From assembly GCF_002939885.1 (NCBI RefSeq), contig NZ_MDED01000025.1, positions 1-64,000 on the forward strand: a stretch of 64,000 nt of DNA, read 5' to 3'. Within the stretch, counting starts at the first letter, position 1. Every line of letters starts with the position of its first letter. Below are positions 1 through 64,000 of this stretch, in pieces. The position numbers and the translations under genes are program-made. The DNA comes from Xanthomonas cucurbitae. GTDB lineage: Bacteria > Pseudomonadota > Gammaproteobacteria > Xanthomonadales > Xanthomonadaceae. The notes beneath the pieces were generated by a model that saw only the letters and a list, made by a program, of their open reading frames with translations, was not told the origin of the DNA and ran no database searches.

Positions 1-2371
1 GGCCGTCCAGCAGGCGTTGCCGGATCCGGATGCGTTGACTGCCTCGAACGGCCAGCGCTACTACCGCGACATCGAAGGCCGGTGGACCAGCCACGGCACT
101 TCGCCCGATGCCAACCGGGTGCTGGAGCTGGAGACCACGCGCGCCATGCTGCAGCCGGCGCTCGCCGAGCAGGCCCAGGCGATTGCCGCCATCCAGCAGA
201 CCCCGCCATCGCCGCAGGACGTGCAGCGCGAGCAGACGCTGTACCAGTACCGCATCGTGGGCACGGAACTGCAGCCGCAATGGCGCGAAGCGATCGAGCT
301 GGCAACCCAGCGCACCCGCGAAGCGCAAGGACTCGCAGGCGATGGCGCCATGCAGCTGCAGCGCGGGCCAGGCGGTCAGTACGGCGCCGACAGCCCGATC
401 GCCCATCTGCAGCGCGGTGCCGATGGCGTGGAGCGCATTGCAGCAGTCACCAGCACCGACGACATCCGTCAGGCGCTGCAGGAGCTGCAGGCTCGCCAGC
501 AGCTGGACGCACCGGTGCAGCAACTGGCCTCCGCGCCGCCTTCATCTGAAGGCTCCACAGATCCGGACACGTCCGGGTCGCCGCCCTCCAACCAGCAGGC
601 GCTCAACGTGCCGGCCCCAGGCCAGGCCACCAGCGCCGCGCAGGAGAACCAGCAGCGGCAGCAGGAGGGACGGCAGGCGCAAGACCAGCAGTTGGCGCAG
701 GCGCACGCGCTGCAGGAACAGGCCTCACGTGAGGACCGGACGCAGGCGAACCAGTCGCTGCAGGCGCATGCGGCACTGGAAGCACGGCAACAAGCGCTGC
801 GACTGGAGCAACAAGAACGCCAGGCACAGGACACCCAGCAGCGCGAGGAGGAGCAGGAGCAGCGGCAGGCACACGACATCGAGCAGCACCAACAAGCACA
901 GCAGCAGAGTGAGCAACAGACACGCCAAGCACTGGATGCTCAACACAACGAACAACAGCGCCTACAGTTGCAGGAAGCGCAGCTGGCAGAGCAGCCACCG
1001 GTGCAGGGCCAGGATGCTCCGGGGCGCAAACAAGCAGCCGAGCGCACCACCGATGCTATTGTCCATGCGCCACCAACTCTCCACGCCCAGGGCACTGCCC
1101 AACGCGAGGCAGAACAGCGCCCTGCTCAAGACCACGATGCACACCGGCCGCAGATCCAGACCCAACCGCATGCCGCCCAACCTGAGCAGGCACAGCCAGC
1201 TGAAGTGGCGCGGCAAATGCAGCACACGGCGGACCAGCTGACACAAGAAGAGCGCGCGCACCAGTCCGAGCAGCACGCAGTGATCGCGCAAGCGCCTGCG
1301 GCAAATCGGCACCAGGCGATGGAAACGCGCGACCAACAGGCCGTAGCGCCGCCAGCGGCCGCACGCGACGCCACGCCAGCACCAGGCGCGGACCTGCCTG
1401 CCGATGCACGCACTGCCCAGTTGATAGAGGCACCGGAGATGCGATCGTTCGCCGCACCGGTTGTGGCTGAGCGTATTGATGGGGAAAGGGCGCTCACGCC
1501 ACAGCCCCCGGTACCGAATGCGCCTGCAGCGCCACCCACAGCGGCCCTCGTCACCGATGCAGCCAGACAGTCCCATGGCGCGCCCACTCCAGAGCCTCCC
1601 GCCGATCCCTCAGAACACGCCGCCCCATCGAACCGGCCCACGTCGGCATCGGATGCGCAGAAGCAGGCCCCAGAGCAAGCCAAACCCGCCAACGTTGCGG
1701 CTGCAGATCCCAATTCATGGGCAGAAATAGCGCGTTCTGCACGCGCGCTCCGCATCCAGGCCGAACAGGATCTCGATATAGAAAACCGCATCGCAGATGC
1801 ACGGCAAGCGCGCATAGCGCGCGGTGAGCCGCCGTTTACCGAGCGGGAACTGCGCGATGGATACGACCCCGATGGTCCCTCGGCAATGAGACGACCACCG
1901 AACACCTTGGCAGGCACCGCCTCGCAGCAGGGTCTTTTTGCAACACCGGCGCAAACCGACGTTGAGCAGGACGATCGACCGCCGCCCAAGCGCAAGAGCA
2001 TCACCGGTGATCCGGACGTGGATGATCTGGTGTACGCGCTGGACTCCAAGAACGATCTGGCCATCGAACAAGCCTTGAAGCGCGCCGGCAATAGCGCCCA
2101 CAGCGCGGCGTTGGCACAGCAAGGTCATGAGCATCTGGACGCCAAGGCTCAGCAGGAAGCCCAGGAACAGGTGACGACGCGCCAAGCGCTGGGGATGGAC
2201 GTCGCACCAGAGGTGCAGACCAGTCGCGGCCCGGTGATGGTGCTGACGCTGCCGCAGTTCGCCAACGGGCCGATGATGCAAGGCTCAGGCCCGCCCGGTG
2301 ATGGCGGGGGGGGCGACGGAGGCGGAGGCGGAGGCGGAGGCGGAAGTGGCGGTGGTGGTGGTGGCGGATAG
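1..2371 (+). CDS. C-terminal part of a large Gln/Ala-rich accessory-element protein (5' end outside window)
   Basis: The frame is open to the left edge without a convincing start (the first candidate is TTG at 17), so at least 790 residues of a longer protein are seen. The first 150 residues look folded and include the short motifs RWTSHGTSPDAN and DSPIAHLQRGADGVERI. A stretch of some 450 residues rich in Gln, Ala, Glu and Arg follows, then a compact tail with DPDVDDLVYALDSKND, and finally a glycine run. This style is known to me from Xanthomonas conjugative-element proteins such as relaxase tails, zeta-toxin-like proteins and type IV secretion effectors; I cannot decide between them without the N-terminus. 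The next gene starts 40 bases downstream and probably shares the transcript. Function unknown. Confidence 0.6.
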   Translation, partial: AVQQALPDPDALTASNGQRYYRDIEGRWTSHGTSPDANRVLELETTRAMLQPALAEQAQAIAAIQQTPPSPQDVQREQTLYQYRIVGTELQPQWREAIELATQRTREAQGLAGDGAMQLQRGPGGQYGADSPIAHLQRGADGVERIAAVTSTDDIRQALQELQARQQLDAPVQQLASAPPSSEGSTDPDTSGSPPSNQQALNVPAPGQATSAAQENQQRQQEGRQAQDQQLAQAHALQEQASREDRTQANQSLQAHAALEARQQALRLEQQERQAQDTQQREEEQEQRQAHDIEQHQQAQQQSEQQTRQALDAQHNEQQRLQLQEAQLAEQPPVQGQDAPGRKQAAERTTDAIVHAPPTLHAQGTAQREAEQRPAQDHDAHRPQIQTQPHAAQPEQAQPAEVARQMQHTADQLTQEERAHQSEQHAVIAQAPAANRHQAMETRDQQAVAPPAAARDATPAPGADLPADARTAQLIEAPEMRSFAAPVVAERIDGERALTPQPPVPNAPAAPPTAALVTDAARQSHGAPTPEPPADPSEHAAPSNRPTSASDAQKQAPEQAKPANVAAADPNSWAEIARSARALRIQAEQDLDIENRIADARQARIARGEPPFTERELRDGYDPDGPSAMRRPPNTLAGTASQQGLFATPAQTDVEQDDRPPPKRKSITGDPDVDDLVYALDSKNDLAIEQALKRAGNSAHSAALAQQGHEHLDAKAQQEAQEQVTTRQALGMDVAPEVQTSRGPVMVLTLPQFANGPMMQGSGPPGDGGGGDGGGGGGGGGSGGGGGGG
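2304..2369 (+). repeat. Low-complexity glycine-codon repeat with an 8-G run
   Basis: The last codons of the preceding gene are an almost pure run of GGC/GGA/GGT units. It includes a homopolymer of eight G and a (GGAGGC)n hexamer series, and encodes a Gly-rich C-terminus broken only by Asp and Ser. Such tracts are prone to slippage; a one-base change would fuse the tail to another frame. Confidence 0.7.
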
Positions 2372-2411
2372 CCAGAACGCAACAAACGCATTGAACCTAC
2401 AGGAGAGCACG

Positions 2412-3047
2412 ATGGACATCCAGAACACCTCGACGCTGCCGGACAGCGGTGAATCGCACCAGGCGATGAAGGACTCGATCAAGGCCATGACGACAGTCAT
2501 CGCGGCGATGCAGCGGCGAGAGCAAACCCTAGAGGATCTCGTCCGTCATCAAATGCAGCTTCTGCAGGCGGCAGTGAACAGCGCCGATCAACGCGTCACC
2601 CGGGTGGTGGAGAGCGCGCTTCCCCGGCTAACGCAGTTGAGCAACCAGGCATTGACGCAAACGCTGGAACCAGGGGCCGAGCGATTCAACACGAAGATGG
2701 TCCAAGCGGAAAGGACGCTTGAGCAGGCGACGGCGCGCTATGCACGGGCACAGCAATCGCTGGAAACCACCGCCACCCGGCGCAGCTGGGCCGGCCTCGG
2801 CGCGTTGTTGGTCGGCACGCTCCTGTGTTTGGTTGCAGTCGGCTACGCCGTCCAGGGCGCCCGACCAGTACTGGCAGAGGCTTCGCAGCGCCGTGCGGAG
2901 ATCGCCTTTCTGGACCGTGTGGCACGCGCGGACCTATTGCCCTGCGGCGAGGACAGGCTCTGCGTCACGCTCGACAAGGCAGGGCCGCGCTACGGCAAGA
3001 GTAAGCAGTATCGCGTTGTGGCCTTGCGCCAACCGCCTGCGCAATGA
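2412..3047 (+). CDS. Coiled-coil, single-pass membrane protein of a mobile element
   Basis: A 211-residue protein starting at ATG 2412, preceded by AGGAGAGCACG. The first 115 residues are helical, charged and Gln/Ala-rich (for example MQRREQTLEDLVRHQMQLLQ), which suggests a coiled coil. One hydrophobic segment follows at about 119-141 (WAGLGALLVGTLLCLVAVGY), then a short tail with two cysteines (LPCGEDRLCVTL). It lies 40 bases after the Gln-rich gene and probably forms an operon with it. Similar small proteins accompany relaxase genes in proteobacterial conjugative elements ('relaxation protein'), so a role in conjugation is plausible but inferred from memory of the layout. The in-frame extension upstream to 2298 lacks a ribosome site and is translated from the glycine repeat in another frame. 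Confidence 0.6.
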   Translation: MDIQNTSTLPDSGESHQAMKDSIKAMTTVIAAMQRREQTLEDLVRHQMQLLQAAVNSADQRVTRVVESALPRLTQLSNQALTQTLEPGAERFNTKMVQAERTLEQATARYARAQQSLETTATRRSWAGLGALLVGTLLCLVAVGYAVQGARPVLAEASQRRAEIAFLDRVARADLLPCGEDRLCVTLDKAGPRYGKSKQYRVVALRQPPAQ

Positions 3048-3083
3048 AAGCCGAACCGCCACGCGGCAGCTCGGCTTCACGGC

Positions 3084-3205
3084 CTACAGGGCGTTTAGCC
3101 GATCGCGGGTGACCGCTGCGTACTGATCGGTCATCTCGATGCCGACCGCTTCAAGGCCCTCCAGTTGGGCAGCGACCAGCGTGGTGCCGCTGCCGCAAGC
3201 CTTGA
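3084..3205 (-). pseudogene. Remnant of a DNA methyltransferase (C-terminal end only)
   Basis: On the minus strand a 40-codon open stretch ends at a TAG (3084-3086). It contains CGSGTTLVAAQLEG and then AVGIEMTDQYAAVTRDRL. This is the AdoMet-binding motif I (family form DPFxGSGTT) with its following helix and the GIE strand, as found at the C-terminus of beta-class DNA (adenine-N6 or cytosine-N4) methyltransferases. An in-frame stop lies just upstream (about 3206), so the catalytic DPPY half is missing. The fragment lies 170 bases from the end of the membrane-protein gene in convergent orientation. It reads as a decayed gene of an integrated element. Confidence 0.72.
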
Positions 3206-3219
3206 GCGCTTGCTACCTA

Positions 3220-3558
3220 TCATTTGGTGCTGTAGAGACTTTTGAGGGGTAAGGGTTCAAGCCCCTTCTTGCTACACATCGACTTGCAAATCTGATAGCA
3301 CTGAGCAATTTTATCCTTCGGAAGTGAGCTGTCACGATGGTCCAAGAACGCAACAGCGTGGCCATCCTCATCCTGAACACCCGTGCCGGACCGCTCGATG
3401 TCACCCCAGTCTTGCTGGTTCTCATCTTCAGAATCGACAGCTTTTGCTCGGGTACTGCCGTTGAGAGCAACGGAGCATGCAGCTGAAAAAAGCGTTGCAT
3501 GTTCTTGAAACTCCTCGTAAGCCTCTTCCTGCTCAGCTAACCGAAAATCGTTCGCCAT
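3220..3558 (-). CDS. Orphan hypothetical protein, AT-richer than its surroundings
   Basis: A 112-residue protein. ATG at 3558 is preferred over the upstream ATG at 3606 because GAGGT sits 9 bases before it. The protein is acidic in its first half (EQEEAYEEFQEH) and has four cysteines: Cys at about 28 and a CYQICKSMC cluster near the C-terminus. No signal peptide or membrane segment is seen and I recognise no family. Base composition is much less GC-rich than the neighbouring core genes, with codons such as AAA, TTT and GAA common, which points to recent acquisition. It lies between a methyltransferase fragment and the terminator of the tRNA operon. It is probably a cargo gene of the accessory region; function unknown. 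Confidence 0.5.
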   Translation of the reverse strand: MANDFRLAEQEEAYEEFQEHATLFSAACSVALNGSTRAKAVDSEDENQQDWGDIERSGTGVQDEDGHAVAFLDHRDSSLPKDKIAQCYQICKSMCSKKGLEPLPLKSLYSTK

Positions 3559-3604
3559 AAAATCTACCTCGTGTGCAGTAATTTCCCCCCCAATTTTCCT
3601 GAAC

Positions 3605-3641
3605 AAAAAAAAACAGCCACTTGATTCTCGTCAAGTGGCTG
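3605..3641 (-). terminator. Rho-independent terminator of the tRNA operon
   Basis: On the minus strand an 11-bp perfect stem (CAGCCACTTGA with its complement) closes a 6-base loop and is followed by nine T. It starts 8 bases after the CCA end of tRNA-Lys, so it ends the tRNA transcript. Confidence 0.92.
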
Positions 3642-3648
3642 TTTTGTT

Positions 3649-3724
3649 TGGTGGGCCGTCAAGGATTCGAACCTTGGACCTATTGATTAAGAGTCAACTG
3701 CTCTACCAACTGAGCTAACGGCCC
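3649..3724 (-). tRNA. tRNA-Lys (CUU)
   Basis: Full cloverleaf on the minus strand: acceptor GGGCCGT pairs with ACGGCCC, the D-arm is AGCTCAGTTGGTAGAGC, the anticodon loop CTCTTAA gives CUU, and the T-arm is GGTTCGAATCC. The discriminator A is followed by an encoded CCA. It is the last gene of the tRNA operon. Confidence 0.95.
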
Positions 3725-3815
3725 TGAAACTGGTCGCACATTGTATGCGCGTTTTTGCTTCGTTGCAACACCCCGCGAAGCATCGGGTCGAACTGTCCTG
3801 CACTGCCTGATTCAG

Positions 3816-3893
3816 TGGGGTGGCTGAGGGGACTCGAACCCCCGACATCTGGAATCACAATCCAGTACTCTAACCAGCTGAGCTACAGCCACC
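3816..3893 (-). tRNA. tRNA-His (GUG)
   Basis: Minus-strand cloverleaf with anticodon loop TTGTGAT (GUG) and T-arm GGGTTCGAGTCCC. The extra 5' G opposite a C73, typical of histidine tRNA, is visible, and CCA is encoded. It lies about 90 bases upstream of tRNA-Lys on the same transcript. Confidence 0.95.
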
Positions 3894-3924
3894 ACTGAAA
3901 ACCTGCTTCCTACCGTACCGCCGA

Positions 3925-4001
3925 TGGCGCGCCCGACAGGACTCGAACCTGTAACCGCCGGCTTAGAAGGCCGGTGCTCTATCCGGTTGAGCTACGGGCG
4001 C
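3925..4001 (-). tRNA. tRNA-Arg (UCU)
   Basis: Minus-strand cloverleaf: acceptor GCGCCCG with CGGGCGC, anticodon loop CTTCTAA (UCU, reads AGA/AGG), T-arm AGGTTCGAGTCCT, discriminator G and an encoded CCA. It sits 31 bases upstream of tRNA-His. Confidence 0.95.
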
Positions 4002-4043
4002 CCGGACCGAACTTCGCATTCCCACGCCGCCAAGAGCTCGGAA

Positions 4044-4120
4044 TGGTCGGGGTAGAGGGATTCGAACCCCCGACATCCTGCTCCCAAAGCAGGCGCGCTA
4101 CCAGACTGCGCTATACCCCG
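4044..4120 (-). tRNA. tRNA-Pro (UGG)
   Basis: Minus-strand cloverleaf: acceptor CGGGGTA with TACCCCG, anticodon loop TTTGGGA (UGG), T-arm GGGTTCGAATCCC, discriminator A and an encoded CCA. It is the first gene of the Pro-Arg-His-Lys cluster; the promoter should lie in 4121-4286, shared head to head with the membrane-protein gene at 4287. Confidence 0.95.
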
Positions 4121-4286
4121 GCGGGACCTTCCAATCCCGAAGGGCTGGAAAGGTCGGCTATTTTGGGAACGATTTGCGCCGCTGTCAATCACCACGCGTC
4201 AATTGGCGCATCCGGTATCCTGGGGACTGAACTCTGCCTGCTCACGCGCCCCGGCGTGGAGCACCCCACCTTTATGGAGAAAACGC

Positions 4287-5048
4287 ATGCGTAGCGGCAA
4301 TCCCGCCCTTCGGGAATCCACCTTCCTCGACCTCGGCTCCGGCTCGGTGGTCACCCGCGACGGCGAGGCGATGACCCTCAATGGAACCGTCAACAAGACC
4401 GGCCTGCTGCTGTTGATGGCCGTCGCTACTGCGGCCTTCGCCTGGTCGCAATCGATCGGCGCCGATGGCAACCCGCTGCCGGCGGCGCGCGTGTACATGA
4501 TCGCCGGCGCGATCGGCGGGCTGGTGCTCGGGCTGGCCACCAGCTTCAAGCCGACCTGGGCACCGGTCAGCGCACCGCTGTACGCATTGGTGGAAGGCTT
4601 CTTCCTGGGCTCGATCTCGGCGGTATACGAGGCGCGTTTCGACGGCATCGTGTTCCAGGCGGTGCTGCTGACCTTCGGCACCCTGTTCGCGCTGTTGTTT
4701 GCCTACCGCAGCGGCATGATCAAGGCCACCGAGAACTTCAAGCTGGGCGTGGTGGCCGCGACCGGCGGCATCGCACTGGTCTACCTGGCCACCGTCGTGC
4801 TGGGCCTGTTCGGGGTGCGCATCCCCTTCATCCACGATTCGGGCCTGATCGGCATCGGCTTCAGCCTGTTCGTGGTGGTGGTGGCTGCACTGAATCTGGT
4901 GCTGGACTTCGACTTCATCGAAAGCGGCGTGGAACAGGGCGCACCCAAATACATGGAGTGGTACGGCGCGTTCGGGCTGATGGTGACGCTGGTGTGGCTG
5001 TACCTGGAGTTCCTGCGCCTGCTGTCGAAGCTGCAGTCGCGCAATTGA
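4287..5048 (+). CDS. Bax inhibitor-1/YccA-like integral membrane protein
   Basis: A 253-residue protein starting at ATG 4287, with GGAG 8 bases upstream. The start MRSGNPAL and the TF motif that follows match the bacterial BaxI_1 type. About seven hydrophobic segments follow from residue 45, including LLLLMAVATAAFAWS, MIAGAIGGLVLGLA, VFQAVLLTFGTLFALLFAY and FGLMVTLVWLYLEFLRLL. Conserved acidic residues near the end (LDFDFIE) correspond to the aspartates of the TMBIM family, whose characterised members act as pH-sensitive calcium leaks. The bacterial role is not settled. Single gene, convergent with isocitrate dehydrogenase and separated from it by a strong bidirectional terminator. Confidence 0.85.
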   Translation: MRSGNPALRESTFLDLGSGSVVTRDGEAMTLNGTVNKTGLLLLMAVATAAFAWSQSIGADGNPLPAARVYMIAGAIGGLVLGLATSFKPTWAPVSAPLYALVEGFFLGSISAVYEARFDGIVFQAVLLTFGTLFALLFAYRSGMIKATENFKLGVVAATGGIALVYLATVVLGLFGVRIPFIHDSGLIGIGFSLFVVVVAALNLVLDFDFIESGVEQGAPKYMEWYGAFGLMVTLVWLYLEFLRLLSKLQSRN

Positions 5049-5050
5049 GC

Positions 5051-5080
5051 GGGGAATCGGGAATCGGGATTGGGGAATCG
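5051..5080 (+). repeat. (CGGGAAT)n heptamer array, copy a
   Basis: Four imperfect heptamers begin two bases after the stop of the BI-1-like gene. The same unit recurs at 6520-6541, 9061-9091, 15154-15176 and 15250-15270. Confidence 0.75.
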
Positions 5081-5135
5081 TGAGAGCGGTTTCCTGCAAC
5101 TGGTGAGCAGCCGCGGCTTCTCGGCAACGTCCGAG

Positions 5136-5169
5136 CAAAACAAAAGGCGCCTAGGCGCCTTTTGTTTTG
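5136..5169. terminator. Bidirectional terminator
   Basis: A 16-bp perfect stem (C/AAAACAAAAGGCGCC against its complement) with a 2-base centre, rich in A before and T after. It sits between the convergent BI-1-like and isocitrate dehydrogenase genes and can stop both. Confidence 0.9.
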
Positions 5170-5187
5170 TGCGATCTTCCGGCGCGC

Positions 5188-6195
5188 TCAGAGGCGGCTG
5201 GCGATGGCCTTGGCAAAGCCCATGGTGTTGCCGCTGCCGCCCAGGTCGGGGGTCAGCGAATCCTTGGCTTCCAGGGTGGCCACGATGGCCTCGCGCAGGC
5301 GCTCGGCATTCTCGGGCTGGCCGATATGGTCCAGCATCTGCGCGGCGCCCAGCAGCAATGCACACGGGTTGGCCTTGCCCTGCCCTGCGATGTCCGGCGC
5401 GGAGCCATGCACGGCTTCGAAGATCGCCGCATCGACGCCGATGTTGGCGCCCGGGGCCAGGCCCAGGCCACCAACCAGGCCTGCGCACAGGTCCGAGAGG
5501 ATGTCGCCGAACAGGTTGGTGGTGACGATGATGTCGAACTGTTCCGGGCGCATCACCAGCTGCATGCAGGTGTTGTCGACGATCATTTCCTGGAATTCGA
5601 TGTCCGGGTACTGCGCGGCGACATCACGGGCGACCTTCAGGAACAGGCCCGAGGTGGACTTGATGATGTTGGCTTTGTGCACCGCGGTGACCTTCTTGCG
5701 GCCGGTGGCACGCGCCAGGTCGAAGGCGTAGCGCACGATGCGCTCGGAGCCCTTGCGGGTGATCCGGGTGCCGGAGAACGCGGTCTCGCCATCCTCGGAC
5801 ACGGTCTGGCCTTCGCTCAGATAGGCGCCTTCGGTGTTCTCGCGCACGGTGATGAGGTCCACGCCATCGGCAAAGCGCGACTTGGTGTTCGGGAACGACT
5901 TGGCCGGACGCACGTTGGCGTACAGGTCGAACTTGCGACGCATGGCCACGTTGATCGAGCTGAAGCCCTCGCCAACCGGCGTGGTCAGCGGGCTCTTCAG
6001 GGCGACCTTGTTCTTGGTGATCGAAGCCAGGGTGGACTCGGGCAGCAGATCGCCGTGCTTTTCCAGCGCGACCAGGCCGGCATCGGCGTACTCGTAGGTC
6101 AGGCCAGCCTGCAGCGCGTCGAGCACGAACAGCGTGGCATCCATGATCTCCGGGCCGATACCGTCGCCGCGGATGACCGTGATTGTCTGCGTCAT
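5188..6195 (-). CDS. NAD-dependent isocitrate dehydrogenase
   Basis: A 335-residue enzyme of the isocitrate/isopropylmalate dehydrogenase family, starting at ATG 6195 (MTQTITVIRGDGIGPE). Catalysis is oxidative decarboxylation of isocitrate to 2-oxoglutarate in the TCA cycle. Visible motifs are the substrate-binding SSINVAMRRKFDLYANVRP region, VRENTEGAYL, the Mg-binding VTTNLFGDILSDL and the cofactor loop HGSAPDIAG. Asp after AP, where NADP enzymes carry Lys, indicates NAD preference. Length fits the short single-domain NAD type, not the 415-residue E. coli Icd. The longer reading to 6249 lacks a good start. Homoisocitrate or isopropylmalate dehydrogenase is less likely given the SxN motif. 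It is monocistronic, ending at the bidirectional terminator. Confidence 0.88.
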   Translation of the reverse strand: MTQTITVIRGDGIGPEIMDATLFVLDALQAGLTYEYADAGLVALEKHGDLLPESTLASITKNKVALKSPLTTPVGEGFSSINVAMRRKFDLYANVRPAKSFPNTKSRFADGVDLITVRENTEGAYLSEGQTVSEDGETAFSGTRITRKGSERIVRYAFDLARATGRKKVTAVHKANIIKSTSGLFLKVARDVAAQYPDIEFQEMIVDNTCMQLVMRPEQFDIIVTTNLFGDILSDLCAGLVGGLGLAPGANIGVDAAIFEAVHGSAPDIAGQGKANPCALLLGAAQMLDHIGQPENAERLREAIVATLEAKDSLTPDLGGSGNTMGFAKAIASRL

Positions 6196-6558
6196 AACGT
6201 TGGGTTTCCGAACTTGAAGGGGGGAGCGCCAGCCGGGAGCCCGGCTCACCGGCGCAAGGAGGTTTCACAGGCAATTATGCCCGATGCCGGTGAAGGCGCC
6301 CAAACCGACCTTGGTCTAAGGGCAACCATCCAACGACTGCGTGGTCAGGAAGCCGGTGCTCGGAATCGGCATGTATCCGTCCTCCGTGCGCTGCGGTTGC
6401 TCCCTGCCGTCCACACTGACTGACGACTGCCCGCGATGTTTTCGCAGCCATCCAAGAGCCGCCGGCGCCCGAACGTAACGCGCCGCCTCATCGGGCGGCG
6501 CATGTCTTGCTCGCTTTTACGAATCCCGAATCCCCACTCCCGCGCCTCAGCACCACAC
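6196..6558. other. Intergenic region with hairpin and heptamer repeat
   Basis: This 363-base stretch contains no convincing gene. It should hold the isocitrate dehydrogenase promoter (near 6196-6300). It also has a GC-rich hairpin at about 6479-6502 (GCGCCGCC, loop, GGCGGCGC) without a T run. An inverted (CGGGAAT)n copy lies at 6520-6541, just past the stop of the AhpD-like gene. Confidence 0.6.
6520..6541 (-). repeat. (CGGGAAT)n heptamer array, copy b (reverse)
   Basis: Reverse-orientation heptamers (CGAATCCCGAATCCCCACTC) lie 18 bases beyond the stop of the minus-strand AhpD-like gene. The array therefore reads in the same sense relative to its gene as copies a, c and d. Confidence 0.7.
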
Positions 6559-6954
6559 TCAGTCGTGCGCGTGCTGGGCCGGCGGCGGTGCGCCGCCTTC
6601 GAGCTGGTCGAGAAAATCCACCGCGCGGCGCAGGTGCGGGATCACGATGGAGCCGCCGACCACCAGGCCAACCGAGAAGGTCTCGAAAAATTCCTCCCGG
6701 GTCACCCCCGCTTCCTTGCACTGGGCGACGTGGTAGCTGATGCAGTCATCGCAGCGCAGCACCACCGAGGCAACCAGGCCGAGCAGCTCCTTGGTCTTCA
6801 CGTCCAGCGCGCCGGCCTGGTAGGTCTGGGTGTCGAGCGCGAAGAAGCGACGCACCACCTGGTTGGGCTCGGCCAGGATGCGCCGGTTCATGCGCTGGCG
6901 GAATTGCGTGAACTCGCGCAGGCGGTCGGCGCTGCCGTCGTCGGAACCACTCAT
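6559..6954 (-). CDS. Carboxymuconolactone decarboxylase/AhpD-like protein
   Basis: A 131-residue, all-helical protein of the AhpD/CMD fold. It carries the redox signature CDDCISYH (Cys68, Cys71, His75), the same Cys-x-x-Cys-x-x-x-His arrangement as in AhpD, where the cysteines reduce peroxiredoxin partners. The second conserved part, FFETFSVGLVVGGSIVIPHLRRA, matches the family helix lining the active site. Its ATG overlaps the stop of the upstream glutaredoxin gene (ATGA), so the two are translationally coupled. A role in thiol-dependent peroxide or radical defence is inferred. True muconolactone decarboxylase activity is unlikely because no aromatic-degradation genes surround it. Confidence 0.85.
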   Translation of the reverse strand: MSGSDDGSADRLREFTQFRQRMNRRILAEPNQVVRRFFALDTQTYQAGALDVKTKELLGLVASVVLRCDDCISYHVAQCKEAGVTREEFFETFSVGLVVGGSIVIPHLRRAVDFLDQLEGGAPPPAQHAHD

Positions 6955-7256
6955 GCCTGACCGCCCGTGCCAGTGAACAGCGGTTCCAGCTTGCCGGCGC
7001 GATGCATGGCCATCATGTCGTCGTAGCCACCCACATGCACGTCGCCGACGAAGATCTGCGGCACGCTGGTACGCCGCGCCAGCGCGACCATCTTCTCGCG
7101 CTCGGCCGGGTCCAGGTCGATCCGCACCTCGGTCCAGGTCTGGCCCTTGCTCTTGAGGAAATTCTTGGCCGCCACGCAGTACGGGCAGATGGCGGTGGAA
7201 TACAAGGTGATGGGCGGGCCGGCGGCCGCGTCCTGCCGGGGATGTTCTTGGCTCAC
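6951..7256 (-). CDS. grxC: Glutaredoxin 3 type (dithiol, CPYC)
   Basis: A 101-residue thioredoxin-fold protein starting at GTG 7256, chosen because GGAG lies 8-11 bases upstream and because it gives the usual glutaredoxin length. An in-frame start at 7316 would add 20 residues with no family counterpart. The active site CPYC is at 24-27, the cis-Pro loop TSVPQIF at 63-69 and the glutathione-binding GGYDD at 76-80. It catalyses glutathione-dependent reduction of disulfides in the cytoplasm. The 12 residues before the fold (SQEHPRQDAAAG) are a short polar extension. It is the first gene of a two-gene operon with the AhpD-like protein. The gene symbol is by family resemblance. Confidence 0.88.
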   Translation of the reverse strand: MSQEHPRQDAAAGPPITLYSTAICPYCVAAKNFLKSKGQTWTEVRIDLDPAEREKMVALARRTSVPQIFVGDVHVGGYDDMMAMHRAGKLEPLFTGTGGQA

Positions 7257-7405
7257 GGGAAACTCCGTGGTTGGTCTGAGGTCTGACACATGGTAACGGG
7301 CGACTGGAATTTCCACCTCGTCACCACAACACTGTGGATTAATTGCCGATTCACGCCGCCGCGCCGTGCTGCCCGCATGCTCCGCACATCACCTGGGAGT
7401 TCCTC

Positions 7406-9052
7406 TTGCGCCTGCTTCCGCTTGCTACCGCCCTGACACTGGCCATTGCCACGGGCGTGGCCCCTGCGCAGGAGAACCGCCTGCCCGACATCGGCTCATC
7501 GGCCGGCGAGTTGCTGACGCCGGCGCGACAGGCCGAGTACGGCAGGATGATGCTGGCTGAGCTGCGCAGCTACGACTACGTGCTGGACGACCCGCTGATC
7601 GGCGATTGGCTGCAAACCATGGGCACCCGCCTGGGTGCTAACAGCGCCCAGCCGCAGCAGCCGTTTACCTTCTTCATGCTGCGCGACCGCCAGATCAACG
7701 CATTCGCCACGCTGGGCGGCTATATCGCGGTCAACGCCGGGCTGGTCCTGATCGCCGACCGCGAGGACGAGGTGGCTGCGGTGCTGTCGCACGAAATCGC
7801 CCACGTCACCCAGCAGCACGTGCTGCGCGGGGTGGAGCGCGCGCAACGCGACCAGATCCCGATCCTGCTCGGCATGCTGGCCGCGGTGGTGGCGGCGCAA
7901 CAGGCCGGCGGCAATTCCAGGGGTGATGCCACCATGGCCACCATCACCAGCGCGATGGGGCTGATGCAGCAGCGCCAGATCGACTTCACCCGCTCCAACG
8001 AGTTCGAGGCCGACCGGCTGGGCATCCGCACCCTGGCACGCAGCGGCTACGACGTGGACGCGATGGCCGGATTCTTCGAACGCATGTCGGTGGCCATGCG
8101 CGCCAACGAGGGCGGCTACAGCGCGCCGGACTTCCTGCAGACCCACCCGGTCACCACCACCCGCATCAGCGAAGCCAAGGCACGCGCCGAGCAGATGAAG
8201 AAGAACACCGTGGTGCTGACCACCTCGGTGCCGGGTGGGACGCGTCAGGAACGTGTGGACCCGGCCGACCCGTCGTTGTCGGAACCCTTGAGCCGCAACG
8301 GCAACGCGCTGCTGCCCTACGCGCTGCGGTTGCCGGTGGACGCGCTCGGCCGTGGCGGCGACCAGCAAGGCTTCGATTGGGCCAAGGAGCGTCTGCGCGT
8401 GCTCACGGCCAGTACGCCGGATGCGGCCATCCGCGAATACGAGAACCTGCGCCGCAGCGCCAAGCAGGGGCTGAGCGAGGCGCAGCGTTACGGGCTGGCG
8501 CTGGCGCGGCTGCGCAACAGCGGCGGCCGCCCGAGCGAGCCGGTGGCCGAACTGGCCAGCCTGCTGGAGGCGCATCCGGACAATCTGTGGCTGGCGCTGG
8601 GCCTGAGCGAGGCGCAAGCCCGCGTCGGCCAGCGCGATGTGGCCAATGCCCGTTTCGACACCTTGCTGAAACACTTGCCGAACAACCGCGCGGTGGCGCT
8701 GACCTACGCCGGGGCGCTCAATGCGCAGGCCAGCAAGGACGCGGGCCAACGCGCACGGCAGGTGCTTGAACCATTACTGCATCGCCGCAGCGACGATCCG
8801 CTGCTGCAGCAGACCTATGCCCGCGCCTGCGAACTCGCCGGCGACCCTCTGCGCGCCAGCGAAGCCTACGCCGAGTCGGCGTATTTGAACGGCCATCCGG
8901 AGCAAGCCCTGATCCAGCTGGAAGCACTCAAGAAGAAGGAACTCGACTACGTGACACGGGCGCGCGTGGACGCGCGCATCGCCGCCATCACCCCGACCGT
9001 GCTGGAACTGCGCCGCCAGGGAATTCGCGATCCCGATCTGTCCACACAATGA
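7406..9052 (+). CDS. bepA: Periplasmic M48 metalloprotease with TPR domain (BepA type)
   Basis: A 548-residue exported protein. TTG 7406 is chosen because GGGAG precedes it and the product then begins with a signal peptide (MRLLPLATALTLAIATGVAPAQ). The zinc site HEIAH is at 129-133, with the third ligand Glu201 in NEFEADRLG. A helical TPR-rich half follows from about residue 330. This is the layout of E. coli BepA, which assists or degrades stalled LptD and other outer-membrane assembly intermediates. It is somewhat longer than E. coli BepA (487), mainly in the linker and TPR part. Single gene; downstream lies a heptamer array and then phoB. Confidence 0.87.
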   Translation: MRLLPLATALTLAIATGVAPAQENRLPDIGSSAGELLTPARQAEYGRMMLAELRSYDYVLDDPLIGDWLQTMGTRLGANSAQPQQPFTFFMLRDRQINAFATLGGYIAVNAGLVLIADREDEVAAVLSHEIAHVTQQHVLRGVERAQRDQIPILLGMLAAVVAAQQAGGNSRGDATMATITSAMGLMQQRQIDFTRSNEFEADRLGIRTLARSGYDVDAMAGFFERMSVAMRANEGGYSAPDFLQTHPVTTTRISEAKARAEQMKKNTVVLTTSVPGGTRQERVDPADPSLSEPLSRNGNALLPYALRLPVDALGRGGDQQGFDWAKERLRVLTASTPDAAIREYENLRRSAKQGLSEAQRYGLALARLRNSGGRPSEPVAELASLLEAHPDNLWLALGLSEAQARVGQRDVANARFDTLLKHLPNNRAVALTYAGALNAQASKDAGQRARQVLEPLLHRRSDDPLLQQTYARACELAGDPLRASEAYAESAYLNGHPEQALIQLEALKKKELDYVTRARVDARIAAITPTVLELRRQGIRDPDLSTQ

Positions 9053-9060
9053 CACTTGGG

Positions 9061-9091
9061 CGGGAATCGGGAATCGGGAATCGGGAATCGG
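9061..9091 (+). repeat. (CGGGAAT)n heptamer array, copy c
   Basis: Four consecutive, almost perfect CGGGAAT units begin 8 bases after the stop of the BepA-type gene. Confidence 0.8.
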
Positions 9092-9183
9092 CTAAAAGCA
9101 TGCAGGTCCAGCCTGGGCGTGTCGCCCATTGCCGGTTCAGTCTGTTTTGAAGACCTGCCGGCTGGCAGAAGCCGGTGCCGGCC

Positions 9184-9212
9184 ATGTCACATTAGAGTCA
9201 CAAAACCGTAGT
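9184..9212 (+). promoter_or_regulatory. Pho box (PhoB operator) upstream of phoB
   Basis: ATGTCAC - ATTA - GAGTCAC - AAAA - CCGTAGT gives 7-base repeats on an 11-base period. The known PhoB site is CTGTCAT-N4-CTGTCAT. The first two repeats each keep the GTCA core; the third is weak. The site ends about 38 bases before the phoB start, consistent with PhoB autoactivation as in E. coli. Confidence 0.72.
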
Positions 9213-9249
9213 CTACTGGCGATCACCAAAGCCAGACGGTAAGCCCCGC

Positions 9250-9939
9250 GTGCAAAAACGCATTCTGATCGTCGATGACGAACCCGCGATTCGCGACATG
9301 GTGGCGTTCGCGCTGCGCAAAGGCGAGTTCGAGCCCATCCATGCCGGCGACGCGCGCGAGGCGCAGACCGCCATCGCCGACCGGGTGCCGGATCTGATCC
9401 TGCTGGACTGGATGCTGCCCGGCACCAGCGGCCTGGACCTGGCACGGCGCTGGCGCAAGGAGCAGCTGACGCGCGAGATTCCGATCATCATGCTGACCGC
9501 GCGCGGCGAAGAGAACGACCGCGTCGGCGGGCTGGAAGCCGGCGTGGATGACTACGTGGTCAAGCCGTTCTCCGCCCGTGAGTTGCTGGCACGCATCCGT
9601 GCAGTGATGCGGCGCACCCGCGAGGACGACGAAGACGGCAGCGTGGCCGTGGGCCGCCTGCGGATCGATGGCGCCGCGCACCGCGTGTTCGCCGGCGATG
9701 CACCGGTGCCGATCGGCCCGACCGAATACCGCCTGCTGCATTTCTTCATGACCCACCCCGAGCGGGTGTATACGCGCACCCAGCTGCTGGACCATGTCTG
9801 GGGCGGCAGCGTGTACGTGGAAGAGCGCACCATCGACGTGCACATCCGCCGCCTGCGCAAGACGCTGGAACCGTTTGGCCTGGAAAACATGGTGCAGACC
9901 GTGCGTGGATCGGGCTATCGTTTTTCGTCGGCGACCTGA
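9250..9939 (+). CDS. phoB: Phosphate regulon response regulator PhoB
   Basis: A 229-residue OmpR-class regulator starting at GTG 9250. The receiver domain (about 1-120) has the acidic pocket near the N-terminus (IVDDEP), phospho-acceptor Asp53 in LLDWMLPG and the Lys of DYVVKPFSARELLARI. The winged-helix DNA-binding domain (about 130-229) carries GPTEYRLLHFFMTHPERVYTR and YVEERTIDVHIRRLRKTLEP. When phosphorylated by PhoR at low phosphate it activates genes with Pho boxes, including its own. phoR follows about 75 bases downstream. Confidence 0.95.
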   Translation: MQKRILIVDDEPAIRDMVAFALRKGEFEPIHAGDAREAQTAIADRVPDLILLDWMLPGTSGLDLARRWRKEQLTREIPIIMLTARGEENDRVGGLEAGVDDYVVKPFSARELLARIRAVMRRTREDDEDGSVAVGRLRIDGAAHRVFAGDAPVPIGPTEYRLLHFFMTHPERVYTRTQLLDHVWGGSVYVEERTIDVHIRRLRKTLEPFGLENMVQTVRGSGYRFSSAT

Positions 9940-10014
9940 TCGGCGCCGCACAGCCGCCTGGCCGCCGCATGGGCCGGGCAGCTACCTACCTGACGCTTCG
10001 TGGTAACGCCTTCC

Positions 10015-11343
10015 ATGCCCCAACATATCCGTTCCGCCTGGCTCAAGACGCTTGGCACTCTCGCGCTGTTGCTGGGCGCTGCCGTGGTGGTGGGCGTGCT
10101 GATCGAGCATGTGTGGATGGCGCTGACCTTCACCGCACTGGGCGTGCTGGGGTGGCATTACTGGCGGCTGCGCCAGGTGCTGCGCCGGCTCACCGCGCGC
10201 CAGCGTGCCGAGCCTGCGGTCGGCATCGGCGCCTGGAACGAACTGGACCGCCTGCTGTACCGCAGCCAGGCCGAAATGCGCGGGCGCAAACGGCGCCTGA
10301 TCGACATGCTGCGGACCTACCGCGCCGCCGCGCAGGCACTGCCGGATGCGGTGGTGGTGGTGGACCGCAACAACCAGCGCGTGCAGTGGTTCAACAAGGC
10401 CGCCGGCGGCCTGCTCGGCCTGCAGCATCCTGGTGACATGGGCGTGTCGGTGGTGGAACGCCTGCAACCGCTGCCGTTGGCGCACTGGCTGGCGGCCGGG
10501 CGCAATGCCGAGCCGATGCTGGATGCGGCCTCGCCGGTGGACCCGGACCTGCGCCTGAACCTGCGCCTGATTCCGTATTCGGACGACTACTGGCTGCTGG
10601 TGGCGCGCGATGTCAGCAAGCTGCTGCGCCTGGAACAGGTGCGCCGCGACTTCGTGGCCAATGTCTCGCACGAGTTGCGCACGCCGTTGACGGTGGTACA
10701 CGGCTACCTGGACATGCTCGACCCGGAAGACTTCCCGGACTCGGGCCCGATGCTGGCGGAGATGCGCAAGCAGTCGCAGCGCATGGCACAGCTGGTGGAA
10801 GACCTGCTGACCCTGTCGCGGCTGGAATCGCAGGAAGAACTCGGCGAAGAACACGTGGCGATGGCGCCGATGCTGTCCACCCTGCGCCGCGAGGCCGAGG
10901 CGCACAGCCAGGGCCGGCACACGGTGGAAGTGATCGACGAGGCCGGCGTGGATCTGCTCGGTTCCAACAAGGAATTGCATAGCGCGTTCTCCAACCTGGT
11001 GACCAATGCGGTGCGCTATACGCCCGGCGGCGGCACGGTCACGATCCGCTTCGTGCGCGAAGGCGACGGCGCGGCGCTGGCAGTGCGCGACACCGGCTAC
11101 GGCATCCCCGCCTCGCATCTACCGCGCATCACCGAGCGTTTTTATCGCGTGTCCAGCAGCCGCTCGCGCGAGAGCGGCGGCACCGGGCTGGGGCTGTCGA
11201 TCGTCAAGCACATCCTGGGCCTGCACCAGGCGCGGCTGGACATCGAAAGCGAGGTGGGACGCGGCAGCGAGTTCTCGTGCCATTTCGTGGCCGCCCGTGT
11301 CGTGCAACGCGAACCGTCCCTGCCACTGTCACGCTCGGCGTGA
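10015..11343 (+). CDS. phoR: Phosphate regulon sensor histidine kinase PhoR
   Basis: A 442-residue membrane kinase; ATG 10015 is taken as the start, although GTG 10000 is possible in frame. Two hydrophobic segments near the N-terminus (TLGTLALLLGAAVVVGVLI and MALTFTALGVLGW) leave almost no periplasmic loop, as in other PhoR proteins, which sense phosphate through the Pst/PhoU system. A PAS region (about 90-190) is followed by the HisKA box NVSHELRTPLTVVHGY with His219, the N box NLVTNAVRYTPGG and the G boxes DTGYGIP and GGTGLGLSIVKHIL. It phosphorylates PhoB. ppk follows. Confidence 0.95.
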   Translation: MPQHIRSAWLKTLGTLALLLGAAVVVGVLIEHVWMALTFTALGVLGWHYWRLRQVLRRLTARQRAEPAVGIGAWNELDRLLYRSQAEMRGRKRRLIDMLRTYRAAAQALPDAVVVVDRNNQRVQWFNKAAGGLLGLQHPGDMGVSVVERLQPLPLAHWLAAGRNAEPMLDAASPVDPDLRLNLRLIPYSDDYWLLVARDVSKLLRLEQVRRDFVANVSHELRTPLTVVHGYLDMLDPEDFPDSGPMLAEMRKQSQRMAQLVEDLLTLSRLESQEELGEEHVAMAPMLSTLRREAEAHSQGRHTVEVIDEAGVDLLGSNKELHSAFSNLVTNAVRYTPGGGTVTIRFVREGDGAALAVRDTGYGIPASHLPRITERFYRVSSSRSRESGGTGLGLSIVKHILGLHQARLDIESEVGRGSEFSCHFVAARVVQREPSLPLSRSA

Positions 11344-11452
11344 TATGTAAGCGGTGCAGGCCGCAGCGCGGCGCGATGCACCGGTGCCATCCGTGTCGCA
11401 TCGCCTGCGTCGCGGCCCATGCGCCGCACACCACGCACACCACTTCGCCTTG

Positions 11453-13567
11453 ATGACCGACTCCATGGGCCACGCCAAAGAACTGCACGACGTCACACCC
11501 GGCGACGACATCGCCACCGATCCGCTGCGGGATCCGGCGCTGTACATCAACCGCGAGCTGTCGCAGCTGGATTTCAATTTCCGGGTATTGGCGCAGGCAC
11601 TGGACGACCAGGTGCCGCTACTGGAACGGCTGCGCTTCCTGTGCATCTCCTGCACCAACCTGGACGAATTCTTCGAGATCCGCGCCGCCACCGTGCGGCA
11701 CGCGCAGGAATTCGGCTTGCCGCCGGCACCGGACGGTTTGAGCCCTACCGCCATCCTCAATGCCGTGCACGACCGCGCGGCCAAGTTGGTGGAGCAGCAG
11801 TACCACGCCTGGAACGAGGTGCTGCGCCCGGCGATGGAAGAAGCCGGTGTGGCCGTACTCGGTCGCTCGACGTGGACGGCGCGGCAGAAGCGCTGGCTGC
11901 GCGCCTACTTCCGCAACGAGATCATGCCGGTGCTCTCGCCACTGGGGCTGGATCCGGCGCATCCGTTCCCGAAGATCCTCAACAAGACCCTGAACATCGT
12001 GGTGGTACTGGAGGGCCAGGATGCGTTCGGACGCGCCGGCCACCTGGCCATTGTGCGTGCGCCGCGTTCGTTGCCGCGCATCATCCAGCTGCCGGCCAGC
12101 CTGTCGCCGGACGGTGCGCAGAGTTTTGTGTTCCTGTCCTCGGTGCTGTCGGAGTTCGTGGACGAGCTGTTCCCGGGCATGCAGGTCAAGGGCTCCTACC
12201 AGTTCCGCGTCACCCGCAATTCCGAATTGGTGGTGGACGAAGAAGAGGTCGAAAATCTGGCGCTCGCCTTGCGCGACGAGCTGGTTACCCGCGGCTACCG
12301 GCCGGCGGTGCGCCTGGAAATCGCGCACGACTGCCCGGCGCCGATCATGCGCACCCTGCTGCAGAACTTCGGTCTGAACGAGAACGCGGTGTACCGCATC
12401 GTCGGGCCGGTCAATCTCAGCCGCGTCACCCAGGTCTACGATCTGGTGCAGCGCCCCGAACTCAAGTACCCCGCGTTCAATCCGCGCACCTTGCGCGACA
12501 GCGAAGGCATCTTCGAGATCGTCGGCAAGGGCGATGTCCTGCTGCACCACCCCTTCGATGCGTTCACCGCGGTGCTGGATGTCATCCGCCAGGCGGCAGT
12601 CGATCCGAACGTGCTGGCGATCAAGCAGACGCTGTACCGCACCGGCAAGGATTCGTTGATCGTCGATGCGCTGATCCTGGCCGCGCGCAACGGCAAGGAC
12701 GTCACCGTGGTGGTGGAACTGCGCGCGCGTTTCGACGAGGAAGCCAACCTGGGGCTGGCCGACAAGTTGCAGGAAGCCGGCGTGCAGGTGGTGTACGGCG
12801 TGGTCGGCTACAAGACCCATGCCAAGATGCTGCTGATCGTGCGCCGCGAAGGACGCAAGCTCAAACGCTATGTGCATCTGGGCACCGGCAACTACCACAG
12901 CGGCACCGCGCGGCTCTACACCGACATCAGCCTGATTACCGCCGATGCGGAGATCGGCAACGACGTACACATGCTGTTCCAGCAACTGTCCGGGCTGGCC
13001 CCGCGCATGAAACTGGACCAGCTGCTGCAATCGCCCTTCACCCTGCATGCCGGCGTACTGAAACGCATCGACCGCGAAACCCGACTGGCCCGCAAGGGCC
13101 GCCCGGGCCGCATCATTGCCAAGATGAACGCTCTCAACGAACCGCAGGTGGTGCGCGCCCTGTACACCGCCTCGCAGGCCGGCGTGCAGATCGACCTGAT
13201 TATTCGCGGCGCCTGCACGCTGCGGCCGGGCGTGCCGGGCGTGTCCGACAATATCCGCGTGCGCTCGATCGTGGGGCGCTTCCTGGAACACAGCCGCGTG
13301 TATTGGTTCGGCAACGACGGGGCGGCCGAGCTGTATTGCGCCAGCGCCGACTGGCTGGAACGCAACCTGCTGCGCCGGGTGGAAACCTGCTTCCCGATCC
13401 TGGACCCGGACCTGGCCCGGCGCGTGTATCGCGAAGTGCTGCAGAACTACCTGGACGACAACGTCAGCGCGTGGGAGCTGGACGCCGAGGGCGTGTACCA
13501 CAAGCGCACGCCCGCACCCGGTGAACCGGCCCATTCGGCGCAGGTGACCTTGCTCGATCGGATCTGA
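11453..13567 (+). CDS. ppk: Polyphosphate kinase 1
   Basis: A 704-residue enzyme that makes inorganic polyphosphate from ATP reversibly. ATG 11453 is preferred; the reading extended upstream begins in poor sequence. The N domain opens with YINRELSQLDFNFRVLAQA, and the head domain contains SCTNLDEFFEIR. Catalytic motifs are the phospho-accepting His456 in YKTHAKMLLIVRREG and the following HLGTGNYHSGTARLYTD. A second phospholipase-D-like half contains QIDLIIRGACTLRPG. Length is near the family norm (about 690). It lies 110 bases after phoR and 57 before ppx, so polyphosphate synthesis and degradation genes are adjacent to their regulators. Confidence 0.95.
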   Translation: MTDSMGHAKELHDVTPGDDIATDPLRDPALYINRELSQLDFNFRVLAQALDDQVPLLERLRFLCISCTNLDEFFEIRAATVRHAQEFGLPPAPDGLSPTAILNAVHDRAAKLVEQQYHAWNEVLRPAMEEAGVAVLGRSTWTARQKRWLRAYFRNEIMPVLSPLGLDPAHPFPKILNKTLNIVVVLEGQDAFGRAGHLAIVRAPRSLPRIIQLPASLSPDGAQSFVFLSSVLSEFVDELFPGMQVKGSYQFRVTRNSELVVDEEEVENLALALRDELVTRGYRPAVRLEIAHDCPAPIMRTLLQNFGLNENAVYRIVGPVNLSRVTQVYDLVQRPELKYPAFNPRTLRDSEGIFEIVGKGDVLLHHPFDAFTAVLDVIRQAAVDPNVLAIKQTLYRTGKDSLIVDALILAARNGKDVTVVVELRARFDEEANLGLADKLQEAGVQVVYGVVGYKTHAKMLLIVRREGRKLKRYVHLGTGNYHSGTARLYTDISLITADAEIGNDVHMLFQQLSGLAPRMKLDQLLQSPFTLHAGVLKRIDRETRLARKGRPGRIIAKMNALNEPQVVRALYTASQAGVQIDLIIRGACTLRPGVPGVSDNIRVRSIVGRFLEHSRVYWFGNDGAAELYCASADWLERNLLRRVETCFPILDPDLARRVYREVLQNYLDDNVSAWELDAEGVYHKRTPAPGEPAHSAQVTLLDRI

Positions 13568-13624
13568 GAACGCCACGCCCGTGGCCTCTCACGTGGGCAA
13601 CAGCCCATCGGCTACCATGCGGCC

Positions 13625-15151
13625 ATGCCAATGCCCTCCCCCACGATCCCGCCCCTGCGCGATGGCGATATGCTCGCCGCCGTCGATCTAGGCTCCAATA
13701 GTTTCCACATGGTTATCGCGCGCTACCTGATGGGTCAGCTGCGCGTGGTGGACCGCCTGCGGGAGACGGTGCGCATGGCCGACGGTCTGGATGGCAAGGG
13801 CGGTCTCTCCAATGAAGCACGGCAGCGCGCACTGGAATGCCTGGCGCGGTTTGGGCAACGCATCCGCGATGTGCCGTCGCTGCGCGTGCGTGCATTGGCT
13901 ACCAACACGGTGCGCCAGCTGCGATCGCCGCAGACCTTTCTGATGCCGGCTGAAACCGCACTTGGGCACGCGATCGAAGTGGTCAGCGGTCGCGAGGAGG
14001 CACGCCTGATCTATCTCGGCGTGACCCATGCGCAACCGCCCAAGCCCGACCAGCGCCGCCTGGTGATCGACATCGGCGGCGGCTCCACGGAATTCATCAT
14101 CGGCCAAGGGTTCCAGACCCTGGAACGCGAAAGCCTGCAGGCCGGCTGCATCGCCAGCACGCGGCGGTTCTTTCCCGGCGGCAAGCTGTCCAGGAAGAAG
14201 TGGAAGGATGCACTGACCGAGATCGGCGCCGAGTTCCAGCAGTTCGCCGGCCAATACAAGACGCTGGGCTGGCATGAAGCGATCGGCTCGTCCGGCACGC
14301 ACAAGGCCATCGGCGAGATCTGCGCGGCGATGAAACTCACCAAGGGCGCGATCACCGCTCAGGCGCTGCCGGCGCTGCGCGAGGAACTGCTCAAGGCCAA
14401 GCGCATCGAGGACATCCAGCTGCCCGGGCTGGCCGCCGAACGCCGGCCGATCATCGCCGGCGGCATCCTGGTACTCGAAGCGGCCTTCCAGGCGCTGGGG
14501 CTGGAGAAGCTGATGGTGAGCAAGGCGGCGATGCGCGAAGGCATCCTGTACGACATGCTCGGCCGCGGTGGCCAGAACGACCCGCGCGACAGTTCGGTGG
14601 CTTCGCTGGTGCAGCGCTACGGCATCGACGAAGTGCAGGCCCAACGCGTGGAGGCTACTGCCACCCGGCTGTTCGACCAGGTGTGCGACTCCTGGCAGCT
14701 GGATGGCGACGACGCGCAGGTGCTGCGCCAGGCCGCGCGCCTGCACGAACTGGGGCTGATGATCGCCCATAGCCAGTACCATATCCACGGCAGCTACATC
14801 CTGGAGCACTCGGACATCGCCGGCTTCTCGCGGCAGGAGCAGCAGGTGCTGGCCGCCTTGGTGCGCACGCATCGGCGCAATGTCTCCCGGACCGCCTTCG
14901 ATGCCCTGCCCGATCGCCTGCTACTGCCGACCCGCCGCAAGGCCGCGCTGCTGCGGCTGGCGGTGCTGCTGCACCGCGCGCACGAGGCAGACCCGATTCC
15001 AACCCTGGAACTCACCGCCGAAGACACACGGCTGTCGTTGATCCTGTCGCAGAGCTGGATCGATTCACGCCCACTGCTGCGTGCCGACCTGATCGGCGAG
15101 ATCGAAGGCATGGCCGGGCTGGGCATCGTGTTCAAGCCGTTTGTGGCCTGA
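13625..15151 (+). CDS. ppx: Exopolyphosphatase (Ppx/GppA family)
   Basis: A 508-residue protein with the sugar-kinase/Hsp70-like fold. The phosphate-1 motif AAVDLGSNSFHMVIARY is near the N-terminus. The phosphate-2 motif LVIDIGGGSTEFIIGQG is at about 145, and the catalytic Glu lies in SGREEARLIYLGV. A C-terminal HD-like helical domain contains LHELGLMIAHSQYHIHGSYI. Length equals that of E. coli Ppx (513). It releases terminal phosphate from polyphosphate; pppGpp hydrolysis, the GppA activity, cannot be excluded from sequence. It follows ppk directly. A heptamer array starts just after the stop. Confidence 0.92.
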   Translation: MPMPSPTIPPLRDGDMLAAVDLGSNSFHMVIARYLMGQLRVVDRLRETVRMADGLDGKGGLSNEARQRALECLARFGQRIRDVPSLRVRALATNTVRQLRSPQTFLMPAETALGHAIEVVSGREEARLIYLGVTHAQPPKPDQRRLVIDIGGGSTEFIIGQGFQTLERESLQAGCIASTRRFFPGGKLSRKKWKDALTEIGAEFQQFAGQYKTLGWHEAIGSSGTHKAIGEICAAMKLTKGAITAQALPALREELLKAKRIEDIQLPGLAAERRPIIAGGILVLEAAFQALGLEKLMVSKAAMREGILYDMLGRGGQNDPRDSSVASLVQRYGIDEVQAQRVEATATRLFDQVCDSWQLDGDDAQVLRQAARLHELGLMIAHSQYHIHGSYILEHSDIAGFSRQEQQVLAALVRTHRRNVSRTAFDALPDRLLLPTRRKAALLRLAVLLHRAHEADPIPTLELTAEDTRLSLILSQSWIDSRPLLRADLIGEIEGMAGLGIVFKPFVA

Positions 15152-15153
15152 GG

Positions 15154-15176
15154 CGGGAATCGGGAATGGGGAATTG
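15154..15176 (+). repeat. (CGGGAAT)n heptamer array, copy d
   Basis: Three imperfect units lie directly after the ppx stop. With the reverse copy at 15250-15270 they form an inverted pair that could fold into a long hairpin around 15177-15249. Confidence 0.65.
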
Positions 15177-15249
15177 TCGATCACCGGCTTCTGATGTAGA
15201 TCGCTGACAGGCGACCATACGCTAAACGCAAGCAGCGCTTTTGCCTTTG

Positions 15250-15270
15250 CGATTCCCGATTCCCGATTCC
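15250..15270 (-). repeat. (CGGGAAT)n heptamer array, copy e (reverse)
   Basis: Three perfect reverse units (CGATTCCCGATTCCCGATTC) lie in the leader of the glycosyltransferase gene, facing copy d. Confidence 0.7.
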
Positions 15271-15271
15271 T

Positions 15272-15289
15272 CTGTCACCGCCACGTCTT
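15272..15289 (+). promoter_or_regulatory. Possible degenerate Pho box before the glycosyltransferase
   Basis: CTGTCAC - CGCC - ACGTCTT. The first half matches the PhoB repeat in six of seven positions, the second in only about four of seven. It ends 59 bases before the glycosyltransferase start. Weak alone, but the gene directly follows phoB-phoR-ppk-ppx. Confidence 0.3.
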
Positions 15290-15348
15290 GTCTGCGCAAC
15301 ATCAATGCCATCGCCCTCCCGGAAGCTAGCCAAAACGGGAGAACGGGC

Positions 15349-16488
15349 ATGCGCTACGCGATCGTTACCGAAACCTACCCCCCCGAAGTCAATGGCGTAG
15401 CACTGACCGTGCATGGCCTGGAAACCGGGCTGCGCGCGCGCGGACATCAGGTGGACGTGGTGCGCCCACGCCAGGGCGGCGATTCGCCCCAGACCGCCGA
15501 TGCCTTGCTGGTGCGTGGCGCGGCGCTGCCGCGCTATCCGGGGCTGAAATTCGGGTTGCCGGCCATGCAACGGCTGCTGGGCCACTGGCGAGCGACGCAG
15601 CCGGATGCGATCTACATCGCCACCGAAGGCCCGCTGGGCTGGTCGGCGATGCGCGCCGCGCGCCGGCTGGGCATTCCGGTGGCCAGCGGCTTCCATACCC
15701 GCTTCGACCAATACCTGCCGGACTACGGCGCGGCCTGGCTGCAAGGCACCGCGCTGCGCTGGATGCGCCGCTTCCACAACCAGGCCGAAGTCACCCTGGT
15801 GCCGACCCACGAGCTGCAGCAAACCCTGCGCGATGACGGCTTCCAGCACGTCCAGGTGCTGGCGCGCGCCGTGGACAGCCAACAGTTCGATCCGGCCCGG
15901 CGCGATCCGGCGCTGCGTGCGCAGTGGGGCATCGAAGGCGAAGGCTTTGCCGCGATCTACGTCGGGCGAATCGCCAACGAAAAGAACCTGCCGTTGGCCA
16001 TCCACGCATTTCGCACGCTGCAACGGATCCGTCCCAAGGCACGCTTCGTGTGGGTCGGCGATGGTCCGGCACGCGAAAAAATCGCCCACGAGAATCCCGA
16101 CTTCATCTTCTGCGGCGTCCAGCGTGGTCAGTCCCTGGCCCGCCACTTCGCCAGCGGCGATCTGTTCCTGTTTCCCAGCCACAGCGAGACCTTCGGCAAC
16201 GTGACGCTGGAAGCAATGGCCAGTGGCGTGGCGACGGTCGCCTTCGACTACGGTGCCGCGCGCCAATACCTGCGTAGCGGCCAGACCGGTGCGGCGGTGG
16301 ACACCGATGCGGCGTTCATCCAGGCAGCAGTCGCGCTGACCGAGGACGACGCCCTGCGCCAGCGCATGGGCACGGCGGCCGCGCAGGCGATGAAGAAACT
16401 GCATCCGGACAACGTGGTGTCCGACTTCGAAGCGCTGTTGCTGGGGATCACTGCCGTACGGGGGCGTCATGTCGTCGACGCGGCTTGA
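15349..16488 (+). CDS. Family 4 glycosyltransferase (glycolipid-synthase-like)
   Basis: A 379-residue GT-B enzyme starting at ATG 15349 with GGGAG upstream. The N-terminal domain starts MRYAIVTETYPPEVNGVALT, the acceptor-loop form seen in bacterial GT4 enzymes such as Agt/MgtA-like diacylglycerol glycosyltransferases and SQD2 relatives. The donor domain has YVGRIANEKNLPLAI and the EX7E motif SETFGNVTLEAMASG. The next gene, a PAP2 phosphatase, overlaps its end by 20 bases, so the two are coupled. Together with the Pho genes upstream this suggests membrane glycolipid synthesis, but donor and acceptor are unknown. A role in envelope polysaccharide is an alternative. Confidence 0.8.
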   Translation: MRYAIVTETYPPEVNGVALTVHGLETGLRARGHQVDVVRPRQGGDSPQTADALLVRGAALPRYPGLKFGLPAMQRLLGHWRATQPDAIYIATEGPLGWSAMRAARRLGIPVASGFHTRFDQYLPDYGAAWLQGTALRWMRRFHNQAEVTLVPTHELQQTLRDDGFQHVQVLARAVDSQQFDPARRDPALRAQWGIEGEGFAAIYVGRIANEKNLPLAIHAFRTLQRIRPKARFVWVGDGPAREKIAHENPDFIFCGVQRGQSLARHFASGDLFLFPSHSETFGNVTLEAMASGVATVAFDYGAARQYLRSGQTGAAVDTDAAFIQAAVALTEDDALRQRMGTAAAQAMKKLHPDNVVSDFEALLLGITAVRGRHVVDAA

Positions 16489-17011
16489 GCTGTTGCGTGG
16501 CCGCGAGGCACGCTGGTGCCGGCGTGCCAACCATTGGTGCCGCCGCTACCCGGTACGGCGCACGTTCGCCATCATCAGCCGGCTGGGCGACGGCGTGTTC
16601 TGGTACAGCCTGATGGGGCTACTGGTGCTGCTGGACGGCATGGACGGCGTGCGTGCCTCCGCCCACATGGCCGCTACCGGCGTGCTGGCGCTGACGCTGT
16701 ACAAGGCACTCAAGCGCTGGACGCGTCGGCCACGCCCGTACGCGGCCGACGGGCGCATCCGCGCCTGGGTGGCACCGCTGGACGAGTTCAGTTTTCCGTC
16801 CGGCCACACCCTGCACGCGGTGTCCTTCAGCATCGTCGCGCTGGCGTACTACCCCTGGCTGGCGCCGCTGCTGGTGCCGTTCTCTGCCGGCGTGGCGCTG
16901 TCGCGCGTGGTGCTGGGGCTGCACTACCCCAGCGATGTACTCGCCGCCACGGCGATCGGCGTGCTACTGGCCAGCCTGTCGCTGTGGGAGCTGCCGGCGC
17001 TGATTGGGTAG
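16469..17011 (+). CDS. PAP2-family membrane phosphatase
   Basis: A 180-residue integral membrane protein with all three phosphatase signatures: KRWTRRPRP (Lys82, Arg89-Pro90), PSGH (110-113) and [12 protein letters not shown] (Ser145-Arg146, His152, Asp156). Hydrophobic helices flank them (for example [13 protein letters not shown] and [14 protein letters not shown]). PAP2 enzymes remove phosphate from phosphatidic acid, phosphatidylglycerophosphate or undecaprenyl diphosphate at the membrane. Because the start lies inside the end of the glycosyltransferase gene, it may supply diacylglycerol or another lipid acceptor to that enzyme, which is inference. A basic N-terminus (about 30 residues) precedes the first helix. 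Confidence 0.87.
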
Positions 17012-17061
17012 CGGTTGTTTCCCTTCTCCCACCGGGACGTTGTCCTCCTTACAATGGCGCG

Positions 17062-17805
17062 ATGACAACCCTGTTCATTTCCGACCTGCATCTGGATCCG
17101 GCACGGCCGGCGATCACCGAACTGTTCCTGGCGTTCCTGCGCACGCAAGTTCCCGGCAGCGATGCGCTGTACATCCTTGGCGATCTGTTCGAAGCCTGGA
17201 TCGGCGACGACACTCCATCCACGGCCGCCGACGCGGTCGCCATCGCACTGCATGCGGTGGCCGATGCCGGTGTACCGGTGTTCTTCATGCCGGGCAACCG
17301 CGACTTCCTGGTCGGCGAACACTATGCGCAGCGCGCGGGTTTTCGCATCCTGCCCGACCCCACGGTGATCGACCTATACGGGCACACCACCTTGCTGATG
17401 CATGGCGACCTGCTGTGCACCGACGACACCGCGTACCAGGCCTTCCGCGCGCAAACGCGCGACCCGGTGTTTCAGGCGCAATTCCTGTCGCAACCGCTGG
17501 CCGCGCGTGTGGCATTCGCGCAGCAGGCGCGTGCGGCCAGCCAGGCCCGCTATGCCGAACTCCAGCAAGGCGATCAGGCGCAACTGGAAACCGTCACCGA
17601 CGTCTCGCCGGCCGAGGTGGAGACCACCTTCGTGCGTTACGGCGTGGATCGCCTGATCCATGGGCATACCCACCGCCCCGCCATCCATACCGTGCAGGCC
17701 GGCGGGCGGATTTGCACACGTATCGTGCTGGGCGACTGGTACGCACAGGGTTCGGTGCTGCGCGTGGATGCCGACGGCGTTGTGCTGGAACAGTTGCCGC
17801 TGTGA
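17062..17805 (+). CDS. lpxH: UDP-2,3-diacylglucosamine hydrolase LpxH
   Basis: A 247-residue calcineurin-like metallophosphoesterase of lipid A biosynthesis that splits UDP-2,3-diacylglucosamine into lipid X and UMP at the inner membrane. Metal motifs are SDLHL (Asp8, His10), [17 protein letters not shown] and HGDLLCTDD, with [10 protein letters not shown] near the end. These match E. coli LpxH closely across the whole length, including [14 protein letters not shown]. The start is ATG 17062. It lies about 50 bases after the PAP2 gene in the same direction. Confidence 0.93.
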
Positions 17806-17865
17806 TGCACCGCCGATGCGTTGCCAGCGGCCGATATTGAAGACGCTGGTATTGGAGCGCAGGTC

Positions 17866-18285
17866 TTATTGCAGGCTGCGCGCGCGCTCGGCGTAATCGA
17901 CGAAACCGGCGTTGACCACGTCGTACCACAGCACCTTGCCATCGGCCTGCACGCGGAAGCGATCGCGCACCGGGCTGGTCTGCGGATCGCCCGGGCAGCC
18001 ATTGCCGTGGCGTTCGTGGACGGCGAATTCGAAGGCATCGGCAGCAGGCGTCTGGCCGGCTTCGGTGAGGATGCTGATGCAGTTGTCCGGATACGCGTGA
18101 TCGCGCTGCAACTGCGCTTCGAGCACGTGCAGCGCACGGGCCTCGGCATCGTTGCCGGTCACTGCTGCCGGTGCGGCCACGGCAGGTTTTGGCGTGGCGG
18201 CGGCGGGCTCGGCCGGTTGCTGCCGGCAGCCGACAATTGCCAGCGCCACTAGGCACGCGATGGCAAGACGCAAGGATGTGGACAT
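17866..18285 (-). CDS. Hypothetical lipoprotein
   Basis: A 139-residue protein with a lipoprotein signal (LRLAIACLVALAIVGC, lipobox Cys20) followed by a Pro/Ala-rich linker. The mature part has two cysteines (NCISIL and GNGCPGD), probably a disulfide, and a motif VRDRFRVQADGKVLWYDVVN. No family is recognised; it looks like a small periplasmic lipoprotein conserved in Xanthomonadaceae. It is convergent with lpxH, 60 bases away. No enzymatic motif is seen. Confidence 0.75.
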   Translation of the reverse strand: MSTSLRLAIACLVALAIVGCRQQPAEPAAATPKPAVAAPAAVTGNDAEARALHVLEAQLQRDHAYPDNCISILTEAGQTPAADAFEFAVHERHGNGCPGDPQTSPVRDRFRVQADGKVLWYDVVNAGFVDYAERARSLQ

Positions 18286-18416
18286 GAGGACTCCGCTCGA
18301 CAGGACATCGCCGGCTGGTGCCGGCGGTGTCTGTAGTCTGCGCGATCAGCGTGCGCGGGAGTAGCGCTCCGTCCCGGCACCTGACGATGCTGGACGGGAG
18401 CGATTCAAGAAAACAC

Positions 18417-19664
18417 TCAGCGGAAACCGGCGATGGCAGCCTTGGTGTTGACCAGCACGCGCTGATTGTCGGCGGTGCTGGCATTGCCCATCGGCACGCC
18501 GTTGTAGCTGATGTTGGGGTTGGACCAGTAGTTCAGTCGCGGGCAACCACTGGTACAGTCGTAGGCCATGATGGTGCGCCAGCTGTTGCCGTAGCGATAC
18601 CCATGGCCATAGGCATACGGTGAGGTGCTCGGGTCACTGGCGGCGTCGTGACGCGCGCTTTGCAGGTGGCCGATTTCATGCGCGAAACTGTAGTAGCCGG
18701 TCGCGCAATCCCAGTATACCGAGGCGAATGCACTGGCCGCATTCGATCCGATGCCCGAGGCCAGGCCGCAGTAACTGCTGTTGTCCAGCACGATCACGCC
18801 CACGTCGGCGGTGTAGGTATTGCGGCTGGTGTGGATGCTGTCCATGTAACCATCGTTGGTCACCCGGAAGCGTTGCAGGTCGGTGCTGAAGTTGCCGGTT
18901 TCGCCATAGCTGGTGGTCTCGTAGCGCGCCAGCTGCAAGGTGATGCCGACGTTGCTGTTGATGTAGCCCTGGTTGGCTTCGGCCACCGCCAGCTGCACCA
19001 ATGACTGCATGTTGCCGCCGTAGGCAGTGACCGCCTTGTTGGTGGCCACGACCAGCACGCGGATGGTGGCCGGGCTGCCGGATGAGGCGGCCGCGGTGGT
19101 GACGCGTCCGTCGCCGGGCATGTCGAACCTGGGCAGCAGGCTGTATTCGGCCGGATGCTCCTGCGGCATGCGCTGCTCATCGACCTGTACCAGCACATGG
19201 CGGCCATCGGCCAGCGGACGCAGGCGATACAGCTTGCCGGCATGGCGGATGGTGCCGGTCACGGTGTCGCCGCTGCGCACCAGGATGACCGAATTGAGCG
19301 GGTCTACCCCCGACAGCGTGCGCGCCCGAGTGCCGGCACGCGGGCCGAGATTGCCGTACCAGACGCTGTCACCGCCCTCCAGCGCCTCCACCTTGGCCTG
19401 TGTGGCGGTGACGGTCTGGCCGTCCAGCTGCAGCTCCAGCAGTTTTTCCCCGGCGGTCACCGCAGCTGCATCGAGCTGGACCACCTGCGCATTGGCAGTG
19501 GACGGTGCGCTCAGCAGGCGTTGCAGCGAGGGTTCGGTCGTGGTGGCGGCGCTGCGGCTGAGCGCCGGCCCGGTTTGATACAGCGGCGTGCCGGCAGCAG
19601 CAGCCGAACCAGCCAGGCACATGGCAATCAGACCCACCGTGGTGCACATCGACTTCGACTTCAT
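18417..19664 (-). CDS. Secreted zinc metalloprotease (metzincin, reprolysin-like)
   Basis: A 415-residue exported protein with signal peptide MKSKSMCTTVGLIAMCLAGSAAAAG. About 190 residues of pro-region follow, then a catalytic domain beginning near TIRVLVVATNKAV. The zinc site is HEIGHLQSARHD (His329, Glu330, His333, His339), and a Met-turn IMAYDCTSGCPRLNYWSNPN follows. Three cysteine-bearing loops suggest disulfides. This is the arrangement of bacterial reprolysin/ADAM-like proteases. Residue 336, usually Gly in the metzincin motif, is Ser. It is likely a secreted peptidase of peptides or plant proteins. The 275 bases upstream are AT-rich and hold the promoter. Confidence 0.85.
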   Translation of the reverse strand: MKSKSMCTTVGLIAMCLAGSAAAAGTPLYQTGPALSRSAATTTEPSLQRLLSAPSTANAQVVQLDAAAVTAGEKLLELQLDGQTVTATQAKVEALEGGDSVWYGNLGPRAGTRARTLSGVDPLNSVILVRSGDTVTGTIRHAGKLYRLRPLADGRHVLVQVDEQRMPQEHPAEYSLLPRFDMPGDGRVTTAAASSGSPATIRVLVVATNKAVTAYGGNMQSLVQLAVAEANQGYINSNVGITLQLARYETTSYGETGNFSTDLQRFRVTNDGYMDSIHTSRNTYTADVGVIVLDNSSYCGLASGIGSNAASAFASVYWDCATGYYSFAHEIGHLQSARHDAASDPSTSPYAYGHGYRYGNSWRTIMAYDCTSGCPRLNYWSNPNISYNGVPMGNASTADNQRVLVNTKAAIAGFR

Positions 19665-19938
19665 CGTCTTTCTCTCCTAAGACATGGAAGTTACGGATGT
19701 GAAACACCGGGCCCCTGTTCCCGGGACGCCATTAAGGCGCCCGAGAATGTACAGATTGCAAGTTGTTACAACAGAAAATTACATTTTTGTGATGACATGC
19801 GGCAGCTGGATGCGATTCCAGCGGCGATGGGACAGGAACCAGCGCACAGTCCAGCCCTGCAGTGCACCGCTTGCTCCCGCACGCAACGCAACAGGTCCGA
19901 CGTGGCACCGCCGCGCAGGTGCAGTCTCACGCCGGCAC
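19665..19938. other. Promoter region of the secreted metalloprotease
   Basis: No gene is seen here. Nearest the start (19670-19678) is the likely Shine-Dalgarno AGGAGA on the minus strand. Bases 19748-19795 are strikingly AT-rich and include the dyad GTTGTTACAAC (19764-19774). No known operator was identified. Confidence 0.4.
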
Positions 19939-20742
19939 CTAGCCGGCCTGCTCCACCAGGCTGGCCAGTTCGTCCTCGTCAAACCCGGCGAGCAGCCTGG
20001 CCTGGATGTTGAACGGCCCATGCAGATAACCACCGGCATACTCGCGCAGCAGCGCCTTGAAGCGCGCACGCGGCTCGATGCCCGCCTGCTCGCAATACCA
20101 GCGATACCAGCGCGAACCCGCTGCCACATGCGCCACTTCCTCGCGCAGGATGGTCTCCAGCACCTCGGCGGTGGCGGTATCGCCCAGCGAGCGCAGCTTG
20201 ACGATCATCGCCGGCGTCACATCCAGGCCGCGCGCTTCCAGCACACGCGGTACCAGCGCCATCCGCGCCAGCCCATCGTGTGCGGTTTTCTCGCACATTT
20301 CCCACAGGCCGTTATGCGCGGCAAAGTCGCCATAATCATGACCGTGTGCCTGCAGGCGCGCGCGCAGCAGCATGAAATGCCGCGATTCGTCGTCGGCCAC
20401 CACCACCCAATCGGCGTAGAAGGCATCGGGCAGGCCGCGGAAGCGATACACCGCGTCCCAGGCCAGGTCGATGGCGTTGAGCTCGATGTGCGCGATGGCA
20501 TGGATGAAGGCCGCCCGCCCATCTGCAGTGCCCAGCCCACGCCGCGGCAGTTCACGCGGATGCACCAGCACCGGGGTCGGCGGGCGACCCGGCATGCGGA
20601 TCGGCAATGGTGCGGGGGCCGCGGGATCGATCGTCAATTGGCCCGCACGACAGGCCGCTGCGTACTGCTGCGTCAACGCGACTTTATGCAGCGGATCGGC
20701 AGCGCCCAGGCACGCGTACGCGGCGTCGAACAGATCCGTCAT
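19939..20742 (-). CDS. DUF455 ferritin-like protein
   Basis: A 267-residue helical protein of the DUF455 family, recognised by AFIHAIAHIELNAIDLAWDAVYRF, WVVVADDESRHFMLL and ILREEVAHVAAGSRWY. The repeated Glu/His pairs in these helices (IAHIELNA, DDESRHF, REEVAHV) have the look of a ferritin-like di-metal site. The biochemical function of the family is not known to me; it often lies near nucleotide metabolism or housekeeping genes, as here behind purF. ATG 20742 or 20745 are both usable. It may be the last gene of the folC-dedD-cvpA-purF transcript (about 120 bases after purF). Confidence 0.82.
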   Translation of the reverse strand: MTDLFDAAYACLGAADPLHKVALTQQYAAACRAGQLTIDPAAPAPLPIRMPGRPPTPVLVHPRELPRRGLGTADGRAAFIHAIAHIELNAIDLAWDAVYRFRGLPDAFYADWVVVADDESRHFMLLRARLQAHGHDYGDFAAHNGLWEMCEKTAHDGLARMALVPRVLEARGLDVTPAMIVKLRSLGDTATAEVLETILREEVAHVAAGSRWYRWYCEQAGIEPRARFKALLREYAGGYLHGPFNIQARLLAGFDEDELASLVEQAG

Positions 20743-20862
20743 CACCGTCCCTGCCGAAGCGATTGCTGACCCGGTGCTGCCGCACGCACCTGCTCGCAGG
20801 CGTTCGCCTTGATCCGCAACTCGCAGGCGACGATGGCCACCGGGCCGACGCGCACCGCCATC

Positions 20863-22329
20863 TCAGGCGCGGCGACGCTTCTTGGCATCGTCCGAGCGCA
20901 GCTGCTGGATGCGTTCGAAGTAGCCCGACTCGATGCCGGTGATGTATTCGCCGTTGAAGCACGAGGAATCGAACTGCTTGATGTCCGGGTTGCCTTCGCG
21001 CACCGCCACTTCCAGGTCTTCCAGATCCTGGTAGATCAGCCAGTCGCAGCCCAGGAATTCCTGGATCTCCTGCTCGCTGCGGCCATGCGCAATCAATTCT
21101 TCGGCAGCCGGCATGTCGATGCCGTAGATGTTGGGGTAGCGCACCGGCGGCGCGGCCGAAGCCAGATACACCTTGCGTGCACCGGCGTCGCGCGCCATCT
21201 GCACGATCTGCCGGCTGGTGGTGCCGCGCACGATGGAATCGTCCACCAGCAGCACCACGCGGTTACGGAATTCCAGGTGAATCGGGTTGAGCTTGCGGCG
21301 CACCGATTTCTGCCGCTCGCCCTGCCCCGGCATGATGAAGGTGCGGCCCACGTAGCGATTCTTGACGAAGCCTTCACGGTACTTCACGCCGAGCACGTTG
21401 GACATTTCCAGGGCCACGTCGCGCGAGGTGTCTGGAATCGGAATGATGGTGTCGATGTCGTGATCCGGGCGCAGGCGCAGGATCTTTTCGCCCAGCTTCA
21501 GGCCCATGCGCATGCGCGCCTTGTGCACCGAGATGTTGTCGATCATCGAATCGGGACGCGCGAAATACACGTATTCGAAAATGCACGGCGCATGGTCGGT
21601 GGGCGCGGCGCAGATTTCCGAGAACAGCTCGCCGCGCGCAGTGATGACCAGCGCCTCACCCGGGCGCACGTCGCGCACGCGTTGATAGCCAAGGATGTCC
21701 AGCGCGGCCGATTCGGAGGACACGATGTATTCGGTGCCTTCGGCGTGGTCACGCTTGCCCAGCACCAGCGGGCGGATGCCGTGCGGGTCGCGGAACGCCA
21801 CCAGGCCCAGGCCCAGCACCACGCTGACCACCGCATAGCCGCCCTTGCAGCGGCGGTGCACGCCGGCGACCGCGCGGATTGCCGCTTCGGGGGTGAGCAT
21901 GCGCTGCGCGTCCAGCTCGTAGGCGAACACGTTCAGCAGCACTTCGCTGTCCGAATCGGTGTTGATGTTGCGGCGGTCGGCTTCGAACACCTGCTGGCGC
22001 AGGGCCTCGGTGTTGATGAGGTTGCCGTTGTGCGCCAGCGCGATGCCATACGGCGAATTGACGTAGAACGGCTGCGCTTCATCCATGCCTTCCGAACCGG
22101 CGGTCGGGTAGCGGCAATGCGCGATGCCGACACGGCCTTCCAGCACCGCCATCTTCTTTTCATCGAAGACATCGCGCACCAGGCCGTTGGCCTTCTGCAC
22201 ACGCAGGCGCGTGCCATCGGCGGTGGCGATGCCTGCGGCGTCCTGCCCACGATGCTGCAGGACGGTCAGGCCGTCATACAGCTGCCCGGCGACGTTCTGG
22301 TTGCCGACAATACCGACGATGCCACACAT
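20863..22329 (-). CDS. purF: Amidophosphoribosyltransferase
   Basis: A 488-residue enzyme of the first committed step of purine synthesis: PRPP plus glutamine gives 5-phosphoribosylamine. It begins [10 protein letters not shown], so Cys2 becomes the N-terminal glutaminase nucleophile. The glutaminase domain holds [14 protein letters not shown] and [13 protein letters not shown]. The phosphoribosyltransferase domain holds the PRPP loop [19 protein letters not shown]. Cysteines in the C-terminal part ([21 protein letters not shown]) could be an iron-sulfur or disulfide feature. cvpA is 30 bases upstream and dedD and folC beyond, the same order as in E. coli. Confidence 0.96.
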
Positions 22330-22359
22330 GGTGCGTGTTCTCCGCTTCGGCTTGCGCCG

Positions 22360-23106
22360 TTACTGTGAAGGTGGCCGTACCTGGCCCTTGGACTCGACCC
22401 GAGCCGGGTCGCTTTCTCCGCCGCGAACCTGCGCCGGATCGATATTGGCGGGCATCGCCTGCGCCGGATCGCGTCCGTCGCTGGCGGGTTTGCCAGGTTT
22501 GCCGAGCGCACTCTTGATGCTGTCACCCAGCCCGGACCCCGAAAGCGCCTTGCCCAGGTCGGTAGTATCGCCTGCCGAGGGCAACTTCCCCAACTCCGAT
22601 GGCAGCTCGCCGAGTTCCATGGACGGCATCTCCATCGATGGCATCCGCCAGGCAGGCAACTGCGCCCGCATCCATCCCGCGCCGGGCGACAGCAGCGGCA
22701 CCAGCACCGACTGGCGCCAGGACGGCTCGCGGGGCAGCGGCGTGAAGCCCATCAGCAAGACCAGCACGCAGGCCAGAAAGCCGCCGCGCACCACGCCTAG
22801 GCCGAATCCGAGCAGACGATCGGTCCCCCCAAGCCTGACTGCATCCACCCCGGCCCGGACCACCATGCCGATCACCGCCACGCTGACCAGCACGCCGACG
22901 AACACCATCGCGTAACCACCGAACGATTCGGTGGCCGAGGGGTGCTTGCCACCGGCCAGCCAGTGCGCCGCCGCACCGCCGAACTGAAACGTGGCCCAAC
23001 CCGCCAGCAGCCACGACAAGGTGCCCACCACGATGGCAACAAAGCCGCGCAGCAGGCCCAGCAGGGCCGACACCAGGATGATGACGCCCAACACCATGTC
23101 GATCAT
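22360..23106 (-). CDS. cvpA: CvpA family membrane protein
   Basis: A 248-residue protein starting at ATG 23106 (MIDMVLGVIILVSALLGLLRGF). Four hydrophobic helices occupy the first 150 residues and contain the CvpA-typical LLGLLRGFVAIVV and LLGFGLGVVRGGFLACVLVLL. The C-terminal 100 residues are polar and low-complexity (repeated MPSMEMPSMELGELPSEL), longer than E. coli CvpA (162). CvpA was named for colicin V production and is linked to envelope homeostasis. It lies directly upstream of purF and is certainly co-transcribed with it. Confidence 0.88.
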   Translation of the reverse strand: MIDMVLGVIILVSALLGLLRGFVAIVVGTLSWLLAGWATFQFGGAAAHWLAGGKHPSATESFGGYAMVFVGVLVSVAVIGMVVRAGVDAVRLGGTDRLLGFGLGVVRGGFLACVLVLLMGFTPLPREPSWRQSVLVPLLSPGAGWMRAQLPAWRMPSMEMPSMELGELPSELGKLPSAGDTTDLGKALSGSGLGDSIKSALGKPGKPASDGRDPAQAMPANIDPAQVRGGESDPARVESKGQVRPPSQ

Positions 23107-23308
23107 CGGCGGGAACTCCACACGGCATGCGCGCCGCTTGTACAGCGTGGCTGGGTCTTCATGGCTGTCCCCTTCCTGGGCGTGAGGCTGTCGAACGATT
23201 CGGTGAAGCCGATAACGGCCGCGTCTGCCATGCATGCAGTAGACGCCCTGCCACCTCGCAGTGCTGCCGCAATCGCCTGACGGCGACGCGGCGCAGTGCG
23301 CTGGGGTC

Positions 23309-24382
23309 TCACGGGTGCGGACGCACCATGCCGGAAATGCCGACCTTGGCCGCCACCTGCGCGCGCAGCTGCTCGGCCTCCCCGCGGTTGGCCACCGGGC
23401 CGACGCGCACGCGGTTAAGCGCGCCCTTGTCGGTACGCACCTGTTCGACGAAGGCGCTGAAGCCGGCCGCACGCACACGGTCGCGCAGCGCGTTGGCATC
23501 GTCGGCACGACCGAAGGCACCCAGCTGCACCGCAAACCCGACGCCGCTGGCAGCCGGCGCTGCCGGGACCATGGGGGCGGACGCAGCGGGCTTGGCCGGC
23601 TCCGACTTGGCCGGTTCAGGCGTGGCCGGCGTGGTCCTGGCAACCTCGGGCTTGGCCGGTACCGGCTTCGGCACCTCGGCCGGCTTGGGCGTGGCGGCGA
23701 CCGGCTTGGCTGGCTCCGGTGGCAGGCTTTCGGTCTTGGTGGCGGCGGGCGCCGCGGCGGCGGTGACGCTGCTGGCCGGCTTGGGCGCTGGCGTCGGCGT
23801 CGGGACCGGCGGCGGAGCGGTGGCGCCCACATCCAGCGTCACCACCTGGGCGTTGACGTCGCTGCGCACCTTCACCGCCTGCAGCCGGGCCGATTCGGCC
23901 TGGGCCTGATCGGCGTACGGGCCCACGCGCACGCGCCAGGCCGGACGGCCGCTGATCTGGGTCTTTTCGCTGAACGCCGGCAATTGTGCCTGCTTGAGCC
24001 GGGCGATCACCGCATCGGCATCGGCGCTGGTGGCATAGGCGCCGAAGTTGACCGCGTAGTTGCCGGCCGCCACTTCCGGTGTGGACGGCGTGCTGGACGG
24101 CGTGGCCAGATCCGCTGCATCGGGGTTGTCCTGCATCGCTGCCGGAACACTGGGGGCACCGGCCATTCCCAGCGCGCCACCGGCCGGGGCATTGCCCGGC
24201 GTCACTAGCGGCAGCTCGCGGGTTTCGAATTCGCCCTTGCCGGGCGCGGCAGGCGCCTCGAGCGGCACATCGGCCACGCCGCTGGACGGCGCAGGGCCCT
24301 TGACCAGCATCGGCAGGAAGATCACGGCGAGCGCCACCAGAACGATGGCGCCAATCAGTCGCTGTTTCAGAGCAGTGTCCAC
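23309..24382 (-). CDS. dedD: Double SPOR-domain inner-membrane protein (DedD type)
   Basis: A 357-residue protein with a short cytoplasmic start (MDTALKQRLIG) and one membrane helix (AIVLVALAVIFLPMLV). Two SPOR domains follow: one at about 100-175 (NYAVNFGAYATSADADAVI onward) and one at the C-terminus (GFAVQLGAFGRADDANALR onward). A Pro/Ala/Lys-rich linker separates them. SPOR domains bind denuded glycan strands at the division septum, and E. coli DedD supports cell division. E. coli DedD has a single SPOR domain, so the duplication is notable. Position between folC and cvpA supports the name. Confidence 0.88.
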   Translation of the reverse strand: MDTALKQRLIGAIVLVALAVIFLPMLVKGPAPSSGVADVPLEAPAAPGKGEFETRELPLVTPGNAPAGGALGMAGAPSVPAAMQDNPDAADLATPSSTPSTPEVAAGNYAVNFGAYATSADADAVIARLKQAQLPAFSEKTQISGRPAWRVRVGPYADQAQAESARLQAVKVRSDVNAQVVTLDVGATAPPPVPTPTPAPKPASSVTAAAAPAATKTESLPPEPAKPVAATPKPAEVPKPVPAKPEVARTTPATPEPAKSEPAKPAASAPMVPAAPAASGVGFAVQLGAFGRADDANALRDRVRAAGFSAFVEQVRTDKGALNRVRVGPVANRGEAEQLRAQVAAKVGISGMVRPHP

Positions 24383-24450
24383 AGAAGAGAGCTAGGGGCG
24401 GCGTGGCGGGGTGCCGCAGCGATTATAAGGCCCGCGCCCGCCTGCCGGCC

Positions 24451-25719
24451 CTAACCGGCTGAACGAAGTGCGCCCAGCGCGTCGGCAACGGTGTGGAACG
24501 CGCCAAACACCAGGACACGATCGCCGGCCTGGGCGGTGGCCAGCACCGCCTGCAGCGCGCCAGCAACGTCGGCGTGACAGGGTGCCTGTGCGGCGGCGGT
24601 GTCGTGCAGGCGGTGCTGCAGGGCCTGGGCCGACTGACCACGCGTGCCGTCCAACCCTGTCAGCACCCAGTGATCGACCTGCGCCGCCAAGGCCTCCACC
24701 ACACCCCGCGCGTCCTTGTCGGCCAGCGCGGCGTAGATCGCGCAGGTGGTGCCGGCGACCGGCTGCGCGGCGAGCGCCTGGGCCAGCGCGCGCGCCGCCT
24801 GCGGGTTGTGCCCCACATCCAGCAACACCTCCACGCCGGCGACCTCCAGGCGCTGCAAACGCCCCGCCACCTGTGCCGCGACAATCCCCTGCGCCCACGC
24901 CGCCTGCGGTACCTCCACCGGCAATGCCTGCAGTGCGGCGATCGCGGCAGCGGCATTGGCCAACTGCACCGGTGCCTGCAGCGCGGGCATCGGCAGTTCC
25001 AGGCGCACCGCCACATCGCGCCAGCGCCAGTGCTGCGCATCGACGGATTCATGGAAATAGTCGCTGCCGGCACGGATCGCATTGGCGCCCAGCAGGTAGG
25101 CGCGGCGCAGCACGCTCGATGGCGGGTCGATCTCGCCCAGCACCACCGGCTTCCAGGCGCGGATGATGCCGGCCTTCTCGGCACCGATTGCCTCGCGGTC
25201 CTCGCCCAACCACTCGGTGTGGTCGATGTCCACGGTGGTGATGACCGCCACATCCGACTCGACGATGTTGACCGCATCCAGCCGCCCGCCCAGGCCGATT
25301 TCCAGCACTGCCAGATCCAGCGCGGCGCCCTGGAACAGCCACAAGGCTGCCAGCGTGCCGAATTCAAAATACGTCAGTGCGGTGTCGCCACGCGCCGCCT
25401 CGACTGCGGCGAACGCGTCAACCAACTGCGCGTCGCTGGCCTCGTTGCCATCGACACGCACGCGCTCGTTGTAGCGCAGCAAATGCGGCGAGGTATAGGC
25501 GCCGACCTTCCAACCGGCAGCGCGCCCGATCGCCTCGATGAAGGCCACCGTCGAACCCTTGCCGTTGGTGCCGCCCACCACGATGACGTGCCTGGCCGGC
25601 GCCTGCAGCTGCAAACGCGCCGCTACCTCGTGCACGCGTTCCAGCCCCATGGCAATCGCGCTGGGATGCTGCTGCTCGATGTAGGCCAGCCAATCGGAAA
25701 GTGTGGTCGGGATAGTCAC
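24451..25719 (-). CDS. folC: Bifunctional folylpolyglutamate/dihydrofolate synthase
   Basis: A 422-residue Mur-ligase-fold enzyme that adds glutamate to folates and makes dihydrofolate. Start GTG 25719 (VTIPTTLSDWLAYIEQQHP) gives the family length. The ATP loop is HVIVVGGTNGKGSTVAFIEAI at about 45. YTSPHLLRYNERVRVDG and LEIGLGGRLDAVNIVESDVAVIT are characteristic folate and Mg sites, and the C-terminal domain contains DVGHNPQAARALA. dedD follows after about 70 bases. Confidence 0.94.
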   Translation of the reverse strand: MTIPTTLSDWLAYIEQQHPSAIAMGLERVHEVAARLQLQAPARHVIVVGGTNGKGSTVAFIEAIGRAAGWKVGAYTSPHLLRYNERVRVDGNEASDAQLVDAFAAVEAARGDTALTYFEFGTLAALWLFQGAALDLAVLEIGLGGRLDAVNIVESDVAVITTVDIDHTEWLGEDREAIGAEKAGIIRAWKPVVLGEIDPPSSVLRRAYLLGANAIRAGSDYFHESVDAQHWRWRDVAVRLELPMPALQAPVQLANAAAAIAALQALPVEVPQAAWAQGIVAAQVAGRLQRLEVAGVEVLLDVGHNPQAARALAQALAAQPVAGTTCAIYAALADKDARGVVEALAAQVDHWVLTGLDGTRGQSAQALQHRLHDTAAAQAPCHADVAGALQAVLATAQAGDRVLVFGAFHTVADALGALRSAG

Positions 25720-25856
25720 GGGGTTACCAGCTGTTTCGCAGCGCGCATTATCGCGCTTGCGCTGCCGCGGTGGCCTGTGGATGCGAGTGGTCATCTCAGC
25801 ATCCGGTCAGGTATCACGCGGCGACGCCCTACCGGGCGCGTTGACGCCAGCTCGCC

Positions 25857-26501
25857 CTACAACGCGCGATGTTTGGCTTCACCAAAGAACGGTGTGTGAT
25901 GCGCACAGTCGTTGAGGCGCACCACTTCCAGGTGATCGACGTCCTCGCCTTCGAGCAGGTTCAGCGTGGTCGGGGCCTGGCGGAAGGTCCACAGCCTGGA
26001 CAACGGCAGGCCCAGAATCTTGCACAGGATCACGCGATTGACGGCGTCGTGCGCGACCACCAGCAGGGTGTCGTCGGCACCCAGGCCGTCGGCAGCGCGC
26101 GCCAGGCCGCGCCAACTGCGGTCCAGTACCTGGCGCAACGACTCGCCGCCCGGCATCAGCACGGTATCGGGTTCCTCGCGCCATGCGCGCAGACGCGCCG
26201 GATCCTTGTCGTTGATTTCGCTTGCGAGCAACCCTTCCCATTCGCCGTGGGCAATTTCCTGCAGGTCGGCATCGGTCTGCAGCAATCCTTCGCGCGCACT
26301 GCCAAGCGCGAACTTGGCAGTGGCCTGCGCGCGCGACAGCGGCGAGGCGACCGCGCGGGTGATCTGCAGCGAATGCAAGCGTTCGCCCAGCGCGCGTGCC
26401 TGGCCTTCGCCCACCGGCGACAGCGCAATATCGATCTGGCCCTGGTAACGGCCTTCGGCGTTCCACGGCGTCTCGCCGTGACGAGCAAGCAGGATGCGCA
26501 T
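25857..26501 (-). CDS. Histidine phosphatase family protein (phosphoglycerate-mutase-like)
   Basis: A 214-residue protein starting at ATG 26501. The catalytic RHG motif is LLARHGETPWNAEGRYQG (Arg7, His8). The second half of the site is in EIAHGEWEGL and VVAHDAVNRVIL. The family includes alpha-ribazole phosphatase, acid phosphatases and broad-specificity sugar phosphatases; the substrate cannot be told from sequence. True 2,3-bisphosphoglycerate-dependent mutase (GpmA) is unlikely given the length and the lack of its insertion. It lies upstream of folC (138-base gap) on the same strand. Confidence 0.86.
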   Translation of the reverse strand: MRILLARHGETPWNAEGRYQGQIDIALSPVGEGQARALGERLHSLQITRAVASPLSRAQATAKFALGSAREGLLQTDADLQEIAHGEWEGLLASEINDKDPARLRAWREEPDTVLMPGGESLRQVLDRSWRGLARAADGLGADDTLLVVAHDAVNRVILCKILGLPLSRLWTFRQAPTTLNLLEGEDVDHLEVVRLNDCAHHTPFFGEAKHRAL

Positions 26502-26590
26502 GCGCTGAGAATTCCTTGGGGGGAGGGGCCGGCTCGCGGCAGCGAAACCGGACCGCATCATAACCGCTCCCCGCCCCCGGCCCGGCGGCC

Positions 26591-28748
<2,158 letters not shown>

Positions 28749-28865
28749 CGCAAGAACCCTCGAAAACCTAAGAGTTATAGTGTAACGCCTGCAGTTGCAG
28801 CTGAAAGCATGACCAATGGCAGGGGCCGTCTGCGCGCCACGATCGCGCGCCGCCGCAGCGCCAGC

Positions 28866-30947
28866 TCAGGCACGCCCCAGCGCCGGATCGCTGCGACTGG
28901 GCCGCCCGGTTTCCAGATGGCCGGCCAGGCGTCGGCGGAAGGCCGCACCCGGCTGCTCGATCACCAGGTCGTACCAGTGATCGCTTGCCGCCAGCGGCAG
29001 GCGAATGCGCTGCCGCTGGCCCGCAGCGAGCCGCAGCGGCCGCGGAGTCGGGTCGCCATGATCCAGCGCACGCAGTTGCAGCGCACAGGCCTGTTGCCCG
29101 GCATTGCCGATCTCCAGCACCAGCGCATCGCCGTCCTGCCGCGCTTCCACCCAGGGGGTGGCCTGCTGCGCGGCATCGGGGGGCAGCTCGCCGGCGAACT
29201 CGCGCAGGAACCCATTGGGCCCATGCACGCGCAGCGCGTACGTCCCTTCGTGCAGCGCACCTGGCGGGATGTCATCGAGCTGCGTGCCCGGCAACACGGT
29301 GTAATACCAGGGGCCACCGCTGGCCGCGCTGGTGTAGACGTTGAACGCCGCCGCAGCGGCGCCGCTGTTGACGAACTGCAACTGCAGCGCGTTGCCATCG
29401 AGTACGCGTGCATGCACCTGCAATGCATACGGCAATGCGCGCGCGGGGCGTTGGCCCGGCTCCTGCCGTGGCATGCTGGGGTTGCTTGGCGGCACCGGTA
29501 GCGGCTTGTTGCGCAACGCAGCGGTCCGCGCGCGGTAGTCGTGGATCGATGGCAACGCGCTCAGTGCCGAATCGTCCGGCTTGCGGAAATCGAACACACT
29601 GGTCAGGTCACCGCTGACCGCACGCCGCCAGGGGCTGATATTGGGCTCGGCCACGCCGAAGCGGCGCTCCAGCAATCGCAGCACCGAGGTGTGGTCGAAC
29701 ACCTGCGAATTGACCCAACCACCGCGTGTAAACGGGGAGATCACCAGCATCGGCACGCGGATGCCCAGGCCCACCGGCACGCCGTTGTAGGCTTCACCAC
29801 GCACATCGACATTGCTGCGCCCCATGCGCGCATCCAGCGCCGGCAACGGTGCCGGTACGTGATCGAAGAAGCCGTCGTTCTCGTCGTAGTTGATAATCAA
29901 CGCAGTCTTGGCCCAGACCTGCGGATTGGAGGTCAATGCGTCGATCAGCCGCGCCACCAGCGATTCACCATAGGCGGGCGGCGCTTCGGGATGTTCGCAG
30001 TACGCGGTGGGCGGAATGACCCACGACACCTGCGGCAAGCGGTTGGCCTGCACGTCGGCGCTGATTGCGGCAACCAGATGCTCGGCCTGCGTGGTGGCCG
30101 CGTTGTCCGCGGTGGAGCCTGGCACGCAGGCGCGCGCACGCCGATAACGCTCATCGGCGGGATCGAGTCCACGGTAGTGGGAAAAATACGCTAGCGAGTT
30201 GCAGCCGAAGTTGTCGTATTCCTGATACACGCGCCAATCGATGCCGGCTGCCTGCAGCCGCTGTGCATACGTGGTCCAGCCCATTGCCGCGTAACCGGGC
30301 TTGTCGCGCGCCATGTCGGCGGTCCAGTTGCCGTCATCGGCATTGTCGGCCACCTGCGCGCGCAGATCGCCCACGCTCAAGCCGCTGGTGCCGGTGAACA
30401 GGTACATGCGATTGGGATTGGTCGGCCCATGCATCGAACAGAAATACCCATCGCAAATGGTGAAGGCGTCGGCGAGCGCGTGGTAGTACGGGATGTCCTG
30501 ACGCTGGAAATAGCCCATCGCCAGCTCGCCCTTGTACGGCACCCAGGCATCGTAGTCGGCCCAGCGTGCCGGGTCCTGCCCATGACCGGCCTTCCAGGAG
30601 TGATCCAGGCTTTTAATCAACGGCGCACTGGTGTTTTGCGAATCGAACGCAAACGGCAACAACCGCCGTCCATCGGCGGCGGGCTGGCTCCAGACCGGGT
30701 TGCCGTCGCGCAACTGCAGCGCGTGCGGATCGCCGAAGCCGCGCACGCCGCGCAGTGCGCCGAAATAATGATCGAAGGAGCGGTTTTCCTGCATCAGGAT
30801 CACCACATGTTCGATGTCGCGCAACGTGCCGGTGCGCGCATTGGCCGGCAACGCCAGCGCGCGGCCGATCGATGACGGCAAGGCTCCTGCGGCGGTGAGC
30901 GCGGCAACCCGCTTGAGGAAATCGCGGCGCGAAGATGATGAGGTCAT
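28866..30947 (-). CDS. Phosphocholine-specific type phospholipase C, Tat-exported
   Basis: A 693-residue enzyme starting at ATG 30947. The Tat signal is SSSRRDFLKRVAALTAAGALP (Arg7-Arg8). The phosphoesterase domain starts with IEHVVILMQENRSFDHYFGALRG, the metal-binding signature of the bacterial PLC/acid phosphatase AcpA superfamily. MHGPTNPNRMYLFTGT, VSWVIPPTAYCEHPEAPP and INYDENDGFFDHVPAP are further conserved blocks. Two C-terminal beta domains of about 90 residues follow (from HARVLDGNALQLQFVNSGA), typical of PlcN/PlcH. It cleaves phosphatidylcholine or related lipids, releasing phosphoryl groups from host membranes. A Pho box 75 bases upstream indicates induction by phosphate starvation. 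It is divergent from a TonB receptor. Confidence 0.9.
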   Translation of the reverse strand: MTSSSSRRDFLKRVAALTAAGALPSSIGRALALPANARTGTLRDIEHVVILMQENRSFDHYFGALRGVRGFGDPHALQLRDGNPVWSQPAADGRRLLPFAFDSQNTSAPLIKSLDHSWKAGHGQDPARWADYDAWVPYKGELAMGYFQRQDIPYYHALADAFTICDGYFCSMHGPTNPNRMYLFTGTSGLSVGDLRAQVADNADDGNWTADMARDKPGYAAMGWTTYAQRLQAAGIDWRVYQEYDNFGCNSLAYFSHYRGLDPADERYRRARACVPGSTADNAATTQAEHLVAAISADVQANRLPQVSWVIPPTAYCEHPEAPPAYGESLVARLIDALTSNPQVWAKTALIINYDENDGFFDHVPAPLPALDARMGRSNVDVRGEAYNGVPVGLGIRVPMLVISPFTRGGWVNSQVFDHTSVLRLLERRFGVAEPNISPWRRAVSGDLTSVFDFRKPDDSALSALPSIHDYRARTAALRNKPLPVPPSNPSMPRQEPGQRPARALPYALQVHARVLDGNALQLQFVNSGAAAAAFNVYTSAASGGPWYYTVLPGTQLDDIPPGALHEGTYALRVHGPNGFLREFAGELPPDAAQQATPWVEARQDGDALVLEIGNAGQQACALQLRALDHGDPTPRPLRLAAGQRQRIRLPLAASDHWYDLVIEQPGAAFRRRLAGHLETGRPSRSDPALGRA

Positions 30948-31021
30948 GACCGAAGCCTTGCAGAAGTCGATACGACGCAGCGCGTGAAGCGATGCGTGCA
31001 GGACACGTATAGCCGCCGACC

Positions 31022-31039
31022 ACGACAGTTTTGCGACAG
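31022..31039 (-). promoter_or_regulatory. Pho box between phospholipase C and TonB receptor genes
   Basis: On the minus strand: CTGTCGC - AAAA - CTGTCGT. Both 7-base repeats keep CTGTC and the 4-base spacer is A-rich, as in the PhoB consensus CTGTCAT-AAAT-CTGTCAT. It lies 75 bases before the phospholipase start and about 103 bases before the receptor start, so either or both genes may be under PhoB. Confidence 0.8.
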
Positions 31040-31141
31040 CGGCCGTCATCAATGTTTCATGAGCCATTGACACCCTGCGTCGCGAAACGCCGGTCTTGCA
31101 CCGCGCGTCCGCCCTCAGCCGTGCTTGAACAGGATTCCCCC

Positions 31142-33466
31142 ATGACTTCCGCTCGTCGTTTTGATGTCACTGCGTTGGCGCTGGCCCTGGCCGCGCTGCT
31201 TCCCGTCGTGGCGTACGCCGCCGCCCCGGTCGCTGCCGACGTTGCAGATGCCCCGGCCGCGGTGGTCGATGCCGCAGGCAACGCCACCGACCTGGATGCG
31301 ATCAACGTGGTGTCGCAAGGCAGCACGCGCCAGGTGCAGCGCATCAGCCAACAGGACATCGAACAACTGACTCCAGGCAGCAGCCCCTTCAAGGCAGTGG
31401 AAGAATTGCCGGGCGTGCAGTTTCAATCCGCCGATCCGTTCGGCACCTACGAGTGGTCCGCGCAGGTCACCTTGCACGGCTTCGACCAGAGCCGCCTGGG
31501 CTATACACTCGACGGCATTCCGCTGGGCAACATGAGTTACGGCGTCACCAACGGCCTGCACATCACCCGCGCCATCATTTCCGAAAACCTCGGCTCGGTG
31601 GAGATCGCCCAGGGCGCCGGTGCGCTGGGCACCGCCTCCAACACCAATCTCGGCGGCACCATGCAGTTCTACTCGGCCGATCCGCAGACCACGCCCGGTG
31701 CGCGGCTGGTGCAGACGGTGGGCAGCGATGCAACGCGCCGCACCTTCGTGCGCGCCGACACCGGCGACCGCAATGGATTGTCGGCGTACCTGTCCTACGC
31801 CAATGCCAGCACCGACAAGTGGAAGGGCTTCGGCGACCAACAATCCGAACAGGCCAACCTCAAGACCGTCTACCAGTGGGGTGACGGCAATCGCCTGAGC
31901 CTGTTGCTGGATACCTCGCGGCGCAAGGAGTACGACTACATGGACCTGTCGTTGACCAGCCAGCGTGTGCTGGGCTGGGATTTCGATTATCTGCAGCCGG
32001 ATTGGGCCACCGCCGTGCGGATGGCTCGCGCCTACCAGACTACCGGCGCCACCAGCGGCGTGGCCAATGGCTATCCGCAATCGCTGGCCGGCCTACCCAA
32101 CGACTACAGCTGGCTGGATGCCAGCTACTACGCCGGCGGCGGCCTGCGTCGCGACAATCTGGCCGGGCTGTCGGGTACCTTCGTGTTCGGCGGCGCCACC
32201 CTGGATACCACCGGGTACTACCACGGCAATCGGGGCGAGGGGCAGTGGGTGACGCCGTACGTGGTGACCTCGGCGCAGATTCCGCTATCCATGCGTACCA
32301 CCGATTACGGCCTGGATCGTTTCGGCGGCACCAGCGCATTGAAGTGGTCATGGGGCAATCACGATCTGGAAGCCGGCATGTGGGTAGAAAATGCCCGCAC
32401 CACGCAGAGCCGCAACTATTTTGCGCTTGGTAACGAGGGCTATACCTCGCTGTACAACGTGTACGACGCACAGACCCCGTTCCGCCGCGACTTCCTGCAG
32501 CGCTACACCACCCAGACCCGCATGCTGTACCTGCAGGACACCGTGCGTCTGCTCGATGATCGATTCACGTTGAATTACGGCGCAAAGGCACTCGACACCA
32601 CCACCCGTGCGCAATCGCTGTTGCCAACCACCGCACTGGCGCAAGGCCGCATCAGCGCCGAGGACAACTTCCTGCCGCAGGTGGGCGTGAATTACAAACT
32701 CGACGAGCAGCAAGACATCTACGCGTCCTACAGCAAGAACATCGCTGCGTTCGGTTTCACGCCGTTCGCCACCTCGCAGGCCGCGTTCGACCGCAGCCGC
32801 TCCACGCTGGAGCCGGAACAATCGCAGACCGTGCAGGTGGGCTACCGCGTGCAGGACGCGCAGTTCCAGCTTTCGGCCGATGCCTACTTCACCAAGTTTT
32901 CCAATCGTCTGCTGACCACCTCGCCGTGCAGCGCGGTGCAGACCTGCGCGGCGATCCTGAGCAACGTCGGCGCCGTGCATAGCGCCGGTGCCGACCTGGC
33001 GCTGATGTGGCGCCCGGTCGAAGGCCTGAGCTGGTTGAACTCGCTGTCGTGGAATCGCTCGCGCTACCAGGACAACTACCTCAACAACGGCGTGGTTGCC
33101 ACCGCTGGCAAGGACGTGGTCGGCATCCCGGCACTGATGTTCTCCTCCAGCGCCAGCTACCAGGTCGGCAACCTGCGCCTGGACCTGGACGGCAAGTACG
33201 TGGACAAGCGCTACATCACCTTCCTCAACGACTCGCAGGTTCCCTCGTACTGGCTGTTCAACGCCGGTGCGCGCTACGACTTCGGCCGCGTGGGTCCGGC
33301 ACAGGATGTGGGCCTGGCGCTCAATGTCACCAACCTCACCGACAAGCGCTACTTCGCCAGCACCGGCACCAACGGCTATGTCGCTTCCGATCCGGATGGC
33401 TACAACCAGACCATGGTGGTCGGCGCACCGCGGCAGACCTTCCTGAGCCTGGATGTGAAGTTCTGA
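31142..33466 (+). CDS. TonB-dependent outer-membrane receptor (probably phosphate-responsive)
   Basis: A 774-residue protein starting at ATG 31142. It has a signal peptide (RRFDVTALALALAALLPVVAYAAAP), a TonB-box-like segment LDAINVVSQG and a plug domain containing AVEELPGVQFQ, LDGIPLGNMSYG and VEIAQGAGALG. A beta-barrel follows, ending TFLSLDVKF with the usual C-terminal Phe. Two cysteines (PCSAVQTCAAI) sit in a late extracellular loop. It has no Oar-type N-terminal extension or FecR-signalling domain. The ligand is unknown. Divergence from phospholipase C and the shared Pho box suggest uptake of a phosphorus-containing compound, which is inference. Confidence 0.88.
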   Translation: MTSARRFDVTALALALAALLPVVAYAAAPVAADVADAPAAVVDAAGNATDLDAINVVSQGSTRQVQRISQQDIEQLTPGSSPFKAVEELPGVQFQSADPFGTYEWSAQVTLHGFDQSRLGYTLDGIPLGNMSYGVTNGLHITRAIISENLGSVEIAQGAGALGTASNTNLGGTMQFYSADPQTTPGARLVQTVGSDATRRTFVRADTGDRNGLSAYLSYANASTDKWKGFGDQQSEQANLKTVYQWGDGNRLSLLLDTSRRKEYDYMDLSLTSQRVLGWDFDYLQPDWATAVRMARAYQTTGATSGVANGYPQSLAGLPNDYSWLDASYYAGGGLRRDNLAGLSGTFVFGGATLDTTGYYHGNRGEGQWVTPYVVTSAQIPLSMRTTDYGLDRFGGTSALKWSWGNHDLEAGMWVENARTTQSRNYFALGNEGYTSLYNVYDAQTPFRRDFLQRYTTQTRMLYLQDTVRLLDDRFTLNYGAKALDTTTRAQSLLPTTALAQGRISAEDNFLPQVGVNYKLDEQQDIYASYSKNIAAFGFTPFATSQAAFDRSRSTLEPEQSQTVQVGYRVQDAQFQLSADAYFTKFSNRLLTTSPCSAVQTCAAILSNVGAVHSAGADLALMWRPVEGLSWLNSLSWNRSRYQDNYLNNGVVATAGKDVVGIPALMFSSSASYQVGNLRLDLDGKYVDKRYITFLNDSQVPSYWLFNAGARYDFGRVGPAQDVGLALNVTNLTDKRYFASTGTNGYVASDPDGYNQTMVVGAPRQTFLSLDVKF

Positions 33467-33847
33467 GCATCTGCAGGTCGTCCCCCTCATCCGGCGCTGC
33501 GCGCCACCTTCTCCCGCATGCGGGAGAAGGGTGAAGGCGGTGGTGACCTCCATCCGGCGCTGCGCGCCACCTTCTCCCGCGTGCGGGAGAAGGGTGAAGG
33601 CGGTGGCGACCTCCATCCGGCACTGCGCACCACCCTTCTCCCGCATGCGGGGGAAGGTGCCCGAAGGGCGGATGGGGGCAGCGCGCGAAGTCGCCCCCTG
33701 TCCGGCGCGTGCGCCCGCACGTACACCGCCTGCTCCGTCGCCCGGCAGGCGCCGGATCGACGTGGGCGACCGTCCTGCACTGCCGCATGGCGGATGCGGC
33801 ATCGGGCATATAATTGCGGACTTATTTCACTTAGCAGGCCTCGCCAT
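33467..33847. other. Intergenic region with 63-bp tandem repeat; tdh leader
   Basis: No gene is supported here. Bases 33485-33676 are the tandem repeat described separately. Bases 33680-33847 hold the presumed tdh promoter; TATAAT at 33808-33813 (GGCATATAATTGC) is a plausible -10 box 40 bases before the start. Confidence 0.5.
33485..33676 (+). repeat. Three-copy 63-bp tandem repeat with 24-bp palindromes
   Basis: The unit contains CATCCGGCGCTGCGCGCCA followed by a palindrome. Anchors at 33491, 33554 and 33617 give an exact 63-base period. Palindromes lie at 33507-33530 (perfect), 33570-33593 (one central change) and about 33634-33657 (degenerate). Each can form a 12-bp stem. It looks like a tandemly amplified REP-type intergenic element after the receptor gene. 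Confidence 0.85.
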
Positions 33848-34882
33848 ATGGCGCAGACGATGAAGGCGCTGGTCAAGCGCGATGCGGCAAAAGGAATCTG
33901 GATGGAGCAGGTACCGGTTCCCACCCCCGGCCCCAACGAGGTGCTGATTAAGCTGGAAAAGACCGCCATCTGCGGCACCGATCTGCACATCTACCTGTGG
34001 GACGAATGGAGCCAGCGCACCATCACCCCCGGCCTGACCATCGGCCATGAATTCGTCGGCCGCGTGGCCGAGCTCGGTTCGGCGGTGACCGGTTATCAGG
34101 TGGGTCAACGCGTCTCGGCCGAAGGCCACATCGTCTGCGGCCACTGCCGCAATTGCCGCGGCGGCCGGCCGCACCTGTGCCCCAATACGGTGGGCATCGG
34201 CGTCAACGTCAACGGCGCCTTTGCCGAATACATGGTGATGCCGGCGAGTAACCTGTGGCCGATCCCGGACCAGATTCCCTCCGAACTGGCCGCATTCTTC
34301 GACCCGTACGGCAATGCCGCGCATTGCGCGCTGGAGTTCGACGTCATCGGCGAGGACGTGCTGATTACCGGCGCCGGTCCGATCGGCATCATTGCCGCCG
34401 GCATCTGCAAGCACATCGGTGCGCGCAACGTGGTGGTCACCGACGTCAACGATTTCCGTCTCAAGCTGGCCGCCGACATGGGCGCCACCCGCGTGGTCAA
34501 CGTGTCCAACACCTCGTTGAAGGAGGTGATGAAGGACCTGCACATGGAAGGCTTCGACGTGGGCCTGGAAATGAGCGGCAACCCGCGCGCCTTCAACGAC
34601 ATGCTCGACTGCATGTACCACGGCGGCAAGATCGCCATGCTCGGCATCATGCCGCGCGGCGCCGGTTGCGACTGGGACAAGATCATCTTCAAGGGTCTTA
34701 CCGTGCAGGGCATCTACGGCCGCAAGATGTACGAGACCTGGTACAAGATGACCCAGCTGGTGTTGTCGGGTTTCCCGCTGCAGAAGGTGCTCACCCACCA
34801 GATGCCGATCGACGATTTCCAGAAGGGCTTCGAGCTGATGGAAGAAGGCAAGGCCGGCAAGGTGGTCCTGAGCTGGAACTGA
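33848..34882 (+). CDS. tdh: L-threonine 3-dehydrogenase
   Basis: A 344-residue zinc-dependent medium-chain dehydrogenase that oxidises L-threonine to 2-amino-3-ketobutyrate with NAD. Catalytic zinc motifs are [19 protein letters not shown] and [12 protein letters not shown]. The structural zinc lobe is [17 protein letters not shown] and the NAD-binding turn is [18 protein letters not shown]. It aligns end to end with E. coli Tdh. ATG 33848 is used; ATG 33860 (MKALVKRD) would reproduce the E. coli start and numbering (Cys38). The product is the substrate of kbl, whose gene is 5.2 kb downstream. Confidence 0.95.
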
Positions 34883-34890
34883 TCCGTCCA

Positions 34891-34924
34891 CACGCAGAAG
34901 GCGCCCCAGGGCGCCTTCTGCGTG
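34891..34924 (+). terminator. Hairpin after tdh
   Basis: A 15-bp perfect stem (CACGCAGAAGGCGCC with its complement) and 4-base loop begin 8 bases after the tdh stop. There is no T run, so it may act as an RNA-stabilising or weak terminator structure. Confidence 0.7.
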
Positions 34925-35051
34925 TGCGCTGGGCGCCGCCTTCGACCTTGGCGTCACTCGTCCATGGCCTGGGCGACACGTATCGCATTGCCGCCGTGCA
35001 CGCCGCATCTGACCGCTGGCAACGCCAGCAGCCAGTGCTGGCCGGCGCACC

Positions 35052-35768
35052 TCACGGCCAGGCGACCGTGGCGGTCGCCACCAGATGGTTCTGCGAATTC
35101 TGCGGCCCAAAACCGAATTCGGCCGCTTCGCTGGTGTCGTAATAGCCCACGCTCAGCCCCAGCGGCCCGAACGTCTTGCCCACGTTCACGCCAAAGTCGT
35201 TGTAGTCGTGATCCACCTTGCGCAATGCCGAGGTGTAGATGCTGTGTCCGGCATGCGCGCCGATGGTGAAGTCATGTGGCAGCGCCCAGCGGGCATCTAC
35301 TGCGTAGTAATAACCATCGGTCCCTGACCCATACAGATCGTTGGTATAGGCAAGCGTCAGGCTGTAGGTCTTGAGGAAGGTGGTCTTGGTAATCAACTCG
35401 GCGTAGTCAGACGCGCGCGCACCCAGGTATTGGTAGCGGTTCACCAACACGTCCACATTCCAGCGACTGCCAAGGTTGGTGTTGTAGCCGACGAAGCCGT
35501 CCACTTCCCAGTTCGGATCGCTGGTGGTGGAATCCACATTGGATCCCCAGGCGCCCATGTACAGGCCACTGGGCAGCGTATAGGTCAGCCCGGCCTGGAA
35601 GGCAGGGCCTTCGTTGGTCTGGGAAATGCCGCGGAACAGGTAATCGCTGGTGACCGCGAAGGTGCCGCTGAGCACGGGCGCCGGCGGACCGTCGTCCTGG
35701 GCCAGTACCGGCGGCGCGACACCGCACAACAGCAACGACAGACAGCAGGCAAGCGGGAACGGCGTCAT
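35052..35768 (-). CDS. TorF-family putative outer-membrane porin
   Basis: A 238-residue protein starting at ATG 35768, chosen over ATG 35774 because AGGAG then has a normal spacing. Signal peptide MTPFPLACCLSLLLCGVAPPVLAQ. The mature protein is a beta-barrel whose start LSGTFAVTSDYLFRGISQTNEGPAFQ is diagnostic of the TorF (TIGR02001) family of small proteobacterial porins, with alternating aromatic strands such as YLGARASDYAELI and GYYYAVDARWAL. Function is not established in the family; non-specific or small-solute passage is assumed. Single gene, convergent with tdh. Confidence 0.85.
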   Translation of the reverse strand: MTPFPLACCLSLLLCGVAPPVLAQDDGPPAPVLSGTFAVTSDYLFRGISQTNEGPAFQAGLTYTLPSGLYMGAWGSNVDSTTSDPNWEVDGFVGYNTNLGSRWNVDVLVNRYQYLGARASDYAELITKTTFLKTYSLTLAYTNDLYGSGTDGYYYAVDARWALPHDFTIGAHAGHSIYTSALRKVDHDYNDFGVNVGKTFGPLGLSVGYYDTSEAAEFGFGPQNSQNHLVATATVAWP

Positions 35769-36041
35769 GGGCATCTCCTGGAGCGCAGAGAAGTCGAACA
35801 GAGCGAAGCGAGGTCTGCAGTACCTACTTAAACGAACCATCGCTGCACTGCAACATACATTGCGTGATCGCTTGATCCAGCGCGCATTTTGTTCCCGATC
35901 CAGTGCAGATCGACTCGCCATGTCATCGACTGGGCGCGCGGAATCTTGACCTGCGCGTCGTGGCTACCATGGGCACCACGAATCGCTCCCTCCTGCCCCG
36001 TTGTCCGCGCCCGCTCACTGCCCGCGCGACCCGGCCATTGC

Positions 36042-37073
36042 TCAGGCCGGAAAGACACCATAGTGCCGCGCCGCCAGCCGCAGCTGCTGGCCCGGCTGGA
36101 AGCCCCCGGCCGAGGCAGGCAGTTCCACTTCCACCTCGTTACCGGCCGGCTGCAGCCTGGCGCGCAGCCGCAGCCGTGGGCCGCTGCGCTGCGACCAGGC
36201 CACCGTGGCCGGCCAGCCGGCGTCATCGGGCACCAGATCCTCGGGCCGCACATAGACGTCCACGGGCCCGGCAGCCAGCGCGGCATTGGCTGCCGGCAAG
36301 GCGTGGCCGGCCACCTGGATCTGCCCCTGTTCCAGTATGCCGGGAATGCGGTTCACCGCCCCCACGAAGGAATACACGAACGGCGAGGCCGGCGTGTCGT
36401 AGATCACCGCCGGGGTGTCGAGCTGTTCGATACGCCCACGGTTGAGGATGGCGACCCGGTCGGCCAGCTCCAGCGCCTCTTCCTGGTCGTGGGTCACGAA
36501 CACCGTGGTCAGGCCGGTGCGCTCGTGCAACGCACGCAGCCAGCGCCGCAGGTCGCGGCGCACCTGCGCATCCAGCGCACCGAATGGCTCGTCCAGCAAC
36601 AGCACGCGCGGCTCGATCGCCAGGGCGCGCGCCAATGCGACCCGCTGCCGCTGGCCACCGGACAACTGGGTGGGATAGCGCTGCTCCAGCCCCTGCAGCT
36701 GCACCAGCACCAGCAGTTCTTCCACCCGCGCACGGATCCGCGCTTGGTCCCAGCGGGCGTTGCCGCGCCGCACGCGCAGCCCGAAGGCGATGTTCTCGAA
36801 CACGTCCATGTGCTTGAACAACGCGTAGTGCTGGAATACGAAGCCGACCCTGCGCGATTGCACGCTCATGCGGGTGGCGTCCTCGTCGCCGAACAGCACC
36901 TGCCCGCCATCGGCGTGCTCTAGCCCGGCCATGATCCGCAGCAGGGTGGTCTTGCCCGACCCGGACGGCCCCAGCAACGCCAGCAGCTCGCCCTGACGCA
37001 CGTCCAGGCTGATGTCGTCCAGTGCGGTGAAACTCTCGAACTGCTTGCGCAGGCGGTGGATACGGATGCCCAT
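36042..37073 (-). CDS. cysA: Sulfate/thiosulfate ABC transporter ATPase
   Basis: A 343-residue ATPase. Walker A is GPSGSGKTT near 35, the Q loop [12 protein letters not shown], the signature [16 protein letters not shown], Walker [14 protein letters not shown] and the switch His in [14 protein letters not shown]-terminal TOBE-like domain ([14 protein letters not shown]) follows, as in CysA. It energises sulfate import with CysT and CysW. It starts 7 bases after the cysW stop and is the last gene of sbp-cysT-cysW-cysA. Confidence 0.93.
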
Positions 37074-37080
37074 GGTGACC

Positions 37081-38034
37081 TCAGTGGCGGTGGTTGGCGG
37101 CCAGCGAATCGCCGTGCCGCCATTCCAGGTACGTCTTCAGCGCCAGCGTCAGCAGCGCGGTCAATGCCAGCAGCGAGGCGCAGGCGAATGCCGCGCTGTA
37201 GGCGTATTCGTTGTAGAGGATTTCCACGTGCAGCGGCAGCGTATTGGTGCGCCCGCGGATATGCCCGGACACCACCGACACCGCGCCGAACTCGCCCATC
37301 GCCCGCGCCGCGCACAGCAGCACCCCATACAACAGGCCCCAGCGGATATTGGGCAGCGTCACCCGCCAGAACATCTGCCAGCCGTTGGCGCCCAGGCTCA
37401 GCGCGGCCAGTTCCTCGTCGCTGCCCTGCTGCTCCATCAGCGGCATCAGCTCGCGTGCGATGAACGGAAAGGTGACGAAGGTCGTCGCCAACACGATGCC
37501 CGGCAGCGCGAACACGATCCGCGGCAACTGGATCAAGGTCTCGCCCAGCACCGGCAATTGCAGCCGCCAGCCTTCGTCGATCAACGGCCACGCCCAGCCG
37601 CTGCGGCCGAAGATCAGCACGAAGATCAACCCCGCCACCACCGGCGACACCGAAAACGGCAGGTCGATCAGGCTGACCAGCAGGCGCTTGCCGCGGAACT
37701 GGTGCTTGCTCACCGCCCACGCGGCCGCCACGCCGAACACCAGGTTCAACGGCAGCACGAAGGCGGTGACCAGCAGCGTCAGCTTGATTGCCGACAGCGC
37801 ATCCGGGTCGACCACCGCGCGCAGGAAGGTCTCCCAGCCGCCGCGCAGTGCTTCGGCAAACACCAGCACCAGCGGCAGCAGCAGGAACGCCAGCAGAAAT
37901 GCCACTGCGCCCAGGATCATCAGCCACTGCACCCAGCGCGGCTCGTTGGTGGCCGAATCGGTGATGCGGCGCGCCTGCTCGGTCATCGCACGGGTCTGCG
38001 GCATCGAGGGCAACGAGGAAACAGCATCCGTCAT
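37081..38034 (-). CDS. cysW: Sulfate ABC transporter permease CysW
   Basis: A 317-residue permease with six hydrophobic helices and the EAA loop [25 protein letters not shown] that docks CysA. Start ATG 38034 overlaps the cysT stop by four bases (ATGA), giving translational coupling. The cytoplasmic N-terminus of about 35 residues is longer than usual and includes further Met codons ([10 protein letters not shown]), so the true start may be slightly internal. Motifs [17 protein letters not shown] and [16 protein letters not shown] are typical of CysW. Confidence 0.92.
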
Positions 38035-38891
38035 GCCGGCCTCGGTTGATAGCGCAACAGGCGTGCCTGCAACGTGTTGACCACCAGCAGGATCACCAGC
38101 GACAGCAACAGCATCGCTGCGGCGATCGCGGTGGCGCCGGCGTAGTCGAATTCTTCCAGCCGGATGGTAATCAGCAGCGGCGCGATCTCGGTGGCGTTGG
38201 GCAGGTTGCCGGCGATGAAGATCACCGACCCGTACTCGCCCACCCCGCGCGCGAAGGCCAGTGCGAAGCCGGTCAGCACAGCCGGCCACAGCCCCGGCAG
38301 CACCACCCGCCGCACCGTCTGCCAGCGCGAGGCGCCCAGCGTGGCGGCGGCGGCTTCCACTTCACGATCGCTTTCGGCCAGCACCGGCTGCACCACCCGC
38401 ACCACGAACGGCAGGCCCACGAACACCAGCGCCAGCACGATCCCCAGCTGGGTATAGGCCACCTTGATGCCGGCCGCTTCCAGCCAACGCCCGATCCAGC
38501 CGTTGCCGCCATACAGCGCGGTCAACGCGATGCCGGCCACCGCAGTAGGCAGCGCGAACGGCAAATCGATCACCGCATCGAGCAAGCGCTTGCCCGGGAA
38601 GCGGTAGCGCACGAAGACCCAGGCCACCCAGGTGCCCATCACCGCGTTGAACGCACCGGCCACCAGCGCGGTGCCGAAGCTCACCTGCAACGCCGACAGC
38701 ACGCGTGGCTGGCTCCACACCTGCCACAGGCCATCCCACCCCAGCCCGCTGGTCTTGATGAAGATACCCAGCAGCGGAATCAGCACGATCAGGCCGAGCC
38801 AGGTCAGGGTGATGCCCAGGCTCAGACCCAACCCCGGCATCACGCGTCGGCGCGATGGCGACACCGGGCGGGATGCAACCGATGCCTGCAT
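38031..38891 (-). CDS. cysT: Sulfate ABC transporter permease CysT (CysU)
   Basis: A 286-residue permease with six membrane helices. The EAA loop is [48 protein letters not shown] and [29 protein letters not shown] are strongly conserved CysT blocks. It pairs with CysW to form the membrane channel. It begins 2 bases after the stop of the binding-protein gene and overlaps cysW by four bases, so the operon is tightly packed. Confidence 0.93.
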
Positions 38892-38893
38892 GG

Positions 38894-39910
38894 CTATTTC
38901 TTGGCCTGGATCTGGTCGAACAGGCCGCCGTCGGCGAAGTGCTCCTGCTGCGCCTTGTCCCAGGACCCGAATGCCTGCTGGATGGTCACCAGCTTGATGT
39001 CAGGGAAGCGAGCCATATCTGCCGGGTCGGCAAACTCCGGATGACGCGGGCGATAGAAATGTCTGGTCGCCAGTTTCTGGCCTTCCGGCGCATACAGATA
39101 ACGCAGGTAGGCCTCGGCCACCTCGCGCGTGCCATGCCGGTCGACATTCTTGTCCACCAGCGCCACCGACGGCTCGGCCAGGATCGACAGCTTGGGCACC
39201 ACGATCTCGAACTTGTCCTTGCCCAGTTCCTCGCGCGCCAGCAGCGCCTCGTTTTCCCAGGCCAGCAGCACGTCGCCGATGCCGCGCTGGACGAAGGTGG
39301 TGGTAGCCCCGCGCGCACCGGTATCGAGCACCGGCACGTTGCGGAACAGCGCCTGCATATAGCGCAGGATGCGCTCGCGGTCGCCCTTGAAAATGTGGTC
39401 GGCATACGCCCAGGCGGCCAGATAATTCCAGCGCGCGCCACCGGAGGTCTTCGGGTTGGGCGTCACCACCGCGACCCCCGAACGCAGCAGGTCGGGCCAG
39501 TCCTGGATGTTCTTCGGGTTGCCCTTGCGCACCAGGAACACGATGGTGGAAGTGTACGGCGCGCTATTGTCCGGCAGCCGTTGTTCCCAATTGCTGTCGA
39601 TCAGCTTGGCCTTCTGCGCGATCGCATCCACGTCGTAGGCCAGCGCCAGGGTCACCACATCCGCCTCGATGCCATCGATGACCGCGCGCGCCTGCTTGCC
39701 GGACCCGCCGTGCGAGGTCTCCACGGTGACCGTGTCCTGCGGGTGCTGGTGTTTCCACTGCGCCGCGAACGCGGTGTTGAAGTCGCGGTAGAACTCGCGG
39801 GTGGGGTCGTAGCTCACATTGAGCAGCCCGATGTCGCGTGCGCCCGCCGGGCCGGCCAGGGCCAGCAGAATGCAGACGAGGGAAACAAGACGGAAGCGGG
39901 GGTGTGTCAC
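38894..39910 (-). CDS. sbp: Periplasmic sulfate-binding protein
   Basis: A 338-residue protein starting at GTG 39910, with AGGAG about 7 bases upstream; the longer upstream reading lacks a ribosome site. Signal peptide [21 protein letters not shown]. Mature motifs [32 protein letters not shown] and [19 protein letters not shown] form the sulfate pocket of Sbp/CysP proteins. First gene of the sulfate uptake operon. The 170 bases to kbl contain both divergent promoters; a CysB site is expected but none was recognised. Confidence 0.93.
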
Positions 39911-40080
39911 AACGATCTCCTGGCCGGGGGCACGGCTGAACAGCAAGCATGCCATGCTGCGCAGCGTCACGCGGACGGTGAAATAACATCCGCACTGCTG
40001 CTTATGCCGATTCTGCATGACGTAGTGGTATGGCATGGTGATCGTTAAGATTGCGCTTCTTCCCTGCCACTGCGACCGCC

Positions 40081-41289
40081 ATGACCCGTCCGCCTGCCGC
40101 GCTCACCGCCCACTACGCCGCCGAGCTGGACACCATCCAGTCGCAGGGCCTGTTCAAGTCCGAGCGCATCATCACCGGCCCGCAGTCGGCACGGATCACG
40201 CTGGCCGATGGCCGCAGCGTGCTGAACTTCTGCGCCAACAACTATCTTGGCCTGGCCGACCACCCAGACATCATCCAGGCCGCCAAGGATGCGCTGGACA
40301 GCCACGGCTTCGGCATGGCCTCGGTGCGCTTCATCTGCGGCACGCAGGACCTGCACAAGCAGCTCGAACGCACCATCGCCACGTTCTTCGGCACCGAGGA
40401 CACCATCCTCTATGCCGCCTGCTTTGACGCCAACGGCGGCCTGTTCGAACCGCTGCTCGGTGAGCACGACGCCATCATTTCCGACGCACTCAACCACGCC
40501 TCCATCATCGACGGCGTGCGCCTGTGCAAGGCCAGGCGCTTCCGCTACGCCAACTGCGACATGGCCGACCTGGAAGCACAGCTGCAGGCCGCCGATGCAG
40601 CCGGTTGCAAGACCAAGCTCATCACCAGCGACGGCGTGTTCTCCATGGACGGCTTCATCGCCCCGCTGGACCAGATCACCGCCCTGGCCCGCAAGTACAA
40701 CGCGCTGGTGCATATCGACGAATGCCACGCCACCGGCTTCCTGGGCGCCACCGGCCGCGGCTCGGCCGAGGTCAAGGGCGTGCTGGACCAGATCGACATC
40801 TTCACCGGCACGCTGGGCAAGGCCATGGGCGGCGCACTGGGCGGCTTCACCACCGCCAGGCGCGAAGTGATCGAACTGCTGCGCCAGCGCTCGCGCCCCT
40901 ATCTGTTCTCCAATTCGCTGCCGCCGCATGTGGTGGCTGCCGGCATCAAGGCCTTCGAGATGCTGGACGCGGCCGGCGAGTTGCGCTCGCAGTTGGTGAA
41001 GAACACCCGCTACTTCCGCGAACGCATGACCGCAGCCGGCTTCGACCTCAAGCCCGGCGTGCACCCGATCAGCCCGGTGATGCTCTACGACGCGCCGCTG
41101 GCGCAAAAATTTGCCGAGCGCCTGCTGGAAGAAGGCATCTACGCCATCGGTTTCTTCTTCCCGGTGGTGCCCAAGGGGCAGGCGCGCATCCGCACCCAGA
41201 TCAGTGCTGCGCACACCCGCGCGCAGCTGGATCAGGCCATCGACGCCTTCATCAAGATCGGCCGCGAACTGCACGTCATCAAGACCTGA
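40081..41289 (+). CDS. kbl: Glycine C-acetyltransferase (2-amino-3-ketobutyrate CoA ligase)
   Basis: A 402-residue PLP enzyme of the alpha-oxoamine synthase family starting at ATG 40081. It converts 2-amino-3-ketobutyrate (from Tdh) and CoA to glycine and acetyl-CoA. Motifs are [44 protein letters not shown] (PLP aspartate region) and [14 protein letters not shown] with Schiff-base Lys247. It matches E. coli Kbl in length (398). In E. coli kbl-tdh is an operon; here the two are in the same orientation but 5.2 kb apart. An HNH gene begins 2 bases after its stop. Confidence 0.95.
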
Positions 41290-41291
41290 GC

Positions 41292-41696
41292 ATGCGGACA
41301 GTGCTTCGCCAACGGCTCCTGCTCGCGGCGCGCACCGATGCGCAGGCGCAGTGGCTGGACGGCAGCTGGGAAACCCGCTGCCTGCATTGCCGTCGCCGTC
41401 TGCGCATCGGTGTCGATGGCGAGCCGCTGGGGCATACCACGCTCGAACACATCGTGCCGCAGGCCTGGTTCGGTCGCCGCGCCGCAGCCGGTTTATGCCT
41501 ACGGGTGGGCGACGACCCCAACGACGCGCGCAATCTGGCGCTGGCCTGTGCCGGCTGCAATCACGCCAAGGGCCGCCGCCATGACGCCAATGGCGCCGGC
41601 GACGCACGCGCGGTGGAAGTGGTCAGCGCCTTGCTCAGCGCCCGCCTGGCACGCTGGCGCGACCCGGCGTCAGCGCCAGGACTTCCGCCGCACTGA
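41292..41696 (+). CDS. HNH endonuclease domain protein
   Basis: A 134-residue protein starting at ATG 41292, directly after kbl. The zinc cysteines Cys30-x-x-Cys33 and Cys86-x-x-Cys89 flank the core LEHIVPQAW (Glu52, His53) and NLALACAGCNHAKG (Asn81, Asn90, His91), the McrA-type HNH beta-beta-alpha metal finger. It has no methylase or phage neighbours, so DNA repair or an unknown nuclease role is more likely than restriction. It is probably co-transcribed with kbl. Its last 62 bases overlap the 3' end of the opposite-strand pseudouridine synthase gene. Confidence 0.82.
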   Translation: MRTVLRQRLLLAARTDAQAQWLDGSWETRCLHCRRRLRIGVDGEPLGHTTLEHIVPQAWFGRRAAAGLCLRVGDDPNDARNLALACAGCNHAKGRRHDANGAGDARAVEVVSALLSARLARWRDPASAPGLPPH

Positions 41697-42495
41697 GCAA
41701 CCGCCAGGCGCCCTTGGCCAACTCCCCCATCGGCAGTGGCCCGATCGCCACGCGCACCAGCCGCAGCACGCCGATGTCCACGGCCGCCAGCAACCGGCGG
41801 ATCTGCCGGTTACGGCCTTCGTCCAGCACGATTTCCAGCCAGGCATTGCGCTCGCCTTCGCGCAGCACGCCGACCTGCCTGGCGCGCAATAGAGCGCCAT
41901 CGCCGTCCGGATCCGGGTCGATCACCCCCGCGCGCAACTGCGCCAGCTGCCCGGCATCCGGGCGGCAGTCGATCTGTACGTGATAGGTCTTGTCCGGCCC
42001 GCTGGCGGGGTCGGTCACCGCCGCCGCCCATTGCGGGTCGTTACTGAACAGCAACAGACCTTCGCTGGCCTTGTCCAGACGCCCGACCGGGGCGATCCAC
42101 GGCAGGCCGGCGCCATCGAAACAGCGGTACACGGTGTCCCTGCCCTGCTCGTCGCGCACCGTGGTAACCACCCCGCGCGGCTTGTTGAGCATCAGATACA
42201 CCCGCGACGGCCCGGCCAGCGGTTGGCCATCGATGCGGATGGCCGCCTGGCGATCGGTGCGGATCGGGAATTCGGGGTCGCCGACCACCCGTCCATCGAC
42301 GCTGACCCGCCCATCGGCGATCCAACGTGTCGCCTCGGTCCGCGAGCATACGCCCAGCTTGGACAGCACCCGCGCCAACCCATGCCGCGGCGCGGAGCTG
42401 CCCTGCGCGGCGGTGGACGCACGCTCGGCACGCGGCGGCAAGGCCGGGCCATGCGTACGAGGCCGGGACGTGGCCGGCGGGGGCCGCCGGGTCAT
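41635..42495 (-). CDS. RsuA/RluB/E/F family pseudouridine synthase
   Basis: A 286-residue enzyme that isomerises specific uridines of ribosomal RNA. A basic, low-complexity N-terminus (1-38) precedes an S4 RNA-binding domain (ARVLSKLGVCSRTEATRWIADGRVSVDGRVV, about 41-71). The catalytic domain contains LMLNKPRGVVTT, the active-site PVGRLDKASEGLLLFSND (Asp141) and the RNA-fold block DEGRNRQIRRLLAAV. Family assignment is firm; which rRNA site is modified (RluB, RluE, RluF or RsuA type) is not determined. It follows the small secreted-protein gene by 19 bases. Its last 62 bases run under the end of the HNH gene on the other strand. Confidence 0.88.
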   Translation of the reverse strand: MTRRPPPATSRPRTHGPALPPRAERASTAAQGSSAPRHGLARVLSKLGVCSRTEATRWIADGRVSVDGRVVGDPEFPIRTDRQAAIRIDGQPLAGPSRVYLMLNKPRGVVTTVRDEQGRDTVYRCFDGAGLPWIAPVGRLDKASEGLLLFSNDPQWAAAVTDPASGPDKTYHVQIDCRPDAGQLAQLRAGVIDPDPDGDGALLRARQVGVLREGERNAWLEIVLDEGRNRQIRRLLAAVDIGVLRLVRVAIGPLPMGELAKGAWRLLSAAEVLALTPGRASVPGGR

Positions 42496-42514
42496 GCTGT
42501 CCCGACCGCGTGGC

Positions 42515-43030
42515 TTACTTGTTCTCGACCGGCTTGGCGTCGGCCGCAGGCGCTGCGGGTGCGACCGCAGGCGCGGGCGCGCCGGGAGCCGGACGCGCCT
42601 TGACCACGCGCACGCCACGCGCCTTCATCCAGGCGTCGAATTCTTCGGCGGTCATGCGCTTGCCGTTCTGGCTCATGTCGAAGCGCCACGGGGTGTTGTC
42701 GAAGGCGGTGGTGGCCTTGTAGGCCGCCGGATCGTTCGGGTTGACGGTGCCGCCCGGCGGAATCACCTTGGCCACGTCCTGGCAGCCTTCCACGCGCAGG
42801 CGCAGCAACACGCGGTCCACCGATTGCTCGCCGCCAGACGGCTGGGCCAGCACGCCAGTCGGCATGCCCAGTTGCACGCTGCGGGTGTAGAACTCGGCAG
42901 CCGCCGGCGCAATCACGGTCGCGGGCAACGGCAGCGGCTGGGACACCGCGCTGCCGGCGCAGTTCGGAGCGGCGTAGGCGGCGGGAATCAAAGCGAAACA
43001 GAGCAGTCCTGCCGTAGCGGTACGCAGCAT
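42515..43030 (-). CDS. Hypothetical exported protein
   Basis: A 171-residue protein with a clean signal peptide (MLRTATAGLLCFALIPAAYAAP). The mature part has two cysteines (PNCAGSAV, EGCQDVAKV), an energy-transducing-like segment VDRVLLRLRVEGCQDVAKVIPPGG and a motif TAEEFDAWMKARGVRVVK. The tail is Pro/Ala-rich (APGAPAPAVAPAAPAADAKP). No family is recognised. It is the promoter-proximal gene of a pair with the pseudouridine synthase. Likely periplasmic. Confidence 0.72.
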   Translation of the reverse strand: MLRTATAGLLCFALIPAAYAAPNCAGSAVSQPLPLPATVIAPAAAEFYTRSVQLGMPTGVLAQPSGGEQSVDRVLLRLRVEGCQDVAKVIPPGGTVNPNDPAAYKATTAFDNTPWRFDMSQNGKRMTAEEFDAWMKARGVRVVKARPAPGAPAPAVAPAAPAADAKPVENK

Positions 43031-43181
43031 CGTGAGTTCTTCCAGTCAAAGTGTGGTGTCGACGCGGCGAGTGTAGGCAGCGATGAACGCTGTTTCAACC
43101 GGAACCGTGCCGGGAGGGCAACACAGACAGATTGGCTGCCCGTGTGCACAAGGATTCGGAGGTGTTTCGGATCGCACATAG

Positions 43182-43210
43182 ACAAAACCCGGCGCGAGGC
43201 CGGGTTTTGT
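43182..43210. terminator. Bidirectional terminator after the OmpA-family gene
   Basis: A 12-bp perfect stem (ACAAAACCCGGC with its complement) and a 5-base loop, with T-rich ends on both strands. It lies 24 bases past the OmpA-family stop. Confidence 0.88.
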
Positions 43211-43233
43211 GTGCAGCAAAGCTAGCGGTCCAA

Positions 43234-44328
43234 TCAGTTCTGGACGTTCAGCTCGGTACGACGGTTCTTCGCACGGCCTTCCGGATTGTCCGAACCATCC
43301 GGGTTGGCGTTCGGAGCAATCGGACGGCTCTCGCCGTAGCCGATCGGGCCGACCAGACGCGACGCATCGACGCCGTTCTTGGTCAGGTAGTCATACACGG
43401 TGGTCGCACGACGCTCGGACAGCTTCTGGTTGTACGCGTCGGTACCCTTCGAGTCGGTGTGACCGGCAACCTCGACCTTCAGGTCGGGGTAACGCTTCAG
43501 GATCTCGGTCGCTTCGCTCAGGATCGACACGGCATCCGGACGCAGGGTCGACTTGTTGAAGTCGAAGTTCACGCCCTTCAGGTCGATCGACACCGGCACC
43601 GGGCAGCCGTCCGGACCGATGGTCTGGCCAGGCTGCGAAGCCGGGCACTTGTCGTCGCAGTTGTTGACGCCGTCGCCGTCGTCATCCAGGTCGGCGCAGC
43701 TCGGAGCAACCGGAGCCGGAGCCGGCGGCGGTGCGGTGGCCGGAGCCGGTCCCAGCGGAATCACGACGCCGACCGAAGCCAGCACGTCGCCGAACCAGTC
43801 TTCCCGCGGAGCAGCAATGCTCTGGTCGTCGAAGTCGGCGCGGTAGGCCAGTTCGGCACGCACGGCAACGCGCTTGTCGAAGGTGGTCTGCAGACCGACG
43901 CCAGCCTTGGCGGCGAAGTTGCCGTCCTTACGCTGACCCGGCGACACTGCGGTGCCGCTGTTGAATTCTTCTTCCGAACGCTGATAGCCCAGGCCGAACA
44001 GCAGGTACGGGTTCCAGCCGCGGCCTTCTTGCACGAAGTGGCGACGCAGGTCGAACGAGATGCCGTACTGGCTCCAGTTCTGGTCCTGGTTGGCGTCGAA
44101 GTTCGGGTTCTGGTAGTTCAGCTCACCATCGAGCGACCAGTTCGGGCTGACAAACTTGCCCAGGCCCAGGGTGACGAACGGTGCATCGTTGGTCAGACGA
44201 TCGTTGTCCTGGAAGTTGAAGCCAGCGCCACCGGTCAGGTACCAACGGTCATCGAACTCCTGCGCGGACGCAGCCTGGGCAACCGCCAGACCGCCGAGCA
44301 ACGCGGCAGTGAGAATTTTCTTGTTCAT
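43234..44328 (-). CDS. OmpA/OprF-family outer-membrane protein
   Basis: A 364-residue porin with signal peptide MNKKILTAALLGGLAVAQAASA. An 8-stranded barrel follows (about 25-190, starting FDDRWYLTGGAGFNFQDND). After a Pro/Ala hinge (GPAPATAPPPAPAPVAP) come calcium-binding thrombospondin-3-like repeats (DLDDDGDGVNNCDDKCP) and the peptidoglycan-binding OmpA domain (GVNFDFNKSTLRPDAV, VAGHTDSKGTDAYNQKLSERRA). The ribosome site AAGGAG is strong, and codon use is that of a highly expressed gene. It links outer membrane and cell wall. Closest in layout to Pseudomonas OprF. Monocistronic. Confidence 0.93.
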   Translation of the reverse strand: MNKKILTAALLGGLAVAQAASAQEFDDRWYLTGGAGFNFQDNDRLTNDAPFVTLGLGKFVSPNWSLDGELNYQNPNFDANQDQNWSQYGISFDLRRHFVQEGRGWNPYLLFGLGYQRSEEEFNSGTAVSPGQRKDGNFAAKAGVGLQTTFDKRVAVRAELAYRADFDDQSIAAPREDWFGDVLASVGVVIPLGPAPATAPPPAPAPVAPSCADLDDDGDGVNNCDDKCPASQPGQTIGPDGCPVPVSIDLKGVNFDFNKSTLRPDAVSILSEATEILKRYPDLKVEVAGHTDSKGTDAYNQKLSERRATTVYDYLTKNGVDASRLVGPIGYGESRPIAPNANPDGSDNPEGRAKNRRTELNVQN

Positions 44329-44742
44329 TTATACAGCTCCTTCTTTGGGAGATAAAACCGATAGAGGCGGTGTTCTTGGTAAAGATGCTCGTCACATCCA
44401 GAGCCATCGGGGCGCAGATTAAGCCGGCCTCGGTGAAGATCGCGTTAACGGTCATATAACATGTGAAAGCAATCGCCAGCCCATGCGACGCTTGCGGATA
44501 TTACGTATACAGCTTGATGAAGAAAAGGACCGAGTCCCCAGTTCACGCATTTACCCCCTCTGAATGGCAGCCCAATCGGATACCCGCCGTGGGGATGGTG
44601 CCAGCTCCGCGGCGACCGGCGCTTGCTATTGCTTCACCACATTGGTGAACGCCAGGCCGCTTCAGACATGAATCAGCGCGCCGGTGGTTGCAGCGGACTT
44701 ACCGCACAACGCACCCTGAACCTCCCCACCAGGAGTGTCCCG
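44329..44742. other. Long intergenic region between the OmpA-family and dehydrogenase genes
   Basis: No gene is supported in these 414 bases. The part next to the porin gene is its leader, with AAGGAG at 44337-44342 (minus). The middle (44440-44530) is AT-richer, as expected of the porin promoter. The right end carries AGGAG at 44731-44735 for the dehydrogenase. A small untranslated RNA cannot be excluded. Confidence 0.45.
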
Positions 44743-45765
44743 ATGAAAGCTGTCGTCCTCACCCGCCACCTCCCGATCGATGACCCCGACTCGTTGCTGG
44801 ACATGGAGCTCGCCGCGCCGCAGCCGCCCTCGGGCCATGACCTGCTGGTCCGCGTGGAGGCGGTCTCGGTCAACCCGGTCGACACCAAGGTGCGCGCCCC
44901 CAAGCCCCAGCCGCTGCAGGCACCGAAGATCCTGGGCTACGACGCGGCGGGGGTGATCGAGGCGGTCGGTCCGGAGGTCACCGCCTTCGCGGTGGGCGAC
45001 GAGGTCTATTACGCCGGCGACATCGGGCGCCCCGGCAGCAACGCGCAATACCAGCTGGTGGATGCGCGCATCGCCGGCTGCAAGCCCACCTCGCTGAGCT
45101 TTGCCCAGGCCGCGGCGCTGCCGTTGACCACGCTCACCGCGTGGGAATTGCTGTTCCAGCGCATGCCGTTCACCTTCGATGGCGCGCGCAATCGCGGCAG
45201 GCCGTTGTTGATCGTCGGTGGCGCCGGCGGTGTGGGGTCGATCGCGATCCAGCTGGCCCGGCATGCCGGCTTTACGGTGATCGCCACCGCCTCGCGCCCG
45301 GAAAGCATTGAATGGGTGCGGCAGATGGGCGCGCACCACGTCATCGACCATCATCAACCGCTGCAGCCGCAACTACAGGCGCTTGGGCTACAGACAGTGG
45401 ACGCGGCACTCAACCTGGCCGATACCGACCGCTACTGGCAACAGTTGGGCGAGGTGCTGGCACCGCAGGGGCATGTGGGCCTGATCGTTGAACCGAGCGG
45501 CCCGCTGGCGATTGGCGACCCGTACAAATCCAAGTGCATCGGCATCCATTGGGAGCTGATGTTCGCGCGCGCACGTTATGCCACCGACGACATGGTCGAA
45601 CAGCACCGCATCCTCAACCGCGTGGCGAGCCTGATCGATGCCGGCGAGCTGCGCACGACGCATACCGACACCTTGTCCCCCATCAATGCCGACACCCTGC
45701 GCGAGGCACATCGACGGCTGGAAAGCGGCAGCACCATCGGCAAGCTGACGTTGGCCGGCTGGTAA
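44743..45765 (+). CDS. Zinc-type alcohol dehydrogenase/quinone oxidoreductase family protein
   Basis: A 340-residue medium-chain reductase starting at ATG 44743 with AGGAG upstream. The catalytic half contains SVNPVDTKVRAP and LGYDAAGVIEAVGPEV. The Rossmann turn is IVGGAGGVGSIAIQLARHAG, which prefers NADPH in this group. The zinc-ligand pattern of true alcohol dehydrogenases is missing (no GHE, no four-Cys lobe), so it is a quinone-oxidoreductase-like enzyme (the adh_fam_1 type), probably reducing activated double bonds or quinones. Substrate unknown. Single gene. Confidence 0.85.
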   Translation: MKAVVLTRHLPIDDPDSLLDMELAAPQPPSGHDLLVRVEAVSVNPVDTKVRAPKPQPLQAPKILGYDAAGVIEAVGPEVTAFAVGDEVYYAGDIGRPGSNAQYQLVDARIAGCKPTSLSFAQAAALPLTTLTAWELLFQRMPFTFDGARNRGRPLLIVGGAGGVGSIAIQLARHAGFTVIATASRPESIEWVRQMGAHHVIDHHQPLQPQLQALGLQTVDAALNLADTDRYWQQLGEVLAPQGHVGLIVEPSGPLAIGDPYKSKCIGIHWELMFARARYATDDMVEQHRILNRVASLIDAGELRTTHTDTLSPINADTLREAHRRLESGSTIGKLTLAGW

Positions 45766-48054
<2,289 letters not shown>

Positions 48055-48324
48055 CAGCGACGTCGCACCCCACCGCCACCGTGCCGACTCGGCGGGTGAG
48101 TGGCGTGGTGAAGCGTGTCCATTCAGCCAGGATTGCGTGACCGCCATCTACCTTGCGCCCACTTTCGACCCGCCGGACCTGGCGGGCAGCTTCGGCAGCA
48201 ACGTCCTTTTGCCGAAGACCGGGCGGCCCGTGACAGGTCGCCTCCCCATGACGCCAAGCCCTTCGCATGCGCGTGTCCAGTGTCGGATGCCCTGCGGATC
48301 GGCCCATACGGAGCAAGGAGTCCC
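48055..48324. other. Intergenic region before the cell-wall hydrolase
   Basis: About 270 bases with no supported gene, repeat or terminator. AAGGAG at 48315-48320 serves the hydrolase gene. Confidence 0.4.
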
Positions 48325-48786
48325 ATGAAACTGGCTTGGATACTTTGGCTGTCGCAGTTATTGCCGCAGCCCGCTGCAGATTCGTTGTGCCTGAGTACTA
48401 CCGTCTATCTGGAAGCGCGCGACCAGACCCTGCGCGGCCAGCAGGCCGTTGCCGAAGTGGCGCTGCGGCGCCTGGACAGCGGACTATGGGGCGACTCGAT
48501 GTGCCAGGTCGTCACTGCGCGCAAGCAGTTCGCACCGACCATCGTCTCCCCGGGCACGCAACTCAAGAACGACGATGCCTGGAACAAGGCCTTGGGCGTG
48601 GCCCTGGCCGCAGAGCGCAACTGGGCACTGCCAGTCGGTCAACGCAAGGAAATCGTGCCGGGTGCGAGCCATTTCGCGGCAAGCGCGATTGCCAGCCCCA
48701 GCTGGCGCAACGCCTACCAGGTGGCCACCATCGGCGACCACACGTTCTATCGCGTGCAGACGCTGCGCCCCCGCACCGCTTCGTAG
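48325..48786 (+). CDS. SleB-like cell-wall hydrolase
   Basis: A 153-residue exported protein starting at ATG 48325 with AAGGAG upstream. A short hydrophobic N-terminus (KLAWILWLSQLLPQPAA) precedes a Hydrolase_2 domain. CLSTTVYLEARDQTLRGQQAVAEVALRRL contains the catalytic Glu30 of this lytic-transglycosylase-like family, and PGASHFAASAIASPSWRNAYQVATIGDHTFYR is the second conserved block. It probably cleaves peptidoglycan glycan strands in the periplasm. The cortex-lytic enzyme SleB is the name-giving relative; no sporulation is implied. Confidence 0.83.
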   Translation: MKLAWILWLSQLLPQPAADSLCLSTTVYLEARDQTLRGQQAVAEVALRRLDSGLWGDSMCQVVTARKQFAPTIVSPGTQLKNDDAWNKALGVALAAERNWALPVGQRKEIVPGASHFAASAIASPSWRNAYQVATIGDHTFYRVQTLRPRTAS

Positions 48787-49012
48787 GCCGCGCGGCGCCA
48801 ACCCGGCATCAGCCAGCAGGACACACCTGCGTGGCACCTCGCCCAACCGCTGCGCACAATGCCCCGATGGCGTGGCCCTGCACCCATGTGGCCAACGGCG
48901 TGCTTCACGCGCGGCGGCGGCATCGTCGGCAAGCGCATCACCGCGCCGGCGCCTTACGGTTCACTGCGCAACCCGGCTAAGCTTGCGGTTTCGACCGTCT
49001 CTGGAATCCACG

Positions 49013-49627
49013 ATGAAACTCTTCACCAAGCCGGGTGCCTGTTCGCTCGCAGATCACATCGTCCTACGCTGGTCCGGGTTGCCGTTCGAGCTGGTGGTGC
49101 TGGACGCAGCCAGCATGAAGTCGCCCGAGTATCTGCAGCTCAATCCGGCAGGTGCCGTGCCATTGCTGCTGGTCGACGATTGGGCGCTGACGCAGAACGC
49201 CGCCATCCTGAATTACATCGCCGACGTTGCGCCGCTGACCGGCCTGGGCGGCGATGGCAGCGCGCGCAGCCGCGCCGAGATCAATCGCTGGATCGCGTTT
49301 TCCAATGCCGACGTCCACCCGACTTTCAAGCCGATCTTCGGCAGCACTGCCTACCTGCAGGATCAGGCCTTGATCGCGCGCAGCCAGGACGATGCGCGCA
49401 GCAAGTTGCGCACGCTCTACGCGCGTGCCGATGCACATCTGCAAACGCGCCAATGGCTGGCCGGTGACAGCCATACCGGCGCCGATGCCTATCTGTTCGT
49501 GACCTTGCGCTGGGCGCGCAAGGTCGGCGTGGACCTGAGTGGACTGACGGCACTGGATGCCTTCTTCCAGCGCATGCAGGCCGATGCCGACGTGCAGGCC
49601 GCACTGAAGGCCGAAGGCCTGGAATAA
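49013..49627 (+). CDS. Glutathione S-transferase
   Basis: A 204-residue protein starting at ATG 49013. The thioredoxin-like domain MKLFTKPGACSLADHIVLRW with the Cys-Ser pair at 10-11 is typical of bacterial beta-class GSTs. AGAVPLLLVDDWALTQNAAILNYIAD holds the cis-Pro and the glutathione-binding Gln-Asn (usually Glu-Ser). The helical C-terminal domain ends with DVQAALKAEGLE. Substrate unknown. Single gene; a bidirectional terminator lies about 120 bases downstream. Confidence 0.9.
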   Translation: MKLFTKPGACSLADHIVLRWSGLPFELVVLDAASMKSPEYLQLNPAGAVPLLLVDDWALTQNAAILNYIADVAPLTGLGGDGSARSRAEINRWIAFSNADVHPTFKPIFGSTAYLQDQALIARSQDDARSKLRTLYARADAHLQTRQWLAGDSHTGADAYLFVTLRWARKVGVDLSGLTALDAFFQRMQADADVQAALKAEGLE

Positions 49628-49747
49628 GCGATAGCGCGGCCCTGGCGCGCGGCGGCGCACTGATTCGCTGGGTCGCCGCGCGCTGCACCGCCCGCAGCAC
49701 CACCGCCACGCACAGCAGAGCCGCCGTCATCGCAGGCATGCGGACAT

Positions 49748-49776
49748 AAAAACGCCGGGCAATGCCCGGCGTTTTT
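49748..49776. terminator. Bidirectional terminator between GST and mdh
   Basis: A 13-bp perfect stem (AAAAACGCCGGGC with its complement), 3-base loop and five T at the end. It lies between the convergent genes. Confidence 0.9.
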
Positions 49777-49797
49777 GACTTGCACCACACGGATGAT

Positions 49798-50799
<1,002 letters not shown>

Positions 50800-50867
50800 C
50801 TAAGAAGCGTTGGTGGGGGTGGCGCGCTGGCGGGGCCGCAAGGCGTGGCGGCGCGCATTGACACGCA

Positions 50868-50890
50868 AACGGCCGCACAAGGCGGCCGTT
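50868..50890 (-). terminator. Hairpin after the cyclophilin gene
   Basis: A 9-bp perfect stem (AACGGCCGC with its complement) lies 15 bases past the cyclophilin stop, with only TTTG after it on the minus strand. Probably a weak terminator. Confidence 0.6.
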
Positions 50891-50905
50891 CGATGGGGGC
50901 TGCGA

Positions 50906-51400
50906 TCAGGCGGCGAGGATCTTGTTCCACTCCGCGACACGGTCGGCCTTGGCGGCCAGCACGGCGTCGGTATCGCCTTCGATGGTCAGCGTGTTGATGG
51001 TGTCGCCCTGGGCAACGCTGTCCACCACGTCCAGGCCCTGGGTGACCTTGCCGAACACGGTGTGCTTGCCGTCCAGCCACGGGGTGGCGGTGTGGGTGAT
51101 GAAGAACTGGCTGCCATTGGTGTTGGGGCCGGCGTTGGCCATGGACAGCACGCCGCGCTCGTGACCGACACCATTGTTGGCCTCGTCTTCGAAGCGGTAG
51201 CCCGGGCCGCCGCGGCCGGAACCTTCCGGGCAACCGCCCTGGATCATGAAGTCAGCGATCACGCGGTGGAAGCTCAGGCCGTTGTAGAAGCCGCGCTTGG
51301 CCAGGTTGACGAAGTTGGCAACCGTCAGCGGCGCTTTCTCCGGGTACAGCTCGACGACGATGGGGCCGCGGGAGGTATCGAAAGTGGCGATCAGGGACAT
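50906..51400 (-). CDS. ppiB: Cytoplasmic peptidyl-prolyl cis-trans isomerase (cyclophilin)
   Basis: A 164-residue cyclophilin without a signal peptide. Catalytic blocks are [22 protein letters not shown] (Arg in FHRV), [17 protein letters not shown] and [14 protein letters not shown]. It speeds proline isomerisation during folding. It matches E. coli PpiB (164 residues) in size. Monocistronic, with its own hairpin. The name ppiB is by length and cytoplasmic location. Confidence 0.92.
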
Positions 51401-51643
51401 GGAAATCCTTGCAGGTTCTGGGGAATCAACAGCCCATTAGGATACACCCGCGCACGCGCCCGGCTGCGCGGCTACGACCATGGTCCAAGCGTCTCGCCCG
51501 CCTCGTCGTCGCCTGTCTTCACGCTGCCTGAATGGGCGATCCGGGACGGCATTGGGCACTCCGCCACGGCAGTGCCACGAAACCGCTATAATATTCGGCT
51601 TACCTCATCTCATAGACTGGCGCCAGACAGGGGCCTTTTCCGC

Positions 51644-53473
51644 ATGTCCATTGAAAAACTCCGCAATATCGCCATCGTCGCGCACGTCGACCACGGCAAG
51701 ACTACCCTCGTCGACTGCCTGCTGAAGCAGTCCGGCACCCTGTCCGAACGCACCGTCCTCGCTGAGCGCGTGATGGACAGCAACGATCAGGAAAAGGAAC
51801 GTGGCATCACGATCCTGGCCAAGAACACCGCCATCACCTGGCAGGGCAACCGCATCAACATCGTCGACACCCCTGGACACGCCGACTTCGGTGGCGAAGT
51901 CGAGCGCGTGCTGTCGATGGTGGATTCGGTGCTGATCCTGGTCGACGCGATGGACGGCCCGATGCCGCAGACCCGCTTCGTGACCCAGAAAGCCTTCGCG
52001 ATGGGCTTCAAGCCGATCGTGGTGGTCAACAAGATCGACCGCCCGGGCGCACGCCCGGACTGGGTGATCGACCAGGTGTTCGACCTGTTCGACAAGCTCG
52101 GCGCCACCGACGAGCAGCTGGACTTCCCGATCGTCTACACCTCGGCGTTAAACGGCTACGCCAGCCTGGATTCGAGCGTGCGCGACGGCGACATGACCCC
52201 GCTGTACGAAGCGATCATGCAGCACGTCTCGGCACCGGACGTCGATCCGGACGGCCCGTTCCAGATGCGCATCAGCCAGCTGGACTACAACAACTTCGTC
52301 GGCGTGATCGGCATCGGCCGCATCCAGCGCGGCGTGCTGAAGAAGAACATGCCGGTCAGCGTGATCGACCGTGAAGGCAAGAAGCGCCAGGGCAAGGTGC
52401 TGCAGGTGCTGGGCTTCCTGGGCCTGGAGCGCATCGAGCAGGACACCGCCGAAGCCGGCGACATCGTCGCCATCTCCGGCGTGGCCGAGCTGACCATTTC
52501 CGACACCGTGTGCGCCCTCGACACCCCGGAAGCGCTGCCGGCGCTGACCGTGGACGAACCCACCATCTCGATGACCTTCCAGGTCAACAACTCGCCGTTC
52601 GCCGGCAATAAGGACCTGTCTGGCGGCAAGTTCCTGACCAGCCGCCAGCTGCGCGACCGTCTGGACCGCGAGAAGGTGCACAACGTGGCACTGAAGGTCG
52701 AGGAAGGCTCCGACGCCGACAAGTTCCTGGTCTCCGGCCGTGGCGAACTGCATCTGTCGGTGCTGATCGAAAACATGCGCCGTGAAGGCTACGAGCTGGC
52801 CGTGTCGCGCCCGGAAGTCATCATCAAGGAAATCGACGGCAAGCAGATGGAGCCGATCGAACAGCTGGTGGTGGACATCGAAGAACAGCACCAGGGCGGC
52901 GTGATGGAAAAGCTGGGCACCCGCAAGGGCCAGCTGAAGAACATGGAGCCGGATGGCAAGGGCCGCGTGCGCCTGGACTACATGATCCCGGCGCGTGGCC
53001 TGATCGGCTTCCAGAACGAGTTCCGCACCCTGACCCAGGGCTCGGGCCTGCTGTTCCATGTGTTCGACCATTACGGCCCGAAGGAACAGGGCGCCATCGC
53101 CAAGCGCCAGAACGGCGTGATGATTGCCAATGCACCGGGCGCAACCCCGGCCTATGCACTGGGGCCGCTGGAAGAGCGTGGCCGCCTGTTCGCCGCCGAA
53201 GGCGACAACGTGTACGAAGGCCAGCTGATCGGTATCCACTCCAAGGATAACGATCTGACCGTCAACGCGATCAAGACCAAGCCGCTGACCAACATGCGCG
53301 CCTCGGGCAAGGACGATGCGATCAAGCTGACCCCGGCGATCAAGTACACGCTGGAACAGGCACTGGACTTCATCGAGGACGACGAGCTGGTGGAAGTCAC
53401 CCCGAAGGAAATCCGCCTGCGCAAGAAGTTCCTGACCGAAAGCGACCGTAAGCGCGCGGGCCGTTCCGGCTAA
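51644..53473 (+). CDS. typA: Ribosome-binding GTPase TypA/BipA
   Basis: A 609-residue translational GTPase starting at ATG 51644; in-frame sequence upstream overlaps other genes and lacks a start. G motifs are [10 protein letters not shown] (13-22), [14 protein letters not shown] and [15 protein letters not shown]-like domains III and V follow, and the BipA-specific C-terminal domain contains [25 protein letters not shown]. It acts in 50S assembly and stress or low-temperature translation. A short membrane-protein gene begins 18 bases after the stop. Confidence 0.96.
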
Positions 53474-53491
53474 GCCCCGGCGTCCACGCTC

Positions 53492-53959
53492 ATGCAGCGC
53501 AAGCCCTACAGCCCGGATCCGCGTGCGCATCCGGGCCTACACGCGATCGCCTTGCTGGAGGCGACCAAGGGCGTGCTTGCACTGTTGGCGGCGACGGGCC
53601 TGGAAATTCTGGGCCCGCTCCCGCTGCAGCATGCGGTGCGTACGTTGATCCACCGGTTCAATCTGGATCCCGACCACGGCGCCCTGCCGTCGTTGCTCAA
53701 GACCATCAGCCCCGATGCGGTGCATCTGGCCGCTGCCGCCATGCTGGGCTACGGCCTGCTGCATGTGGTGGAAGCCTGGGGCCTGTGGCGCGCCAAGGCC
53801 TGGGCCTCGTTGCTGGGCTGCCTGTCGGCGGCCATCTATCTACCCTTCGATATCTACGCCATCGTCCGCCATCCCGGCTGGACGGCCTGGGCGGTGCTGG
53901 CGGTCAATCTGATCGTGGTCGGCGTGCTGGCACGCGACCTGGTCCGGCGTCGCCGCTGA
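53492..53959 (+). CDS. DUF2127 membrane protein
   Basis: A 155-residue protein with four hydrophobic helices. GLHAIALLEATKGVLALLAATGLE near the start and GYGLLHVVEAWGLWRAKAWASLLG in the middle are the hallmarks of DUF2127 proteins. The C-terminus is basic (ARDLVRRRR). Function of the family is unknown. It starts 18 bases after typA and is probably read from the same transcript, though a functional link is not evident. Confidence 0.82.
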   Translation: MQRKPYSPDPRAHPGLHAIALLEATKGVLALLAATGLEILGPLPLQHAVRTLIHRFNLDPDHGALPSLLKTISPDAVHLAAAAMLGYGLLHVVEAWGLWRAKAWASLLGCLSAAIYLPFDIYAIVRHPGWTAWAVLAVNLIVVGVLARDLVRRRR

Positions 53960-54050
53960 TCCCCCCTGCCCGTCCATCTGGACGTGGCCATCCGTTGTCA
54001 CCCCGCTCCTGCGCCGTTAGCCTGCGCAGACTTCCCGGGAGCCAGCGCCG

Positions 54051-55697
54051 ATGCGATCCACCACCTTGTCCTTTGCCTTGCTGCTGGCGCTGTGCGGCTG
54101 TGCGCATGCCGACGCGCCGACACGCCATGGGCCCGCCACCGCCGCCGGCGCCGAACCGCTCGATCTGGTCGAGGCCGATGTGGCCGGCCTGCAGGCACGC
54201 ATGCAGGCCGGCACTACCACCAGCCTCGAACTGACCCGCGCCTACCTGCAACGCATCGCCAGCATCGACCGCGCCGGCCCGCAGCTCAACGCGGTGATCG
54301 AACGCAATCCACAGGCCGAGGCCGACGCGCGCGCATTGGATGCAGAACGCCGCGCCGGGCACACCCGCGGGCCACTGCATGGCATCCCGGTGCTGCTCAA
54401 GGACAACATCGATGCCGTGCCCATGGTCAACAGCGCCGGCTCGCTGGCGCTGGCCGATTTCAAACCCACGCGCGATGCCTTTCTGGTGCAGCGCCTGCGC
54501 GCGGCCGGCGCAGTGATCCTGGGCAAGACCAACCTGAGCGAGTGGGCCAACTTCCGCTCCACCCAGTCCAGCTCCGGCTGGAGTGCCCGTGGCGGGCTGA
54601 CCCGCAATCCCTACGCGCTCGACCGCAACCCGTGTGGCTCCAGCGCTGGCACCGGTGCGGCAATCGCTGCCAGCCTGGCCACGGTGGGGATCGGCACCGA
54701 AACCGACGGCAGCATCACCTGCCCGGCCTCGGTCAACGGCCTGGTGGGGCTCAAGCCGACGGTGGGCCTGGTCAGCCGCGACGGCATCATCCCGATTTCG
54801 GCCAGCCAGGACACCGCCGGGCCGATGACGCGCAGCGTGGCCGATGCCGCCGCCGTGTTGCAGGCGATCGCCGCGCCCGATCCGCAGGACCCGGCCACCG
54901 GCACGGCGCCCGCCACGCGCGTCGACTATCCCGCGCACCTGAAAGCCGACGGCCTGCGCGGCGCGCGCCTGGGTCTGTTGCGCAATCGGCTACGCGAAGA
55001 CCCCGCCATCGCCGCCACGCTGGACCGCGCCGTGCAGACGCTGCGTGCGGCCGGCGCCACCGTGATCGAAACCCGCCTGGCCACCGATGGCAAGTGGGAT
55101 ACCGATGAGCAGACGGTCTTGTTGGTCGAATTCAAGGCGGGCCTGAACGCGTATCTGCGCAGCCACAACGCACCGGTGGCGAACCTGGAACAACTGATTG
55201 CCTTCAATCGCAACCATGCGCAGCGCCAGATGCCGTACTTCGGGCAGGAGCTGTTCGAACAAGCGCAGGCCGCACGCGGTCTCGACGATCCGGGCTATCT
55301 GAGCGCGCGCGCCAACGCCAGACGGCTGGCCGGGCCGGAAGGCATCGATGCGACGCTGCTGGCAGATCGTCTGGATGCCTTGATCGTCCCGACCACCGGC
55401 CCCGCCTGGGTCACCACGCTCGGCAAGGGGGATACCTTTCCCGGTGCCGGCTATGGCGCCGCTGCAGTGGCCGGCTATCCAAGCCTGAGCGTGCCGATGG
55501 GCCAGACCCGAGGCCTGCCGCTGGGTTTGTTGTTCATGGGCACCGCATGGAGCGAGCCACGCCTGATCGAGCTGGCGTACGCGTACGAACAACGTAGCCA
55601 TGCGCGCTTCGCACCCGGCTACGCGCCGAGTGCGCGCGCTGCACCGGATGCGGCGCCAGCCCCGCCCAAGCGTGATGAATCAGCTGGCAAGCGGTAG
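54051..55697 (+). CDS. Exported amidase (amidase-signature lipoprotein)
   Basis: A 548-residue amidase-signature enzyme with a lipoprotein-type signal (LSFALLLALCGC, probable lipidated Cys17). The catalytic triad is Lys117 in PVLLKDNID, cis-Ser198 in NPCGSSAGTGA and nucleophile Ser221 in GTETDGSITCPA. A Pro/Ala/Lys-rich tail of about 25 residues ends the protein. Amidases of this class hydrolyse aliphatic or aryl amides; export argues against GatA function and suggests extracytoplasmic amide or peptide-amide hydrolysis. Lipid attachment is a prediction. Confidence 0.87.
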   Translation: MRSTTLSFALLLALCGCAHADAPTRHGPATAAGAEPLDLVEADVAGLQARMQAGTTTSLELTRAYLQRIASIDRAGPQLNAVIERNPQAEADARALDAERRAGHTRGPLHGIPVLLKDNIDAVPMVNSAGSLALADFKPTRDAFLVQRLRAAGAVILGKTNLSEWANFRSTQSSSGWSARGGLTRNPYALDRNPCGSSAGTGAAIAASLATVGIGTETDGSITCPASVNGLVGLKPTVGLVSRDGIIPISASQDTAGPMTRSVADAAAVLQAIAAPDPQDPATGTAPATRVDYPAHLKADGLRGARLGLLRNRLREDPAIAATLDRAVQTLRAAGATVIETRLATDGKWDTDEQTVLLVEFKAGLNAYLRSHNAPVANLEQLIAFNRNHAQRQMPYFGQELFEQAQAARGLDDPGYLSARANARRLAGPEGIDATLLADRLDALIVPTTGPAWVTTLGKGDTFPGAGYGAAAVAGYPSLSVPMGQTRGLPLGLLFMGTAWSEPRLIELAYAYEQRSHARFAPGYAPSARAAPDAAPAPPKRDESAGKR

Positions 55698-55849
55698 CCG
55701 ACGACCGGCTGACATCCGGCATTGCCCGTAGCGCGTGCAGGCGCCGATGGTGCCTGCACGCACGTCGGCACCGTCGCCGGCGCGGCGTACAGCGACACCG
55801 GCCGTACACCTTCGACTCCCACAGCAGGCAGAAGGCAGCAGTCGACGCA

Positions 55850-56977
55850 CTACACCAGCGCCGCCGGCTCGCCGTCTTCGGCGCCCGGCGAACGCACGCC
55901 ATCCGGCGCGATCGGCGCGGCGGCGCGCGAGGCCGGCTGTTCCTGCGCGGCGATCTCGGCGCGCATCCTGGGCAGCGCATACGGATGCTCGCGGGTCAGG
56001 AAGTCGATCATCCGCTCGCGCACCAGGCAACGCAGATCGAAGGCGTCGCCGGAATTGCGCGCACTCACCAGCAGGCGGACCTGGATGGTGTTGTCGCTGG
56101 TATCGGTGATCTGCGTGACGCACACGCGCCCATCCCACAGCGTCTCGCTCCGGCAGATGCGCTCCAGCTCCGCGCGCACTGCCGCAATCGGCGTACGGTA
56201 ATCCAGCCACAGGAACGCGGTGCCCAGCAGATCCGCACTGGCGCGTGTCCAGTTCTGGAACGGATTTTCGATGAACCAGGTGAGCGGCACCACCATGCGT
56301 CGTTCGTCCCAGATCCGCACCACCACATACGAGCTGCCGATCTCCTCGATGCGGCCCCACTCGCCTTCCACGATCACCACGTCATCCAGTCGGATCGGCT
56401 GGGTCAACGCGATCTGCAGACCGGCAATCAGGTTACCGAACACCGGCTTGGCCGCGATGCCCGCCACCAGGCCAATGATGCCGGCCGAGGCCAGCAGGGT
56501 CTTGCCGATCTGGCGCACCTGCTCAAACCCCAGCAGCACCACCGAGAGACCGAGCAGGATCACCGCACCCATCACTACCCGGCTCAGCACCCGGGTCTGG
56601 GTCTGGATGCGACGGGCGGTGAGATTGTCCGACACCTCGATCGGGTTGCTGCGCAGGATTGCCGCTTCGCCAGCGGCCACCGCGCGTACCAGCAACCACG
56701 TCACGCAGCCGACGATGCCCACATGCAGCAGGTGCTGCACCGCTGCCAACGCCTTGCCGGTCAGCGGCGTGGCCTCGGTGGCAATCCCCAGGAACAGCAA
56801 TGGCAGGATGAAGGCCGCAGGCAAGGCAACCACGCGAATGATGCGCGCGCGCCGGTAATCGCGGCCCTGCATGCGGCGGAACAACCACAGCATCAGCGAC
56901 CAGATGACGGCACCGGCCAGCAGCGCGGCACCCAAGGGAATTGCGTATTCGCGGATGACGTTCCAATCGGCAGTCAA
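55850..56977 (-). CDS. MscS-family mechanosensitive ion channel
   Basis: A 375-residue channel. TTG 56977 is taken as the start because AGGAGG stands 6 bases upstream; other in-frame starts lack this. Four to five membrane helices occupy the first 200 residues. The pore helix is ASAGIIGLVAGIAAKPVFGNLIAGLQIAL, then the beta domain QPIRLDDVVIVEGEWGRIEEIGSSYVVVRIWDERRMVVP. The C-terminal tail is Ala/Pro-rich. It opens under hypo-osmotic shock. Monocistronic, convergent with the amidase gene. Confidence 0.92.
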   Translation of the reverse strand: MTADWNVIREYAIPLGAALLAGAVIWSLMLWLFRRMQGRDYRRARIIRVVALPAAFILPLLFLGIATEATPLTGKALAAVQHLLHVGIVGCVTWLLVRAVAAGEAAILRSNPIEVSDNLTARRIQTQTRVLSRVVMGAVILLGLSVVLLGFEQVRQIGKTLLASAGIIGLVAGIAAKPVFGNLIAGLQIALTQPIRLDDVVIVEGEWGRIEEIGSSYVVVRIWDERRMVVPLTWFIENPFQNWTRASADLLGTAFLWLDYRTPIAAVRAELERICRSETLWDGRVCVTQITDTSDNTIQVRLLVSARNSGDAFDLRCLVRERMIDFLTREHPYALPRMRAEIAAQEQPASRAAAPIAPDGVRSPGAEDGEPAALV

Positions 56978-57062
56978 ACCGTTCCTCCTGTGGGGGGAAA
57001 GAGGGATGGCTGCAAGAGCATGCCGCAAGCGGCATGAGCATCACGTCATGCACACGGCCCGG

Positions 57063-58460
57063 TCAGCTCCCCAGCGGCTGCGATGCGGCCTGTTGCTGCT
57101 TGCGCACGATCGCCATCGCGATCTCCAGCGACTGCTCGTAGTTCAATCGCGGATCCACGCTGGAGCGGTAGGCGCGTTCCAGATCGCGCTCGGTCAGCTC
57201 GCGCGCACCACCGGTGCACTCGGTGACATCCTCGCCGGTGAGCTCCAGATGCACGCCACCCAGTCGCGTACCGGCGGCCGCATGCAGGTCTAAGGAGGTT
57301 TCCACCTCGCTGCGGATATTGTCGAAACGCCGGGTTTTATAGCCGTTGCCGGTACTTTCGGTATTGCCGTGCATCGCATCGCAGACCCACAGTACCCGGC
57401 GCCCGTCACGCTTGACCGCATCCAGCAGCGGCGGCAACTTCTCGGCGATCTGCGCCGCGCCCATGCGGTGGATGAAACTCAACCGCCCGGGTTCGTCTTC
57501 CGGATTGAGCACATCGATCAGCCGCAGCAATTGGTCCGGCTGCACCGACGGGCCGACCTTGATCGCGATCGGGTTACGCACACCGCGCAGGTACTCCACA
57601 TGTGCGCCGTCCAGCGCCGCCGTGCGCATGCCGATCCACGGGTAGTGCGTACTGAGGTTGAACCAGCCCCACTGGCGCGGCACCTGCCGGGTCAACCCTT
57701 CCTCGTAGGGCAGCAGCAATGCCTCGTGCGAGGTGTAGAAATCGATCCGGTTGAGGTTGTACACCTCCGCCCCGGATAGGGTTTCCATGAAGCGCACGGC
57801 ATCGCCGATCGAGGACACCATCTTCTGGTAGTCCGCCGCCAACGGCGAATAGCCCACCCAGTCCAGATTCCAGTACTCCGGGTGATGCAGGTCGGCAAAG
57901 CCGCCATCGATCAGGGCGCGCACGAAATTCATCGTCATCGCCGAGCGCGAATGCGCGGTAATCATGCGGCGCGGATCGGGCACGCGCGCGGCCTGCGTAA
58001 ACGCCGGCGCATTGATGACATCGCCGCGATAACTCGGCAGGCTCACCCCGTCGCGGGTCTCGGTGTCGGCCGAACGCGGCTTGGCGTACTGCCCGGCAAA
58101 GCGTCCGACCCGCACCACCGGCAGGCGCAGGCCATGCACCAGCACCAGGCTCATCTGCAGCAGCACCTTCAGGCGGTTGGAGATGGTGCCCGATTCGCAA
58201 TCGCTGAAATTCTCCGCGCAATCGCCGCCCTGCAGCAGGAAGCGCTTGCCTTCCTGCGCCTCGGCCAGCTGACGCTTGAGCGCAAAGATCTCCCACGAGG
58301 TCACCAGCGGCGGCAGCTGCCGCAGCTCGTCCACGGCCGCCTGCAAGGCATCCGGGTCCGGATAGACCGGCAACTGCAATGCCGGTCGATCGCGCCAGCT
58401 GGCGGGCGCCCACGACGAGGTTGCAGAATCGGAAACGGTAGCGGGCGTGGAAGGATTCAT
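57063..58460 (-). CDS. Class II (plant-type) DAHP synthase
   Basis: A 465-residue 3-deoxy-7-phosphoheptulonate synthase, first step of the shikimate pathway (phosphoenolpyruvate plus erythrose 4-phosphate). Start ATG 58460 has AGGAG 9 bases upstream. Class II motifs are FLLQGGDCAENFSDC, VRVGRFAGQYAKPRS, TSHEALLLPYEEGLTR, WVCDAMHGNT and GGVHLELTGEDVTECTGG. It is unrelated in sequence to E. coli AroF/G/H. The length equals plant and pseudomonad class II enzymes. Single gene, divergent from a TonB receptor. Confidence 0.94.
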   Translation of the reverse strand: MNPSTPATVSDSATSSWAPASWRDRPALQLPVYPDPDALQAAVDELRQLPPLVTSWEIFALKRQLAEAQEGKRFLLQGGDCAENFSDCESGTISNRLKVLLQMSLVLVHGLRLPVVRVGRFAGQYAKPRSADTETRDGVSLPSYRGDVINAPAFTQAARVPDPRRMITAHSRSAMTMNFVRALIDGGFADLHHPEYWNLDWVGYSPLAADYQKMVSSIGDAVRFMETLSGAEVYNLNRIDFYTSHEALLLPYEEGLTRQVPRQWGWFNLSTHYPWIGMRTAALDGAHVEYLRGVRNPIAIKVGPSVQPDQLLRLIDVLNPEDEPGRLSFIHRMGAAQIAEKLPPLLDAVKRDGRRVLWVCDAMHGNTESTGNGYKTRRFDNIRSEVETSLDLHAAAGTRLGGVHLELTGEDVTECTGGARELTERDLERAYRSSVDPRLNYEQSLEIAMAIVRKQQQAASQPLGS

Positions 58461-58646
58461 CGACAAAGCTCCTGGACAGCCCGTGATGGTCGCAGAGCAG
58501 GCGCGCCACGCAAAGCGTTCCCTGCCATGAGCAAGGCCCGCCGTGGTCGATCATCCCCATGCCAGCAGCGGACGCGACTGAATGGCGAACAACGCGCAGC
58601 GGCAAGCATGACTTCCGGCCTAGGCCAGCACCCGCCGGCAGGCGGA

Positions 58647-58663
58647 GTGTTATGCAATAACAC
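58647..58663. promoter_or_regulatory. Zur-box-like dyad before the TonB receptor
   Basis: GTGTTATGCAATAACAC is a perfect 7+7 palindrome with a 3-base centre. It fits the proteobacterial zinc-uptake-regulator pattern RTGTTATnnnATAACAY. It ends 30 bases before the receptor start, where bound repressor would block transcription. Confidence 0.62.
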
Positions 58664-58693
58664 CTTCCCGCCCACCCAGTGCTGCGACTTGCC

Positions 58694-60820
58694 ATGACCC
58701 CTCGCCTTCTCACCGCCGCAATCGTCTCCATCCTGTTGTCGTCCGCCACCGGCGCGGTACTGGCCGCCGATGCCTTCCCCCAGCAGACCACCGAGCTGGA
58801 CACCGTCAATGTCACCGCCAAGCTCGAAGCGGCGCGCAACGCCTTGTCGCCGGACATCGGCAGCAGTCAGTTCGTCATCACCGCCGACGACATCGACCGT
58901 CTGCCACTAGGCGCCTCCACGCCACTCAACCAGGTGCTGCTGCAGGCACCGGGCGTGGTGCAGGATTCGTATGGCGGCATCCATGTCCGTGGCGACCATG
59001 CCAACCTGCAGTACCGCATCAACGGCGTGATGCTGCCCGAGTCCATCTCCGGCTTCGGCCAGAGCCTGGAACCGCGCATCATCAAGAACCTCAAGCTGCT
59101 CAATGGCGCACTGCCGGCGCAGTTCGGCGACCGCACCGCCGCCGTGGTCGACATCACCACCAAAAATGGCGCCGAACTGGGCAATGGCGGCAGCGTTGGC
59201 ATCACCGGCGGTTCCTACGACACGGTCAACCCGAATGCATCGCTCTGGGGCAGCAGTGGGCGCTGGAGCTGGTTTGTCACCGGCGACTACGAGCAGAACA
59301 CGCACGGCCTGGAGAACCCGACCGATACCCGCTCGCCGGAGCACGACAAGACCCATCAAGGCAAAGGCTTTGCCGACCTGAGCTATCTGGTTAACGAGGA
59401 CACCCGCCTCAGCCTGCTGGTCGGCTATGCCAACAACCGCTTCCAGATTCCCAACAATCCCGAGCAGACCCCAACGTTCGATTACCTGGGCACGACCGAC
59501 TTCGACTCATCCCGTCTGAGGGAAAACCAGCGCGAGAACACCCGGTTTGGCACCTTGGCACTCCAGGGCACGCTCGGCGAAACCAACTATCAACTCTCCG
59601 CCGGCCAGCGCTACAGCAGCGTGGCCTTCTCGCCCGATGTCGCTGGAGATCTGATCTTCAATGGCGTCGCTTCACAGGTGAACCGCAGCAATCGCGCAAA
59701 CACCGTGCAAGCCGACTTCTCCACCCCCTGGGGCGGTTCGCACACCTTGCGTTATGGCCTGTACGGCAATTTCGAACACGCCATCGCCAGCAACGACTCC
59801 TTTGCTTTCCCGGCCGATGCCGATGGCAACCAGAGCAGCAACGTGCCGCTGTTCATTCCGGACGGCAGCCGCTTCCATGCCAGTACCTATGCACTCTATC
59901 TGCAGGACGAGTGGAAGATCGGCGACGACTGGATCGTCAACTACGGCGTACGCGGTGACCGTTATAAGGCCTTCGGCGCCACAGAAGGCCAGCTCAGCCC
60001 ACGCCTGGGTGTGGTCTGGAAAGCCAGCGAGAGCACCACTGTGCACGCCGGCTATGCGCGCTATTTCACCCCCCCGGCCAGCGAGCTGATCTCCACCAGC
60101 GATATCGCCTTGTACGACGGCACCACCAACCAGCAATCCACCGGCGGCGGCCCCACCACGCCGCTGAGCGAGCGCAGCAACTACTACGATCTGGGCATCT
60201 CGCAAATGGTGGGCGATCACCTGACGCTGGGTCTGGATACCTATTATCGCACCGCCGACCGCTTGCAGGACGAAGGCCAGTTCGGCGCCGCCTACGTCTA
60301 CTCCACCTTCAACTATCGCCAGGGCCGCATCCGCGGCACCGAGTTCAGCGCCGACTACAGCAACGGCCCGGTCACCGCCTATTTCAACCTGGCCTACAGC
60401 AAGGCGATGGGCAAGCAGGTCATGACCAGCTTGTACAACTTCGATCCAGATGCCTTGGCGTATGCATCCACCAACTGGATCCACCTGGACCACGACCAGA
60501 AACTGACCTCCTCCGGCGGCATTACCTACGCCATTGGTGACAGCAGCAGGGTGGGCGCGAACTACCTGTATGGCAGTGGCCTGCGCACCGATACCGACAC
60601 CGTGCCCAATGGCGGCGAGCTGCCCTCGTACTTCCAGCTCAATCTGAGCGCGGGACATGACTTCGCACTCAGCAGCACGCATCCACTGCACGCCCAGCTT
60701 GCCGTGCTCAATGCACTGGATCGCAGCTATCAACTGCGCGACGGCGGCGGCATCGGGGTGTTCGCGCCGCAATGGGCGCCGCGCCGCGGGGTCTATCTGA
60801 GCCTGCAACAGGACTTCTGA
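58694..60820 (+). CDS. TonB-dependent receptor, probably zinc-regulated
   Basis: A 708-residue outer-membrane receptor starting at ATG 58694. Signal peptide TPRLLTAAIVSILLSSATGAVLAA; TonB-box-like ELDTVNVTAK. The plug holds TPLNQVLLQAPGVVQDSYGG, HVRGDHANLQYRINGVMLPE and LKLLNGALPAQFGDRTAAVVDI. The barrel ends VYLSLQQDF. The Zur-type dyad at 58647-58663 suggests it takes up zinc or a zinc chelate, in the manner of ZnuD. There is no large His-rich loop like that of neisserial ZnuD, so ligand identity is inference. It has no adjacent transporter genes. Confidence 0.88.
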   Translation: MTPRLLTAAIVSILLSSATGAVLAADAFPQQTTELDTVNVTAKLEAARNALSPDIGSSQFVITADDIDRLPLGASTPLNQVLLQAPGVVQDSYGGIHVRGDHANLQYRINGVMLPESISGFGQSLEPRIIKNLKLLNGALPAQFGDRTAAVVDITTKNGAELGNGGSVGITGGSYDTVNPNASLWGSSGRWSWFVTGDYEQNTHGLENPTDTRSPEHDKTHQGKGFADLSYLVNEDTRLSLLVGYANNRFQIPNNPEQTPTFDYLGTTDFDSSRLRENQRENTRFGTLALQGTLGETNYQLSAGQRYSSVAFSPDVAGDLIFNGVASQVNRSNRANTVQADFSTPWGGSHTLRYGLYGNFEHAIASNDSFAFPADADGNQSSNVPLFIPDGSRFHASTYALYLQDEWKIGDDWIVNYGVRGDRYKAFGATEGQLSPRLGVVWKASESTTVHAGYARYFTPPASELISTSDIALYDGTTNQQSTGGGPTTPLSERSNYYDLGISQMVGDHLTLGLDTYYRTADRLQDEGQFGAAYVYSTFNYRQGRIRGTEFSADYSNGPVTAYFNLAYSKAMGKQVMTSLYNFDPDALAYASTNWIHLDHDQKLTSSGGITYAIGDSSRVGANYLYGSGLRTDTDTVPNGGELPSYFQLNLSAGHDFALSSTHPLHAQLAVLNALDRSYQLRDGGGIGVFAPQWAPRRGVYLSLQQDF

Positions 60821-60949
60821 CCACAACCGCAACCTCGCGGATGGAGCCGGCTGCCCCGGCTCCATCCGACTGCTGCACCAGCTGCGCACATCACCCTGAT
60901 CGGCCCCTCAAGCGCCGCCGCGCCAGGCACCACCACGATGCACCACCCG

Positions 60950-61468
60950 CTAGTGATGCACTGAAGTGCGACGTGCCTTGAAACCGGCGTACAGCGCCCA
61001 CAACGCCAGCATCACGAACCACACCATGCTCCACATCGGCATGCTCAGGCCCAGGAAGCGCCAGTCGATGTTGCCGCAGTCACCGGTGCCGGTCAGCACC
61101 GTGCGGAACACCTCGAACGGCCCCATCGTCTCGCTCAGAAAACTCAGCGGCGGGCCACACGAGGACATCATGTCCTTGGGCCGGATCTGCACCCAGACAT
61201 GCCGCGCGGCGATGCCCATGCCCACGCCGGCAGCGATGAAGCTCAACACGCCATAGACCTTGCGCCCGCCTGCGGCACGCGGCCCGTGCAGGGCACCGAG
61301 CAGGAACAACACTGCCAGCGCCGCAAACGCGATTCGCTGGAAAATGCACAGCGGGCAAGGCTCCAGCCCCAGATGCAGCTGCACGTAGATCGCGTAAGCC
61401 AGCAGTCCCGCACAGGCCAGAAAGCCCAGTAGAAACTGCGCCCGAAACCCCCAACGCAATGGATTCAT
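60950..61468 (-). CDS. dsbB: Disulfide bond formation protein DsbB
   Basis: A 172-residue inner-membrane protein with four helices. The quinone-linked pair is Cys38-Pro-Leu-Cys41 in EPCPLCIFQR, and the DsbA-oxidising pair is Cys104 (MSSCGPPL) with Cys131 (GTGDCGNIDW). It reoxidises DsbA using ubiquinone. Basic N- and C-termini fit a cytoplasmic location of both ends. Monocistronic. Confidence 0.95.
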   Translation of the reverse strand: MNPLRWGFRAQFLLGFLACAGLLAYAIYVQLHLGLEPCPLCIFQRIAFAALAVLFLLGALHGPRAAGGRKVYGVLSFIAAGVGMGIAARHVWVQIRPKDMMSSCGPPLSFLSETMGPFEVFRTVLTGTGDCGNIDWRFLGLSMPMWSMVWFVMLALWALYAGFKARRTSVHH

Positions 61469-61810
61469 CGTGACTGCTTGCCTAGGATCGAAGCCCGATT
61501 ATCAATCATCGCCGCGGCCCTGACCACGCATGCCCTGCCCTGCTCCATCGCACACCGCGAGGCGCCCTGCATTCCCGCGGCAGCGCATCGCCAGGCGATG
61601 GACTCCACGGCCATCGAGCAGGCATCAACGCAACCACGCCGGCAAGGAACCCTGGTATGGCAACGCCACCGCTCTGGAGTCGGCCGGTGCCCAAGCAGGC
61701 AGTGGCCAGGACACGTCCAATACCCCGCACCGCCGGCCCGAATCGATACCGCACATAACAAAAAGCCCGGCAATGCCGGGCTTTTCGAGAATCTTGATAG
61801 AGCGACCCGA
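61469..61810. other. Intergenic region between dsbB and rplQ
   Basis: About 340 bases with no supported gene. It contains the dsbB promoter side (61469-61600) and the alpha-operon terminator at 61761-61785. The middle part shows nothing recognisable. Confidence 0.5.
61761..61785 (-). terminator. Terminator of the alpha operon
   Basis: An 11-bp perfect stem (AAAAGCCCGGC with its complement) with a 3-base loop, 25 bases past the rplQ stop. On the minus strand it ends in TTTT and a further T-rich stretch. Confidence 0.9.
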
Positions 61811-62194
61811 TTACTCGGCCACTTCCTCAGCCACGACCGGGCGGTCGACCAGCTCGACATACGCCATCGGCGCATTGTCGCCAGCGCGGAAGCCGGCCTT
61901 CAGGATGCGCAGGTAGCCGCCGGGACGGGTCGCGTAACGCGGGCCCAGTTCAACGAACAGCTTGCCCACCGCTTCCTTGTCGCGCAGACGCGCGAACGCC
62001 AGACGACGATTGGCTACGCCATCGATCTTGCCGATGGTGATCAGCGGCTCGGCGACGCGACGCAGTTCCTTGGCCTTCGGCAAGGTGGTCTTGATCAGCT
62101 CGTGCTTGAACAGCGAAGCAGCCATATTGCGGAACATGGCTTCGCGGTGCGCACTGGTGCGGTTGAACTTACGACCGGATTTCTGGTGACGCAT
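61811..62194 (-). CDS. rplQ: 50S ribosomal protein L17
   Basis: A 127-residue protein starting [29 protein letters not shown], the classic L17 N-terminus. [22 protein letters not shown] follows. L17 lies at the peptide exit tunnel of the large subunit. Last gene of the rpsD-rpoA-rplQ segment; a spacer of about 180 bases with a terminator-like hairpin separates it from rpoA. Confidence 0.97.
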
Positions 62195-62338
62195 GAGTAT
62201 GATTTCCTAAGGAATGTTGAGACTGCTTCAGAGACGTTGTCGCCATCCTGGCGCTGTTGAATGGACTGCGGCTGGTCCGAACCGGCCGTCCTTCGACCGG
62301 ATGTCACCGCGGGCTTCGGCCCGTCGATGAGAAAAACG

Positions 62339-62364
62339 GCATGGGCGCCCGAAGACGCCCATGC
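62339..62364 (-). terminator. Terminator-like hairpin between rpoA and rplQ
   Basis: On the minus strand GCATGGGCG, an 8-base loop (TCTTCGGG) and CGCCCATGC are followed by CGTTTTTC. It begins 9 bases after the rpoA stop. A second short stem with a TTCG loop lies at about 62309-62325. It may attenuate transcription into rplQ. Confidence 0.7.
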
Positions 62365-62373
62365 GATGACACA

Positions 62374-63372
62374 TTAACCAAGCATGCCATGCTGGGCGAC
62401 ACCGGCCGGCGGCCAGTTCTCCAGCTTCATGCCCAGTGCAAGGCCGCGCTGTGCCAGCACTTCCTTGATTTCGGTGAGCGACTTCTTGCCCAGATTCGGG
62501 GTCTTAAGCAACTCCACTTCGGTCTTCTGGATCAGATCACCGATGTAGTAGATGCTCTCGGCCTTCAGGCAGTTAGCCGAACGCACGGTCAGCTCGAGGT
62601 CGTCGATCGGGCGCAGCAGCACCGGATCCACGCCGCTGGCAGCCGGCTTGGCCGCACCACGATCGCGGTGGGTGAAGTCGCCGAACACCGACAGCTGATC
62701 GCTGAGGATGTCGGCGGCAGTGCGCACGGCTTCCTCGGCATCGATCGTGCCGTTGGTCTCGATATCGATGACCAGCTTGTCGAGGTCGGTACGCTGTTCG
62801 ACGCGCGCAGCTTCCACGGCATAGGCAACGCGACGCACCGGCGAGAACGACGCATCCAGCATCAGACGACCGATGGTGCGGGTCTCTTCATCCGGACGAC
62901 GACGCGCAGCCGCCGGCTGGTAGCCGAAACCACGCTCGATCTTCAGGCGCATGTTCAACGCGGTGTCCTTGGTCAGGTGGCAGATCACGTGGTCGCCGTT
63001 GATGATCTCAACGTTGTGATCGGTCCTGATGTCGGCCGCAGTGACCGTGCCCGGACCCTGCTTGGACAACGACAGCGTCGCGCTGTCGCCACTGTGCATG
63101 CGAATGGCCACGTCTTTCAGGTTGAGCAGGACGTCCAGCACGTCTTCCTGCAAACCCTCGACCGTGGTGTACTCGTGCAGCACGCCGTCGATCTCGACCT
63201 CGGTGATCGCAAAACCGGGGATCGACGACAACAGCACACGACGCAGGGCATTGCCCAGCGTGTGCCCGTAACCGCGCTCCAAGGGTTCGATCACGACCTT
63301 GGCACGGTTGTCGGTAAGACGTTCGATCTGCGGACCACGGGGGCGCAGAACCTGGTTGGCGGTAACCGTCAT
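62374..63372 (-). CDS. rpoA: RNA polymerase alpha subunit
   Basis: A 332-residue subunit. The N-terminal assembly domain includes [39 protein letters not shown]. The C-terminal domain includes [48 protein letters not shown], which binds UP elements and activators such as PhoB. It starts 53 bases after the rpsD stop, as in the alpha operon of other Gammaproteobacteria. Confidence 0.98.
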
Positions 63373-63425
63373 GTTGCGGGGTCTCCTGCGAACCTCCGGC
63401 AGTGCCGGAGGCTCTCCAATGTGAA

Positions 63426-64000
63426 TTACTTCGAATACAACTCGACGATCAGCGCTTCGTTGATATCCGAAGGCAGGTCAGCGCGATCCGGAACGGCCTT
63501 GAACACGCCGCTGAACTTCTTCGAATCGACTTCAACCCACGACGGCGTCATGTCGTGCTGCTCAGCCACGGTCAGGGCTTCCTGCACGCAGAGCTGCTTC
63601 TGTGCTTTTTCCGACAGCGTGATCGCATCGCCAGCCTTGATCTGGTACGAGGCCAGATTCACCGACTTGCCATTGACCAGCACGCCACGGTGCGACACCA
63701 GCTGGCGCGCGGCCGGACGGGTGACGGCAAAGCCCATGCGGTAGCACACGTTGTCCAGACGGGTTTCCAGCAACTGCAGCAGGTTCTCGCCGGTATTGCC
63801 CTTCTTGGTCGAGGCCTTCTTGTAGTAGTTGCGGAACTGACGCTCGAGCAGACCGTAGATACGCTTGACCTTCTGCTTCTCACGAAGCTGGGTTGCGTAA
63901 TCAGACAGCTTGCCCTTACGGGCAGTCGCGCCGTGCTGGCCGGGCTTTTGCTCCAGCTTGCACTTGGAGTCCAGCGCACGCGCCGGGCTTTTGAGGGAAA
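63426..64000 (-). CDS. rpsD: 30S ribosomal protein S4 (5' end outside window)
   Basis: About 190 of some 208 residues are present, beginning around residue 20 at the right edge ([17 protein letters not shown]). The S4 RNA-binding domain is [28 protein letters not shown]4 nucleates 30S assembly and represses its operon. The residue after KAQKQL is Cys (TGC); I remember Arg there in related proteins. The upstream part of the alpha operon (rpsM, rpsK) should lie just beyond the window. Confidence 0.96.

Follow-up and report, generated by a model that had tools for sequence, protein, structure and literature searches.

Putative Pho boxes placed back to back between a phospholipase C gene and a TonB-dependent receptor gene of Xanthomonas cucurbitae

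Two putative PhoB-binding sites stand back to back, one per gene, between the divergent genes for a phosphocholine-specific phospholipase C (plc) and a TonB-dependent receptor of X. cucurbitae. Control of this pair by phosphate starvation appears well supported by the sequence, and we consider it very likely; the fuller reading, in which a divergent PhoB-promoter pair co-induces an exoenzyme that cuts lipids and a receptor that imports organic phosphorus, is probable. What was observed are the two boxes and their conservation, the geometry of the plc -10 element, the family to which the enzyme belongs, genes for PhoB and PhoR, and the recurrent link between the receptor family and phosphoesterases; PhoB binding, phosphate dependence, secretion and cargo are what we infer.

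When phosphate is short, PhoR would phosphorylate PhoB, and PhoB dimers would bind both boxes, one reading left into plc, the other right into the receptor gene. The exported enzyme would act outside the cell on phosphatidylcholine-type lipids, freeing phosphocholine and diacylglycerol, and the receptor would use TonB to import small organic phosphorus compounds, that is, phosphodiesters or phosphomonoesters such as glycerophosphodiesters and phosphocholine. Envelope phosphatases would then strip phosphate from the imported compounds for Pst. If true, this would reveal a route by which plant-associated bacteria gain access to the phosphorus of membrane lipids.

The features concerned, all within the window (the whole 64,000-nucleotide stretch of DNA that was analysed), are:

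9184-9201, plus strand: weak Pho-like box ATGTCAC ATTA GAGTCAC upstream of phoB, found by score
9250-9939, plus strand: phoB, the sole PhoB gene of the genome above the curated cut-off
10000-11343, plus strand: phoR (PF11808, HisKA, HATPase)
11354-13567: polyphosphate kinase gene, after phoR
28866-30947, minus strand: plc, phosphocholine-specific phospholipase C (PC-PLC) of 693 amino acids with a Tat signal (TIGR03396)
31006-31011, minus strand: candidate plc -10 element TATACG, 17 nt after the start of the second half-site
31022-31039, minus strand: putative plc Pho box CTGTCGC AAAA CTGTCGT, from consensus score and conservation
31043-31060, plus strand: putative second Pho box CCGTCAT CAAT GTTTCAT, facing the receptor gene, from consensus score and alignment conservation
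31067-31089, plus strand: stretch conserved in the alignment, TTGACACCCTGCGTCGCGAAACG, between the receptor box and the receptor gene
31142-33466, plus strand: TonB-dependent receptor of 774 amino acids, plug and barrel (PF07715, PF00593)

Boxes and promoters between the two genes

A preliminary description of this DNA proposed one high-quality Pho box, at 31022-31039 on the minus strand, joining the two genes. Sequence, strand and coordinates are as described, with both CTGTC halves and the AAAA spacer, and the promoter distances of 75 and about 103 bases are borne out by measurement to the ATGs of plc (30947; 75 bases) and the receptor gene (31142; 103 bases). The epithet "high-quality" holds in part. 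With a simple consensus score (two CTGTCAT halves and an A/T spacer) applied to all 18-mers on both strands of the window, the plc box has the top score, 13.0, a value reached on the minus strand by 1 in 4000 dinucleotide shuffles of the intergenic region; but position 6 is G, not A, in both of its half-sites, and for this reason it ranks 31st in the window under a matrix trained on Xanthomonas pst/porin sites. G at position 6 of a half-site is also present in candidate boxes elsewhere in the genome: upstream of a putative porin gene that precedes pstS and at the C14 locus described below. CTGTC-N6-CTGTC has a single perfect match in the window, the plc box. With up to one mismatch, matches number 4 in the window (mean of shuffles, 4.6) and 185 in the genome, 8 of them perfect; the reversed control for the genome-wide count is void because CTGTC reversed is CTGTC. 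The pentamer pair alone is not rare, and the claim therefore rests on place, spacer and conservation.

The second-best consensus score in the window, 12.5, belongs to the receptor-facing match 3 bases from the plc box. This score is reached on the plus strand by 1 in 4000 shuffles of the intergenic region, and on both strands by none of the 4000; under the pst-trained matrix the site ranks 5th. Its first half, CCGTCAT, is common in Xanthomonas pstS promoters. Plus-strand sites scoring at least 10.5, such as CCGTCATCGGCCTGTCAT, were found in 21 of 30 pstS loci, and the two pstS genes of X. cucurbitae have sites scoring 12.5 and 11.5. For the matrix, the 9 loci without a site of at least 10.5 contributed nothing, two weak sites were omitted, identical sites were merged and two sites of the X. 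cucurbitae genome itself were added, for a total of 16.

Each box has two direct repeats near CTGTCAT, 11 bp apart, as in class II PhoB promoters, and on the plc side there is also a -10 element at fixed spacing from the second repeat. In the phoA promoter of E. coli the Pho box overlaps the -35 position and the -10 element begins about 17 nt after the start of the second half-site; the plc promoter has the same geometry and the same 17-nt spacing, differing in its G at half-site position 6 and in a G+C-rich stretch before the -10. The core of the plc -10 (GTATA, 31007-31011) is conserved in all five columns and identical in 34 of 34 aligned sequences, and TATACC occupies the equivalent place in P. 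boreopolis despite a diverged leader. Strict spacing is stated, in the available text of PMC10294691, to be needed by PhoB-activated promoters. On the receptor side the 17-nt position holds CACCCT, and no good -10 was seen at this spacing after the box; the conserved stretch TTGACACCCTGCGTCGCGAAACG may be the core promoter of the receptor gene.

PhoB and PhoR are encoded in the same window as plc, about 20 kb away. The box upstream of phoB is weak, 70 of 3000 random windows scoring as well, and is followed by TCTACT 17 nt after the start of its second half-site. A response-regulator screen in X. oryzae pv. was reportedly made in 2018.

The plc product matches TIGR03396 over its full length (871.4 bits; cut-off 580.25), contains domains PF04185 and PF05506, and carries a Tat signal (TIGR01409, 20.8 bits; cut-off 16.7), in agreement with its earlier description as an exported phospholipase C, export being predicted. 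Adjoining plc is a broken gene for an S46 peptidase (Dpp7-like; 26591-28748, minus strand), with an in-frame stop at about 28.23 kb and a frame change at about 27.7 kb; L033 and L042 align with it full length in one frame.

The receptor and the company of its relatives

Xanthomonads encode dozens of TonB-dependent receptors per genome, most of them without known cargo, and the X. cucurbitae genome has 59 matches to the receptor barrel. The one beside plc has plug and barrel alone in Pfam at E 0.001, with no STN domain at its N-terminus, so that a signal-transducing receptor was rejected. Its flanking genes encode the PC-PLC and a zinc-type dehydrogenase; neither is a SusD-like lipoprotein. An AlphaFold model based on 37 sequences (pLDDT 79.8, pTM 0.81) finds TonB-dependent transporters as all of its best 50 PDB fold matches, at 13-18% identity; these are matches to such transporters in general, without indication of cargo, and ligand assignment from the model was abandoned. 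Just 3' of the gene, at 33488-33657, lies a tandem repeat of 2.7 copies of a 63-bp unit (93% matches) that includes the palindrome CTTCTCCCGCATGCGGGAGAAG.

Relatives of the receptor were found in 76 loci, and plc diverges from the receptor gene in 29 of them; in L046 and L056 the contig ends inside plc. Of these loci 56 fed a count of phosphoesterase partners, or 48 once 8 Xanthomonas loci were set aside. A phosphoesterase of our panel lies near the receptor relative in 34 of the 48, against 2 of 40 control regions, both weak; the controls surround 40 other TonB-dependent receptors of the X. cucurbitae genome rather than all 59 matches. The corresponding p value, 6e-11, overstates the enrichment because the panel was drawn from the tested loci, many of these are closely related to one another, and the control regions span about 10 kb where the tested ones run to as much as 14 kb. 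Several of the 14 loci without a panel phosphoesterase (L051, L059, L061, L065, L075, L078, L087 to L093 and L100) are on short contigs.

The partner varies. GlpQ, NPP or both are found beside the receptor in Dyella, Rhodanobacter, Frateuria and Fulvimonas; NPP in Sphingorhabdus-type loci, with overlapping genes in L095; PhoX together with GlpQ in L085 and L086; PhoD in L094, L096 and L106. In Sideroxydans the partner is another PF04185 enzyme, accompanied by TonB and ExbB, and in Pseudoxanthomonas a PC-PLC lies tail-to-tail with the receptor relative. The genome has a single close paralogue of the receptor (44% identity; C14, L123, 4964-9683), on the same strand as GlpQ and divergent from a PAP2 phosphatase. 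The excess of partners supports the view that the receptor imports organic phosphorus under phosphate starvation and can exchange one enzyme partner for another; and with the importer and the phospholipase apparently co-induced by phosphate starvation, cargo of phosphorus compounds rather than iron is suggested. On the strength of this gene company we favour organic phosphorus as the cargo class, with some reserve. Since relatives stand beside other phosphoesterases, the cargo may be broader than the phospholipase product. That this product is itself the cargo, that host membranes are its source and that expression occurs solely under phosphate limitation, as the preliminary description had it, may each be so. 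Taken together, the promoter, the lipid-cutting neighbour, and the six further kinds of phosphoesterase that adjoin relatives and a paralogue make for a concrete, testable cargo class.

A receptor under genuine Pho control could instead import a metal or cofactor needed by the phosphoesterases. The nearest curated family is indeed of siderophore type (TIGR01783, TonB-siderophor), although the receptor scores 146.9 bits against a cut-off of 223.5; the best fold matches are PqqU and YncD, at 16-18% identity, with FhuA, FyuA and FecA also present, and a PDB sequence search returned FhuA alone (E 0.0006). Several of the partner enzymes are also metalloenzymes. What unites the partners, however, is phosphate-ester chemistry and not a single known metal; nor was any Fur-like site found in the intergenic region, where the best match is 9/19, equalled or bettered at 842 positions of the window, and Fur control of the receptor was rejected on this account. 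We regard metal or cofactor import as unlikely.

An importer of organic phosphorus is also to be set against import of the lipid part (fatty acids, monoacylglycerol or diacylglycerol) as carbon, with plc supplying the phosphorus. In many Dyella and Rhodanobacter loci the receptor gene is followed by one for a fatty-acid hydroxylase whose C-terminal domain is of the alkylglycerol-monooxygenase type (L057, 8531-10336, plus strand, and orthologues), a possible ether-lipid link that would suit a lipid cargo; but relatives adjoin PhoX, PhoD, NPP and GlpQ, whose substrates mostly contain no fatty acid, and lipid import seems to us improbable.

A second PC-PLC gene of the genome (847.7 bits) directly follows that of another TonB-dependent receptor on the same strand (L128, C12, 5101-9880, minus strand). 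It has no Pho box scoring at least 11.5, and its receptor is on a very long branch in a tree of 38 sequences; for these reasons it was rejected as a repeat of the module, and is perhaps a phosphate-independent copy of the plc/receptor pairing.

Conservation of the boxes and Pho-like sites at related loci

Relatives that keep both genes also keep the repeats: of 30 aligned sequences that contain the two genes, 29 have the CTGTC pentamers unchanged, and L077 has one substitution. The exact composite of the two boxes is present in 32 of 35 genomes of the genus, one copy in each; the reversed composite, as control, has no match in them. The other three (G009, G018 and G019) retain receptor, plc and both boxes with few substitutions: a single one within the plc pentamers in G009 and in G019, and changes to the receptor box in G018 and G019. 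In a family sample the composite is present in 13 of 247 genomes and 2 of 54 genera. In the subset of loci checked for it, plc adjoins the box in 19 of 19.

In an alignment of 34 sequences, columns of at least 97% identity number 11/18 in the plc box and 15/18 in the receptor box, and 0/58 and 41/81 in the plc and receptor leaders respectively. Compared with the window, P. boreopolis matches at 31 of 36 box bases and 65 of 139 leader bases (Fisher p 1.2e-5). The receptor box is identical at 18/18 positions in L051 and at 16/18 in P. boreopolis.

Pho-like sites also accompany more distant receptors. At the C14 paralogue they point in each direction, a site of 12.5 toward the phosphatase and two overlapping sites of 11.5 toward the receptor, and the same back-to-back arrangement recurs in a second genome of the genus with scores of 12.0 and 13.0. 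Measured against control windows of the same locus, a plus-strand Pho-like site upstream of the receptor is significant (p <0.05) in 26 of 49 loci, near relatives among which are not independent; L100 stands at 0.050. The 49 are the loci left from the 76 once 25 from Xanthomonas and two truncated ones, L078 and L093, are taken out. The 26 include 5/5 of the Xanthomonas/P. boreopolis type, 4/4 Luteibacter loci tested, Pseudoxanthomonas, L085, L086 and L090. Upstream of the receptor, the ten Sphingorhabdus-type loci have sites significant by the same measure on the minus strand in 9 cases and on the plus strand in 8. Most loci of Dyella and Rhodanobacter, and both from Sideroxydans, show no significant receptor-proximal site. 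In Dyella the receptor gene comes after glpQ and the NPP gene, all on one strand. Of 13 loci scored upstream of glpQ, 4 give p <=0.025, and in 9 a recurring TGTCAA-N4-nnGACA(T/C) is visible to the eye, which is no more than suggestive.

These data bear on the number of boxes. A single shared box at 31022-31039 might activate plc and, from its other side, the receptor gene, the second match being incidental; a single box is also what the preliminary description supposed, and the higher consensus score of the plc box (13.0 against 12.5) would suit it. The receptor-side match, however, is the better conserved of the two, in the alignment as in L051 and P. boreopolis, its CCGTCAT half is of a kind common in pstS promoters, and the paralogous receptor/phosphatase locus has sites in each direction. 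A shared box is accordingly improbable, and the single-box description gives way: because the second match lies 3 bases away, faces the receptor gene and is better conserved, we read the region as two back-to-back Pho boxes, one per gene.

That both boxes are bound weakly or not at all, some other promoter element explaining their conservation, would fit the low matrix rank of the plc box and the conserved stretch adjoining the receptor box, but is most improbable given two 7-4-7 repeats, the 17-nt spacing to an invariant TATAC in plc, and the occurrence of Pho-like sites ahead of the receptor gene in distant Sphingomonadales. As a counterpoint, many PhoB-bound sites of E. coli are described as transcriptionally inert in the available text of PMC10294691.

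Relation to known phosphate-starvation systems

PlcH and PlcN of Pseudomonas aeruginosa are phosphate-repressible PC-PLCs, exported by Tat and under Pho control, and the enzyme encoded here belongs to the same family, TIGR03396. We know of no pairing of PlcH or PlcN with a TonB-dependent receptor through back-to-back Pho boxes. Titles and abstract openings among the literature matches listed contain no description of the plc/receptor pair or its boxes; as far as these matches tell, what is new is the pair with its back-to-back boxes in Xanthomonas and a receptor family with exchangeable partners. In the available portions of three papers, that on Xanthomonas receptors of 2007 (PMC1790865) does not mention PhoB or phospholipase, that on PhoX of X. 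citri (PMC5439949) does not mention Pho box, TonB or phospholipase, and PMC9123166 holds nothing relevant to the pair. The reference list of PMC6090019, as available, cites a phosphate proteomics study of X. citri (Pegos 2014).

Pho-controlled receptors accompanied by phosphoesterases are already known, to go by the available text of the papers concerned, from Caulobacter (PMC11208175) and Flavobacterium (PMC8115612). In Caulobacter crescentus the PhoB regulon takes in TonB receptors for which a role in importing phosphate-containing compounds has been proposed, along with phospholipase C, glycerophosphodiesterases and a nucleotide pyrophosphatase; the combination of receptors and phosphoesterases is as here, but a divergent plc/receptor pair is not described in that text (PMC11208175). 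PusCD of Flavobacterium are TonB-dependent transporters of the outer membrane; phosphate depletion induces them, and phosphatases are encoded alongside (PMC8115612). They are of the SusC/SusD type of Bacteroidetes, with a surface lipoprotein, whereas the receptor studied here has no SusD-like neighbour. We hold it an evenly balanced question whether the receptor family is a proteobacterial counterpart of the Bacteroidetes polysaccharide/phosphate utilisation loci, that is, a Pho-controlled importer of organic phosphorus in Lysobacterales, Sphingomonadales and Gallionellaceae whose partner (PC-PLC, GlpQ, NPP, PhoX, PhoD, PAP2 or another PF04185 enzyme) is swapped by lineage while the promoter logic is often kept.

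A further likeness is to ElpS of Caulobacter (CC0170), a phosphate-starvation lipoprotein encoded with the TonB receptor CC0171 beside a type II secretion system (PMC2996285, available text). In the ten Sphingorhabdus-type loci, a gene for a lipoprotein-like protein and a second receptor gene diverge from the receptor gene; their resemblance to ElpS/CC0171 is one of position, which would also be the basis for identifying the first as ElpS. Within the X. cucurbitae data, L211 (C5, 1163-8600) carries genes for a lipoprotein-like protein and for a receptor ahead of a GspD-type secretin gene; it is likewise comparable with ElpS/CC0171. A strong site at L211:4221 lies inside a receptor gene and was taken as chance. 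The L211 pair is about 40% identical to the divergent Sphingorhabdus pair and has a Pho-like site, GTGTCAG AAAT ATGTCAA (12.0), upstream.
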